Positions 1-64,000 of a DNA stretch of 64,000 nt are shown here, one piece after another. A program made the translations under genes and the position numbers. Below the pieces are notes generated by a model, which did no database searches, had not been told where the DNA came from, and saw only the letters and a list, made by a program, of their open reading frames with translations. The stretch is from Burkholderiaceae bacterium. GTDB lineage: Bacteria > Pseudomonadota > Gammaproteobacteria > Burkholderiales > Burkholderiaceae_C. The DNA lies in assembly GCA_004323695.1 (NCBI GenBank), contig SCRU01000152.1, positions 1 to 64,000 of the forward strand. Reading direction: 5' to 3'. Numbering within the stretch: position 1 is the first letter of the stretch; every line of letters starts with the position of its first letter.

Positions 1-111
1 CGACGCCTCAAGGGCTTCCGCCGTATCTTCTCTCGCTTCGAGAAGCTCGACGTCATGTTCCTTGGATTCATCAGCTTCGCATTGATCGCCGATGGACTTC
101 GTTTGTGTTAA
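1..111 (+). mobile_element. C-terminal end of an IS5-family-type transposase, truncated by the window edge
   Basis: Frame 1 reads RRLKGFRRIFSRFEKLDVMFLGFISFALIADGLRLC* with stop TAA at 109-111. The FRRxFSRFxKLDVMFLGFxxFALIxDxLR pattern is typical of IS5-type transposase C-termini (recognised from memory). Confidence 0.7.
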
Positions 112-137
112 CACGCCCTAGTGAATATTGCTCACCA

Positions 138-1025
138 ATGGCTTCTGAAAATCTCAACGACCTGCAGGCATTTGTCGTTGTAGCGCGCGCACAAAGCTTT
201 ACCAGGGCGGCCGCGCAGCTGGGCGTGTCGCGCTCGGCTCTCAGCCACAGTATGCGGGCGCTGGAAGGCCGCTTGGGCGTGCGCCTGCTCACCCGCACGA
301 CGCGCAGCGTCTCCGTGACCGAAGCGGGGGGCCGCCTGCTGCAAACACTGGCGCCCAGGCTGGACGACATCGACGCCGAACTGGCCGCGCTCACCTCGCT
401 GCGCGACAAGCCTGCGGGCACGCTCCGTATCTCTGCACACGACCACGCCATCGTCACCGTGCTCTGGCCCAAGCTTTTACCGCTGCTGCGCGCCTACCCC
501 GATATTCGGCTGGAGTTTGGCATCGACTACGCCATGACGAATATCGTGGCCGAGCGTTTTGACGCCGGCATACGCTCGGGCGACCGGCTCGACAAAGACA
601 TGATCGCCGTGCGCATCAGTCCTGATCTGCGCATGGCCGTGGCCGCCTCGCCGGCGTACCTGCAGGGCAAGCCTGCGCTGCAAACCCCGCGCGACCTGAC
701 CGAGCACCACTGCATCAACCTGCGGCTGCCCACGCATGGAGGCCTGTACGCCTGGGAATTCGAGAAAGACGGCCAGTCGCTCAACGTGCGCGTAACCGGC
801 CAGGTCACCTTGAACAACACCTTCCTGATGCTGCGCGCCGCGCTGGACGGCATGGGCCTGACTTACGTACCGCTGGATCTGCTGCAGCCGCACTTTGACC
901 GGGGCGAGCTGGTCCCCGTGCTGCAAGACTGGTGGCCCAGCTTTCCCGGCTACTACCTGTACTACGCCAACCGCAGGCAACAGTCGCCGGCACTGGCCCT
1001 GGTCATAGAGGCGTTAAGAATCTAG
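138..1025 (+). CDS. LysR-family transcriptional regulator
   Basis: N-terminal wHTH (LNDLQAFVVVARAQSFTRAAAQLGVSRSALSHSMRALEGRLGVRLLTRTTRSVSVTEAG) followed by a substrate-binding-like domain. ATG at 138 preferred over the ORF start at 105. Confidence 0.93.
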   Translation: MASENLNDLQAFVVVARAQSFTRAAAQLGVSRSALSHSMRALEGRLGVRLLTRTTRSVSVTEAGGRLLQTLAPRLDDIDAELAALTSLRDKPAGTLRISAHDHAIVTVLWPKLLPLLRAYPDIRLEFGIDYAMTNIVAERFDAGIRSGDRLDKDMIAVRISPDLRMAVAASPAYLQGKPALQTPRDLTEHHCINLRLPTHGGLYAWEFEKDGQSLNVRVTGQVTLNNTFLMLRAALDGMGLTYVPLDLLQPHFDRGELVPVLQDWWPSFPGYYLYYANRRQQSPALALVIEALRI

Positions 1026-1201
1026 GATCAGGGTGTCCCGTGCATAGCGCCGACAAAAGTCGGATGGCTTGGCCGCTTGCGGACGCGGGCGCCACGCATG
1101 GATACCCACGAACTCTCGTGCCGGTCGGCGAGACCCTGCTCGCCGCTTGGCTCTGAGCATGCCGCGCGCTCGGCCTCGGGGCAGCGCCTCAGTAGGTCGC
1201 G

Positions 1202-1619
1202 TCAGTTGCCCTTGGGCGGCAGCACCTGGCCGCGGATCTCGCCGCTCCGATAGTCGTTGGTGTGAACATTGATGTACATGTCACCGGCTTCGAACATCTT
1301 GGCGTTGTCCGGGAACAGCGTGGCCTCGCCTTTGATCGGGCTCGTGACTTCCATGCTGCCTTTTTGCGAGAGCCAGACCTTCACGCCGGCGTTTTTGCCC
1401 GCCTCGGCAGGCCCGTGGAAGTGCGCCATCGTGGCCGGGCTCGGCAGTCCGCTGAAGCTGATGTTCCAGGTGACGGCCCGCGTGCTGGCGTCGTATGTGA
1501 ACTCTGCGTTGCCGCTGCCCGCGGTCTGCACCGGCGGGATCTTGGGCGCCCGTCAACGGTACGGCAAAGGAGACCAGCGCCGCTGGCGGGCCACGGAGCT
1601 GAGACAAGGATAGGCGCAA
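1202..1619 (-). pseudogene. CHRD-domain protein, apparently frameshifted and lacking a recognisable signal peptide
   Basis: ORF 1202..1531 gives QTAGSGNAEFTYDASTRAVTWNISFSGLPSPATMAHFHGPAEAGKNAGVKVWLSQKG...EIRGQVLP (CHRD). The expected upstream AVPLTGAQ segment is in another frame (ORF 1281..1619). Confidence 0.6.
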
Positions 1620-1673
1620 GGCGCCGCCAAGTCCAGGCCATCGGCGCGATGCTGGTAGAGGGCGGGAATTCGT

Positions 1674-2504
1674 TCACGCCAGTCCAAAGCGCTGGCGAAT
1701 CCCGAGCAGCAGCGCCTCTTCTCCGAGCTCCTTGCGCATCTGCATCGCGGCGAGCGCATCGTCGCCCACCACGTAGCGCACCTGGGCGCTGCCGTCGGTC
1801 GCCGCGTCGTACAGCGCCTGGGCCAATTGCTCCGCTGTCGCGCCGGCCGAGGCTCGATTCGCCTGGAAGGTACCCATGACCTTGCGGATCGATTCCGCGT
1901 AAGGGCCGCCGTCGCCCTCGAAGGTGCGCGCCAGTGAGCGGCCCGAGAAGTCGGTCGCCACCGCGCCCGGCGCCATCACCTTGACCCGGATGTCGAACGG
2001 CGCGAGTTCGTGGCTTAGCGATTCGGAAAAACCGACCACCGCGTACTTCGACGCCGCGTAAACGGAATACAGCGGCATCGCGATCAGCCCGGTCAGCGAG
2101 GCCACATTGACGATCACCCCGCTGCCGCGCTGGCGCATGTGGGGCAGCACGGCGCGCGTCACGGCAAATACGCCATCCACGTTGGTCCTGAACTCGCGGC
2201 TGATTGCCTCCGGGGTGGCGCTCTCGAACGGACCGAACAGGCCGTAACCGGCGTTGTTGATCAGCACGTCGATCTGCCCGAAGCGCTCCAGCGTACGCGC
2301 GACCGCCGCGTCGACCGACTGCTGGTCGGTCACGTCCAGCGCAAACTTTTCGACACGGCCCGAGCCCTGCTCGAACTGGACCGCCTCGGGCTTGCGCAGC
2401 GTCGCGGCCACGTTCCAGCCCTGCTCGGCAAAGTGGCGCACCGTGGCGGCGCCGATGCCCGTGGAACAACCGGTGATCAGAACAGTTTTGGCACTCATTG
2501 GCAA
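1674..2504 (-). CDS. SDR-family NAD(P)-dependent oxidoreductase
   Basis: TGCSTGIGAATVRHF Rossmann motif, NNAGYG, and YxxSK-type YAASKYAV active site. Confidence 0.93.
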   Translation of the reverse strand: MPMSAKTVLITGCSTGIGAATVRHFAEQGWNVAATLRKPEAVQFEQGSGRVEKFALDVTDQQSVDAAVARTLERFGQIDVLINNAGYGLFGPFESATPEAISREFRTNVDGVFAVTRAVLPHMRQRGSGVIVNVASLTGLIAMPLYSVYAASKYAVVGFSESLSHELAPFDIRVKVMAPGAVATDFSGRSLARTFEGDGGPYAESIRKVMGTFQANRASAGATAEQLAQALYDAATDGSAQVRYVVGDDALAAMQMRKELGEEALLLGIRQRFGLA

Positions 2505-2540
2505 ATCTCCGTTTGGTTAAAGAACAAAAAAATGCCGGGC

Positions 2541-3113
2541 TCAAGCCTTCAGGGCATCCCAGCACATCGAAAAAGCCGCAGTCCGGCTGGCCTCGTCATC
2601 GGGCAGCTCGCCGCCGCGGATCAGGCGCGCCGCCTCGCGCACGGATGCGATGAAGTTCGCGGCGAGCAGCGCGACCGGCACATTCTTGAGCACCTCGTGG
2701 CGCCGCCCCTCGTCCAGCGCCTCCGAGAACGCCCCCATGGCGGAAGCCACCATGCGCTGGCTGCGCTCGCGAAACCAGGGCGAGGCCGCGAACTGCTCCT
2801 GGAAGGACGCCTCGGCAAAGTGCGCGAGCCGGTTGTGCAGCATGGCGAGCCACACCGCGCGGGCTCTGGCGCGCAGCGGCGCCCTGGCGTCGTAGGCGTG
2901 CATCAGGCGATGGGCGGTGGCCGTCTTGGCCTGCTCGTAGAGCTGGACCAGCAGCTCATCCTTGGACGGGTAGTAGACGTACAGCGTAGCCGTGGCAATG
3001 TTCGCGGCGCGCGCGATGTCCGACATCGTCAAAGCGGCCAGACCCGATTCGGCGACAAGGCGAAACGTCGCCTGCGCGATCGCCCGTTGCTTTTCGTCGT
3101 CTTTGGGTTTCAT
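2541..3113 (-). CDS. TetR/AcrR-family transcriptional regulator
   Basis: N-terminal HTH (AIAQATFRLVAESGLAALTMSDIARAANIATATLYVYYPSKDELLVQLY). Confidence 0.93.
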   Translation of the reverse strand: MKPKDDEKQRAIAQATFRLVAESGLAALTMSDIARAANIATATLYVYYPSKDELLVQLYEQAKTATAHRLMHAYDARAPLRARARAVWLAMLHNRLAHFAEASFQEQFAASPWFRERSQRMVASAMGAFSEALDEGRRHEVLKNVPVALLAANFIASVREAARLIRGGELPDDEASRTAAFSMCWDALKA

Positions 3114-3127
3114 GATGGAAACTTTAA

Positions 3128-3143
3128 CCGAACAATCGTTCGG
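3128..3143. promoter_or_regulatory. Candidate TetR-type operator CCGAACAATCGTTCGG
   Basis: 14 of 16 positions are self-complementary. It lies about 15 bp upstream of the TetR start (3113). Confidence 0.65.
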
Positions 3144-3234
3144 CTGTAAAGCGCATTTTTAACAGGACATGGCCTTAATCATGGAGACCTGTACACACGC
3201 CCCAAAACAGGAATGGCGATACTGAGATACTGAT

Positions 3235-3624
3235 TTACCTGGCGTTTCGCATCGGCGCCGCTCCCGGAAGCGCTTGCCTGGATTGGCAGTTGGCCAGCAT
3301 CGGCGGCGCATTGTCCCCGGTCATTCCATCGTACAGCGTCGCGCTGGGCCCCTTGGTCCACCAGACATAGCGGCCGGCGACGTATCGGGCACCCGAGGCC
3401 GACAGCGTGTCGACGAACAGCATCGTCTTGCCTCCGATGCGCAGCAGCGCAAAGCCCTGGCCGTTGCGCGCGTTCAGGTAGCGCGCCGTGATCGTTTTGC
3501 CACCGTCGCAGGTGTAATGCACCCGACTGCGCGTGGCGATGTCGATACCCGCCACGCCAAGGGGTGCCGCCATTGCGTGCAGGGGTCCGAGGGCCAGCAG
3601 CAAAGTCATCAGCAGTCTTTTCAC
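3235..3624 (-). CDS. MliC-like (C-type lysozyme inhibitor) periplasmic protein
   Basis: Signal peptide MKRLLMTLLLALGPLHAMAA, then VHYTCDGGKTITARYLN...FVDTLSASGARYVAGRYVWWTKGPSATLYD, an MliC-like pattern. Confidence 0.75.
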   Translation of the reverse strand: MKRLLMTLLLALGPLHAMAAPLGVAGIDIATRSRVHYTCDGGKTITARYLNARNGQGFALLRIGGKTMLFVDTLSASGARYVAGRYVWWTKGPSATLYDGMTGDNAPPMLANCQSRQALPGAAPMRNAR

Positions 3625-3666
3625 CGGCTTTTTCCCTCAGATGTTTCGGGCGGCACCATGGCGCGT

Positions 3667-4830
3667 TCAGCGCGACCCCAGCCCCATCGCGCGCGAAATC
3701 ACCTCCTTCATGACCTCGTTCGTGCCGCCGTAGATGCGCTGCACGCGCGCGTCGGCGTAGGCGCGCGTGATCGGGTATTCCCACATGTAGCCATAGCCGC
3801 CAAACAGTTGCACGCATTCGTCCATCACCTTGCACTGCAGGTCGCTGCACCAATACTTTGCCATGCTGGCGGTGGCGGTATCGAGTTTGCCCTGAGTAAT
3901 CAGTTCGCAGCATTTGTCCACGAACACACGCGCCACCTGCACCTCGGTCTGCAGTTCGGCCAAGGCGTACCGGGTGTTCTGGTACGCAGCGACGGGCTGG
4001 CCGAAGACCTTGCGCTCCTTCACATAGGCCACGGTCCAGTCGATGGCCGCCTGCGCCGAGGCCACGGCGGTAATGGCGATCTGCAGGCGCTCCCAGGGCA
4101 GTTGCTCCATCAGGCAGATGAAGCCCCGATTTTCCTGCGCCGCGCCGCCCAGCAGGTTATCAAAGGGCACGCGCACGTTGTCGAAGAACAGCTCGCTCGT
4201 GTCCTGCGCCTTCAGCCCCAGCTTTTTCAGGCGCTTGCCTTTCTCGAAGCCCGGCATGCCGCGCTCCACCAGCAGCAGGCTGGTGCCCTTGGCCCCGGCG
4301 GCGGGGTCGGTCTTGGCCACCACGATCACCAGGTCGGCGTGCCAGCCGTTGGTGATGAACGTCTTGCTGCCATTCAACAGGTAGCTGCCGTCGGGCTGCT
4401 TCAGGGCCGTACTCTTGACGCCCTGCAGGTCCGAGCCCGCGGCCGGCTCGGTCATGGCGATGGCACCCACCATCTCGCCGCTGGCCAGCAGCGGCAGGTA
4501 CTTCTTCTTTTGCGCTTCGGTGCCGTAGTGCAGGATGTACGGCGCCACGATCTCGCTGTGCAGGCCAAAGCCAATGCCGGTAAAGCCGCCGCGCGCCAGC
4601 TCTTCCATCTGCGCCACGCTGTAGAGCTTGTCGGCGCCCGCGCCGCCGTATTCCTCGGGCAGCGTCATGCACAAAAAACCGTTGGCGCCGGCCTTGCGCC
4701 AGACCTCGCGGTCCACATAGCCCTGCTCTTCCCAGGCTTCGTGGTGCGGCGCGATCTCCTTGTCCAGGAAGCGGTGAAAACTGTCACGAAAGGCTTCGTG
4801 GTCGGGGCTGAACAGGTTGCGTTCAATCAT
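3667..4830 (-). CDS. acyl-CoA dehydrogenase
   Basis: GAIAMTEPAAGSDLQGVKSTA, NGSKTFITNG, and C-terminal QLFGGYGYMWEYPITRAYADARVQRIYGGTNEVMKEVISR. Start taken at MIERNLF. Confidence 0.95.
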   Translation of the reverse strand: MIERNLFSPDHEAFRDSFHRFLDKEIAPHHEAWEEQGYVDREVWRKAGANGFLCMTLPEEYGGAGADKLYSVAQMEELARGGFTGIGFGLHSEIVAPYILHYGTEAQKKKYLPLLASGEMVGAIAMTEPAAGSDLQGVKSTALKQPDGSYLLNGSKTFITNGWHADLVIVVAKTDPAAGAKGTSLLLVERGMPGFEKGKRLKKLGLKAQDTSELFFDNVRVPFDNLLGGAAQENRGFICLMEQLPWERLQIAITAVASAQAAIDWTVAYVKERKVFGQPVAAYQNTRYALAELQTEVQVARVFVDKCCELITQGKLDTATASMAKYWCSDLQCKVMDECVQLFGGYGYMWEYPITRAYADARVQRIYGGTNEVMKEVISRAMGLGSR

Positions 4831-4874
4831 GGTGGGTCTTGGCGAGTGTCGCGGGTTGGACGGAGTGTTGATAT

Positions 4875-4900
4875 TTTTACAGAGCAAATGCTTTGTGAAA
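4875..4900. promoter_or_regulatory. Candidate operator palindrome TTTTACAGAGCAAATGCTTTGTGAAA in a divergent promoter region
   Basis: 10 of 13 position pairs are complementary. Lies between the divergent acyl-CoA dehydrogenase and thiolase genes. Confidence 0.45.
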
Positions 4901-4935
4901 TGAATATACTGCAAGGTCCACTTTGAGGATCGGCC

Positions 4936-6141
4936 ATGACTGAAGCATTTGTGTATGACGCCATTCGCACCCCCCGCGGCAAGGGCAAGAAGGATGGAAG
5001 CCTTTACGAGGTCAAGCCCGTGAATCTGCTGGCCGGAGTGCTATCAGAGTTGCAGCGCCGCAATGACTTTGACACGGCGCAGGTGGACGACGTGGTAATG
5101 GGCGTGGTCTCGCCCATCGGCGAGCAGGGCTCGGTGATCGCCAAGGTGGCCGCGCTCAAGGCCGGCTGGGACTGGCGCTGCTCGGGCGTGCAGATCAACC
5201 GCTTTTGCGCCTCGGGCCTGGAGGCGGTGAACCTGGCCGCCCAGAAGGTTCGCTCCGGCTGGGAAGACATCGTGGTGGCTGGCGGCGTGGAGAGCATGAG
5301 CCGCGTGCCGATCGGCTCGGACGGCGGCGCCTGGGCACAGGACCCCGAGACGAACAGCGCCACCGCCTTCGTGCCGCAGGGCATCGGCGCGGACCTGATC
5401 GCCACGCTCTCGGGCTTCACGCGGGGCGACGTGGACGCCTTTGCCATGGAGAGCCAGCAGCGCGCTGCGAAGGCGCGCGAGGGCGGCCTGTTTGCGCGCT
5501 CGGTCGTGCCGGTGAAAGACGCGCTGGACCAGATCATCCTGGACGAGGATGAATTCATCAAGCCGCGCACGACGATGGAGGGGCTGGCCGGGCTGCGCCC
5601 CGCCTTCGAGCAGCTCGGTGCCCTGGGGTTCGATCAGGTGGCGCTCACGCGCTATCCGCAGGTCGAACGCATTCACCACGTGCACCACGCCGGCAATTCG
5701 TCGGGCATCGTGGATGGCGCGGCGGCCGTGCTGATTGGCTCCGAGGCCGCGGGCAAGACGCATGGCTTCACGCCGCGCGCGCGCATCGTGGCGGCAGCGC
5801 TGAGCGGCGCCGACCCGACCATCATGCTGACCGGGCCGATGCCCGCCGCGCGCAAGGCGCTGGCCAAGGCCGGAATGACCATCGACCAGATCGACCTGTT
5901 CGAGGTCAACGAAGCCTTTGCCGCCGTGCCGATGAAATTCATGCAGGAAATGAACGTGCCGCACGACAAGGTCAACGTGAACGGCGGCGCCATTGCCATG
6001 GGGCATCCGCTGGGCGCAACCGGCGCGATGATCCTGAACACGCTGATCGACGAGCTGCACCGGCGCAAGCTGCGCTACGGCCTGGCCACGTTGTGCGTGG
6101 GCGGCGGCATGGGGATCGCCACGATTGTCGAGCGGATTTAG
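4936..6141 (+). CDS. acetyl-CoA C-acyltransferase (thiolase)
   Basis: [19 protein letters not shown] active-site Cys, [19 protein letters not shown], and [14 protein letters not shown]. Confidence 0.96.
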
Positions 6142-6211
6142 AGCTTTTTCACCCTTTAGCCCATATGCGGCGATGTCAGGTAGCTAGCAATTTCATAGTA
6201 AACGGACGCCC

Positions 6212-8359
6212 ATGAAAACCATTCGATACGAACTCGCCGACGGCATCGCCACCCTCACCTTCGACGAGCCCGGCTCGCCCGTCAATACCATGTGCCAGCA
6301 ATGGCAGCAGGACATGACCGAAGTCACCGCGCAGGTGGTGAAGGACAAGGACGCGATCAAGGGCATCGTCCTGGCATCAAGCAAGAGCACCTTTTTTGCG
6401 GGCGCCGATCTCAAAGGGACCATGCGCCTGAAGCCATCGGACGCCGGCATGGTGTTCACCGAGATCCAGCAACTCAAAAAGAACTTTCGTACGCTGGAGA
6501 CACTGGGCAAACCAGTGGTGGCCTGCATCAACGGTGCCGCGCTCGGCGGCGGTTGGGAAGTGGCGCTCGCGGCGCACCACCGGATCGCCGTGGACGACAA
6601 AAAAATCCAGCTGGGCTTGCCCGAAATCACGCTCGGACTGATTCCCGGCGCCAGCGGTATCACCAAAATGACGCGCCTGCTGGGCCTGATGGCCGCACAG
6701 CCCTACATCCTGGAGAGCAAGCTGTTCGGCCCGCGCGAGGCGCTGGAACTCGGCCTGGTGCACGAGCTGGTGAGCGACGCCGGCCAGCTGCGCGACAAGG
6801 CGCTGGCCTGGATTGCCGCCAACCCGACAGCGCAGCAACCGTGGGACGCGAAGGACTACAAAATCCCGGGCGGCACACCAGCCAACCCGAAAATTGCCGC
6901 CGCATTGACGGTGGCGCCGGCGATGCTGAACAAGACCACGCGCGGCCTGTACCCTGCCCCGCAATTCGCGCTGGATGCCATGGTCGAGGGCACGCAGGTG
7001 GACTTCGACACCGCCCTGCGTATCGAGAGCCGCTATCTGGCGCGGCTGATCGTGAGTCCGGTGGCGAAGAACATGATCAACACGTTCTTCTTCAACCAGA
7101 ACGCGATCAAGAGCGGACAGTCACGCCCCAGGGACGTTCCCCGCTACAAGCCGGCGAAGGTCGGCATCCTCGGCGCCGGCATGATGGGCGCGGGCATTGC
7201 CTATGTGCAGGCGAGCCAGGGCATTGCCACGGTGCTGAAGGACGTGAGCCTGGACAAGGCCGAACACGGCAAGGCCTACAGCGTCAAGCTGACCCGCCCG
7301 CGCATCGAAAAAGGCCGCATGAGCCCGTACGACCAGAAGGCGCTGCTCGATCGCATCACGCCCACCGAGAAGGCGGGTGACCTCCAGGGTTGTGATCTGA
7401 TCATCGAGGCCGTGTTCGAACAGCGCGACTTGAAGGGCAAGGTGACGCAAGAGGCCGAACCCCTGCTGGCGCCCGGCGGCTTTTTTGCCACCAACACTTC
7501 GACGCTGCCGATCACGGGCCTGGCCAAGGCCAGCACCAGGCCCGAAAAATTCATCGGCATCCACTTCTTCAGCCCGGTGGACAAGATGAAGCTGGTGGAG
7601 ATCATTCGCGGCAAGCAGACCGACGACGAAACCGTGGCGCGCGCGTTCGACTATGTGCAGGCGCTTGGCAAGACTCCGATCGTGGTGAACGATTCGCGCG
7701 GCTTCTATACCAGCCGCACCTTTGGCACCTTCGTGATGGAAGGTGCCGCGATGCTGGGTGAAGGCATTCCGGCGCCCGTGATTGAAAACGCCGGTATCCA
7801 GTGCGGCATGCCGGTGGGCCCGCTGGCCGTGCTGGACGAGACAGCGCTATCTTTGAGCGTTCATGTGCTGGACCAAACGCGCGCCGACTACCGTGCGGAC
7901 GGCAAGACCTACGTGGCGACCCCGGGTGAACTGCTGGTGGAGCGCATGGTGAAGGAATACCAGCGTCCGGGCCGCGCTGGCGGCGGCGGTTTTTATGACT
8001 ATCCGACAGAGAAGGGTGCGCGCAAGAGCCTGTGGCCGCAGCTGAAGCCGCTTTTCGAAAAGCCTACCGCGGACTGGAGCATCGAAGAAATCAAGGACCG
8101 CCTGCTATACCGCCAGGCCGTCGAGACCGCGCGCTGCCTGTCGGAGAACGTGCTGACCACCGTGTTCGAGGCCAACGTCGGCTCCATCTTCGGCATCGGC
8201 TTCCCGGCCTGGACCGGCGGCGCCATGCAGTTCATCTACAGCATGGGGATCGACGCCTTCGTGCAGCGCGCCGATGCGCTGGCGGCCCGATTCGGTCGGG
8301 GCTTCGCCTTGAGCAGCGAGGTCAAGGACACGATCCGCAAACACCATCCGGTGTACTGA
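6212..8359 (+). CDS. 3-hydroxyacyl-CoA dehydrogenase/enoyl-CoA hydratase bifunctional protein (FadJ/FadB-like)
   Basis: N-terminal crotonase fold (KSTFFAGADLK, CINGAALGGGWEVALAAHHRIA) and HAD-type Rossmann domain (VGILGAGMMGAGIAYVQA, TNTSTLPITGLA, GIHFFSPVDKMKLVEII). Confidence 0.95.
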   Translation: MKTIRYELADGIATLTFDEPGSPVNTMCQQWQQDMTEVTAQVVKDKDAIKGIVLASSKSTFFAGADLKGTMRLKPSDAGMVFTEIQQLKKNFRTLETLGKPVVACINGAALGGGWEVALAAHHRIAVDDKKIQLGLPEITLGLIPGASGITKMTRLLGLMAAQPYILESKLFGPREALELGLVHELVSDAGQLRDKALAWIAANPTAQQPWDAKDYKIPGGTPANPKIAAALTVAPAMLNKTTRGLYPAPQFALDAMVEGTQVDFDTALRIESRYLARLIVSPVAKNMINTFFFNQNAIKSGQSRPRDVPRYKPAKVGILGAGMMGAGIAYVQASQGIATVLKDVSLDKAEHGKAYSVKLTRPRIEKGRMSPYDQKALLDRITPTEKAGDLQGCDLIIEAVFEQRDLKGKVTQEAEPLLAPGGFFATNTSTLPITGLAKASTRPEKFIGIHFFSPVDKMKLVEIIRGKQTDDETVARAFDYVQALGKTPIVVNDSRGFYTSRTFGTFVMEGAAMLGEGIPAPVIENAGIQCGMPVGPLAVLDETALSLSVHVLDQTRADYRADGKTYVATPGELLVERMVKEYQRPGRAGGGGFYDYPTEKGARKSLWPQLKPLFEKPTADWSIEEIKDRLLYRQAVETARCLSENVLTTVFEANVGSIFGIGFPAWTGGAMQFIYSMGIDAFVQRADALAARFGRGFALSSEVKDTIRKHHPVY

Positions 8360-8429
8360 AACGGGCTGCGGCCGTTTAGGCCGTCTCGCCTCCAGCGCGG
8401 AGATAAATACTTGACGTAGTCATGTATCT

Positions 8430-8446
8430 GCTTGACAATGTCAAGC
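8430..8446. promoter_or_regulatory. Perfect palindrome GCTTGACA-A-TGTCAAGC, candidate MarR autoregulatory operator
   Basis: 8-bp perfect arms with a 1-nt centre. Overlaps or abuts the possible start codons (8432/8438/8447) of the MarR-GNAT gene. Confidence 0.6.
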
Positions 8447-9382
8447 ATGAACACCGCCACCGCCTCAAAAGATGACATCAGGGCCGTCCGCGCCTTCAAC
8501 CGCTTCTACACGCAGCGCATCGGCGTACTCGACCCTTACCTGGGCAGCGAGCTCGCATTGACACAGGTGCGCGTGCTGTATGAGCTGGCGCATCGCGACC
8601 AGCCCACCGCTGCCGAGCTGGGCCGCGACCTGGCGCTGGATGCGGGCTACCTGAGCCGCATCCTGCGCAACTTCGAGACCAGGGGCTGGCTGGCGCGGGT
8701 ACCGTCGCCGGCCGACGCACGGCAAAGCCTGCTCCAGCTCACCGACGCCGGCCACCAGGCTTTCGCGCCGCTGCAGCAGAAGTCGCGCGACCAGGCGGCC
8801 GCCCTGCTCGGCGCCTTGCCCGCAGCGGACCAGCGCCGGCTGATCGAGGCGATGGCCACGGTGCAGCGGCTACTGAGCCCGGCGCCGGTGGCGGCCGCTC
8901 CCCGCACCGTGCTGCTGCGCGAACCGAAATCCGGCGACATGGGCTGGGTAGTGCAGCAGCATGGCGAGATCTACGCCCGCGAATACGGCTGGGACAGCGA
9001 TTTCGAAGCGCTGGTGGCCGACATCGCCGCCAGGTTCATCAAGCACTTCCGCCCCGACTGCGAACGCTGCTGGATCGCAGAACTGGACGGCGAGCGGGTC
9101 GGCTCCGTACTGGTTGCGCGCAGGAGCGCGACGGTCGCGCAGCTGCGGCTGCTGATCCTTACGCCCGGCGCGCGCGGATTCGGCCTGGGCGCGCGGCTGA
9201 CCGACGAATGCCTGGCGTTCGCGCGCGCCAAGGGCTACCGCAAGATGGTGCTATGGACCAACAGCAACCTGCTCGCGGCGCGCGCGATCTATGCGCGGCG
9301 CGGCTTTCAGCTGACCAAGAGCGAGCCCTATCACGGCTACGGCCACGACCTGGTCGGTGAAACCTGGGAGCTAAAGCTGTGA
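8447..9382 (+). CDS. MarR-type HTH fused to GNAT N-acetyltransferase
   Basis: MarR wHTH (LTQVRVLYELAHRDQPTAAELGRDLALDAGYLSRILRNFETRGWLAR), then GNAT (LRLLILTPGARGFGLGARLTDECLAFARAKGYRKMVLWTNSNLLAARAIYARRGF). Start could also be 8432 or 8438. Confidence 0.92.
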   Translation: MNTATASKDDIRAVRAFNRFYTQRIGVLDPYLGSELALTQVRVLYELAHRDQPTAAELGRDLALDAGYLSRILRNFETRGWLARVPSPADARQSLLQLTDAGHQAFAPLQQKSRDQAAALLGALPAADQRRLIEAMATVQRLLSPAPVAAAPRTVLLREPKSGDMGWVVQQHGEIYAREYGWDSDFEALVADIAARFIKHFRPDCERCWIAELDGERVGSVLVARRSATVAQLRLLILTPGARGFGLGARLTDECLAFARAKGYRKMVLWTNSNLLAARAIYARRGFQLTKSEPYHGYGHDLVGETWELKL

Positions 9383-9419
9383 ATGCGCGGCAGCCGCCCG
9401 TTCGCGGCCCGGCTCGATC

Positions 9420-10346
9420 GTGAGACTGCCGCTGGTCGCGGCAGCCGCCGCCGGCGTGCAGGTGGGCGCGGCGATCGTCGCCTCGCGCTTCGTCGTTGCC
9501 GAAGTGCCGCCGCTCACGCTGGCACTGCTGCGCTACGCGATAGCGCTGCTGTGTCTGCTGCCGTTCATTTTCAAGTGTTTCATCGCTGAAACCAAGGTTT
9601 CTCATGCATTATTTGCTCCTAAACTCATAGTGAAAGACGCGCTGGCCATCGCTGGCCTCGGTGTTGGCCAGTTTGCGTTGCTGGTCGCTCTGCTCAACTG
9701 GGGTCTGCAGACAGTCGGTGCGGCGCAGGCGGCGCTGATCTTCAGCCTGTTTCCGCTGCTCACGCTGCTGCTGTCCGCCGCGCTCGGGCGCGAGCGCATT
9801 ACGCCGACGCTGGTTGGCGGCGTAATGCTGTCGATCGCCGGGGTCGCGCTGTCGATCGCACCGAAATTCGGTGCGGGTGCAGCGGCACATTCGTGGCGCG
9901 GCGAACTGGCGGTGCTGGCCAGCGCGGGTGTGGGTGCGGTCTGCAGTGTGATGTACCGCCCGTACCTGCGGCGCTATCCGACCCTGCCGGTGTCGGCCGG
10001 CGCGATGCTGGCTTCGGTGCTGAGCCTGGCGTTGCTGGCGCTGCCGGAGCACTGGCCGACGCGGGTCGCAGCGCTGGGCGCGGCGACCTGGTCCGTGGTC
10101 GCGTTCATCGGCCTGTCCAGCGGCGCCGGCTACGTCGCGTGGCTGTATGCGCTCAAGCACGAGACACCGACGCGCGTGACGGTATTCCTCGCGCTCAATC
10201 CGGTCACGGCCGCGCTACTCGGCACGCTGTTTCTGCATGAAGCACTCGACGACTGGACGCTGTCGGCGATCGCCTGCATCGGCGCCGGCCTGTGGCTGGC
10301 CACGCGGCGCGCGTCGGCGCCGCCGCAGGGCTCGCGCCGGACATGA
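9420..10346 (+). CDS. EamA/DMT-family transporter
   Basis: Ten hydrophobic segments in two EamA-like halves. RNA start and exact 5' end uncertain. Confidence 0.88.
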   Translation: MRLPLVAAAAAGVQVGAAIVASRFVVAEVPPLTLALLRYAIALLCLLPFIFKCFIAETKVSHALFAPKLIVKDALAIAGLGVGQFALLVALLNWGLQTVGAAQAALIFSLFPLLTLLLSAALGRERITPTLVGGVMLSIAGVALSIAPKFGAGAAAHSWRGELAVLASAGVGAVCSVMYRPYLRRYPTLPVSAGAMLASVLSLALLALPEHWPTRVAALGAATWSVVAFIGLSSGAGYVAWLYALKHETPTRVTVFLALNPVTAALLGTLFLHEALDDWTLSAIACIGAGLWLATRRASAPPQGSRRT

Positions 10347-10350
10347 CGGG

Positions 10351-11022
10351 TCATCGTCCCAAAGGCCCGGCGAGCAGGCCCTGCTCGACCATCGCAACCA
10401 GCCGCTCGGCCAGCGCTTCGCATTCGGCGTCACCCAGGCCGCGCAGCGGACCATCGAGCATCAACATCGCCATGCCGTGTACGGCAGACCAGGCCATGAA
10501 CTCGGCCCCCGGCCGGCGCGCAGCCGGCAGCAGCCCGGCCGAGGCCATACCGTCGAGCGCGTGGCCAAGCAGCTCGAACGGGTCCATGCCGCTGGCCCCG
10601 CGCGGCGTAGTGTCTTGCGGGTCGAACTCATCCACGCCAAAGGGACGCGCCGCGAATGCGGTGCGAAACAGGCCGGGCTCCTGCCGCGCAAAGCGCAGGT
10701 AGCCCAGCCCCACGCCGCGAAACGCCGCGCGAGCGCGGCGACGCGGATCGCGCCGACGCGGCGCCGCATCGATCTCGGTCTCTATCGCGCGCGCCAGCAG
10801 CGACAGCGCCGCAGCGCGCACCGCTTCCAGCAGATCCTGGTGACTCTTGAAATGCCGATACGCCGCATTGGGTGCCACGCCGGCACGGCGCGTGGCTTCG
10901 CGCAGCACGATGCCAGCCGGCCCGCCTTCACGCGCGAGCGCAATGCCAGCCTCCAGCAGGGCGCGATGCAAATCGCCGTGGCGATAGCTGCGGCGGACCG
11001 GCCGCAAAGTGCTTGTTGACAT
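10351..11022 (-). CDS. TetR/AcrR-family transcriptional regulator
   Basis: HTH (HGDLHRALLEAGIALAREGGPAGIVLREATRRAGVAPNAAYRHFKSHQDLLEAV). Confidence 0.93.
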   Translation of the reverse strand: MSTSTLRPVRRSYRHGDLHRALLEAGIALAREGGPAGIVLREATRRAGVAPNAAYRHFKSHQDLLEAVRAAALSLLARAIETEIDAAPRRRDPRRRARAAFRGVGLGYLRFARQEPGLFRTAFAARPFGVDEFDPQDTTPRGASGMDPFELLGHALDGMASAGLLPAARRPGAEFMAWSAVHGMAMLMLDGPLRGLGDAECEALAERLVAMVEQGLLAGPLGR

Positions 11023-11037
11023 GCGGTAACAGATTTA

Positions 11038-11087
11038 TGTGGACAGCGTTCTTTTTTTGATTCCACAATAAGTGAACATTGTCCACA
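11038..11087. promoter_or_regulatory. Pair of inverted 14-mers (TGTGGACAGCGTTC / GAACATTGTCCACA), candidate TetR operators
   Basis: Reverse complement of the second site is TGTGGACAATGTTC, 12 of 14 identical to the first. Sites lie about 16 bp from the TetR start and 14 bp from the GFA start. Confidence 0.65.
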
Positions 11088-11100
11088 AAGGAATTGAACC

Positions 11101-11448
11101 ATGAAGTACAAGGCCAGTTGCCACTGCGGAAAAGTGGCAGTGGAGTTCGAAGGCGAGATCCAGGAAGTGCTATCGTGCAACTGCTCGATCTGTCAGCGCA
11201 AGGGTTCGCTGTTGTGGTTCATGCCGCGTGCCGGGTTGAAGCTGAACTGTCCAGAGGACGCAGCATCGACCTATATCTTCAACAAGCATGTGATCCGGCA
11301 TCGCTTCTGCCCGTCGTGCGGCATCCACCCCTACGCCGAGGGCGTCGACCCCAAGGGCAGCCCCATGGCGACGATCAACGTGCGGTGCGTCGAAGGCATC
11401 GACCTGAACACACTGCGAGTCAAGCAGTATGACGGCAAGTCGGTTTGA
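11101..11448 (+). CDS. GFA-family (CENP-V/GFA, Zn-binding) protein
   Basis: KASCHCGKVAVEFEG, LSCNCSICQRKGSLLWF, and FCPSCGIHPYAEG Cys clusters. Confidence 0.92.
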   Translation: MKYKASCHCGKVAVEFEGEIQEVLSCNCSICQRKGSLLWFMPRAGLKLNCPEDAASTYIFNKHVIRHRFCPSCGIHPYAEGVDPKGSPMATINVRCVEGIDLNTLRVKQYDGKSV

Positions 11449-11514
11449 CCGCGGGCCAATCCGATCGCGCCGCCCCGCCCCCCATCCTTTTCCAACCGCA
11501 CCCAGGAGACAGCC

Positions 11515-11952
11515 ATGCAACTCACGCCCTACCTCAACTTCGACGGCAACTGCGCCGAAGCCTTCGCGTTCTACGCCAAGCTGTTCGACGGCAGCATCGT
11601 CTATCAGGGCACGTTCGGCGAGATGCCGGCTTCGGAAGGCATGTCACCACTGCCCGATTCCGCCAAGAGTCGCATCATGCACGTGCACCTGCAGATCAAG
11701 GAGCAGTCGCTGATGGGATCCGACGCCATGCCTGGCGCGGACGCCAGTTGCGGGGGGTTTCAGAAGCCACAAGGCCTGTGGGTGTCGATCCAGGCCGCCG
11801 ACCCGACCGAGGGCAAGCGTCTGTTCGACGCCCTGGCGCAGGGCGGGCAGACTGTGATGCCGTTCGCGGCCACTTTCTGGTCACCCGGCTTCGGCATGAC
11901 CAAGGACCGCTTTGGCACGCCGTGGATGGTCAATGTTGCGGCGGCAACCTGA
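11515..11952 (+). CDS. VOC-family protein (PhnB/glyoxalase-like)
   Basis: LTPYLNFDGNCAEAFAFYAKLFDG...VHLQIKEQSLMGSDAMPG...WSPGFGMTKDRFGTPWMVN. Confidence 0.92.
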   Translation: MQLTPYLNFDGNCAEAFAFYAKLFDGSIVYQGTFGEMPASEGMSPLPDSAKSRIMHVHLQIKEQSLMGSDAMPGADASCGGFQKPQGLWVSIQAADPTEGKRLFDALAQGGQTVMPFAATFWSPGFGMTKDRFGTPWMVNVAAAT

Positions 11953-12032
11953 GCGACGGATGCGTCAGGATCGCATCGAGTCGCAGCCAGTTATCGAGCG
12001 CACGCCAGCCCGAATCGCCTTGGAGAACTGAC

Positions 12033-12518
12033 ATGATGAAACCGGCCAGGAACACGATCTGCCTCTGGTACGACGGCGGCGCCGAAGAAGCCGCGCGCTT
12101 CTACGCCAGGACCTTCCCCGACTCATCGGTCGGCGCGGTACATCGCGCGCCGGGCGACTATCCGTCCGGCAAGCAAGGAGATATTTTGACCGTCGAATTT
12201 ACCGTGCTTGGAATCCCCTGCGTCGGACTCAACGGCGGACCGGCCTTCAAGCACAGCGAAGCCTTCTCGTTTCAGGTCGCAACCGCCGACCAGGTCGAGA
12301 CCGATCGCTACTGGAACGCGATCGTCGGCAACGGTGGCCAGGAGAGCGCGTGTGGCTGGTGCCGCGACAAATGGGGCCTGTCGTGGCAGATCACGCCGGT
12401 AGCACTGACCTCGGCGGTGACCGATCCTGACCGCGCGGCGGCCAAGCGTGCGTTCGATACCATGATGCAGATGAGAAAGATCGACATCGCGGCCATCGAG
12501 GCGGCACGCCGCGGGTGA
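12033..12518 (+). CDS. VOC-family protein (PhnB-like / 3-demethylubiquinone-9 3-methyltransferase-like domain)
   Basis: NTICLWYDGGAEEAARFYARTFPDSSVGAVHRAPGDYPSGKQGDILTVEFTVLG...WCRDKWGLSWQITP. ATG at 12033 preferred; the longer ORF start overlaps the previous gene. Confidence 0.92.
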   Translation: MMKPARNTICLWYDGGAEEAARFYARTFPDSSVGAVHRAPGDYPSGKQGDILTVEFTVLGIPCVGLNGGPAFKHSEAFSFQVATADQVETDRYWNAIVGNGGQESACGWCRDKWGLSWQITPVALTSAVTDPDRAAAKRAFDTMMQMRKIDIAAIEAARRG

Positions 12519-12620
12519 GGCGAAGGCCGTCCAGCCCTTCCTGCGACCGAACGCTCACCCACCACGCGGGTGCGCACCGGGTCACTCAGGCGTTCGTTGC
12601 CAACCACGGGGAATCACACC

Positions 12621-13028
12621 ATGAAAATCACCGTTGAAACCATCGTCAAAGCCCCCGTCGCCGACGTCTGGACGGCCTACACGACGCCGGCCGACATCAA
12701 GCAGTGGAATACCGCGTCCGATGATTGGCACACCACCGCATCGACGGTCGATCTGCGTGTCGGTGGCGCCTTCACCTCGCGCATGGAAGCCAAGGACGGC
12801 AGCTTCGGCTTTGATTTCGCTGGCACGTACACCAGGATCGTGCCTGACAAGTTGATCGAGTATTCGTTCGGTGACCGTGCCGGCGTGGTCGAATTCGTGA
12901 CAGGCGCGAATGGCGTCACGGTGCGCGTCACATTCGACGCCGAGTCCGAAAACCCGTTAGAACAGCAGCGCCAGGGCTGGCAAGCCATCCTGGACCACTT
13001 TGCGCGTTACGTCGAAGCGCGTACCTGA
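12621..13028 (+). CDS. SRPBCC / AHSA1-like domain protein
   Basis: MKITVETIVKAPVADVWTAYTTPADIKQWNTASDDWHT...DLRVGGAFTSRMEAKDGS...GWQAILDHFARYVE. Confidence 0.9.
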   Translation: MKITVETIVKAPVADVWTAYTTPADIKQWNTASDDWHTTASTVDLRVGGAFTSRMEAKDGSFGFDFAGTYTRIVPDKLIEYSFGDRAGVVEFVTGANGVTVRVTFDAESENPLEQQRQGWQAILDHFARYVEART

Positions 13029-13060
13029 CCGATCGCCCACAGCCACCATGGAGCCCTCAC

Positions 13061-13450
13061 ATGAAACCCAATCCCGTCGTCTGGTTCGAGATCTACGTGC
13101 AGGACATGGCGCGCGCGCAGCGCTTCTACGAAAACGTGTTCCAGTGCAAGCTGCAAACGCTGGATGCGCCCGAAGGCGAAGCACATGACATGCAGATGCT
13201 GTCCTTCCCCGGCGACAACATGACCGCCTACGGCGCTGCCGGCGCGCTGGTCAGGATGCAGGGCGTGCCTTCGGGCGGCGGTGGCACGCTGGTGTACTTC
13301 GCCTGCGACGATTGCGCGGTCGAGCAGGGCCGCGTCGAGGCTGCGGGCGGCAAGGTGTTCAAGCCCAAGTTTTCGATTGCGCCGCATGGGCACATTGCGC
13401 TCGTGGTCGATACCGAAGGCAACTGCATCGGCCTGCATTCGATGAGCTGA
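13061..13450 (+). CDS. VOC-family protein
   Basis: PVVWFEIYVQDMARAQRFYENVF...GTLVYFACDDCAVEQGRVEAAGGKVFKPKFSI...VVDTEGNCIGLHS. Confidence 0.92.
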   Translation: MKPNPVVWFEIYVQDMARAQRFYENVFQCKLQTLDAPEGEAHDMQMLSFPGDNMTAYGAAGALVRMQGVPSGGGGTLVYFACDDCAVEQGRVEAAGGKVFKPKFSIAPHGHIALVVDTEGNCIGLHSMS

Positions 13451-13511
13451 CTGTCGATTCGGCTGGGCCTGGCGGGCGACGCCCGGGCGCCCCGACTGTG
13501 ATAATCGGCCC

Positions 13512-14111
13512 ATGTCCCCCCTGCCCGCCCCAAGCCACCCCCAACCCGAATCCCTGCGCGACCTGTTCATGTCCTTCACCCTGCTGGCCCTGCAGGGCTT
13601 TGGCGGCGTGCTGGCCGTGGTGCAACGCGAACTGGTCGAGAAAAAGCAGTGGCTCACGCGCGAGGAGTTTGTCGAGGACTGGGCCGTGGCGCAGATCCTG
13701 CCCGGCCCCAACGTGGTGAACCTCTCCCTGATGTTGGGCGACCGCTACTTCGGTCTGCGCGGCGCGCTCGTCGCGCTGGCGGGCATGCTCACCGTGCCCA
13801 TGCTGGTGGTGCTGGCGATGGCGATCGTGTTCGCCGGCATCGCCGATGTGCCGGCAGCCCAGGGCGCGCTGCGCGGACTGGGCGCCGTCGCGGCGGGCCT
13901 GATCACCGCCACCGGTCTGAAACTGATTGCGGCGCTCAAGGAGAACGTCATGGGCATGCGCACCTGTTGGGTGGTCGCCGCGCTGACCTTCGTCGCGATC
14001 GCGCTGCTGCGCGTGCGGCTGCTGTGGGTGTTGCTGATCCTGGGCAGCCTGGCCAGCCTGTGGGCCTGGCGCCAGATCGGCGCGCTCAGGACGCTTGAGG
14101 CGCAAACATGA
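13512..14111 (+). CDS. chromate transporter, first subunit (short-chain CHR type)
   Basis: FTLLALQGFGGVLAVVQRELVEKKQWLTREEFVEDWAVAQILPGPNVVNLSLMLGDRYFG. Confidence 0.92.
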   Translation: MSPLPAPSHPQPESLRDLFMSFTLLALQGFGGVLAVVQRELVEKKQWLTREEFVEDWAVAQILPGPNVVNLSLMLGDRYFGLRGALVALAGMLTVPMLVVLAMAIVFAGIADVPAAQGALRGLGAVAAGLITATGLKLIAALKENVMGMRTCWVVAALTFVAIALLRVRLLWVLLILGSLASLWAWRQIGALRTLEAQT

Positions 14112-14719
14112 ATCACTCGCCCTTGCATATCGTGCTGTCGCAGGCCGACTGGCTGGCGCTGTTCACCCATTTTCTAATCCTGTCGCTGCTGTCCATCGGC
14201 GGTGCCATCACGACCGCGCCCGAGATGCAGCGCTATCTGGTAGTCGACAGCCAGTGGCTCACCAATGCGCAGTTCAATTCATCGATTGCGCTGGCGCAGG
14301 CCGCGCCCGGCCCCAACGTGCTGTTCGTCGCGCTGGTTGGCTGGAATGTGGGGTTGAACGCGGGCGGTGGCCTGGGCGCAGGCGCGGCCGGCTGGGGTTG
14401 GGCACTGGTGGGCGTGGCCGTGGCCATGCTGGGCATCATGCTGCCCAGCACCACACTCACCTTTGTGGCGGCGCGCTGGGGTCACCGCAACCGCGATCTG
14501 CGCCCGGTGCGCGCCTTCAAGCAGGGGGTGGCGCCGATCGTCATTGCCCTGCTGGTGTCCACCGGCTGGGTGCTCACGGCCGCGCACAACCATCCGGCGC
14601 AGGACTGGCGGCTGTGGCTGCTCACCGTCGTGACGGCACTGCTGGTCTGGAAAACCCGCATCCACCTGCTCTGGCTGCTGGGCGCCGGCGCGCTGCTGGG
14701 CGCGTTCGGGCTGGTTTGA
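14108..14719 (+). CDS. chromate transporter, second subunit (short-chain CHR type)
   Basis: LLSIGGAITTAPEMQRYLVVDSQWLTNAQFNSSIALAQAAPGPNVLFVALVGWNVG. ATGA overlap with the upstream subunit. Confidence 0.92.
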   Translation: MNHSPLHIVLSQADWLALFTHFLILSLLSIGGAITTAPEMQRYLVVDSQWLTNAQFNSSIALAQAAPGPNVLFVALVGWNVGLNAGGGLGAGAAGWGWALVGVAVAMLGIMLPSTTLTFVAARWGHRNRDLRPVRAFKQGVAPIVIALLVSTGWVLTAAHNHPAQDWRLWLLTVVTALLVWKTRIHLLWLLGAGALLGAFGLV

Positions 14720-15472
14720 TCACCCCGGCCCCGGTCGGGGGCTGCGCTGGCGCAGCGCCTCGTACAAACACACGCCGCTGGCCACCGACACGTTCAGGCT
14801 CTCCACCGCGCCGCGCATCGGGATGTTCACCAACTCATCGCAGGTCTTGCGCGTGAGCTGGCGCATGCCCTCGCCCTCCGCCCCCAGCACCAGCGCCACC
14901 GGGCCTTTCAGATCCATCTGGTAGATGGATTGGGGCGCATCGTCGCTGGTGCCGATGCACCAGATGTTGCGCTCCTTCAACTCTCCCAGCGTCCGCGCCA
15001 GGTTCGTCACCATGAAGTACGGCACCGTCTCGGCTGCGCCGCTCGCGACCTTGGCCACGGTGGCGTTGATGCCGGCCGCGTGGTCCTTGGGCGCGATCAC
15101 GGCGTGCGCACCCGCGCCGTCGGCCACGCGCAGGCAGGCGCCCAGGTTGTGCGGGTCGGTCACGCCGTCCAGCACCAGCAGCAGCGGCGGACCGCTGACC
15201 TGATCCAGCAGGTCGTCGAGCGAATGCGCCTGCGGCAGCGGTTGCACCCGCGCTGCCACGCCCTGATGCCCGTGGCTGCCGGCCAGTTTGGAAAGCCGCA
15301 GGCCATCCGCCTCGATCAGCCGCGCGCCAGCCTCGGTGGCGCGCTCGAGGAACTGGCGCATGCGCGCGTCGCGGCGCGTCGGCTCGTAAAAAATCTCGAT
15401 GATGGATTGCGGCGCGGTCTTGAGGCGCACGCCGACGGCATGGAAGCCGAACAGCACTTTGGGGGACGACAT
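14720..15472 (-). CDS. rlmB: 23S rRNA (guanosine(2251)-2'-O)-methyltransferase RlmB
   Basis: SPOUT motifs [78 protein letters not shown]. Confidence 0.95.
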
Positions 15473-15574
15473 GCCGGGATTATCGGCGTTAGTCGATTAC
15501 TATTAAATATATAGCTATATGTTCATACCCATCAAGGGCTAATGGCCATTTTCTATCACAATCAAGCTCCGTCT

Positions 15575-15668
15575 GCCCCGCTTCGATACCGATGCGCCGC
15601 TCGCGGCGCTCAGCAAACCCGCAGTTGCGCATGACGAAAACAGCGTGGCCGAGTTCGTAGTTCAGATC
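15575..15668 (-). pseudogene. Degraded remnant of the C-terminus of an ABC-transporter ATPase
   Basis: Minus-strand DLNYELGHAVFVMRNCGFAERRERRIGIEAG aligns with DLNRELGTTLVLVTHDERIAGRCERRIQIEAG of the intact ABC gene at 17305-18015. By hand count, 15575-15616 matches 17346-17387 at 35 of 42 nt. Confidence 0.7.
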
Positions 15669-15772
15669 GGATCCAGCTATATTTCCGAGGGCTACCACGC
15701 ATCTGCGTACCTTATCGGTTGACAGGTGTCGCACTTCGGTTTTGATCGGCACGACAACCAGGAGTCAGCAAC

Positions 15773-16459
15773 ATGAATGCTCTTCCATTGATCGTCTTCG
15801 ATGTCAACGAGACGCTTCTTGACCTTGAAACGATGGAACCCACCTTCCAGCGCATTTTTGGCGACAGCAGCGCAATGCGCCTGTGGTTCGCCAATCTCAT
15901 CATGTATTCTGCGGCGCTGACCGTGGCAGGCTGCTACGTGCCGTTCACCGATATCGGATCGGCTGCCATGAAAATGCTGGCGGATACACGCGGCATCAAG
16001 ATTGACGACCAAGACAAGAAGGAGCTCACGGAAAAATTTTCAACGATGCCGCCGCACCCTGAGGTTCCAGCGGCGCTACATAAGCTGCGCAATGCAGGAT
16101 TCCGGCTTTTCACTCTCACGGATAATCTGCTCGAGATTCAAACCCGCCAGATCGAACATGCTGGAATCGCTGACCTCTTTGAGCGACGATTCAGTGCGGA
16201 CGGTGTAAAGCATCACAAGCCGTCGCGCGAGGCCTATGCCTATGTCGAAAAAGAGCTTGCGGTCGAACCCTCCCGCCTGTTTCTTATCGCCTGCCATACA
16301 TGGGACACGCTAGGCGCCGTCGCGGCGGGCTGGGGGGCAGCGTTGATCAAGCGCGCCGGCAACGATGTTCTGGGAGTCGGCCCCCAGCCGCAGATGGTGG
16401 GCAATGACCTGGAAGACATTGCCAATCAACTCATCGCTCGCCACAAGGGGCGGAGTTGA
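15773..16459 (+). CDS. HAD-superfamily haloacid dehalogenase type II
   Basis: PLIVFDVNETLLDL, FRLFTLTDNLLEIQTRQIEHAGIADLFERRFSADGVKHHKPSREAYAYVEKEL, and FLIACHTWDTLGAVAAGWGAALIKR. Confidence 0.92.
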   Translation: MNALPLIVFDVNETLLDLETMEPTFQRIFGDSSAMRLWFANLIMYSAALTVAGCYVPFTDIGSAAMKMLADTRGIKIDDQDKKELTEKFSTMPPHPEVPAALHKLRNAGFRLFTLTDNLLEIQTRQIEHAGIADLFERRFSADGVKHHKPSREAYAYVEKELAVEPSRLFLIACHTWDTLGAVAAGWGAALIKRAGNDVLGVGPQPQMVGNDLEDIANQLIARHKGRS

Positions 16460-16557
16460 AGCAGGTCATGCTGACGCTCAGTGTCACATTCCGTATTCCA
16501 GCCCAACTTGAAGACTCTCCTTGCGGGAAATCGGGGCAGGTTCCAATTATTCACAGA

Positions 16558-16923
16558 TTAAGTCAGCGCGCCTAGTGGCACGTCCAGCGCGGCCGCAAGC
16601 TTCTTGAGCGTTCCCACGGAGCCCTCGCGCTTGCCGCCTTCGATCTGGCTGATGAACGGCTTGCTCACCCCTGCGGCCGCAGCCAGTGCGTCCTGCGTCA
16701 GACCGCGGTGCTCGCGCCAGGCGCGCACCGCGTGCATGCCGTCCGCCATGGCGTGCGCCACCTTGGCCGGGTAGCGAACGCCGTCATCGCTGGCAACTGC
16801 ATCGGCGTAGGCGGCCGCATCCTCGGCATCTTCGGCCATCTCGCGCATTTTCGCCCAAAGGTCCGCCGGCACCACATAGGCCACGGGCTTGCCGGCAACC
16901 TCCACTACCTGCACCCTGCTCAT
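16558..16923 (-). CDS. Antitoxin with Phd-like N-terminal segment and C-terminal XRE-type HTH
   Basis: N-terminal VQVVEVAGKPVAYVVPADLWAKMREMAEDAEDAAAYADA; C-terminal VRAWREHRGLTQDALAAAAGVSKPFISQIEGGKREGSVGTLKKLAAALDVPLGAL. Confidence 0.87.
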   Translation of the reverse strand: MSRVQVVEVAGKPVAYVVPADLWAKMREMAEDAEDAAAYADAVASDDGVRYPAKVAHAMADGMHAVRAWREHRGLTQDALAAAAGVSKPFISQIEGGKREGSVGTLKKLAAALDVPLGALT

Positions 16924-17177
16924 TTGTAGACCCCTCCGCGCGGGCCGACCCGCAGCACGCGCACAACCACCCGTCCCGAATCGACGTCATAGATGACGCG
17001 CCAGTCGCCCACGCGCAGCCGGTAGCCCGGCTCGCCTACGAGCTTCTTGACGTTGGCCGCGCCGAACGGATCACGCGCCATGCTTTCGATCTTCTCCAAC
17101 ACCACCCGGCGAGTATTTGCCTGCATCGCTGCCAGTGCCTTCACGGCCTGTCTGGTGTATTCGATCGAGTGCACCAT
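16920..17177 (-). CDS. RelE/ParE-superfamily toxin
   Basis: MVHSIEYTRQAVKALAAMQANTRRVVLEKIESMARDPFGAANVKKLVGEPGYRLRVGDWRVIYDVDSGRVVVRVLRVGPRGGVYK. ATGA overlap with the antitoxin; ATG at 17177. Confidence 0.9.
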   Translation of the reverse strand: MVHSIEYTRQAVKALAAMQANTRRVVLEKIESMARDPFGAANVKKLVGEPGYRLRVGDWRVIYDVDSGRVVVRVLRVGPRGGVYK

Positions 17178-17182
17178 TGATA

Positions 17183-17209
17183 TTAGCAATAAGTTAACAA
17201 AATTGCAAA
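17183..17209. promoter_or_regulatory. Inverted repeat TTAGCAAT-N11-ATTGCAAA upstream of the toxin gene
   Basis: 7 of 8 arm positions are complementary, and the site directly abuts the toxin start at 17177. Confidence 0.45.
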
Positions 17210-17304
17210 CTCGGTTTGGCCGAATTGTTCTTGCGAGGGGGGGGTTAAGCCGCATTCGCTTTCTGCTCAACGACTCGGCGCAATGACCCAACACTGCTTG
17301 CTTG

Positions 17305-18015
17305 CTACGACGTAAAGGCGCCCTCCTCCTTGGGAACCACCACCCGCCCCGCTTCGATCTGGATGCGCCGCTCGCAACGCCCGGCAATGCGCTCGTCATG
17401 GGTCACCAGCACCAGTGTGGTGCCCAATTCGCGGTTCAGGTCAAACATCAGCGCCATGATGGTCTCGCCAGTGGCGAAGTCGAGGCTGCCGGTGGGCTCG
17501 TCGGCCAGCAGCACCGCCGGCTGTACCACGAAGGCGCGGGCCAGCGCCACGCGCTGCTGCTCGCCGCCGCTCAGGACCTTGGGATAGTGGCCCAGGCGCT
17601 GCGACAGGCCCACGCGATCCAGCATCTCGGTAGCGGCCCTGCGCGAGTCTTTTCGCCCCGCCAGTTCCAGCGGCAGCATCACGTTCTCCAGCGCCGACAG
17701 GTTGCCCATTAGCTGGAAGCTCTGAAACACAAAGCCGGCCTTTTGCGCGCGCAGCGCGGCGCGGTCGTCCTCGCCCAGGTCGAACAGGTCCTGCCCGTCC
17801 AGCCGCACGGTGCCGCGCGTGGGCGTGTCCAGGCCAGCGATGATGGACAGTAGCGTGCTCTTGCCCGAGCCGGAGGCGCCCACGATGGCGGCGGTCTCCC
17901 GCGGCGCCAGCGAGAAATCGATATCGCGCAAAATGTCGAGGGTGCCGGTCGAGTCGGTCACTGATTTGAAGAGGTGCTCGACGGAAACAATGGCGGGCGC
18001 AGATGGGATGGACAT
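17305..18015 (-). CDS. ABC transporter ATP-binding protein (LolD/YbbA-like)
   Basis: Walker A GASGSGKSTLL, signature LSGGEQQRVALARA, Walker B VLLADEPTGSLD. ATG at 18015; the longer ORF start is antisense to the esterase gene. Confidence 0.94.
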   Translation of the reverse strand: MSIPSAPAIVSVEHLFKSVTDSTGTLDILRDIDFSLAPRETAAIVGASGSGKSTLLSIIAGLDTPTRGTVRLDGQDLFDLGEDDRAALRAQKAGFVFQSFQLMGNLSALENVMLPLELAGRKDSRRAATEMLDRVGLSQRLGHYPKVLSGGEQQRVALARAFVVQPAVLLADEPTGSLDFATGETIMALMFDLNRELGTTLVLVTHDERIAGRCERRIQIEAGRVVVPKEEGAFTS

Positions 18016-18030
18016 GAAGGATTTGAAGTC

Positions 18031-18693
18031 TTGATTCGACGACACTTTATCGCGACGGCGCTCGGGCTGGGCTACATGCGGGCCTGGGGCGCACAAAACA
18101 AGCCGGGCGCCGCCGCCGCTGCTGTCGCTCGTCCCCCCAGGACCATTTTGGTGCTGGGCGACAGCCTGAGCGCCGAGTATGGCCTGCCGCGCGGCAGCGG
18201 CTGGGTCGCCTTGCTGCAAAAGCGCCTGGCCGATGAAAATATTGCCGCCATCGTGAAGAACGCCAGCATCAGCGGCGAGACCACTTCGGGCGGGCGCTCG
18301 CGGCTGGCCGCGCTGCTCGGCGCCGACAAGCCCGGCATCGTGATCCTGGAGCTCGGCGCCAACGACGCGCTGCGCGGCCTGCCGCTGGCGATGACGCAGG
18401 ACAACCTGCACCAGATGACGCGGGCCGCGCAAAAGGCCGGCGCCAGGGTGCTGCTGCTGGGCATGCAGGTGCCGCCCAACTACGGCAGTGAATACGCCGA
18501 CCGCTTTGCCGCGATCTATGGCGAGGTCGCGAAGGCTGACAAGGCCGCGCTGGTGCCATTTTTTCTCAAGGGCGTGGCCGACGCGCCGAATGCCGCGGAG
18601 CTGTTCCAGAGCGATGGGCTGCATCCCATTGCCGCGGCGCACCCGACCCTGCTGAACAACGTCTGGCCCGAATTGAAGAAGCTGCTCGAATGA
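18031..18693 (+). CDS. SGNH-family arylesterase (TesA-like)
   Basis: ILVLGDSLSAEYGLPRGSGW, GETTSGGRSRLAALL, ILELGANDALRGLP, DGLHP. Possible TTG start at 18031. Confidence 0.92.
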   Translation: MIRRHFIATALGLGYMRAWGAQNKPGAAAAAVARPPRTILVLGDSLSAEYGLPRGSGWVALLQKRLADENIAAIVKNASISGETTSGGRSRLAALLGADKPGIVILELGANDALRGLPLAMTQDNLHQMTRAAQKAGARVLLLGMQVPPNYGSEYADRFAAIYGEVAKADKAALVPFFLKGVADAPNAAELFQSDGLHPIAAAHPTLLNNVWPELKKLLE

Positions 18694-19787
18694 ACGTGAC
18701 GCAGGTTCCGGCCCTCGATGCCATTGCGCGGCTGGGCGCCTACAGCGCGATCATCGATGCGCGCAGCGAGGACGAATTCGCCGAAGACCACCTGCCCGGC
18801 GCGCTGAACTGGCCTTCGCTGAACAACGAGGAGCGCAAGCTGGTTGGCACCCTGTACAAGCAGGTGAGCCCGTTCGAGGCGCAAAAACGCGGCGCGGCGC
18901 TGGTGGCGGCGAACATCGCGCGGCACATCGAGCGCGAACTGCTGGACAAACCCAAGAGCTGGCAGCCGCTGATCTACTGCTGGCGCGGCGGCAAGCGCAG
19001 CAATTCGCTGGCGCTGGTGCTGGGGCAGATCGGCCTGCGCGTGGCGGTGCTGGAGGGCGGCTACAAGGCGTTTCGCGGCGCCGTGCTGGCCAGCCTGCCT
19101 GAACTGGCCGCACGCCTGTCGTATCGCGTGATTTGCGGCCCCACCGGCTCCGGCAAGACGCGATTGCTGCAGGCGCTGGCGCAGGCCGGCGCGCAGGTGC
19201 TGGATCTCGAGGCGCTGGCCTGCCACCGCAGCTCGGTGCTGGGGCAGATTCCGGGCGAAACACAGCCGTCGCAAAAGCGCTTCGACAACCTGGTGTGGAA
19301 TGCACTGCGCCAATTCGACGCGGCACGCCCGGTGTATGTCGAGAGCGAAAGCCGGAAAGTCGGCAACCTGGCCGTTCCCGATGCGCTGATCGCCGCGATG
19401 CGCGCCAGCCCCTGCCTCGATCTTCAGTTGCCCGAGCCCGAGCGCGTGGCGCTATTGCTGGAAGACTACCGCTTCTTCGTGCAGGATCCGGCCCTGTTCT
19501 GCGCCCGGCTGGACGCGCTGACGGCACTGCGCGGCACGGCTGTGGTGCAGGCTTGGCACGACAAGGTGAACGCCGGGGACATCGAGACCGTGGTGCGGGA
19601 GCTGTTGGCGACCCATTACGACCCGGGCTACGCGCGCTCCATCGCGCGCAATTTCAGTCAGTACGAAACATCAAAAAAGATAGCGCCATTTGACCGCTCC
19701 GTCGGGGCCATGGCCGAATTGGCGCATGAAATCCTGACGCAGGCCGGGACCGCGAATCAAGAGCCGCTGGGCGTACCCGGCCCTTGA
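18690..19787 (+). CDS. mnmH: tRNA 2-selenouridine synthase
   Basis: Rhodanese domain with IIDARSEDEFAEDHLPGALNWP and LIYCWRGGKRSNSLALVLGQIG; P-loop GPTGSGKTRLLQAL. Confidence 0.94.
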   Translation: MNVTQVPALDAIARLGAYSAIIDARSEDEFAEDHLPGALNWPSLNNEERKLVGTLYKQVSPFEAQKRGAALVAANIARHIERELLDKPKSWQPLIYCWRGGKRSNSLALVLGQIGLRVAVLEGGYKAFRGAVLASLPELAARLSYRVICGPTGSGKTRLLQALAQAGAQVLDLEALACHRSSVLGQIPGETQPSQKRFDNLVWNALRQFDAARPVYVESESRKVGNLAVPDALIAAMRASPCLDLQLPEPERVALLLEDYRFFVQDPALFCARLDALTALRGTAVVQAWHDKVNAGDIETVVRELLATHYDPGYARSIARNFSQYETSKKIAPFDRSVGAMAELAHEILTQAGTANQEPLGVPGP

Positions 19788-19948
19788 CTGCTCGTGGCCT
19801 GCGGCGCCGCCGCGTCGTCCTGCGGCCCGCCGGCGTCGGCCGGCTCCCCGGCCTTGCGGTTCGCCTTGGCCTTGAGCTTGTCTTCCTTCTTGCGCTTTTT
19901 CGCCAGCTCTTTCTGGCGCTTTTCGTATCCGTAGTTCGGTGTAGCCAA
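19757..19948 (-). CDS. Small Lys-rich conserved hypothetical protein
   Basis: MATPNYGYEKRQKELAKKRKKEDKLKAKANRKAG..., a common short betaproteobacterial protein (memory). Convergent 31-bp overlap with mnmH. Confidence 0.7.
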   Translation of the reverse strand: MATPNYGYEKRQKELAKKRKKEDKLKAKANRKAGEPADAGGPQDDAAAPQATSSQGPGTPSGS

Positions 19949-20019
19949 TGTTCTCTTTCAAAAGATGGTGATCACTTTAACAGCTTGCGGACCCAGCATG
20001 CACGGTCGCGGCGGATATT

Positions 20020-21225
20020 TCAAGCCATCGCCTGCAGCGCCTGCAGCAAGTCCGCCTGCAGATCGGCCGTGGCTTCCAGCCCGATCGCCAGGCGCACCAG
20101 GGTGCCGTGCGCCAGATGCGGCGGCCACGCGGCGCGCATTCCCTGCAGTTCATAAGGCACCACCAGGCTGATGGGGCCGCCCCAGCTGTAACCCAGCTTG
20201 AACAGGCGCAATGCGTCGCAAAACGCATCCACCTGCGCGGCCTCGTAACGCGCGTCGAAAATCACGCTGAACAGGCTGGCGGCCCCGCCGGCCCCGGTAC
20301 GGCACAGCGCCTGCCAATGGGCATGCCCCGGGCTGCCTTGCAGCGCCGGGTGCAGCACCTGGGCGAACTCGGGACGCGTGCGGCACCAGCGGGCCAGTTC
20401 GCGCGCGCTGGCGTCCTGCGCCCGGTAGCGCAACGACATGCTGGGCAGGGATCGCAGCACCGTTTCGGTGTCGTTCGCCGCCACGCCGAGACCCAGCCGC
20501 ATGTGGGTGAGCTTGAGCCGCATGTGCAGCGCCAGGTCCCGCGTCACGACGCTGCCCATCAGCACGTCGCCGCCGCCGCTGGGGTATTTGGTCAGCGCCT
20601 GCATCGAGATATCCACCGCCAGATTGCCGCTGCCGTCACCTTCCAGATCGAAGGGCCGAAAGGCCAGGCCGGCGCCCCAGGTATTGTCCAGCGCCGCGAG
20701 CACGCCGTGCTGGCGGCAGATGCGCATCTGGTCGCGCAGATCCGGGAATTCCATCGTCACCGAACCCGCAGCCTCCAGCCAGACGAGCCGGGTTCTGGCG
20801 CCGATTTTTTCCGCCAGATCCGCGGGGTTCATCGCGTCGTAGTACTGGTGCGTGATGCCCCAGGCCATCAGTTCGCCCTCGGCCAGCGCCTTGTTGGGGC
20901 CATACGCGTTGTCCGGGATCAACACCTCGTCGCCGGTCTTGAGCAAGGCCAGCGCGACATTGGCGATCGCCGCCAGACCGCTGGGCACGAGCAGGCACTG
21001 CAGGCCACCCTCCAGCGTGCACAGGCGCTCTTCCAGCAGGAATGTGGTGGGCGTTCCGTGCAGCCCGTAGGTGTAGCCCGACTTGTCTTTCCACTCGCGC
21101 GTGCGCAGGGCCGCGACGTTCGCGAAAAATACCGTGGAGGCTTTGAAGACGCCCGGTTGCGGCGCAGCAAAGCCGGCCGGCGGCGCATAGGGATGGTGAA
21201 TCAGCTGGGTGGAAAGTTCGCTCAT
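20020..21225 (-). CDS. metC: Cystathionine beta-lyase / Cys-Met metabolism PLP-dependent enzyme
   Basis: TYGLHGTPTTFLLEERLCTLEGGLQCLLVPSGLAAIANVALALLKTGDEVLIPDNAYGPNK; MQALTKYPSGGGDVLMG PLP lysine. Confidence 0.9.
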   Translation of the reverse strand: MSELSTQLIHHPYAPPAGFAAPQPGVFKASTVFFANVAALRTREWKDKSGYTYGLHGTPTTFLLEERLCTLEGGLQCLLVPSGLAAIANVALALLKTGDEVLIPDNAYGPNKALAEGELMAWGITHQYYDAMNPADLAEKIGARTRLVWLEAAGSVTMEFPDLRDQMRICRQHGVLAALDNTWGAGLAFRPFDLEGDGSGNLAVDISMQALTKYPSGGGDVLMGSVVTRDLALHMRLKLTHMRLGLGVAANDTETVLRSLPSMSLRYRAQDASARELARWCRTRPEFAQVLHPALQGSPGHAHWQALCRTGAGGAASLFSVIFDARYEAAQVDAFCDALRLFKLGYSWGGPISLVVPYELQGMRAAWPPHLAHGTLVRLAIGLEATADLQADLLQALQAMA

Positions 21226-21261
21226 CGGTCTATGGTAGCGCCGAAGCCGCGGGCACCGTGG

Positions 21262-21786
21262 CTAGACCGTCCAGCGCGTCTGCAACTGTTGCGGGCTCAT
21301 CGTGTCGTAGTTTTCGAACGGCTGGTGAATCCAGGGGTTGGTTGGCAGGGTCTCGACCGAATAGTCCGGCGTGAAGGTCGAGAGACCCTTGGTCCAGATC
21401 ACGGCGCTGCGCAGTTCGGTGATCGGCTTGTAGTTGTTGCGTAGTTGCTGGATCACGGCCGCCAGCGTGTGACCGGTATCCGCCAGATCGTCCACCAGCA
21501 GGACCTTCCCGGCGATCTCGCCGCGCGGCGTGGTGATGTAGTGCGCGATGTCGAGTTTGCCCTGCTGGGTGCCCGCCTCGGCACGGTACGAGCTGGTGGA
21601 CATGATGGCCAGCGGCTTGTCGAACACGCGCGACAGGATGTCGCCGGGCCGCATGCCGCCACGCGCCAGACACAGGATGGTGTCGAACTGCCAACCCGAC
21701 TGATGCACCTTGATGGCGAGCTTCTCGATCAGGCTGTGGTACTCGTCGTAGCTCACGTAAAGGTGTTTGCCGTCTTCGGTCAACAT
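21262..21786 (-). CDS. Phosphoribosyltransferase (xanthine/hypoxanthine type)
   Basis: ILCLARGGMRPGDILSRVFDKPLAIM and PRPP loop VLLVDDLADTGHTLAAV. Confidence 0.9.
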   Translation of the reverse strand: MLTEDGKHLYVSYDEYHSLIEKLAIKVHQSGWQFDTILCLARGGMRPGDILSRVFDKPLAIMSTSSYRAEAGTQQGKLDIAHYITTPRGEIAGKVLLVDDLADTGHTLAAVIQQLRNNYKPITELRSAVIWTKGLSTFTPDYSVETLPTNPWIHQPFENYDTMSPQQLQTRWTV

Positions 21787-21865
21787 GTGGTCTGCTCCTG
21801 GGTTAATAGCACATTGGTTAATCTGAATAACGGCTTTGAGCCAATATCATGCCGGGCCGGCGCAA

Positions 21866-24369
<2,504 letters not shown>

Positions 24370-24428
24370 GAATATTCAGGGGAGCTGTTGAAACGGAGAT
24401 TTTACCGGGCTGGCGGGCCCATCCGGCC

Positions 24429-24617
24429 TCAGGACATCAGCCAAAGCCAAAGCAGACCGGTCAGAATGCTGCACAGCCCGAAGAAGCGCAGTTGTCCATC
24501 ACGCAACTGCAGGATTTGCACGAACACGCGCCGCCACCTGGCCGGTGACACAAGTGGCAGCAGGCCCTCGATGACGAGCACCAGGGCCAGCGCCGTCCAG
24601 AACGTGTTGCTGTCCAC
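24429..24617 (-). CDS. DUF2065-family small membrane protein
   Basis: TFWTALALVLVIEGLLPLVSPARWRRVFVQILQLRDGQLRFFGLCSILTGLLWLWL, located between hisZ and hflC. Confidence 0.85.
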   Translation of the reverse strand: MDSNTFWTALALVLVIEGLLPLVSPARWRRVFVQILQLRDGQLRFFGLCSILTGLLWLWLMS

Positions 24618-24635
24618 GGTCGGGGCGCCCGGGGC

Positions 24636-25553
24636 TTATCTTTTCACGGGCCGGGCCGGCGCCGCGGCCGCCGCGGGAGTGCCGCCGTCATGCATGATCT
24701 TGAAGAAGTCGGAGGACTCGTCGATCACCATCGCGTCGCTCTTGTTGTCGAAGCTGGCCTTGTACGCGTCCAGACTGCGGTAGAACTTGGCGAACTGGGG
24801 ATTCTGGCCGAACGCCTGGGCGTAGATCTGGTTGGCCTGCGCGTCGCCGGCGCCCTTGATCTTCTGTGCGTCGCGGTAGGCATCGGCCACGGTCACTTCG
24901 CGCTGGCGGTCGGCGTCGGCGCGGATTTTTTCACCTGCCGCCACGCCGGTGGAACGCAGTTCATTGGCCACGCGCTGGCGTTCGGCCTCCATGCGCCGGT
25001 AGACCGAATCGGTGATGTCGCTCACGTAATCGACGCGCGTGATGCGCACGTCGATCACATTAATGCCCCATGGCTTGGGACCGTTGACCGTGGCCAGCAC
25101 CTGGCTCTTGACCGACGCCATCAGCGCGTCCCGCTTGGAGGACAGCAGTTCCTTCACCGTGTACTTGTTGATGTCGGCCTGGAATGCGTTGCGCACCACG
25201 ACATTGAGCTGGTTTGCGCCCGTCGTCTCATCCAGCCCGACATTGCGGATGTAATCGGCCGGATTCGTGATGCGCCAGCGCACGTACCAGTCGATCACAA
25301 CCCGCTGCTTCTCCGCGGTGTAGACCGGTTCAGCATTGGTGCTGTCGAGCGTGAGCAGACGTTTGTCCAGATAGGTCACGTTCTGGAACGGGGGCGGCAG
25401 CTTGAAGTTGAGCCCCGGCTGGGTGATGACCTCCTTGATCTGCCCCAGCGCGTAAACGACCCCGAACTGGCGTTGATCGACCACGAAAACTGTTGAACTC
25501 AGCAATACCAGCGCCACCAGCACCGTTGTCACAATGAAACCGATTTTGTTCAC
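24636..25553 (-). CDS. hflC: Protease modulator HflC
   Basis: SPFH protein with VVDQRQFGVVYALGQIKEVITQPGLNFKLPPPFQNVTYLDKRLLTLDS. Confidence 0.95.
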   Translation of the reverse strand: MNKIGFIVTTVLVALVLLSSTVFVVDQRQFGVVYALGQIKEVITQPGLNFKLPPPFQNVTYLDKRLLTLDSTNAEPVYTAEKQRVVIDWYVRWRITNPADYIRNVGLDETTGANQLNVVVRNAFQADINKYTVKELLSSKRDALMASVKSQVLATVNGPKPWGINVIDVRITRVDYVSDITDSVYRRMEAERQRVANELRSTGVAAGEKIRADADRQREVTVADAYRDAQKIKGAGDAQANQIYAQAFGQNPQFAKFYRSLDAYKASFDNKSDAMVIDESSDFFKIMHDGGTPAAAAAPARPVKR

Positions 25554-25562
25554 GGGCTGCTC

Positions 25563-26882
25563 CTAGCGTGGATCACTGTCACGCGAACGAGCCCCGGCGC
25601 GGCTGCGGTCATCATCGGACACATTGGATGGTGGGGTCGCAGGGGCCGGCGTCGTCGTATCGGACGGCGTGGGAGCCGGCGCGGCCGCGGGCTGGCTGGT
25701 CATCTTCATGATCTTGTCAAGCGGCAGGTAAAGCAGGTTGGAGTTCTGCCGCGAATCCACCAGAACCTTGGTGACGTTGCTGTAGATTTGCTGCATGGCG
25801 TCGATGTACATGCGCTCGCGCGTGACCTGCGGCGCCTTCTGGTACTCGGCCAGCACGGCGTCGAAGCGCTGCGCATCGCCCTGGGCCTGCGCCACCACGC
25901 GAGCCTTGTAGCCCTCCGCCTGCGCAATCATGCGCGACGCGGTGCCGACCGCCCGTGGAACCACATTGTTCGCATACGCCTGGGCTTCATTCTGGGTACG
26001 TATGCTCTCCTGCCCGGCCTTGAGCACATCGTCGAACGCTGCCTGCACCTGTTCGGGCGGGCGCACGCCGCCCTGCTGCAGGTTGACATTCAGGACTTCG
26101 ATACCCACACCGTAACGGTCCAGAATGGTCTGCATCAGCGCGCGCACCTGCGGCGCAATCTTGTCGCGGTCCACGCCGATCGCGTCGTCCATTGTCATCT
26201 TGCCAACGACCTCGCGCACCGCCGATTCGGCCGCCTGCACTACCGCTTCGTCCGGATTGCGGCTGTTAAACAGATAGGCGCGCGCGTCCTTGAGCCGGTA
26301 TTGCACGGCGAACTTGATTTCAACGATGTTCTCGTCGGCGGTGAGCATGCCGGAATCGCGCAGGCCGGTCGCCTTGATAATGTTGTCGCGCCCGATGTCC
26401 ACCGAGCGGATCTGCGTGACATAGACCTTCTCGTCGCGCTGGATCGGATAAGGCAGCCGCCAGTTGAAGCCGGCCCCGACCGTACCGTGGTACTTGCCGA
26501 ATTGCGTGATCACGGCCTGCTGGCCTTCCTGCACGATGAAAAAGCCGGAGCCCAGCCAGATCAGCACGAGCACACCGATGATCAGTCCGGCGCCGATTCC
26601 GGCGCTCTTTCCATCGGGCTGAAAGCCGCCGCCACCGAAACCGCCGTTGTTGTTGTTGCCGGAACCCCCGTTCCTGCGCCCGCCGAACAGGCCGCCCAGC
26701 TTGCGGTTGAAGTCGCGCCACAACTCGTCGAGATCGGGCGGCCCCTGATTGGGGCCGCGGCCACGGCCATTGCCCTGCGGCGGTTGCGGCGGTTCGCCGT
26801 CCGGCCGGGGCGCTTCGGCCCGTGTGTTGTCGGATGGCCTGTCGTCGCCACGTCCCCACCGGGGGTCATTCAGATTGAACAT
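25563..26882 (-). CDS. hflK: FtsH protease activity modulator HflK
   Basis: MFNLNDPRWGRGDD N-terminus, GP/GN-rich linker, and SPFH domain VQEGQQAVITQFGKYHGTVGAGFNWRLPYPIQRDE. Confidence 0.95.
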   Translation of the reverse strand: MFNLNDPRWGRGDDRPSDNTRAEAPRPDGEPPQPPQGNGRGRGPNQGPPDLDELWRDFNRKLGGLFGGRRNGGSGNNNNGGFGGGGFQPDGKSAGIGAGLIIGVLVLIWLGSGFFIVQEGQQAVITQFGKYHGTVGAGFNWRLPYPIQRDEKVYVTQIRSVDIGRDNIIKATGLRDSGMLTADENIVEIKFAVQYRLKDARAYLFNSRNPDEAVVQAAESAVREVVGKMTMDDAIGVDRDKIAPQVRALMQTILDRYGVGIEVLNVNLQQGGVRPPEQVQAAFDDVLKAGQESIRTQNEAQAYANNVVPRAVGTASRMIAQAEGYKARVVAQAQGDAQRFDAVLAEYQKAPQVTRERMYIDAMQQIYSNVTKVLVDSRQNSNLLYLPLDKIMKMTSQPAAAPAPTPSDTTTPAPATPPSNVSDDDRSRAGARSRDSDPR

Positions 26883-26978
26883 TCCCCACAGGCGCCGTTG
26901 CAAGGCAGCCCGGCCCGTAACTTTTGATGTGAGGTTCATGCGCAGGTTCTCTTCTTGTGTTGCCCCGATTGTGCCCAA

Positions 26979-28154
26979 TCAGTGGCCCGCCTCGTGAAAT
27001 TCGGGGGCTTGCGTGCTCGGCGCCGGATCACTCCCGGCCCGGGACGGGACCCGGCTGGCCAGTTGCCGGCGCAGCGCCGGCAAGCCCTCACCAGTGCGCG
27101 CGCTGACGAACAGGCGCGGGACGCGAACGCCGTCCACTTCAAACATGTCGCTCAGATGCAGCGGCCAGCGGCTCTTTTCAAGGGCGTCGAGCTTGTTGAA
27201 AACCAGCAACTGCGGCACGTCGGCCGCGCCGATTTCGGCCAGCACACGCTGCACCTCCGCCATCTGCTCGGGGAAATCCGGCCGCGCAGCGTCCACCACA
27301 TGCAGCAGCAAGTCCGCATCCACGGCTTCCTGCAAGGTCGCCTGAAAGGCATCAACCAGTCCATGCGGCAGGTCGCGGATGAAACCGACCGTATCCGACA
27401 GCGAGACGGAGCAGCCGGCGTCGCCCAGATAGAGCTGCCGGGTGGTGGTGTCGAGCGTCGCAAACAATTGATCGGCGGCATACGCGCGTGCCTTGACCAG
27501 CGCATTGAACAGCGTGGACTTGCCGGCATTGGTATAGCCGACCAGGGAAATGTTGAACGCATCGCGCCGCTCGCGCTGACGCCTTTGGGTGTGGCGCTGG
27601 CGCTTGACCTTGTCCAGCCGGCTCGAGGTGCGTTTGATCGAATCCCCGATCATGCGCCGGTCCAGTTCGATCTGGGCTTCGCCCGGGCCGCCGCGCGCGC
27701 CAATGCCGCCGCGCTGACGCTCCAGGTGGGACCAGCGCCGCACCAGGCGTGTGCTCAGGTAGCGCAGCCGGGCCAGTTCCACCTGAAGCTTGCCCTCGTG
27801 ACTGCGCGCGCGCTGGCTGAATATTTCCAGGATCAGCAGCGTGCGGTCGTTCACCGGCAGGCCCATATGCCGCTCCAGGTTGCGCTGCTGTGCCGGACTC
27901 AGGCTCTGGTCGAACAGCACCTCAGTGGCGCCGAATTGCTCCGCCGTGAACTTGATTTCGTCGGCCTTGCCGCTGCCGACGAACAGGGCGGCGTCGGGCG
28001 CCTTGCGCTTGCAGGTGATACGCGCCACGGGTTGCAGGCCCGCCGTCTGCGCGAGCAGTCCGAGCTCTTCCAGCTCGCCATCGAAATGTGGCAAGCCGAA
28101 ATCCACCCCAACCAGGACGGTCGGAGCCAGCGGGCGGTCTGATGAAGCGGACAA
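26979..28154 (-). CDS. hflX: GTPase HflX
   Basis: GRGGPGEAQIELDRRMIGDSI..., VGYTNAGKSTLFNAL, SVSLSDTVGFIRDLPHGLVDAF. Confidence 0.96.
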   Translation of the reverse strand: MSASSDRPLAPTVLVGVDFGLPHFDGELEELGLLAQTAGLQPVARITCKRKAPDAALFVGSGKADEIKFTAEQFGATEVLFDQSLSPAQQRNLERHMGLPVNDRTLLILEIFSQRARSHEGKLQVELARLRYLSTRLVRRWSHLERQRGGIGARGGPGEAQIELDRRMIGDSIKRTSSRLDKVKRQRHTQRRQRERRDAFNISLVGYTNAGKSTLFNALVKARAYAADQLFATLDTTTRQLYLGDAGCSVSLSDTVGFIRDLPHGLVDAFQATLQEAVDADLLLHVVDAARPDFPEQMAEVQRVLAEIGAADVPQLLVFNKLDALEKSRWPLHLSDMFEVDGVRVPRLFVSARTGEGLPALRRQLASRVPSRAGSDPAPSTQAPEFHEAGH

Positions 28155-28220
28155 ATCTGGATCAGCGAATCTGGAGGGGTAAGGTCAATTCAGAGCCCCC
28201 CCGACCCGCAGGTTGACGGC

Positions 28221-28475
28221 TCAGGGCGCTTCCGCGGCGGCGGCGCCCTCGACCACGGCCGCGAAATTCACGGCGCGCCCCGGCACGATGGTCGAAATGG
28301 CGTGCTTGTACACCATTTGAGTCACCGTGTTTCGAAGCAGTACGACGTATTGATCGAAGGACTCCACCTGACCTTGTAGCTTGATCCCGTTGACCAGGTA
28401 GATGGAGACCGGCACATGCTCGCGGCGCAAGGCGTTGAGGAAGGGATCCTGAAGTAGCTGCCCTTTGTTGCTCAC
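28221..28475 (-). CDS. hfq: RNA chaperone Hfq (apparent GTG start)
   Basis: [65 protein letters not shown]. Confidence 0.97.
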
Positions 28476-28594
28476 GATATTCTCCGTGTTCAGAAGTTGT
28501 TTTAGGAAGTGGAACCTTACCACAGCGCTGTAACGGCGCGTTCGGTGGCGAGGTCATTTCCCCATGAAATTCAGGGCGGCTGGCCGGCCCTGCC

Positions 28595-29932
28595 CTAATC
28601 TTTCTCGATATACGGATTTCGGGATGTTTTCATTTCGATGCGCAGCGGCGTTCCAATCAGGTTGAACTCCTTGCGAAATCGTCCTTCGAGGAAGCGCTTG
28701 TAGGCGTCGGTCACGTGTTCCAGCGAGTTCCCGTGGATCACGATCACGGGCGGGTTCATGCCGCCCTGATGCGCGTAGCGCAGCTTGGGACGGAACATGC
28801 CGGCCCGCTTGGGGCTTTGAAACTGCACCGCCTCCAGCAGCAGCCGGGTCAATACCGGCGTGGACATCTTGCAGGTGGCGGACTTGTGGGCCTGGGCGAT
28901 GGACAGCCAGACCGGCCCCAGACCCTGGCGTTTCTGGGCCGAGATCATATGCATCGCGGCGAATTTGAGAAACGGCAGGCGGGTTTCAATGGACCGCTGC
29001 ACCAGCTCGCGCTGGTAGTCGTCCACGGCATCCCATTTGTTGATCGCCAGCACCACGGCGCGGCCACTCTCCAGCACATACCCTGCAATATGCGCATCCT
29101 GGTCGGTCACGCCCTGGGTCGCATCGAGCAGCAGCAGCACCACGTTGGCGGACTCGATCGCCTGCAGCGTCTTGACCACCGAGAACTTTTCGATCGCCTC
29201 GAACACCTTGCCCTTGCGGCGCAGCCCCGCGGTGTCGATCAGCTCGAAACGCTGGCCGTTGCGCTCGAACGGCACGGTGATCGCATCGCGCGTGGTGCCC
29301 GGCAGGTCGAACGCCACGAGGCGCTCCTCGCCCAGCCAGGTGTTGATCAGGGTGGACTTGCCCACATTCGGCCTCCCCGCCACCGCCAGCTTGATGACGG
29401 CGCTGTCCGCCTCGGCCGCATCTTCCGGCGCATCGGGTAAATCGAGCGGCGCCAGCGCCAGGTCCACCAGGCTGCGAACGCCCTGGCCATGCGAGGCCGA
29501 GACCGGATGCACATCGCCCAGGCCGAGCTCGAAAAACTCGGCCAGCTGCGCACCGGCCTGCATGCCCTCGGCCTTGTTCGCCGCGAGCACCGTGGGCTTG
29601 CCCAGGCGGCGCAGGTAGTTGGAGATGTCGTGGTCCTGCGCGGACAGGCCGGCGCGCGCGTCCACCACGAAAATCACCACATCCGCCTCGGCGACCGCCT
29701 GGCGGGTCTGCCGGGCCATTTCCTTGTAGATGCCGCGAACCGCATCCGGCTCGAAGCCGCCGGTGTCAATGACGATGAACTCGTGCGGGCCCTGACGCCC
29801 GTTGCCGTAGTGCCGATCGCGGGTCAGACCCGCGAAATCGGCCACGATGGCGTCGCGCGATTGGGTCAGCCGGTTGAAAAGCGTCGACTTGCCGACATTA
29901 GGGCGACCCACCAGGGCCAGAACGGGCTTCAT
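28595..29932 (-). CDS. der: Ribosome biogenesis GTPase Der
   Basis: Two tandem G domains: [16 protein letters not shown] and [18 protein letters not shown]-terminal KH-like domain. Confidence 0.97.
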
Positions 29933-29950
29933 TCTCGGGCCCCCGAACCA

Positions 29951-31096
29951 TCATTCCGGCTGGAAGCCGAACACGCCGCCGTGGCGCGTCACGATGACCA
30001 GCGTGTTGCCGGCCGCCACGGGGGGGGCCGCCACGGCCGAGCCGTCCGTGCTCAGCCGGGTCAACAGGGACCCGTCGGTGCGGGACAGCAGGTGCACGTA
30101 GCCAAAACGGTCGCCAACCACCACCGAGCGCCCCAGCGCCAGCGGCGCGCTCAGCCCGCGGTATTTCAGGGCCGCCGTGCTCCAGGCCTGTTGCCCGTTG
30201 CTGCGCTGCCATGCCAGCACCGTGCCGTCCAGCTCGGTGCCGAACAGCAGCCCCTCGCTGCCGCTCAGACCGGTGCCGCCGTTCGCGGGCTTGCTCCACA
30301 GCGTGGCGCCGCGAGACGCATCGACACAGCCGACGGCGGCCTGAAAGGCACGCGCGCAAATTTCGCTGCCCACCCGGCTCACCGGGCCCACCAGATCGAC
30401 CAGTCGCTCGACATCATTGCTGCCGCGCGCGGTGCCAATGGGCGCTTCCCAGCGCAGGTTGCCGTTCAGCGGGTTCAAGCCCAGCAGGCGGCCCGACAAA
30501 CCCACCACCAGCGTGTCATCGACTGCGAGCAGAACGCCTTGCTGATGCAGGACCAGCGGTTCCGTCGGCGGCTTTTGTATCCACAGCCGGCGTCCCGACT
30601 GCCCGTCATAGGCGCTGACCGACCGGTCGGCCCCCAGCACGAACACGCGCGCGCCAGCCACCAGCGGGGCTGTGTAAGCCTGGGCCGGCAGCTTGCGGTG
30701 CCACAGCTCGTGCCCGCCTTCCAGGGCGACCAGCTCATCGCGCGCCGTGACCACGGCCGCCAGCTTGCCGTCGCTGCCCACGCCAGCGGCGATCGGCGCA
30801 TGCACCGAAGTGCGCCACAGCTCATGCCCGTTGCGCGCATCCAGTGCGACCACGGTGCCATCCGAGCCGGCCAGCGTGACGGTATCGCCGATCACGTTCA
30901 CGTCGAGCGGGAAATCCACCTCGCCCACCTGGGCCGTCCAGATCTGCCGCACGCCGATCAGTGCCTCGTTGGGACCCAGCGGCGTCGGCTTCGGCGGTGG
31001 CGAGCCAATCGTGCAGCCCGCCAGCGTGACTACAAAAAAAATAGCGGCGAGCGACCGCAACGACTCGGCAAACGGCAGGAAACGTCGAACTTTCAC
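29951..31096 (-). CDS. bamB: Outer-membrane assembly factor BamB
   Basis: Lipoprotein signal VVTLAGC followed by PQQ-like beta-propeller repeats, upstream of der. Confidence 0.94.
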   Translation of the reverse strand: MKVRRFLPFAESLRSLAAIFFVVTLAGCTIGSPPPKPTPLGPNEALIGVRQIWTAQVGEVDFPLDVNVIGDTVTLAGSDGTVVALDARNGHELWRTSVHAPIAAGVGSDGKLAAVVTARDELVALEGGHELWHRKLPAQAYTAPLVAGARVFVLGADRSVSAYDGQSGRRLWIQKPPTEPLVLHQQGVLLAVDDTLVVGLSGRLLGLNPLNGNLRWEAPIGTARGSNDVERLVDLVGPVSRVGSEICARAFQAAVGCVDASRGATLWSKPANGGTGLSGSEGLLFGTELDGTVLAWQRSNGQQAWSTAALKYRGLSAPLALGRSVVVGDRFGYVHLLSRTDGSLLTRLSTDGSAVAAPPVAAGNTLVIVTRHGGVFGFQPE

Positions 31097-31767
31097 TGCG
31101 ATCCTCCGGCGGCGGGTGTAGCGGCCTGCGGGTCAACGCCGAGCGCATTCAGCTTGACCTCCACCATGCGCCGGTACTGGAGCTGCGGATCGAGGCCCTG
31201 GTAGGCCTTGCGATACTCCACCACGGCCTCGGCTTTTTTCCCCTGCAGCACGTCGATGTCGCCAAGGCGGTCCGCCACCAGCGGGGCGAACTGGGCCGGA
31301 AAGGAGCCTTCCAGTTGCTTGCGGGCTTCGTCATACGCCTTCAATTCCATCAGCACGGCGGCCAGGCGCAGTTTGGCGATGGCCTGGTAGCCTTCGTCCG
31401 AGGCATGGTCCGCCACCCAGGCCAGCGCGGCCTTGGCGCCTTCGATATTGCCCTTGGCATCCAGCGTCTTGGCCACCAGCAGGCCGGACTGTTGCGCGTA
31501 CGTGGTACGCCCGAATCGGCTCTTCATGTCGTCAAAGCTGCGCGCGAGCAGGGTCATGTCGCCCGATTCCGCAGCGGACTCGACCGAGTCGTACAGAACC
31601 GATGCCTTCACGGCCTGGCCGCGCTGCCAGTAGTTGTAGACGTTCCAGGCCGCCAGCGCGCCGAACACAATCAGCAATACCCAGGTGATCAGGTTGCCGT
31701 ATTTCTTCCAGAAATGCTTGAGTTCCTCAAGCTGTTCCTGTTCCTGCAGGTCCAGAGGTGTTGCCAT
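31093..31767 (-). CDS. YfgM-like TPR membrane protein
   Basis: DLQEQEQLEELKHFWKKYGNLITWVLLIVFGALAAWNVYNYWQRGQAVKAS, TPR-like helices, located between hisS and bamB. Confidence 0.9.
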   Translation of the reverse strand: MATPLDLQEQEQLEELKHFWKKYGNLITWVLLIVFGALAAWNVYNYWQRGQAVKASVLYDSVESAAESGDMTLLARSFDDMKSRFGRTTYAQQSGLLVAKTLDAKGNIEGAKAALAWVADHASDEGYQAIAKLRLAAVLMELKAYDEARKQLEGSFPAQFAPLVADRLGDIDVLQGKKAEAVVEYRKAYQGLDPQLQYRRMVEVKLNALGVDPQAATPAAGGSQ

Positions 31768-31828
31768 GGTGTGTTATTGGTTCAAGTCAGCGATTGTAGT
31801 TACAGCCAACATACCCTAGGGGCAATGG

Positions 31829-33145
31829 TCAGCGTCCAACGAAACCTGCGTCCGCAGGTTTTAAGGTGGCGGCCCAGGCAGACGCATCGGCCAGCGGCCG
31901 CAGCACCTGCGCGCCGGCGCCATCGCGCAGGGATTTGACGGCCACCTGGCCTTGCGCGAGTTCCTGCGCACCGAAAATCAGGGCATGCCGCGCGCCGCTG
32001 GCGTCGGCCTTCTTGATCTGCGATTTCATGTTGCCGCGGCCCTCGCCCGTGCCGGCGTGCATCTGCACGCTGACGCCCGCATCGCGCAGCGCCTGCAGCA
32101 TGCGCATTGCCACGGGCAGCGCCGCCGCATCGGGAATCACGGCATAGGCATCGGGCACGGGCGGCGCAATCGCGCTGCCCGTGGCCTCGAGCAGCAGCAG
32201 CAGGCGCTCCACGCCCAGGCCCCAGCCAACGGCCGGCGTCGGCTTGCCGCCAAGCTGTCCGAACAGGCCGTCGTAGCGCCCGCCGCCGCAGACCGTGCCC
32301 TGCGCGCCGAGCTTGTCGGTGACCCATTCAAAGACGGTCAGGTTGTAGTAGTCCATGCCGCGCACCAGGCGCGGATTCACGCGGTATTCGAGCCCGGCGG
32401 CGTCGAGGATGGCGCGCACGGTGGCCAGATGCGCCAGCGACGCCTCGCCCAGAAAGCTCATGAGCTGCGGCGCCGATTCGACAACCGCCTGCATCGCCGG
32501 GTTCTTGCTGTCGAGGATGCGCAGCGGATTGCTGTGCAGGCGCCGCCGGGCGTCGTCGTCGAGCACCGGCGCATGGGCCTCGAAGTGCGCGATCAGCGCC
32601 TTGCGGTGCTGCTGGCGCTCGTCGGCCTGGCCCAGGCTGTTGATCTCCAGCCGAACGTCCTGTCCTTCGACCAGACCCAGCTCGCGCCAAAGCGTGCGGC
32701 ACATCAGGATCTGCTCGGCGTCCACGTCCGGGCCGGGATGCCCCAGGGCCTCGACATCGATCTGGTGGAACTGGCGGTAGCGCCCCTTTTGCGGACGCTC
32801 GTGGCGAAACACCGCGCCCATGGTCCACACGCGCAGCGGGCCGTTGTAGAGGGCGTTATGCTCGACCATCGCACGCACGATGCCAGCCGTGGCCTCCGGG
32901 CGCAGCGTCAGCGGGTCGCCGTTCATCGAGTCGGTGAAGGAGTACATCTCCTTCTCGACGATATCGGTGACCTCGCCCAGACCCCGCACGAACAGCGCGG
33001 TGGGCTCCACGATCGGGGTGCGCACATTGGCGTAACCGTGGCGGCGCATCAGCGAGCGCACCTTGTCCTCGAACCATTCCCAGCGCGCCGACTCGGGCGG
33101 CAGGATGTCGTTCATGCCCTTGACGGCGGTCAGCTTCTCGGCCAT
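31829..33145 (-). CDS. hisS: Histidyl-tRNA synthetase
   Basis: [70 protein letters not shown]. Confidence 0.97.
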
Positions 33146-33213
33146 GGGTTTTTCAGGTTGCTATTTTTATGATAGCCGCTCGCGCAGCACCGACAATGGC
33201 AAACGCCATTTTT

Positions 33214-34503
33214 CTATTGAATATTCGCCTGGACAGCGTGCGCATGCGGCGTGCCGTAGCGCTTTTCAATGTAGTCTTCGACGATCACCTGGAATTCCTG
33301 CGCAATGTGGTCACCGCGCAGGGTCACATTCTTTTCCCCGTCGATGTAAACCGGCGCCGCCGGCGCCTCGCCGGTGCCCGGCAGGCTGATGCCGATGTTC
33401 GCGTGCTTGCTCTCGCCCGGGCCGTTCACGATGCAGCCCATCACCGCTACCTTGAGCTTTTCCACACCCGGATAGCGTTCGCGCCACACCGGCATCTGCT
33501 TGCGAAGGAAGTCGTCGATCTGCTTTGCCAGCACCTGGAAGGTGGTGCTCGTGGTACGCCCGCAGCCCGGGCAGGCGGTGACGCTGGGCACGAAACTGCG
33601 CAGCCCGAGCGCCTGCAAAATCTCCGACGCGACGACGACCTCCTGGGTGCGTGCTTCGCCGGGTTGCGGTGTCAGCGAAACCCGGATCGTGTCGCCGATG
33701 CCCTCCTGCAGCAGAATGGACAGCGCGACGCTGGAGGCGACCGTACCCTTGGCGCCCATGCCCGCCTCGGTGAGCCCGAGGTGCAGCGCGTAGTCGCAGC
33801 GCCGGGCCAGTTCGCGGTACACCGCGATCAGATCCTGCACGCCGCTGACCTTGCACGAGGGAATGATCTGATGGCCCGGCATGCCCATTTCTTCGGCGCG
33901 GCGCGCGGAATCGATGGCCGAACTCACGAGCGCCTCGTACATTACCTGCTTCGCATCCCACGGTTCGCTGCGCCGGCTGTTTTCGTCCATCAGGCTCGCG
34001 AGCAATTCCTGATCCAGGCTGCCCCAGTTCACACCGATGCGCACCGGCTTGTCCCAGCGCATCGCCGCCTCGATCATCTGGCCGAACTGCTTGTCGTGCT
34101 TGCTGCCCTTGCCCACGTTGCCCGGATTGATCCGGTATTTGGACAGCGCCTGGGCGCAGTCCGGGTACTCGGTCAGCAGCCGATGCCCGTTGTAATGGAA
34201 GTCGCCGACCAGGGGCACGTCGATCCCCATGCGGTCCAGTTGCTCGCGGATGTGCGGCACCGCCTGCGCCGCCTCGGGCGTGTTCACCGTGATGCGCACG
34301 AGCTCGGAGCCGGCCAGCGCCAGTTCCTTGACCTGGATCGCGGTACCGATGACATCCACCGTGTCGGTGTTGGTCATGGACTGCACGCGCACCGGCGCAT
34401 CGCCGCCCACCGTCACCCGGCGCGCGCCCCAGCTCACGATGGCCTGGCGCGAGCGCCGCGTCTTCGGGGCCGCAAATTCAATGGGGAGATCGCCGGGCAT
34501 CAC
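33214..34503 (-). CDS. ispG: 4-hydroxy-3-methylbut-2-en-1-yl diphosphate synthase
   Basis: [25 protein letters not shown], SCPxCGR-like [10 protein letters not shown], and [20 protein letters not shown]. Confidence 0.96.
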
Positions 34504-35426
34504 TTCACCTCGAAACGGGCAACGTTGCTTTTGGTGGAAGACGCCAGATCGAACGGTTGGCCCCTGACCCGCACCGAGGTCGCGTCCGCCCTGCCCACCA
34601 CCACGCTCAGGGGCAGCGCGCCACTCACGCGCGCCACCTCGGCGGGCGCCAGGGTCTTGCGCAGGACCGCGTTGCCCCTGGCATCCGTCACCTGCACCCA
34701 GGACGCGGCCTTGGCGCTGAAAACAAGGACGGCGCCGGAGGCGGCATCTGCCGGCATCGGCGCTGTCGTGAGCGCCGCCACTGCGGATGCCGGCGCGGGT
34801 GCTGCCGCCGACGCGGGCACTTCCGCGGCCAGCGCCGCGTTGGCCGTCGGCGGCGATGGAGGCAGCGCCGCCGTGTTGGGTGGCCCCGATGGATGCGCCA
34901 CCTCTCCGGTGGCGACCTTCGCGGGCGAAGCCGGCGCCGGCAGGCTCGCGACTGGCTCGGCGTCCTCGCCGGAGTGGCGGCTGAAGCTGGGCAACAGGAT
35001 CAGCACCAGCGCGCCGAGCAAAATCGCCAGCACCGCGAGTACCACCGGGCGCGAGAGCTCGGTCGACATCCCGGTGCGGGACTTTTCATCCAGCGTGCGA
35101 AACGGCGCGTTGATGCCCCCGTGGTCCGGCGTCAGGCGGGGCGTCATTTGCGGCAGCCGCTGCAATACCGGCGCCGGATCCATCTTGAGCTGGCGGCACA
35201 CGGTGGCCGCCAGGGCACGGGCAAACATCGCGTCTGGAAGCTGATCGAGCCGATCCGCTTCCAGCGCCTCCAGTTTGCTGACCGGCACCTTCAGCGACAC
35301 GGCGAGCACCGCAATATGCAGCCCGGCGTCCTCGCGGGCCTGCCGCAAGATCGCACCGGCGCTCGCCGGCACCGGCGCCGCGGCCTCACCCGCAGCGGCA
35401 GACTCGGCATGCACCGGCTCAGTCAT
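34500..35426 (-). CDS. RodZ-like HTH membrane protein with DUF4115-like C-terminal domain
   Basis: [57 protein letters not shown], one TM, and C-terminal [23 protein letters not shown]. Confidence 0.88.
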
Positions 35427-36255
35427 TGAATTTGCCCTGCTGATACAAGGACGCCTCGGAGGAGCCCGGAAAACGCTGCTCCAGCTGACTCCCCAATTGC
35501 GACACCCCATCGGGATGATTCAACCGGTGCTCGATCTTGATGCCCAGCCACAGCGTCTGCGCGTTCGCCAGATCGGTGTTGTTGATGCGCCGGATATAGA
35601 ACTGCGCGCGCGTCAGCTCGTTGCCTTGATAGAGCAGGCTGGCCAGGTTGTAGCCGGTGATGGGATTGCCGGCATCAAGTTGGTAGGACTTCGTCAGCGT
35701 GACCTCCGCCTGTGCCTTCTGGCCGGCCTCCATCTGGCACAGGCCTTCCGTCATCAGGGTTTTGGCCCGGTCGCGGTAGGTCGGTATCGCGAGCGCGCGC
35801 TGGAACGCCTGGTCCGCCTCCGGATAGCGGTGCTGCTGGCACAGCATCCAGCCGTAGTTGTGAATGATGTTGCCATCCTGCGGCTTGAGCGCCATGGCAC
35901 GAAGGTAGCTGTCCTGCGCCAGTTTCGGGTCGCCGAGTCGCATGTAGACCAGGCCGCGCAAGTCGTAGGCCTCCGCAAAGCTGGGGTCTATCGAGATGGC
36001 CCGTTTGATTTCGTCCAAAGCAACCTTGAGCTCGTCGCGCTGGAAATACCCCACTGCCAGATCGAGCCGGATTTGCGCGCGCTTGCGGGCCGGCGACAGG
36101 TCGGATTCGGTGGTGATATCGGTTCCGGCCGCCGGCAGGCTGGCCGTCGTCGGATTCGACGCGCATCCCGCCAGGCCCGTGAGCGCCGCGGCCGCAAAAC
36201 CAAGCTGCAACAGCCACAGCACAAGCTGGCGCGTCGGTGTACCGGGGTTTTCCAT
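35419..36255 (-). CDS. Type IV pilus biogenesis/stability protein PilW (PilF-like TPR lipoprotein)
   Basis: LTGLAGC lipobox and TPRs (IRLDLAVGYFQRDELKVALDEIKRAISIDPSFAEAYDLRGLVYMRLGDPKLAQDSYLRAMALKP), between rlmN and the rodZ-like gene. Confidence 0.92.
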   Translation of the reverse strand: MENPGTPTRQLVLWLLQLGFAAAALTGLAGCASNPTTASLPAAGTDITTESDLSPARKRAQIRLDLAVGYFQRDELKVALDEIKRAISIDPSFAEAYDLRGLVYMRLGDPKLAQDSYLRAMALKPQDGNIIHNYGWMLCQQHRYPEADQAFQRALAIPTYRDRAKTLMTEGLCQMEAGQKAQAEVTLTKSYQLDAGNPITGYNLASLLYQGNELTRAQFYIRRINNTDLANAQTLWLGIKIEHRLNHPDGVSQLGSQLEQRFPGSSEASLYQQGKFND

Positions 36256-36258
36256 GTT

Positions 36259-37410
36259 TCAGATCTCCTTGGCCACCACGGCCACTGCCTTGTGCGGCTG
36301 CAACATCACGGTGCGCTGGCGCGCGATACGCCTGCCGACACCGGTCCGGTCCCTCACATCGCCCGCAAGCTGCCCGCACGCAGCCGCGATATCGTCGCCG
36401 CGCGTCTTGCGCACCGTGGTCACAATGCCTGCGTCGCTCAGAATTTTGCCAAACGCGGCCACCCGCGTCGGCGGAGAGCACAGCAATCCGGACGCCGGGA
36501 AGGGGTTGAACGGAATCAGGTTGAATTTGCACCAGACGCCCTGTCCCCCGCGGTGTTTCTGCATCAGCTGGACCAGCTCGCGCGCCTGCTCGGGCTGGTC
36601 GTTCACGCCGTCGAGCATGCAATATTCAAAGGTGATGAAGTCGCGCGGTGCGTGCTCCAGATAGCGGTTGCAGGCATCCAGCAGTTCCGCGATCGGGTAT
36701 TTGCGGTTCAGCGGAACCAGGTGGTCGCGCAGGGCATCGCCCGGCGCATGCAGCGAGACGGCGAGCGCGACCGGGCAGTCCAGCGCCAGTCGGTCCATCA
36801 TGGGCACCACCCCGGACGTGGAAACGGTCACGCGCCGCCGCGACAGGCCATAAGCGTGATCGTCCAGCATGGTGCGCAGGGCGGGAATCAGTGACCCATA
36901 GTTTTGCAGCGGCTCGCCCATGCCCATCATCACCACGTTCGAGATGATGCGTTCGTCCCGCACCAGATGCCGGCGCAGAAAATGCTCGGCAAACCAGAGT
37001 TGCGCGACGATCTCGCCGCTGGTCAGGTTGCGGCTGAACCCCTGGTGACCGGTGGAACAGAAACGGCAGCCCACCGCGCAGCCGGCCTGGGACGATATGC
37101 ACAGGGTGCCGCGGTCCTCTTCGGGAATGAAAACCGCCTCGACCGCATTGCCGGCGCCCACGTCGAACAGCCATTTGATGGTGCCGTCGAGCGACTCCTG
37201 CTGCGAGATCACCGGCAAGCCTTTGATGTGGGCCGTCGTCTTCAGCTTTTCACGCAGGGACTTGGCCAGATCGCTCATCTGGTCAAAATCGGTGGCCCCC
37301 TTCTGGTGAATCCAGCGGAACAGCTGGATGGCGCGGAAACGCTTTTCTCCGTGCCGCTCGCAAAAGGCGGCCAGGCCCTCCAGGTCGTGGTCCAGCAGGT
37401 TGGCCGTCAT
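36259..37410 (-). CDS. rlmN: Dual-specificity 23S rRNA/tRNA A2503 methyltransferase RlmN
   Basis: Radical-SAM CxxxCxx[20 protein letters not shown], plus [10 protein letters not shown] and [21 protein letters not shown]. Confidence 0.97.
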
Positions 37411-37429
37411 CTCATCGTCGATCGGTGGC

Positions 37430-37855
37430 TCAGCGCGAGTAAACGTTCATGTTCGCGAAGAAGAAGGCAATTTCCACGCTGGCCGTTTCGGCCGCGTCGG
37501 AGCCATGCACGGCATTCGCGTCGATGCTGTCGGCAAAGTCCGCGCGAATGGTGCCGGCCGCAGCTTTCTTCGGGTCGGTGGCGCCCATCAGGTCGCGGTT
37601 TTTCAGGATGGCGTTCTTGCCCTCCAACACCTGGATCATCACCGGACCTGAGATCATGAAGTCGACCAGATCCTTGAAGAACGGGCGTTCCTTGTGCACG
37701 GCATAGAAAGCCTCGGCCTCGCCCCGCGACAGATGCGCCATGCGGGCCGCAATCACTTTCAGGCCGGCCGCCTCGAAACGGGCATAAATCTGGCCGATCA
37801 CGTTTTTTGCAACGGCATCGGGTTTGATGATGGAGAGGGTGCGTTCGATAGCCAT
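37430..37855 (-). CDS. ndk: Nucleoside diphosphate kinase
   Basis: [30 protein letters not shown] and [20 protein letters not shown]. Confidence 0.97.
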
Positions 37856-38014
37856 GACTGTTTTTCCTGAGCTTGAATTTTGATTTTCGCCCCACGGGCA
37901 AAGCTTTGTATTTTAACCGGTGCCAAGCCGCTGGTCCCGAATTGCACCCGCGTCGTGCGCCGCCCCAAGGCCGGACGGACACACGCTTTGGTTCGAGACG
38001 ACGATCGTTCTCTC

Positions 38015-39430
38015 TCAGCGGCCACGGCCACCGCCACCGCCGCGCCGCTGCCCCCCCCCTCCGCCCGTTCCTCCACGACGCTGGCCCTGACCCTGGCGTT
38101 GCCGGGAAAAGCTGTCCGCACCGATATAGCCAAACGAGGTTTTCATCGGATCGGGTTGTGCACCCCCGTTTTGCCGCTCGTTGCGGTCGCCGCGCTCCTT
38201 GCGCCGTTGATTCTGGCCCCGGTTGTTTGCCGGGGGCGCGCCGGAAGGCGCCGCCTGACGCGGCCCCGACCCGTCAGCGGCATTGCGCGGTCCCGCGCCG
38301 CGTCCGCCGCGTCGGCGATTGCGCCCGCCCGCGCGGGCGGCGCCGTCACCTGCCGGTGACGCGCCGCCGCGCTGGGGGTGCGCACCTGCACGCCCCTGGC
38401 CATTGACACCGGCCGCCTGTACCAACGCGCGGATGTCGTGTTCGTCCAGTTCCAGCCAGGCCCCGCGCTTGAGGCCGCGCGGCAGCACCATGGCGCCATA
38501 ACGGATGCGGATCAGCCGGCTCACCGCGTGGCCCACCGCTTCCAGCATGCGGCGCACTTCGCGATTGCGCCCTTCTGAGATCGTCACGCGGTACCAGCAA
38601 TTCGAGCCTTCACCGCCGCCGTCCTCGATCGCGCCGAACTGGGCCATGCCGTCATCGAGCTTCACACCGTCCAGCAGGCGCTGTTTTTCCTCGTTGCTCA
38701 GCGCTCCCAGCACGCGCACCGCGTACTCGCGCTCCAGTCCGAAGCGCGGATGCGTCAGCTTGTTGGCGAGTTCGCCCGAGCTCGTGAACAGCAGCAGGCC
38801 TTCGGTGTTCAAGTCCAGCCGCCCGACCGACTGCCACTTGCCTTGCGCGAGCTTGGGCAGGCGGCGAAATACCGTGGGGCGGTTTTGCGGATCATCGTGC
38901 GTCACCACCTCGCCCACCGGCTTGTGATAGGCGAGCACGCGGGCCGGCGGCGGATCGACGCGAAACCGGATCGGCTTGCCATTGACCTTGACCTGGTCGC
39001 CGAACTGGATGCGCTGGCCGATATGCGCCGGCTCGTTGTTCACCGAGATGCGCCCTTCCACGATGAGCTGCTCCATCTCCAGGCGCGAGCCCATTCCGGC
39101 CTGAGCGAGTACCTTGTGCAGCTTGGGGCTGTCCGCCTGCGGCTCCAGCACACGCTTCGGACTGGGCAATTCCGCGCTTTCCTCGTCGGCATCGAACTGG
39201 CCCGAGATCACGTCGGCGAAGCGTATCGGCACGGGGGGTTCGCTCGGTGCCGGCTTGTTGCGGCGCGCGGGCACGGCGTCCGATGCGGCATCATCATCCA
39301 GGTCTTCATCCCAGTCGTCCGCTTCTGTTTCCGTAGCGTCTTGCGTAATGACAGCAGGGGTCAAGTCCACTTTTTCCATCTCATCTTCACCCGAGGGAGA
39401 GATTGATTCGGGCGGGGTTTGATCGTTCAT
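38015..39430 (-). CDS. rluB: 23S rRNA pseudouridine synthase RluB-like, with long Arg/Gly-rich C-terminal tail
   Basis: S4-like [26 protein letters not shown], then [28 protein letters not shown], then [26 protein letters not shown]-rich tail. Confidence 0.93.
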
Positions 39431-40131
39431 GCTTGAGTCCCGTTGAGTACGGTCGCCGGATCACCGTCCAGGGCATCGGTCGGCGATTCGGGCATCGCCG
39501 AAATATTCACGCCCGCGCCCGCCTCAAGCGGCGCCGGGTCGACGTCCACGGCCTCGGGCGCCGTGGACAGCGCCGCATCGTCGATCGTGTCCAACGCATC
39601 GAGCATTGCGGCCGATGCCGGCGCGTCGCCCGATACGGGTAACTGGTCCAGCGATTCGATGCCCAAATCGTCCAGAAACTGCCGCGTGGTGGCAAACAGC
39701 GCGGGCCGCCCCACCGTCTCGCGGTGCCCGATCACCTCGACCCAGCCGCGGTCTTCGAGCTGCTTGAGGATCAGCGAGTTGATCGTCACGCCCCGAATGT
39801 CCTCCATGTCGCCCCGGGTCACCGGCTGGCGGTAGGCGATGATGGCGAGCGTCTCGAGCGCGGCACGGCTGTAGCGCGGCGGCTTCTCCGGATGCAGCCG
39901 GTCCAGGTACTCGCGCAGCTCGGGGCGGCTTTGGAAGCGCCAGCCCGTCGCCACGCAGACCAGTTCGACGCCGCGCGGCGTCCAGTCGTTTTGCAGATCC
40001 TGTAACAGCGACTTGATGGTGTCCGCGGCCAGTTCCTCGTTGAACAGGACACACAGCTCGCGCACCGGCAGCGGCTGCTGCGAGCAGATCAAGGCGGTTT
40101 CGAGGATGCGTTTGGCATCCGCCGTATTCAT
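39427..40131 (-). CDS. scpB: Segregation and condensation protein ScpB
   Basis: [30 protein letters not shown]...[58 protein letters not shown]. Confidence 0.93.
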
Positions 40132-40274
40132 GTCGTTGTTGATTCCGGAAAAAGGCGCATTTCTCATGCGCAAAATCGGGGGATTCAATTCGAAGCGTTG
40201 CCCGCAGCCGGGGCCGGGCGGGCAACGCGCGCCTCAAGCTTGCGAGCGAGGCGCGAACACCGTAAGTGTATTGG

Positions 40275-40300
40275 AAAAAGGCCGCGGTGCCGGCGCGGCC
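40275..40300 (-). terminator. Intrinsic terminator of the MFS gene
   Basis: On the minus strand: GGCCGCG-CCGGCAC-CGCGGCC followed by TTTTT, immediately after the MFS stop. Confidence 0.75.
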
Positions 40301-40303
40301 GCT

Positions 40304-41701
40304 TTAGTGGCTGATTTTCTCCAGCGTCAGACCCGTGGTGGACGGCCCGAGCAGGATCATGATGATCCCCACCACCATCGACGCGGCAATGAAGATCGCA
40401 ACACCCGGCACCCCGTAGTTCTGCAAAAGGATGCCGATCGCGAGCCCCGCAAAGGCGGCGGCAATCCGGCTCCACGAATAGACGAAGCCGACCGCCCGGG
40501 CACGAATCCGCGTGGGATAAAGCTCGGCCTGATAGCCGTGGTACGCATAGGACATGATGTTCGACGCCAGCGTGAACAGCACGCCAAGAGCAATCAGCAA
40601 GGCCGGCGAGGAAGACTGTGAAAATATCGCGATCACGACGGCCATTGCCACAAGGGCCCCGCAAATCTGGGTCTTGCGCTCAAGCTTGTCGGCAAACAGC
40701 GTTCCCAGCAAGGGGCCGAACGGATTGGCAATGGCGATGATGAACGCATATTCCAGACTGTGGGTGACATGGATGCCGCGGCTGATCAGCAGAGTCGGCA
40801 CCCAGGCAGCGAAACCATAAAAGCCGATGACCTGCGCCATGTTGAAGATGGACAGGATGACCGTGCGCTTCAGATAGAGCGGCCCGAAGATCTCCTTCAG
40901 CGAGCCACGCCCCTCTTTCTCGGGCGCGAGTTGCTGGGGTGGCGGCAGCGCCACGCCCTTTTCGGCGCCGACCCTGCGCTCGATGTCGGCGACGATGCGC
41001 TCGGCCTCTTCGACGCGGCCATGCCGCGCAAGCCAGCGCGGGCTCTCCGGAATTTTGCGGCGCAGGATCCATACCACTGCCGCTCCGACGGTACCGATCA
41101 GGATGACGACACGCCAATAGTCCAGGCCGAACGGCTGTGTCCCCTTGAGGATGAAGGCGAGAAACGCCACCACCGGCACCACGGCAAAACAAATGACCTG
41201 ATTCACCGCATACGCGCGGCCGCGCTCCTGGCCCGGAATCAATTCCGAGATATAGGTGTCGATCGTCACCAGCTCGACCCCGATGCCGACCCCCGCGATG
41301 AAACGCCAGATGTTGAGCGCGAAGCCCGTGCTCTGGAACGCCATGATGGCAGTGCAAACCATGTACCAGATCAGGGACCAGGTGAAAACGACGCGCCGGC
41401 CGAACATATCCGCGACATACCCAAATATCAGGGCACCGACCCACAGGCCGGCAAACGTGGCAAAGACGAAGGTGCCGAAGCCGGCCACCTTGAGCGGCCC
41501 CAGGCTCGCAAAGAAACCCAGCGACTCCGGCTTGAACAACCCGGCCTGGACCATTCCCGGCGCGACATAGCCGGTGAAAAACAGGTCGTAGAACTCGAAC
41601 ACGCCCCCAAGCGAAATCAGGATCACCATGGTCCAGACCGTGCGTGAGGGGGGCAAACGATCAAGCCGCGCTGCGATTTCGGCGGATTTCTGCATGGACA
41701 T
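40304..41701 (-). CDS. MFS transporter (sugar/other transporter subfamily)
   Basis: 12-TM pattern and GYVADMFGRRVVFTWSL signature between TM2 and TM3. Confidence 0.92.
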   Translation of the reverse strand: MSMQKSAEIAARLDRLPPSRTVWTMVILISLGGVFEFYDLFFTGYVAPGMVQAGLFKPESLGFFASLGPLKVAGFGTFVFATFAGLWVGALIFGYVADMFGRRVVFTWSLIWYMVCTAIMAFQSTGFALNIWRFIAGVGIGVELVTIDTYISELIPGQERGRAYAVNQVICFAVVPVVAFLAFILKGTQPFGLDYWRVVILIGTVGAAVVWILRRKIPESPRWLARHGRVEEAERIVADIERRVGAEKGVALPPPQQLAPEKEGRGSLKEIFGPLYLKRTVILSIFNMAQVIGFYGFAAWVPTLLISRGIHVTHSLEYAFIIAIANPFGPLLGTLFADKLERKTQICGALVAMAVVIAIFSQSSSPALLIALGVLFTLASNIMSYAYHGYQAELYPTRIRARAVGFVYSWSRIAAAFAGLAIGILLQNYGVPGVAIFIAASMVVGIIMILLGPSTTGLTLEKISH

Positions 41702-41893
41702 GGTGGTCTCCTATGTTCTTTTTGGAAGCAATCGAGGCATGGCGCCCGTTGCTCAGCGTCCAACTGGCCGGCTTTTCGCAGTGTAACAAGGTCGCGCCCA
41801 GACCGCCATCGCCGTTCGGCAACACGGCCGTGGTCGTTCGGAACGCATGAGATTCAAATGCCACGCGCCGGACGGCAACGCTCAACAGATCGG

Positions 41894-42922
41894 TCAGTCG
41901 CTGAATGGGGTGTCGCGCAGGCCCCAGGCCGACAGCGCTTGCCGCATGTCGGCCGGCAAGGGCGCATGAAACTCCAGCGCCCGGCCGGTCATCGGGTGCA
42001 CAAATGCCAGGTGATAAGCGTGCAGGGCCTGCCGCTGCATGCCGGCGGCCGGTGCGCCGCCGTACACCTCGTCGGCCACCAGCGGGTGGCCCAGAGACGC
42101 CATATGCACCCGGATCTGATGCGTGCGGCCGGTTTGCAAGGTGCAGCGAACCCAACAGCCATGCTCACAATTTTGTTGCATGTTGATCAATGTGGATGCG
42201 GGCTTCCCGGCATTTTTGCGCAGATCCACGATGGCCATGCGCAGCCGGTTGCGCGGATCGCGCCCCACCGGCGCGTCCACCTGGCGCGTGGTCGGCCCGC
42301 TCCACGGACGATGGGCCAGCGCCAGATACCGGCGGCTCACCTCGCGCGCGGCGATCAATTGCACCAGGGCATCCATCGCGGTGCGACTGCGCGCAACCAC
42401 CATCAGGCCGGTCGTGTCCTTGTCCAGGCGGTGCACGATGCCGGCGCGTGGCAGAAGCCGGGCCGCGTCGTCGCGGGCCAGCAAGCCGTTGAGCAGGGTA
42501 CCGCTCCAGTGGCCGGGCGCGGGATGCACCACCAGTGGCGCAGGCTTGTTCAGCACCAGCAGATGTTCGTCCTCGAACACCACGTCGATCGGCATGGCCT
42601 GCGGGTGGAACGCCTGGCTTTGCGGCGTGGGCCGCAGCTCGATCGACCCCTGCTCGCCGATCTTGACTCGCCGGGCCGGCTTGCGGCAAACGGCGTCGCC
42701 CAGCTGCACCGCTCCGGCCTCGATCAACTGCTGCAGATAGCTGCGCGAGAATTCAGGCACCAGCGCAGCCAGCGCCCGGTCCAGCCGCGCGCCATGCTGC
42801 GCCGGCCCCATGCAGAGCTGGCGCAGCTCGGAATCGGGCCCGGTCTCCGCCTCGTCCTCATGGGCTTGCTGCGGCTCATCGCCCGCGAGGGCGCTCGATA
42901 TAATCGATCGGCTTTGTTTCAA
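41894..42922 (-). CDS. rluD: 23S rRNA pseudouridine synthase RluD-like
   Basis: S4 domain, then LLARDDAARLLPRAGIVHRLDKDTTGLMVVARS and TGRTHQIRVHMASLGHPLVADEVYGG; divergent from bamD. Confidence 0.95.
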   Translation of the reverse strand: MKQSRSIISSALAGDEPQQAHEDEAETGPDSELRQLCMGPAQHGARLDRALAALVPEFSRSYLQQLIEAGAVQLGDAVCRKPARRVKIGEQGSIELRPTPQSQAFHPQAMPIDVVFEDEHLLVLNKPAPLVVHPAPGHWSGTLLNGLLARDDAARLLPRAGIVHRLDKDTTGLMVVARSRTAMDALVQLIAAREVSRRYLALAHRPWSGPTTRQVDAPVGRDPRNRLRMAIVDLRKNAGKPASTLINMQQNCEHGCWVRCTLQTGRTHQIRVHMASLGHPLVADEVYGGAPAAGMQRQALHAYHLAFVHPMTGRALEFHAPLPADMRQALSAWGLRDTPFSD

Positions 42923-42933
42923 GAAAGTTGCCT

Positions 42934-43740
42934 GTGACGTTTCGCGCCAAATTATCGGTTGTCTTGATGCTGCTGGTGGGCTTGACCGTGCTCGTCTCGG
43001 GCTGCTCCACTACCAACAAGGACGAAACCGCTGGCTGGAGTCCGAACAAGATCTACTCCGAAGCAAACGACGAAATGAGTGCCGGCAACTACGGCAAGGC
43101 GGTCCCGCTGTTTCAGAAGCTGGAAGGCCGTGCGGCCGGCACGACATTGGCGCAGCAGGCGCAACTGGACAAGGCCTACGCGCAATACAGGGATGGCGAT
43201 CAGGCCCAGGCCATTGCGACCCTCGACCGCTTCATGCGGCTGCATCCCGCCAGCCCGGCAACGGACTACGCGCTGTACCTCAAGGGTTTGTGCAATTTCA
43301 ACGATAACCTGGGCCTGTTCTCGTTCCTGACCCGCCAGGATCTGTCGGAACGGGACCAGAAGGCCGCCAAGGATTCTTTCGAGTCGTTCAAGGAACTGGT
43401 GACCCGGTTCCCCGATTCGCGCTACACGCCCGACGCGCGCCAGCGCATGATTTACATCGTCAACTCGCTGGCCGCGTACGAAGTGCATGTCGCGCGCTAC
43501 TACTACACGCGTGGCGCCTATGTGGCCGCCGTGAATCGCGCCGAGATCGCCCTGAAAAATTACCCCGATGCGCCGGCGCTGGAAGAGGCCCTGTACATCA
43601 TGATCAAGTCCTACGACGCGCTGGGCCTGACGCAGCTGCGCGATGACACGGAGCGCGTCCTGGAAAAAACCTATCCGAAAAGCGCCTACCTGACGCGCGG
43701 CTTCAAGCCCAACTCGGACCCGTGGTGGAAGATCTGGTAG
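42934..43740 (+). CDS. bamD: Outer-membrane assembly lipoprotein BamD
   Basis: LVGLTVLVSGCST lipobox; TPR pattern NKIYSEANDEMSAGNYGKAVPLFQKLEGR...YPDAPALEEALYIMIKSYDALGL. Start GTG 42934 or TTG 42928. Confidence 0.93.
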   Translation: MTFRAKLSVVLMLLVGLTVLVSGCSTTNKDETAGWSPNKIYSEANDEMSAGNYGKAVPLFQKLEGRAAGTTLAQQAQLDKAYAQYRDGDQAQAIATLDRFMRLHPASPATDYALYLKGLCNFNDNLGLFSFLTRQDLSERDQKAAKDSFESFKELVTRFPDSRYTPDARQRMIYIVNSLAAYEVHVARYYYTRGAYVAAVNRAEIALKNYPDAPALEEALYIMIKSYDALGLTQLRDDTERVLEKTYPKSAYLTRGFKPNSDPWWKIW

Positions 43741-45745
43741 CGGCACCGTCTGGCACCCGCCGCGCGTTCAGCAACGTCAGCGCCGCCTCAAATTCTTCCG
43801 GCGACTGCAGCTGACGCATTGGCGGCAACGCAGCCAGCAGGCGTTTCCCGTAGCCCATGCTGGTCAGCCGGGTATCGCACACCACCAGCACTCCGTGGTC
43901 TGACTCGCGCCGGATCAGCCGGCCCGCGCCCTGCTTGAGCGCCACCGCCGCCTCGGGAACGAAATAATCGTTGAACGAACTGCGCCCCGCCGCCTCCAGG
44001 CGCTGCGCGCGCGCCTCCACCAGCGGGTCGTTCGGAGGCGGAAACGGCAGCTTGTCGATGATGACCAGTTGCAAGGCGTCGCCGGGCACATCGACGCCCT
44101 CCCAGAACGAGGCCGAAGCCACCAGCACGCAGCCGGGCAGGCCGTCGGCATCGCCCCGGCGGAACCGCTCCATCAGGCGGCGCTTGGGCCACTGGCCCTG
44201 CACCAGGACATCGACCAGGCCGCTGCCGTCGAAGCGGCTTTGTAGCGTCTCGCCGATACTGCGCAGCGCACGCAGCGTGGTCGTCAGCACGAGGGTGCGG
44301 CCACCCAGGCGGCGCACCGCCGTTTCCACCAGTTCGGCGACCTGGGCACTGTGTGCCGGATCGCCCGGCTTGGGCAACTGGCGCGGAACATAGACTGCCG
44401 CCTGACGCGCGTAGTCGAACGGACCGCCCAGCCGCAGCACCTGCGCTCCGGCGAGCCCGCACGGTTCGGTAAACCAGCGCAGCTTCGGGTCGTCGCCCAG
44501 CGTGGCGGAGGTGAAGATCCAGGCTTTGCGCGCCGATGCGTCCTGGCCGTCCTGCAGCAGGCGGGTTTGCACCGCCGTCGCGATATCCAGCGGCGACTCG
44601 ACGAGCCGTAGCTGCGCACCGACATCGACCCATCGCACACAGTCCAGTGCAGCCGCCGCGGAAAAGCCCGCAATGCGCTCGGCAAACTGGCTGGCACGCT
44701 CGTGCAGTCGCACGAAGTCCGGCGCCGTCTCGCTGACCGTATCCAGCGCCGCCATGGCCTGTGTGCACCCCGCATGCAGCTCTTTCAGTGCCTGGGCCCA
44801 GGCATCCGCGCTCACGTTTTCGGGTGCGGCACCGGTCCAGCGCAACTTCGCGCCTGGATAAACCTTGCCAACCGTCAGGCGCAATTCGCGCGCCGCGTGC
44901 TCGATGGCCGAAACCACTGACTGCCAATCGGCCAGTCCGCGGGCAAATTGCAGGCCGGCCGCAAGGGTGTCGCGGGCGAAGTCGAGCAATTGCCCGGTGC
45001 CCAGGCGTGTACCGAGAAACTGCACGCCGGTTTCGTTCAACTGATGGGCCTCGTCGAAAATCGCGATCCGCACGGTGGGCAGCAGCTCGGCCATGCCCGA
45101 TTCGCGCACCGCCAGATCGGCAAAAAAAAGATGGTGGTTGATGACCACCACGTCGGCAGCCAGGGCCTCGCGCCGCGCCAGATTCACGTGACAGGCGCGA
45201 AACTGCGGGCACGACGCACCCAGGCAATTCTCGCGGGTCGATGTGATCAGTGGAATCAGCGGCGAGCGCTCGTCCAGCCCGGGCAATTCGGCCAGATCGC
45301 CGGTACGCGTCGCGCGGGCCCATTGCTCGACCTTGGCCAGGGCCCGCAGTGCGCCTCGATCCGGTAGCTGCGCATCGCGCCGGGCCAGCTCCAGACGATG
45401 TACGCAAAGGTAGCTGCCCCGGCCCTTGAGCAGGGCGCTGCGCACCGGCAAGCGAAGCGCCTGAACCAGCCTGGGCAGATCGCGCCCGAACAGCTGGTCC
45501 TGCAGCGTTTTCGTGGCGGTGGACAGCAGCACCCGCTCGCCGCTGAGCAGCGAAGGAACCAGATAGGAATAAGTCTTGCCAACACCGGTGCCGGCTTCCA
45601 CCACCAACGCGCCGCCGTCTTCGATGGTGCGCGCCACGGCCAGCGCCATCGCCATTTGTTCGTTGCGCGGTTTGAACTGTTCCGCGGCGCGCGAGAGCAC
45701 GCCGTCGGGCGCGAACGCCGCCCCCACCAGGTCGTGCAAACTCAT
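43703..45745 (-). CDS. ATP-dependent DNA helicase, DinG/XPD-like
   Basis: VVEAGTGVGKTYSYLVPSLLSGERVLLSTATKTLQDQL, Fe-S Cys pattern ENCLGASCPQFRACHVNLAR, VVINHHLFFADLAV, DEAHQL, ASFWEGVDVPGDALQLVIIDKLPFPPPNDP. Confidence 0.94.
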   Translation of the reverse strand: MSLHDLVGAAFAPDGVLSRAAEQFKPRNEQMAMALAVARTIEDGGALVVEAGTGVGKTYSYLVPSLLSGERVLLSTATKTLQDQLFGRDLPRLVQALRLPVRSALLKGRGSYLCVHRLELARRDAQLPDRGALRALAKVEQWARATRTGDLAELPGLDERSPLIPLITSTRENCLGASCPQFRACHVNLARREALAADVVVINHHLFFADLAVRESGMAELLPTVRIAIFDEAHQLNETGVQFLGTRLGTGQLLDFARDTLAAGLQFARGLADWQSVVSAIEHAARELRLTVGKVYPGAKLRWTGAAPENVSADAWAQALKELHAGCTQAMAALDTVSETAPDFVRLHERASQFAERIAGFSAAAALDCVRWVDVGAQLRLVESPLDIATAVQTRLLQDGQDASARKAWIFTSATLGDDPKLRWFTEPCGLAGAQVLRLGGPFDYARQAAVYVPRQLPKPGDPAHSAQVAELVETAVRRLGGRTLVLTTTLRALRSIGETLQSRFDGSGLVDVLVQGQWPKRRLMERFRRGDADGLPGCVLVASASFWEGVDVPGDALQLVIIDKLPFPPPNDPLVEARAQRLEAAGRSSFNDYFVPEAAVALKQGAGRLIRRESDHGVLVVCDTRLTSMGYGKRLLAALPPMRQLQSPEEFEAALTLLNARRVPDGAATRSSTTGPSWA

Positions 45746-45945
45746 GCGGGTTCTTTGGGGTCCAGCTCCAGCTCCAGCTGGCAGATCTGGTCACGCAGGG
45801 CCAGCCGGCGCTTTTTCAGCCGGCGCATCATGAGTTCATCGGGCGGCGTTTCATGGCCGGCCCGGTCAATCAGGGCATCCAGATCGGCATGTTCCATGCG
45901 CAACTCGATCAGGCGCCGTTCCGGGGAATGCAGATTCGAGTCCAA
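45742..45945 (-). CDS. DUF465/YdcH-family small protein
   Basis: LIELRMEHADLDALIDRAGHETPPDELMMRRLKKRRLALRDQICQLELEL. Confidence 0.87.
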   Translation of the reverse strand: MDSNLHSPERRLIELRMEHADLDALIDRAGHETPPDELMMRRLKKRRLALRDQICQLELELDPKEPA

Positions 45946-46036
45946 AAATTCAATCCGTGCGAGCTGGGTTCATCTTCACCTGATAATACGTGTTTCACAG
46001 CGATTAATCGAGCGCGTGCGCGCTTGAAAACTCTGT

Positions 46037-46798
46037 ATGGCCAAAGGTTATCGACTCACCGCCTCGACGGGTATCCACAAGGGCGACCGCGAATATCAGC
46101 AGGATCAGGTGGCCCTGCTGGAACACCCGCGTACCGCGGGCTGCCTGCTGGCCGTGGTGGCGGACGGCATGGGGGGCCGCAGCGGCGGCCGCAAGGCCTC
46201 CGATCAGGTTCTGATGACCGCGACCCAGTTGTTCGACCGCTACGCGCCCGAGAGCGACGACGCTTCGGCGATGCTGCAGCAGCTCGTGCAGGAAGCCCAT
46301 ATTGTCATCAAGCTGACTGCCATTTCCGCCGAGCAGGAACCGCACAGCACGATCGCGGCATTCCTGATCAATCCGCGCGGCGACTGCCACTGGATTCACG
46401 CGGGAGACTCTCGCATCTACCAGTTCCACGGAGAAAAATTGGTCAAACGGACCATCGATCACTCGTTGGTCCAGGCCATGGTGGATCGCGGGGAGATCAC
46501 CGAAGCGCAGGCCGAGTCACACCCCCAATCGAATATCCTGATGGGATGCCTGGGCACCGAGAGTGAACCACCGATAGACACGCATTTCATTCCCCAGTTG
46601 CGTCCGGGCGACATTCTGATGGCGTGCAGTGATGGCATCTGGCATTACTTCAGCCCGCAGGAAATGAGCTCCCTGCTGTCGGTCCTGTCGCCGCGGGAAG
46701 CAGCCGAGTTCATGGTCGACAAGGCGCGCGCGCGCGCGCATGGCGGCGGCGACAACATGTCGCTGGTGATCGTCAAGCTGGAGCCCCTGGCCCCTTGA
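46037..46798 (+). CDS. PP2C-type Ser/Thr phosphatase
   Basis: DREYQQDQV, LLAVVADGMGGRSGG, HWIHAGDSRIYQF, DILMACSDGIWHYFS, and GGGDNMSLVIVKL. Confidence 0.94.
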   Translation: MAKGYRLTASTGIHKGDREYQQDQVALLEHPRTAGCLLAVVADGMGGRSGGRKASDQVLMTATQLFDRYAPESDDASAMLQQLVQEAHIVIKLTAISAEQEPHSTIAAFLINPRGDCHWIHAGDSRIYQFHGEKLVKRTIDHSLVQAMVDRGEITEAQAESHPQSNILMGCLGTESEPPIDTHFIPQLRPGDILMACSDGIWHYFSPQEMSSLLSVLSPREAAEFMVDKARARAHGGGDNMSLVIVKLEPLAP

Positions 46799-46840
46799 CG
46801 CCACAACTAAAGCCCGCCCGTCCTGGCGCGAGCATCTGCG

Positions 46841-47491
46841 TCAGGGCGGCATCGGCAAGGGTTTAGCCGGAGGGCTCGTGTTGTCCTGCAATTGCTTGTC
46901 AAGCAGCGCCTTTTTCTCGGCGGCGGCCTTGAGCTTTTCTTCGTAGCGCGCGCGCTCGGCCGGCGCCGCGGCGGCCTTGCGCGCCTGCGATGCGGTCTCG
47001 TCCAGATGCCGCTGCATCCTGCCCTGCGCCTCCTGGGCGCTTTCACGCGCGGTCGCAGCCGCCTTCGCACGATCGCTCGCGTTGTCGGCAGCGCGCTCCT
47101 GCTGCTTTTGCAAATTCTGCGCACCCTGCGCGCGCCGGGCCGCGGCCTGCTCGCCCGCCTGTTGTCGGGCCGCGGCGCTCGCCTTGCGGCGCTGCGCCTG
47201 CTCCGCCGCCTGGCGCTTGCGCTGCGCATCGTCGATGGCAATTTCCCGGCGCCTCAGATCGGCCCGTATTTTTCGCTCGCGTTCCCCGGCATCGCGCAGG
47301 CAGTCGTTCACGGCAAACTTCTGGTAGCACACTTTTTTTTCCGCCAGATAGGCGGCCTCGCTGCGGCTGCGCTCGGCATTGATCGCCGCGTGCTCAGCGG
47401 CGGCCGCCTGATCCGGCGAGACGCTGGCGGTCTGCGCCGCCGCCACCGCGCAGCAACCCGCGAGAACCACGGCGGAGAAGAGTCGGTTCAT
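46841..47491 (-). CDS. Secreted Ala/Arg/Gln-rich coiled-coil hypothetical protein
   Basis: Signal peptide MNRLFSAVVLAGCCAVAAAQ; EKKVCYQKFAVNDCLRDAGERERKIRADLRRREIAIDDAQRKRQAAEQ. Start at 47491 chosen over a longer ORF that runs through zapE. Confidence 0.8.
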   Translation of the reverse strand: MNRLFSAVVLAGCCAVAAAQTASVSPDQAAAAEHAAINAERSRSEAAYLAEKKVCYQKFAVNDCLRDAGERERKIRADLRRREIAIDDAQRKRQAAEQAQRRKASAAARQQAGEQAAARRAQGAQNLQKQQERAADNASDRAKAAATARESAQEAQGRMQRHLDETASQARKAAAAPAERARYEEKLKAAAEKKALLDKQLQDNTSPPAKPLPMPP

Positions 47492-48609
47492 GTCAGCCGA
47501 GTATCCACGGTCCGCCGTTCGAGCGCCAGAAATTCGCTGGACTGCATTTCCGTCAGGCGTGACACCGTGCGCGGAAACTCGTGCGCCAGCGGCCCTTCGG
47601 TGTACAACGCCTCGGGTGGCACCTGCGCCGACATGATGAGCTTGACACGCCTGTCGTACAGCACATCCACGAGCCAGGTAAACCGCCGCGCCTCCGACGC
47701 CATGCGCATCGGCATGTGCGGCACATCGCTGAGCAACACCGTGTGAAACTGGCTGGCGATTTCCAGATAGTCGTTCTGCGAACGCGGCCCCCCGCACAAG
47801 GTCTTGAAGTCAAACCAGACCACGCCACCGGCACGGCGCAAGGCCCGGATCTCGCGGGCCTCGATGTGCAGCGCGGGATCTTCGTCGCGCACCTCGGCCA
47901 GCCGGTTGAACGCCGCCCGCATCGCCTTGTCGGCCGAGGGACCCAGCGGGGTATGGTACATCGTCAGTTGCTCGAGCGTCTGCCGGCGGTAGTCGACGCC
48001 GTTGTCCACACTGATGACTTCGAGATTCTCGTTAAGCAGGCGGATCGCGGGCAGCATGCGGTCGCGATGCAGCCCCCCCGGGTAGAGATCGTCTGGACGA
48101 AAATTCGACGTCGTGACAAACCCCACGCCGTTTTCGAACAGGGCCGCCAGCAGCCGGTGCAGGATGAGCGCATCGGTGATATCCGACACATGAAATTCAT
48201 CAAAACAGATCAGGCGGTAACGCCGGGCGATGCGCCGGCCCAGCTCGTCGAGCGGGTTGACGGTGCCCTGCAGTTCGGTCAGTTCCCGGTGCACCTCGCG
48301 CATGAATTCATGAAAATGCAGCCGGGTCTTGCGATTGAGCGGTACGGCGTTGTAGAAGCAATCCATCAGAAAGCTCTTGCCGCGCCCCACGCCGCCGTAC
48401 ATATACACGCCGCGCGGAATGTCAGGGTGGTTGATCAGCTTCTTGAAGGCGTTCGAGCGCTGTTCCTTGTACGCGGCCCATTCGTCCGCACAGCGCTCCA
48501 GCGCGTCGACCGCGCGCAACTGCGCCGGATCGCTGCGGTAGCCCCGCGCCGAGAGTTCGGCCTCGTACGCCTGCCGGACCGAGTGCGCCACCGACATGCC
48601 CGGCGCCAC
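47488..48609 (-). CDS. zapE: Cell division protein ZapE (AFG1-like ATPase)
   Basis: GVYMYGGVGRGKSFLMDCFYNAVPLNRKTRLHFHEFMREVHREL, LICFDEFHVSDITDALILHRLL. Confidence 0.95.
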   Translation of the reverse strand: MAPGMSVAHSVRQAYEAELSARGYRSDPAQLRAVDALERCADEWAAYKEQRSNAFKKLINHPDIPRGVYMYGGVGRGKSFLMDCFYNAVPLNRKTRLHFHEFMREVHRELTELQGTVNPLDELGRRIARRYRLICFDEFHVSDITDALILHRLLAALFENGVGFVTTSNFRPDDLYPGGLHRDRMLPAIRLLNENLEVISVDNGVDYRRQTLEQLTMYHTPLGPSADKAMRAAFNRLAEVRDEDPALHIEAREIRALRRAGGVVWFDFKTLCGGPRSQNDYLEIASQFHTVLLSDVPHMPMRMASEARRFTWLVDVLYDRRVKLIMSAQVPPEALYTEGPLAHEFPRTVSRLTEMQSSEFLALERRTVDTRLT

Positions 48610-48610
48610 C

Positions 48611-50038
48611 TCAGAAGTTCAGGGTACGCTTGTCGACGGCCAGGGCCGCTTCCTTGGTTGCCTCGCTCAAGGACGGATGAGCGTGGCAAATGCGGGCAAT
48701 ATCCTCGCTGCTGGCCCGGAATTCCATCGCTACCACGGCCTCCGAGATCAGCTCGCTGGCTTGGGGACCGACGATGTGCACGCCCAGGATTTCATCGGTC
48801 GCGGCATCGGCCAGAAACTTGACCATGCCGGTCGTGTCGCCCAGCGCACGCGCGCGGCCGTTGGCGAGGAACGGGAAGGTGCCGGCCTTATAGGCGCGGC
48901 CCGACGCCTTGAGCTGCTGCTCGGTCTGGCCAACCCACGCGATCTCGGGGCTGGTGTAGATCACCCACGGAACGGTATTGAAGTCGACATGCCCATGCTG
49001 GCCTGCCATGCGCTCGGCCACCGCCACGCCTTCCTCTTCGGCCTTGTGCGCCAGCATGGGGCCGCGCACCACGTCCCCGATCGCCCAGACATTCGGCAAA
49101 TTGGTCTTGCAATCCCAATCCACCACAATGGCGCCGCGCTCGTCGAGTTGGAGGCCGATGACCTGCGCGCCCAGGCCGATCGTGTTCGGCGCCCGGCCGA
49201 TCGAGACGATCAGCTTGTCCACGTTGAGCGTCTGGGCTTCGCCCCTTGCGTTCGTCCAGGCGACACTCACGCCCTTCTTGCCAGACTTGACCTCGCCGAC
49301 CCTGACGCCGAGTTCGATCTTCAGTCCCTGCTTGTCGAAGGCTTTCTTCGCCTCCCGGGCGATCTGCTCATCCACCGCGCCGAGGAAGGTCGGCAGCGCC
49401 TCCAGCACCGTGACGTCCGAGCCCAGGCGGCGCCAGACCGAGCCCATCTCCAGGCCGATCACGCCCGAACCAATCAAGCCCAGCCGGGCAGGCACGGCAC
49501 CGACGCGCAAGGCCCCGTCGTTCGACAGAATCATCTCTTCGTCGAACGGCACCCCCGGCAAGGCGCGCGCATTGGAGCCGGTGGCGATGATGACGTGCTT
49601 GCCCACGAGCGTATCGGGAGCACTGCCCGCGACGGTGATCTCGTAGCCCGCATCCGACGACCTGGCAAAAGTGCCGCGGCCATGGAAAAACGTGATTTTG
49701 TTCTTCTTGAACAAGTACTGGATGCCATCGTTGTTCTGCTTGACCACCGCGTCCTTGCGGCCCAGCATCTTCGCCACGTCCATGGCGAGGCCTTTGACCT
49801 CAATGCCATGGTCGGCAAAGTGATGCCCGGCCTGATCGAAGTTTTCGGAAGACTGCAGCAGCGCCTTGCTGGGAATGCAGCCGACGTTGGTGCAGGTGCC
49901 ACCCAGTGCCGGGCCGCCTTTGGCGTTCTTCCATTCGTCAATGCAGGCCACGTTAAAGCCCAGTTGGGCGGCACGAATCGCCGCCACATAACCGCCAGGA
50001 CCACCGCCGATGACGATCACATCAAACTGTTTGCTCAT
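48611..50038 (-). CDS. lpdA: Dihydrolipoyl dehydrogenase (E3)
   Basis: [39 protein letters not shown], and [15 protein letters not shown]. Confidence 0.97.
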
Positions 50039-50188
50039 GGAATTTCCCGTTTCAATTTTCTGTCACGGCGCGACATCCACGAGTCCCTTCGCGGAACACC
50101 GCGGAACCGGCTCAGCCAGGCCGCTGGTGTTGCCCCTTGCAGGGGGGTGGCGAAGCGACACGAGGCGCGCGCAGCCTAGGGGTGAGTG

Positions 50189-51445
50189 TTAAATATCAAA
50201 CAGCAGGCGCGCCGGGTCTTCCAGCGCTTCCTTCATGGCCACCAGACCGAGCACGGCTTCCCGGCCGTCGATGATGCGGTGGTCGTAGCTCAGGGCCAGG
50301 TAATTCATGGGGCGCACTACCACCTGGCCGTTCTCGACGACGGCGCGGTCCTTGGTCGCATGCACGCCCAGGATGGCCGATTGCGGCGGGTTGATGATGG
50401 GCGTGGACAACATGGAACCGAACACCCCCCCGTTCGAGATCGAGAACGTGCCGCCGGTGAGCTCTTCCATGGACAGCTTGCCGTCACGCGCCTTGGCGCC
50501 GTACTCGGCGATTTTCTTTTCAATATCGGCAAAACTCATTTGATCGGCATTGCGCAGAATCGGCACCACCAGGCCGCGCGGCGAACCAACGGCAATGCCG
50601 ATGTCGAAGTAGCCGTGGTACACGATGTCCGTGCCATCGACCGAAGCATTGATCGCCGGATACTTTTTCAGCGCATGCACGGCCGCCTTCACGAAGAAGC
50701 TCATGAAGCCGATCTTGACGCCGTGCTCCTTCTCGAACTTTTCCTGGAAACGCTTGCGCATGTCCATCACCGGCGCCATGTTGACCTCGTTAAAGGTGGT
50801 CAGAATCGCGTTGGTCGCCTGAGACTGCAGCAAGCGTTCGGCCACACGCGCGCGCAACCGGCTCATCGGCACACGCTGCTCGGGGCGATCGCCCAGATGC
50901 ACGGCGGGTGTCGTCACTTGAGGAAGAGATTTGGCCGGGGCCGTTACCGGAATTGGCACTGGCGCTACAGGTTTTGTAGTTCCCGCAACTACCGCGCCGA
51001 GCACATCCCCCTTGGTGACGCGGCCATCCTTGCCGGTGCCGGGCACCGAGCCGGCCGCCAACTGGTTGTCGGCCATCAGCTTGGCGGCCGCCGGCATGGC
51101 CACACCGGCCATCGCGCCACTGGTTGCAGCAGCAGCCGCTGCCGGTGCCGGCGCGGCCACAGGCGCGGCAGCAGCGGGTGCCGGCGCCGAAGTGACCGCT
51201 TTGCCTTCGGTGTCGATTCGGGCGATCAGCTGTTCGGCCACCACAGTGGCGCCGTCCGCGACCGTCAATTCGGCAATCACGCCGGCCGCGGGCGCGGGAA
51301 CTTCCAGCACGACCTTGTCGGTTTCGATCTCGATCAGGATTTCGTCGATCGCGACCTGTTCGCCGACCTTCTTCTTCCATTGGAGCAAGGTGGCTTCCGC
51401 GACCGACTCGGACAGTTGCGGGACTTTGACTTCTACGAATGCCAT
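50189..51445 (-). CDS. odhB: 2-oxoglutarate dehydrogenase E2, dihydrolipoamide succinyltransferase
   Basis: [49 protein letters not shown] and [32 protein letters not shown]. Confidence 0.97.
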
Positions 51446-51496
51446 TTGAATTCTTTCGGGATTTCTGTGGATTTATTCTGGACGCGGGCATAGCCC

Positions 51497-54385
51497 TCAC
51501 TTGGTCAGCACAAAGCCTTTGAGCTTGGCAAACGCGCCGTCCACCAGGGCCTTTTGCTGTTCCTGATGCAGGTGTGAATAACCGGCCGCCGGGGAGGCAG
51601 AAGCCACGCGGCCCGAGTAGCCCAGCTTCTGCCCTTCGCGCATGTTTTCATGAATGTAATGCTGCACGAAGAACCAGGCGCCCTGATTCTGCGGCTCGTC
51701 CTGGCACCACACGATGTCGGTCGCGCCCGGGTATTTCTTGAGCTCCGCCGCAAACGCCTTGTGGGGAAATGGATAAAGCTGCTCCACCCGCACGATGGCG
51801 ACGTCGTCCGCCTCCCGTTCCTCGCGCTTCCTGACCAGGTCGTAATACACCTTGCCGGAGCAGGCGATGATGCGCCGGACCTTGTCGGCGCGTTTGTTCA
51901 CCTCTTCCTTGTGCTCGGGAATCACGGTCTGAAAGCCGCCCCGCGTGAACTCGGACAGGGGCGATGCCGCGTCCTTGGCGCGCAGCAGCGACTTGGGCGT
52001 CATGATGACCAGCGGCTTGCGCAGGCTGCGCACGATCTGGCGGCGCAGCACATGGAAGATCTGGCTGGCGGTGGTCGGTTGCACCACCTGCATGTTGGTA
52101 TCCGCGCACAACTGCATGAAGCGCTCCAGCCGCGCCGAACTGTGCTCCGGCCCCTGCCCTTCGTAGCCGTGCGGCAACATCAGCGTGATGCCGTTGACGC
52201 GGCCCCACTTGACTTCGCCGGACGCGATGAACTGGTCGATCACCACCTGGGCGCCATTGGCGAAGTCGCCGAACTGGGCCTCCCAGATCACCAGCGTGTT
52301 CGGATCGTTCGAGGCATAGCCGTACTCGAAGGCCAGCACCGCCTCTTCCGACAGGATTGAGTCGATGACCGTGAACGGCGCCTGGTTTTCGGTCACATTC
52401 TGCAGCGGCGTGTAGGTCCCGGTGTCCCACTTCTCGCGGTTCTGGTCATGGATCACGGCGTGGCGGTGCGAAAACGTGCCGCGCCCGGAATCTTCCCCCG
52501 ACAGGCGCACCGGATAGCCACTGGCCACGAGCGACGCAAAAGCCATGTGCTCGCCCATGCCCCAGTCCACCGGAATGTCACCACGGCCCATGGCGGCCCG
52601 GTCGTCATAGACCTTTTTCACCAGCATGTGCGGAGTGACATTGCCAGGGATTGTGGTGATTTTGTCCGCCAGCCGCTTCCATTCGGACATCGGGATCGCG
52701 GTGTCGCCGGCATCGGTCCATTTTTTGCCCAGAAAGGGCGTCCAGTCGACCGCGTACTTGCTCTTGAAGTTGGTCAACACCGGATCGAACGTGCTCTTGC
52801 CGGCGTCCAGCGCGGCGCGCGTGGCCTTCACCATGTCGTCGCCCAGCGTGGCGCCCATGCCCTGCGCCGTCAGCTTGTCGGCATACAGCTTGCGCGTGCC
52901 CGGGTGCGCGACGATCTTCTTGTACATTAGCGGCTGCGTCAGCGCGGGCGTGTCCTGCTCGTTGTGGCCCAACTTGCGGAAGCAGACGATGTCGACCACG
53001 ACATCCTTCTGGAACTCCATGCGGTAGTCGAGCGCAATCTGGGTGGCCAGCACCACGGCCTCGGGATCGTCGCCGTTCACGTGCAGCACTGGCGCCTCGA
53101 TCATCTTGACGACATCCGAGCAGTAAAGCGTCGAGCGGCTGTCGCGCGGGTCGCTGGTGGTGAAGCCGATCTGGTTGTTGATCACGATGTGCACGGTGCC
53201 GCCCGTGGAATAGCCGCGCGTTTCCGCCAGAGCCAGCGTTTCCATCACCACGCCCTGGCCGGCAAAGGCCGCATCGCCGTGCACGATGACCGGCAACACC
53301 TGGCGCCCCTGCGGGTCGTCGCGCCGGTCCATGCGGGCGCGCACCGAGCCTTCGACCACCGGGTTGACAATTTCGAGGTGCGACGGATTGAAGGCCAGCG
53401 TCAGGTGCACCGGGCCACCGGACGTGGTCACATCCGAACTGAAGCCCTGGTGGTACTTCACATCGCCGCTGGCCAGATCTTCCGGCGCCGTGTGATCGAA
53501 TTCGGCGAACAGGCTGGCGGGCACCTTGCCGAGCGAATTCACCAGAACGTTGAGCCGGCCGCGGTGCGCCATGCCGATCACGATCTCCTGCAGGCCCAGC
53601 GCACCGCCGCGCTGGATCAGTTCGTCCATGCTCGCAATGAAGCTCTCGCCGCCTTCGAGGGAAAAGCGCTTCTGGCCCACGTATTTGGTGTGAAGAAATC
53701 GCTCCAGCCCTTCGGCCGCGGTCAGCCGGTCGAGAATGTGCAATTTCTTCTCGGGTATGAAATTCGGCTTGCTGCGGATGCTTTCGAGTTTTTGCTGCCA
53801 CCAGCGCTTCTTGATCTGGTCGGTGGCATACATGTACTCGGCGCCGATCGTTCCGCAATACGTCTCCCGCAGCGCGTTCAGCAGATCGCGCAAGGACATG
53901 GTGTCCTTGCCGAAAAACGTGTTTCCCGTATCGAAAACCGTTTCCTGGTCAGCGTCGGCAAAACCGTAAAATGATGGCTCCAGTTCCGGGATGCGGTCCC
54001 GTTCGGCTCGCTTGAGCGGATCGAGATCGGCCCAGCGGGCACCTACATTGCGATAGGCTGCGATCAGTTGCTGGACCGCCGTGCGCTTGCGGCCCATCTC
54101 CGCGTCATCGCTGGCCACCACCACCCGGGTCTGGCCCTGCTTGGCGCGCTCGGCAAAGGCGTTGACCACCGGCAAATGGGGCACATCCCTGGCATTGCTG
54201 CCATCCACGGCCGGCACATGCTGCAAGGCGTCGAAATAGTCGCGCCAGTGTTCGGGAACACTGCCGGGATTGGCCAGGTAGTTTTCGTAGAGCTCCTCGA
54301 CGTAGGGCGCGTTGCCGCCGAAGAGATAGGTATTGCCTTGATAGGCTTCGTAGGCCGATGCCGGCATCGACAGTTGTTCGCTCAT
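51497..54385 (-). CDS. odhA: 2-oxoglutarate dehydrogenase E1
   Basis: GGNAPYVEELYENYLANPGSVPEHWRDYF, IGMAHRGRLNVLVNSLGK, RKLGHNEQDTPALTQPLMY, EYGYASNDPNTLVIWEAQFGDFANGAQVVIDQFI. Confidence 0.97.
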   Translation of the reverse strand: MSEQLSMPASAYEAYQGNTYLFGGNAPYVEELYENYLANPGSVPEHWRDYFDALQHVPAVDGSNARDVPHLPVVNAFAERAKQGQTRVVVASDDAEMGRKRTAVQQLIAAYRNVGARWADLDPLKRAERDRIPELEPSFYGFADADQETVFDTGNTFFGKDTMSLRDLLNALRETYCGTIGAEYMYATDQIKKRWWQQKLESIRSKPNFIPEKKLHILDRLTAAEGLERFLHTKYVGQKRFSLEGGESFIASMDELIQRGGALGLQEIVIGMAHRGRLNVLVNSLGKVPASLFAEFDHTAPEDLASGDVKYHQGFSSDVTTSGGPVHLTLAFNPSHLEIVNPVVEGSVRARMDRRDDPQGRQVLPVIVHGDAAFAGQGVVMETLALAETRGYSTGGTVHIVINNQIGFTTSDPRDSRSTLYCSDVVKMIEAPVLHVNGDDPEAVVLATQIALDYRMEFQKDVVVDIVCFRKLGHNEQDTPALTQPLMYKKIVAHPGTRKLYADKLTAQGMGATLGDDMVKATRAALDAGKSTFDPVLTNFKSKYAVDWTPFLGKKWTDAGDTAIPMSEWKRLADKITTIPGNVTPHMLVKKVYDDRAAMGRGDIPVDWGMGEHMAFASLVASGYPVRLSGEDSGRGTFSHRHAVIHDQNREKWDTGTYTPLQNVTENQAPFTVIDSILSEEAVLAFEYGYASNDPNTLVIWEAQFGDFANGAQVVIDQFIASGEVKWGRVNGITLMLPHGYEGQGPEHSSARLERFMQLCADTNMQVVQPTTASQIFHVLRRQIVRSLRKPLVIMTPKSLLRAKDAASPLSEFTRGGFQTVIPEHKEEVNKRADKVRRIIACSGKVYYDLVRKREEREADDVAIVRVEQLYPFPHKAFAAELKKYPGATDIVWCQDEPQNQGAWFFVQHYIHENMREGQKLGYSGRVASASPAAGYSHLHQEQQKALVDGAFAKLKGFVLTK

Positions 54386-54558
54386 ATTGCGCTGACCTCC
54401 GTTCCCCTGCGGGAAACATGTGGTGGTTAAGTTACCTCCCGCGACACGGCTGGACCGATTGGCGGATGCGACAGTGGCTGGAAGGCCCCGTTAAAGCGTC
54501 ATTGTGCCACTGAACCGGCTGCGAGGTAGTGTCCAATACCGGGCGCAGCCGGGCGAGA

Positions 54559-56475
54559 CTACCGGTTGGCGGTAACCAGATCGGTGATCTGGCGCAGTGC
54601 CGACGGGTCGTCCATGCTGCTCAGGTCCCCCGGGTTGCGGTCTTCGCACACCGCCTGAATGGCGCGGCGCAGCAGCTTGCCGCTGCGCGTTTTCGGCAGC
54701 AGGGTAACAAAGCGCACGCGCGCCGGCCGGGCAATGGCGCCGAGCCGCTGCTCGACCAGCTTCATCACCTCGCCCTCCAGCTGCAGCCGCGCCCGGTCAT
54801 CACTCACGCTGGCGGCGTCCCGGGGTACGGCAAAGGCCATGGCAACCTGACCCTTGAGCGGGTCCGCCACGCCCACCACCGCCACCTCGGCGATGTTGGG
54901 ATGGCTGGAAATGGTTTCTTCTATCTCGCGGGTGCCCAGCCGATGCCCCGCAACGTTGATCACGTCATCGGTACGGCCCAGAATGAAAAAGTAACCGTCC
55001 TTGTCGCGAATGCCCCAATCGAAGGTGCTATAGACCATTTTGCCGGGTACGGTCTCCCAGTAGGTCTTGACAAACCGCGCATCATCGCGCCACACCGTCT
55101 GCATGCAGCCAGGGGGTAGCGGGCCCTCGATCGCGACCACCCCCTTCTCGCCAACACCCCGCAATTCCTCACCCGTGCTCTCGTTGAGCAGCTTGACGTC
55201 ATATCCATACATGGCGATACCCGGGCTGCCGAATTTGCTCGGCGCTTTCTCCACGCCGTTGGCAATCGTCAGGATCGGCCAGCCGGTCTCGGTTTGCCAG
55301 TAGTTGTCGATGACCGGCACACCCAACGCGTCACTGATCCATTGCGCCGTCGGCTCGTCCAGCGGCTCGCCAGCCAGATACAGCGTCTTCAGGCTGGATA
55401 TGTCGTATTTTTTCAGGTAGACGGGGTCGTGCTTCTTCAGCACCCGCACCGCCGTCGGTGCGGAGAAAAGCTGCGTGATCTTGTATTTCTCCACCAGTTG
55501 CCACCAGATGCCGGGGTTCGACTCCCCGTCCAGCCCCCGAGTCGGCAAGCCTTCGTACATGATCGTGGCCATGCCCGCGATCAACGGGCCATAGACGATG
55601 TAGCTGTGTCCCACCACCCACCCGATATCGCTGGTGGAAAAGTAGGTTTCACCCGCCTTTCCGCCAAAGATGTACTTCATGCTGGCGGCGAGCGCAACCG
55701 CATAGCCTCCGGTGTCGCGCTGCACGCCCTTGGGGTTGCCCGTGGTGCCGCTCGTATAGATGGTGTAGCTGATGTCGTTGGATTCGAGCCATTCGCACGG
55801 CACCACCGCATCCAGATGCTTTTGCCGCAAAGCCCCCCATAGATGGTCACGGTCGGCTATCACATTCATAGCTGAAAGACCGCGATCCACGAGCAGCACG
55901 GCATCCGGTTTGTGCTTGGAAAGGCGGATCGCCTCATCGAGCAATGGCTTGTACTCCACCACCTTGCCGCCGCGCGAACCGGCGTCGGCGCTGACGATTA
56001 GTTTGGGCGCAGCGTCGTCGATCCGGCTGGCGACGCTGGCGCTGGCAAATCCGCCAAACACGACCGAATGAATCGCGCCGATACGCGCGCAGGCCAGCAT
56101 CGTGAAGGCAGCCTGCGCAATCATCGGCATGTAGATCAATACGCGGTCACCTTTGCGGACACCCAGTTCCCTGAGCATGGCGGCGGTACGCTGTACCTCC
56201 GCGTGCAGTTCGCGGAACGAGTAGGTCTTCTCGGTGCAGGTTTCGGTCGAAACACAAATCAACGCGGTCTGGTTGGGCCGGTCCTTGAGGTGCCGATCCA
56301 CCGCGTTGTGGCACAGGTTGGTCGTGCCGCCGAGGTACCAGCGCGCGAACGGGGGGTTGCTGTAGTCGCAGATCTGCCGCGGCGGCGTATTCCAGTCGAT
56401 CAAGCCAGCCTGCTCGCGCCAAAAGGCGTCTCGGTCATCCAGCGAGCGGCGGTAAAAGTCGGCGTACTTCGTCAT
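54559..56475 (-). CDS. Propionyl-CoA/acetyl-CoA-type synthetase (PrpE-like)
   Basis: YADFYRRSLDDRDAFWREQAGLIDWNTPP, YTSGTTGNPKGVQRDTGGYAVAL, GRTDDVINVAGHRLGTREIEE, PKTRSGKLLRRAIQ. Confidence 0.93.
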   Translation of the reverse strand: MTKYADFYRRSLDDRDAFWREQAGLIDWNTPPRQICDYSNPPFARWYLGGTTNLCHNAVDRHLKDRPNQTALICVSTETCTEKTYSFRELHAEVQRTAAMLRELGVRKGDRVLIYMPMIAQAAFTMLACARIGAIHSVVFGGFASASVASRIDDAAPKLIVSADAGSRGGKVVEYKPLLDEAIRLSKHKPDAVLLVDRGLSAMNVIADRDHLWGALRQKHLDAVVPCEWLESNDISYTIYTSGTTGNPKGVQRDTGGYAVALAASMKYIFGGKAGETYFSTSDIGWVVGHSYIVYGPLIAGMATIMYEGLPTRGLDGESNPGIWWQLVEKYKITQLFSAPTAVRVLKKHDPVYLKKYDISSLKTLYLAGEPLDEPTAQWISDALGVPVIDNYWQTETGWPILTIANGVEKAPSKFGSPGIAMYGYDVKLLNESTGEELRGVGEKGVVAIEGPLPPGCMQTVWRDDARFVKTYWETVPGKMVYSTFDWGIRDKDGYFFILGRTDDVINVAGHRLGTREIEETISSHPNIAEVAVVGVADPLKGQVAMAFAVPRDAASVSDDRARLQLEGEVMKLVEQRLGAIARPARVRFVTLLPKTRSGKLLRRAIQAVCEDRNPGDLSSMDDPSALRQITDLVTANR

Positions 56476-56656
56476 CGATGTCTCCTTCGAACCTCTATTC
56501 ATGAACGAGCGCGAGGGAGGGCTCAAACCCTGCGCGTCCTGGTTGCTTCAACTCGATTCTGGGCCAAACCACATCACCGTGCCGGGACACCGCAGTTGGC
56601 GCTACCTGCGGGAACAACGGCGGCGTCGGCCAGGCAGGTCGGCGTCGAACCCGGCC

Positions 56657-57256
56657 TTACTTGATCAGAGCGAGAGCCGTCCCGAAATTCGGGTGCGCCG
56701 CGCTGCGCAGCCACTCGAATACCACCATTTCAGTACTCACGAGTTCCGCGCCGGCGCCCGCCAGTCGGTCGAAGGCCGCATCGCGATTGCGCTCGGTGCG
56801 TGAACCGCACGCGTCGGTCACGACCCAGACATCGAAGTCGTCTTCGAGCAGATCCAAGGCCGTCTGCAGCAGACAGACATGGGTTTCGCAACCCGCGATC
56901 ACGATCATGTCCCGCTCACCCTGGCTCGCAGGCTTTTGCAGATGCCGGGGCAGGCTGCGCGCGTTGCCCTGCAGCGCCTTGGCCGGTGGCCGCAGCCACT
57001 CGCCCAGCCCCTCCGCCACCGCGCTGAACTGCATCTTGCCCAGCGTTCGGCCGCACAGGGCACGCACCTCGGGCAGGTTCTCGCCGAGTCGGGAAGGATT
57101 CTCTTCGGTGCCCCACACGGGAACACCCATCAGGCGCGCGAGCTTGCCCAGCCGCACGGCATTACCGACCACGGCCGCGCTCTCGAAGACGGCCGGCACC
57201 AGGCGAATCTGATAGTCCACCAGCACGAGTTGGGATTGGGCCGCGTCAAGCAACAT
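56657..57256 (-). CDS. Isochorismatase-family cysteine hydrolase
   Basis: SQLVLVDYQIRLVPAV, IVIAGCETHVCLLQTALDLLEDDFDVWVVTDACGSR. Confidence 0.9.
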   Translation of the reverse strand: MLLDAAQSQLVLVDYQIRLVPAVFESAAVVGNAVRLGKLARLMGVPVWGTEENPSRLGENLPEVRALCGRTLGKMQFSAVAEGLGEWLRPPAKALQGNARSLPRHLQKPASQGERDMIVIAGCETHVCLLQTALDLLEDDFDVWVVTDACGSRTERNRDAAFDRLAGAGAELVSTEMVVFEWLRSAAHPNFGTALALIK

Positions 57257-57279
57257 GGACAACTTTCGAAGGTGGCCGA

Positions 57280-58586
57280 CTATTCCACGAACAACGTGGC
57301 GGGACATTCCAGCAAGCCCCGCAATGCCTGGATAAATTCCGCCGCATCCACGCCATCGACCACGCGGTGGTCGAAGGAGGATGACAGATTCATCATCAGC
57401 CTCGGCACCACGGCGCCGCCGCGCATCATCGGGCGCTCGACCATGCGGTTCACGCCGACGATCGCCACTTCCGGGTGATTGATCACCGGCGTGGAAACAA
57501 TACCGCCCAGCGCACCCAGGCTCGTGATGGTGATGGTGGAACCCGTCAGCTCATCGCGCGTCACCCTGCCGGCACGCGCCGCCTCGGCCAGGCGCGTGAC
57601 ACCCGCCGCGCTGGCCCAGAGATCCAGACCTTCCGCATGGCGCAGCACCGGAACCATCAAGCCTGCGCTGGTCTGCGTGGCAACGCCCATGTGAACCGCG
57701 CCATAACGCGTCACCACGCCGGCATCGTCGTCAAAGCGCGCATTGATCTGTGGGAAGTCGCGCACGGCCAGCACGATGGCGCGGATCAGCAGCGGCAGCA
57801 CCGTAAGGCGACCGCGCTGCGTGCCCCAGTGCTCGTTCAGACGCTTGCGCAGTGCCTCCAGTTCGGTGACATCGATTTCCTCGACGTAGGTGAAATGCGG
57901 AATACGGCGTTTGGCCTCCTGCATTTTCCGCGCAATCATGCGGCGCAGCCCAATGACAGGAATCGTCGCTTCGCTGTCGCGATGCGCATATTGCGGTGCG
58001 GCAGCCGCAGCACCCGGCCGCTGCAAGCCCGCGCGCGCCGCAAACGCTTCGAGATCCGCCTGCATGATGCGGCCCGCGGTGCCGCGCCCCTGTACGTTTT
58101 GCAGATCAACCCCCAATTCCCAAGCACGCCGGCGCACCGCCGGCGAGGCTATTGGCTTGTCGCCAACGGGAACGGGACGGGGTTCCGCAGCGGCAGGTAC
58201 CGAGGCCATCCGCACGGGCACGGATGCCGCCTTGGGCGCCGCAGGCACAGGCGTAGCCACGGCCGCTGTCACACCGAGCGGCGCCGCACTCGCGACAGAA
58301 GATGGCGCCGCGGCAACCGGACTACCGGCGCCGGCATTGCCCTCGCCCGCCACCTCGATGCGGATCAAATCCGCCCCCACTGCCATCACCTGTCCAACCG
58401 CACCGCCGAGCGCCAGCACCTTGCCGACCACGGGCGAGGGAATCTCGACGGTCGCCTTGTCGGTCATCACGTCGGCCAGGATCTGGTCCTCGGCCACGGT
58501 TTCGCCGGGCTGCACGCGCCATGCCACCAGTTCCACCTCGGCGATGCCTTCGCCAATGTCCGGCATCTTGATCACGTGAATACCCA

Positions 58587-58587
<1 letters not shown>
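57280..58587 (-). CDS. Branched-chain 2-oxo acid dehydrogenase E2 (dihydrolipoamide acyltransferase)
   Basis: IHVIKMPDIGEGIAEVELVAWRVQPGETVAEDQILADVMTDKATVEIPSP, E3-binding motif, SSFDHRVVDGVDAAEFIQ. Confidence 0.94.
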
Positions 58588-62087
<3,500 letters not shown>

Positions 62088-62324
62088 GGACGCAAGATCG
62101 AAGAGCGCTGGCGCCAGAAACAGTCTGGCAACGGCCAGGCAGCGCTGCACACGCATTATCAGCCGATCCGCTCAATCAGGCGCTGGGCCTTCGCGCGTTT
62201 GTCAAGTCACTATAAAAAAAATAACAGTCGCAAAAAATTTCGTGATACAGGCCAGACGCGGCCTGATATCCGATCCGGGGCACGGATCACGCCCCTGTTT
62301 TGGCCGGCAGTCGTCACCTGGAAT

Positions 62325-62350
62325 AAAAAAGCCACCTCGCGGTGGCCTTT
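62325..62350 (-). terminator. Intrinsic terminator downstream of the substrate-binding protein gene (possibly bidirectional)
   Basis: AAAAAA-GCCACC-TCGC-GGTGGC-CTTT; on the minus strand GCCACC-GCGA-GGTGGC followed by TTTTTT. Confidence 0.85.
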
Positions 62351-62371
62351 TGGAAGGTAAAAAGCGACTGC

Positions 62372-63505
62372 TTAATTCAGCTCCACGACCTTCCCATCCT
62401 TGTACACGGACAGGGTGACGGCAGGGTTCTTCAACTCGCCATTGGGTTCGAACTGGATCGTCGAGGTCACGCCCTTGTAGTCTGCCTTGTGCAGGAACGG
62501 CAGATACACCTTGGGATCGACGGAGTTGGCACGCTTCATGGCGTCTGCCAGCAACATCGTGGCATCGTAGGTGAACGGGCTGTAGATCTGGAACTGGCCA
62601 GGGTACAGCTTGTCGTAGCGCGCCTTCCAGGCCAGGCCGCCCGGCATCTTCGCCAGCGAGGCACCACCCTTGGCGCAGACCACGCCACCCAGGCTCTTGG
62701 CGCCGGAGGCAATCTTGGCGAGCTCTTCCGTGCAGATGCCGTCACCGCCGAAGAACTTGATGTTGGACATGCCCAGCTGGTCCATTTGCCGCAGCATCGC
62801 GCCGGCCTGGGCGTCCATGCCGCCGTAGAAGATGGCGTCCGGCTTCGACGCCTTGATAGCCGTCAGGATCGCCATGAAGTCGGTGGCCTTGTCGGTGGTG
62901 TACTGCTGGTTCACCACCTTGATGCCCTTCTCCTCCGCCGTCTTCTTGAACACACTCGCCACGCCCTGGCCGTAGGCCGTACGGTCGTCGACGACCGCAA
63001 CTTTCTTGATGTGCAGCGCATCGGCAGCGTAGAACGCCAGGGCAGCGCCCAGCGCGTTGTCGTTGGCGATGATACGGAACGAGGTGTCATATCCCGGCTT
63101 CATCAGGTCCGGGTTGGTCGCCGATCCCGTGACCATCGGAATGCCGCACTGGTGATAAATCGTGGAAGCGGGAATGGTCGTTCCCGAATTGAGGTGGCCC
63201 ACGACGCCGTTGACATGACTGTCACACAGCTTCTGCGCCACGGCCGTGCCCTGCTTCGGGTCGGCCGCATCGTCTTCCACGTCGGCCTTGAAGGTAATCT
63301 TCTTGCCGCCAATATCGAGCCCTTCCTTGTTCAGGTCGTTCACGGCCATCAACACGCCATTCGCGTTGTCCGTGCCATAGTGAGCTTGGGGCCCCGACAT
63401 CGGCGCCACCGAACCGATGACCACGGTTTGCGTCCCCTGCGCAAAAGCCAGGCCACCCATCGCCATCACCGCGGCCGCCACGGTCAGTTTCAGTTTCATT
63501 TGCAT
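62372..63505 (-). CDS. Branched-chain amino acid ABC transporter substrate-binding protein (LivJ/LivK-like)
   Basis: Signal peptide [90 protein letters not shown]. Confidence 0.94.
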
Positions 63506-63669
63506 AAAAAAACTCCAGTTAAAAAAGTTGAGATGAAAATTTATGACTCAACGGGCGCGACGATAGCGCAATATTCGGACCCGCAACAGAGGGAACACGC
63601 TAGGAGTTTGGGAACAGCGGGTTTACCCTGAATCTGCAATCCGGAGATTGCAACACCGGCCACCCGCCG

Positions 63670-64000
63670 TCACAGGTCCGAGGGATTGCCGATCGCCAAT
63701 TCCTCGGCCACGGCTTCGGACACGGACTGGCGTATCACGAGCTCGATCTCCTCGCGAAGCTGCGGCTCCAGCGCCTGGGTGTGTTGCTGCACCACGGTGG
63801 CGATCGCCTCGTGCAGCCTTTGCTCCACCAGCGCATCGACACGCTGCATGACCCGATGGATGACCTGCTCCTGCATGGAACTGAAGGACTCGGGTTCGGG
63901 CGTTTCCTCCAGGGGCGCCATGTCCATCCACTCCGTGACGGGCTCCTGCGCCGGCAACACGATTTCGGTCAGAGTCGGAACATAGCGCGGCGGGATTCGG
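63670..64000 (-). CDS. Hypothetical acidic/coiled-coil protein, 5' end beyond the window
   Basis: Frame remains open upstream of the listed start 63960, reading RIPPRYVPTLTEIVLPAQEPVTEWMDMAPLEETPEPESFSSMQEQVIHRVMQRVDALVEQRLHEAIATVVQQHTQALEPQLREEIELVIRQSVSEAVAEELAIGNPSDL. Confidence 0.65.
   Translation of the reverse strand, partial: RIPPRYVPTLTEIVLPAQEPVTEWMDMAPLEETPEPESFSSMQEQVIHRVMQRVDALVEQRLHEAIATVVQQHTQALEPQLREEIELVIRQSVSEAVAEELAIGNPSDL

What the first reader, a model, noticed from the sequence alone, without database searches (positions are those of the whole stretch)
15575..17387. HAD dehalogenase plus TA island bracketed by an intact and a decayed copy of the same ABC-ATPase gene end
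Seen: minus-strand 15575-15668 encodes DLNYELGHAVFVMRNCGFAERRERRIGIEAG, matching the C-terminus of the ABC ATPase at 17305-18015 (DLNRELGTTLVLVTHDERIAGRCERRIQIEAG). 15575-15616 matches 17346-17387 at 35 of 42 nt by hand. Both copies have the same orientation. The sequence between them holds a haloacid dehalogenase and a toxin-antitoxin pair and looks less GC-rich than its surroundings. Inference: an element entered at the 3' end of the ATPase gene and supplied a fresh gene end, leaving the old end decaying beside rlmB. Ancestral order would be rlmB-ABC-arylesterase-mnmH. I see no integrase, so it may be a non-autonomous or passenger module, or the scar of a tandem duplication.
Basis: partly seen in the sequence, partly recalled or inferred. 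Interest (0 to 1): 0.72.

Follow-up and report, generated by a model that had tools for sequence, protein, structure and literature searches.

The report
Foreign insert swapped a gene's end
In this bacterium a small piece of foreign DNA, now carrying a dehalogenase-like gene and a toxin-antitoxin pair, entered the end of a conserved transporter gene, gave that gene a new working end and left the old end decaying beside the next gene; the pattern is known from other genes.

Summary
The stretch 15577-15669(-) is a decayed copy of the ABC-ATPase 3' end. In four congeners' whole genomes the ABC tail is its top hit (E 6e-11 to 8e-9), a better match than the intact copy 1.7 kb away.

The inference also holds in outline. 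The intact ABC gene is sibling-like (about 92% nt) up to nt ~614, then foreign: by E-value its tail ranks 115th in similarity to sibling G006, behind over 100 genomes of other genera. The displaced copy leans towards the native, sibling-type sequence. So foreign DNA with a substitute ABC end, now also holding a RelE/ParE-HTH toxin-antitoxin pair and a low-GC HAD gene, entered about 100 nt before the stop codon.

In 75 of 83 relatives rlmB follows ABC on the same strand; none has HAD/TA or a displaced tail there. Congeners have a lipoprotein gene in that gap, which this genome lacks.

The mode of entry is unresolved: one-sided homologous recombination, or site-specific integration as with e14 in E. 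coli icd. No integrase, donor or reuse of the site was found. One new case of a known kind; modest interest.

The parts
17403..18015 (-). native body of the ABC-ATPase gene (YbbA/LolD-like), codons 1 to ~204
   Evidence: ~92% nt identity to three congeners; NCBIfam best hits are the YbbA and LolD models, below cut-off
17305..17402 (-). foreign substitute 3' end of the ABC gene, in frame; carries the LVLVTHDE (H-loop) stretch
   Evidence: mismatch to all siblings rises from 4.6% to 29.8% at nt 614; 115th by E-value in similarity to the G006 tail; nearest relatives only 84-86% over 78-92 nt
16920..17180 (-). RelE/ParE-type toxin gene
   Evidence: PF05016, 40 bits
16558..16923 (-). HTH antitoxin gene, overlapping the toxin gene by 4 nt
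   Evidence: PF01381, 54.6 bits
16554..17211 (-). toxin-antitoxin unit with its upstream region, conserved as a block in congener G002 at a different place
   Evidence: 74% over 661 nt to L139, beside a tyrosine integrase gene
15773..16459 (+). haloacid dehalogenase type II gene, low GC, foreign
   Evidence: TIGR01428 159 bits; no match at E<=1e-50 in 300 other family genomes; best class-level relatives 46%
15577..15669 (-). displaced, decayed native 3' end of the ABC gene
   Evidence: 76% over 96 nt to the G006 orthologue; top hit in four congener genomes
15493..15553 (-). dispersed intergenic repeat ahead of rlmB, possible endpoint of the deletion that removed the lipoprotein gene
   Evidence: this part of the spacer (query 220-280) matches many places in congeners
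14720..15472 (-). rlmB, native
   Evidence: TIGR00186 241 bits; sibling-like along its length
18073..18693 (+). GDSL esterase, native flank
   Evidence: PF13472; adjacent to ABC throughout the family
18690..19787 (+). mnmH, native flank
   Evidence: rhodanese domain; synteny

Best explanation
An ancestor of this strain, probably after its split from its sibling species, took up foreign DNA that began with the last ~100 nt of an orthologous ABC gene from another member of the family. It joined the resident ABC gene within a conserved ~20-nt stretch (GACCTGAACCGCGAA..., around nt 587-614). The resident gene thereby acquired a complete foreign C-terminus and stayed open, while its own end was pushed ~1.7 kb downstream, next to rlmB, where it decays. 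The foreign segment now holds a toxin-antitoxin pair, which may help to keep it in place, and a HAD gene; the two may have come at different times. Shown: the homology, the change of affinity inside the intact gene, the native leaning of the remnant, and the absence of all this from relatives. Inferred: the mode of joining. I put one-sided homologous joining with an illegitimate far end (homology-facilitated illegitimate recombination) slightly ahead of site-specific integration by a now-lost or trans-acting integrase.
For: The ABC tail is the top hit of the remnant in four congener genomes, and this is the only displaced tail among the relatives' ABC-rlmB gaps examined. The remnant's four closest ABC genes of 84 are the four congeners; the intact copy ranks seventh. 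Break in the intact gene at nt 614; tail identity to siblings 72-74% against 91-93% for the body, while siblings keep 95-98% among themselves. The window's tail ranks 115th in similarity to G006. Both flanks (esterase/mnmH, rlmB) are sibling-like, so a misassembly would need two chimaeric joins, and could not create a decayed tail. HAD and TA are absent from all relatives' loci at this place.
Against: Informative sites in the remnant favour the sibling type only 11:5 (one-sided p 0.1), because the remnant is short and decayed. ABC tails vary in this family: a few pairs of other species with similar body identity have tails as different. No donor with an ABC end next to this TA or HAD was found. 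No integrase, no terminal repeats beyond the ABC ends, and no second genome using the site.
Confidence: 0.8

Rival explanations
1. Site-specific integration (a variant of the best explanation): a small element with its attachment site inside a copy of the ABC 3' end integrated as phage 21 and e14 do in icd, replaced the gene end, then lost its integrase and most of its body.
For: Anatomy is that of icd/e14/icdC, checked in MG1655: icd, e14, then the 165-nt icdC pseudogene, 92.7% identical to the icd tail. The native tail resumes within ~20 nt of where the foreign tail begins, so little or no native sequence was lost at the joint. A related TA unit in congener G002 sits beside a tyrosine integrase gene. 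The genome has other tyrosine recombinases that could act in trans.
Against: No integrase gene or fragment between the two ends. No other displaced tail in the relatives' loci. No ABC tail in viral contigs, no hit in phages. HAD and TA differ in composition.
Confidence: 0.33
2. Scar of a tandem duplication of the ABC gene or its end, followed by decay of one copy and insertion of HAD/TA between them.
For: Two same-strand copies of one gene end 1.7 kb apart.
Against: A duplication predicts that remnant and intact end resemble each other most; instead the remnant is nearest to congeners and the intact end is an outlier from its own genus.
Confidence: 0.08
3. Two unrelated events: the native end was copied or left by an older rearrangement, and separately the intact end was overwritten by recombination with a relative.
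For: Recombination of short tracts between relatives is common (general knowledge); the ABC-rlmB gap has different contents in many genomes.
Against: Needs two coincident events at the same ~20 nt of one gene.
Confidence: 0.08
4. Chance similarity in GC-rich DNA.
For: The 42-nt core alone is short.
Against: Top hit in four whole genomes at E down to 6e-11, same frame, same strand, neighbouring position.
Confidence: 0.01

Closest known systems
icd / e14 / icdC in Escherichia coli K-12 (same site as phage 21, from memory)
   Same: Foreign DNA enters near the 3' end of a conserved gene, supplies an alternative in-frame end, and leaves the native end as a pseudogene at the far side (checked in NC_000913.3).
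   Different: e14 is a 15-kb prophage with its integrase, and the two ends are 93% alike over 165 nt; here the insert is about 1.7 kb without integrase, the target is an ABC-ATPase gene, and the displaced end is only ~64-76% like any ABC end.
Displaced effector 3' ends and orphan immunity genes in T6SS and Rhs loci (PMC5361080), explained there by homology-facilitated illegitimate recombination
   Same: Homologous anchor inside a gene, new 3' part plus new downstream genes, old 3' end shifted downstream and retained.
   Different: There the swapped parts are effector genes and the pattern recurs in many strains; here it is a single case in a transporter ATPase gene with no sign of recurrence.
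Homology-facilitated illegitimate recombination (PMC3240628)
   Same: Foreign DNA joined by homology at one end and without homology at the other.
   Different: Known from selected laboratory events; here it is inferred from an old scar, and the far joint cannot be read at base level.

Membership tests
Gene-end replacement by foreign insertion with displaced native end | Target gene stays open but its 3' part is foreign | tested here: met
   Break at nt 614, 2dLL 48.9 vs permutation maximum 22.7; tail ranks 115th
Gene-end replacement by foreign insertion with displaced native end | Native end present at the far side of the insert | tested here: met
   15577-15669(-): ABC tail is its top hit in congeners; four congeners rank first, informative sites 11:5
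Gene-end replacement by foreign insertion with displaced native end | Insert and displaced end absent in relatives | tested here: met
   No HAD/TA and no remnant in relatives' ABC-rlmB gaps; congeners have other genes in the gap
Integrative element (phage, ICE, IME) with an attachment site in a protein gene | Integrase in or next to the insert | tested here: not met
   ORFs between the ends are HAD, toxin and antitoxin only; remaining gaps <130 nt
Integrative element (phage, ICE, IME) with an attachment site in a protein gene | Near-identical direct repeats (attL/attR) at both ends | tested here: inconclusive
   Repeat is 35/42 in its best part and decayed elsewhere
Integrative element (phage, ICE, IME) with an attachment site in a protein gene | Same site used in other genomes | tested here: inconclusive
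   None among relatives' loci, no viral contig; second-copy hits in family genomes were not traced one by one
Homology-facilitated illegitimate recombination | Homology at one joint, none or microhomology at the other | tested here: inconclusive
   Homologous joint is clear; the far joint (~15670) is too decayed to read
Type II toxin-antitoxin pair | Overlapping RelE/ParE toxin and HTH antitoxin genes | tested here: met
   conserved as a pair in other genomes
Type II toxin-antitoxin pair | Toxicity and neutralisation | not testable with these tools
   Needs expression assays

The most novel reading that the evidence does not exclude
The 3' end of this YbbA-like ABC gene is an undescribed integration site for small, integrase-less, TA-carrying elements in Comamonadaceae-type bacteria that are mobilised in trans and bring a substitute gene end with them.
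Probability: 0.08. Interest if true: 0.55.

Novelty: new member of a known kind. Interest (0 to 1): 0.36.

Why it matters
It is a readable scar of how foreign genes can enter next to a conserved gene without breaking it, in a gene where I know of no earlier description. It shows that a displaced-gene-end test (sibling-like body, foreign end, native tail downstream) can reveal old insertions that have lost every hallmark of a mobile element, and that test could be run across genomes automatically.

Tried and rejected
Tandem duplication: rejected by the affinity switch. Chance: rejected. Recurrent remnants at the same site: none among relatives' loci; the apparent hits in short gaps are overlaps of the query with the gap itself. 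Phage or plasmid origin: no phage match; plasmid matches only partial for TA and 49% for HAD. Viral contigs for the ABC gene or its native tail: nothing. Donor of the foreign end: best 84-86% only. lolD as a published integration site: no paper in the library. Loading the whole genome into Python was not available.

Full report
What is there. The window comes from a 3.8-Mb draft genome (203 contigs); related loci are from Rhodoferax, Acidovorax, Ramlibacter and other Comamonadaceae. On the minus strand an ABC-ATPase gene (17305-18015; best NCBIfam models YbbA and LolD, both below cut-off) is followed by a toxin gene (16920-17180), an HTH antitoxin gene (16558-16923), a HAD type II gene on the other strand (15773-16459), a spacer, and rlmB (14720-15472).

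The repeat is real. As a query, the spacer finds the intact ABC end as its best non-self hit in its own genome (E 2.3e-5), and the ABC ends of congeners G006, G001, G005 and G002 as the top hit in each of their whole genomes (E 6e-11 to 7.6e-9). The match runs 96 nt at 76% with G006.

Common order in relatives. The set is 80 loci fetched with the ABC protein (L010 is the G006 locus) plus G001, G002 and G005. In 75 of these 83 rlmB follows ABC on the same strand; in 55 or so the gap is at most 222 nt, and the others have further genes in it. Of the remaining eight, some end at a contig edge and some have no rlmB nearby. None has HAD or this TA at the site. Congeners G001, G002, G005 and G006 have a lipoprotein-like gene in the gap, with a PEP-CTERM gene in G001 and G002 and several more genes in G005. 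That lipoprotein gene was not found in the window's genome (completeness 98%). So this lineage probably lost it, and the short remnant-rlmB distance is secondary.

The intact end is foreign. Up to nt ~600 the intact ABC gene is about 92% identical to three congeners. After that identity falls to 77-82% and then 62-71%, whereas the congeners stay 95-97% alike. A one-breakpoint model puts the change at nt 614 (window ~17402), 4.6% against 29.8% mismatch, 2dLL 48.9, never reached in 300 codon-block permutations. Pairs of species with 90-94% body identity have tails of 83-84% on average; the three pairs with this gene have 72-74%, low but not unique. Searching 400 family genomes with the G006 end, the window's own end comes 115th by E-value, behind over 100 genomes of other genera (my count of the listing). 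Nearest relatives of the foreign end are 84-86% identical: a family member, donor unknown.

The displaced end is native. Ranked by identity over up to 109 columns, the four ABC genes nearest to the remnant, of 84, are the four congeners; the intact neighbour is seventh. At sites where the intact end and all three siblings differ, the remnant follows the siblings 11 times, the intact end 5, neither 2; alone this is weak (p 0.1). The remnant begins around nt 587 and the foreign end around 608-614, so the native gene was cut within about 20 nt of a conserved stretch, with no visible loss. The remnant's divergence (24% from G006) is of the order expected if it has decayed neutrally since about the time of the species split; this is a rough inference, not a dating.

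Cargo. HAD has GC3 66% against 84-90% for neighbours, no match at E<=1e-50 in 300 other family genomes and 46% relatives at class level. The TA toxin has relatives in 7 of 400 family genomes at E<=1e-15; the closest pair, in congener G002, is 74% identical in DNA over 661 nt and lies beside a tyrosine integrase gene, on another contig than its ABC gene. HAD and TA therefore look like separate arrivals.

How it got in. The anatomy equals icd/e14/icdC in E. coli, which I checked, and also the displaced 3' ends of T6SS and Rhs genes, for which homology-facilitated illegitimate recombination was proposed (PMC5361080; process described in PMC3240628). A site-specific element explains the near-lossless joint; against it stand the missing integrase, the absence of reuse in relatives and of viral contigs with this end. 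One-sided recombination explains the lack of machinery, but no donor with this arrangement was found. I give gene-end replacement by foreign DNA 0.8, and within it lean slightly to one-sided recombination; the 0.33 for site-specific entry is a share of that 0.8, not a competitor to it.

Verdict. It is a new member of a known kind, a single old event; interest 0.36.

Noticed in passing
15493-15553: AT-rich intergenic repeat before rlmB that recurs at many places in congeners; probably a dispersed lineage-specific repeat.
   Followed up: partly
L139 (G002 contig C41) 212-2443: A relative of the window's TA pair lies beside a tyrosine integrase gene with Arm-DNA-bind_3 and Phage_int_M domains; the contig ends just past the antitoxin gene.
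   Followed up: partly
ABC-rlmB gap in L014, L019, L024, L026, L033, L034, L048, L067, L068, L078, L093: The gap between the ABC gene and rlmB holds different genes in different genera (a protein-kinase-like gene, an oxidoreductase, transposase-like pieces and others): a variable junction across the family.
   Followed up: partly
17305-18693: ABC gene and GDSL esterase are divergent neighbours, as ybbA and tesA are in E. coli (from memory), but here rlmB, not a permease gene, follows the ABC gene in most relatives.
   Followed up: no
own genome, contigs C1, C5, C33, C41, C57, C70, C76, C139, C174, C187, C201: Thirteen tyrosine recombinase matches over the family cut-off, more than the usual XerC/XerD pair; several near contig ends.
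   Followed up: no
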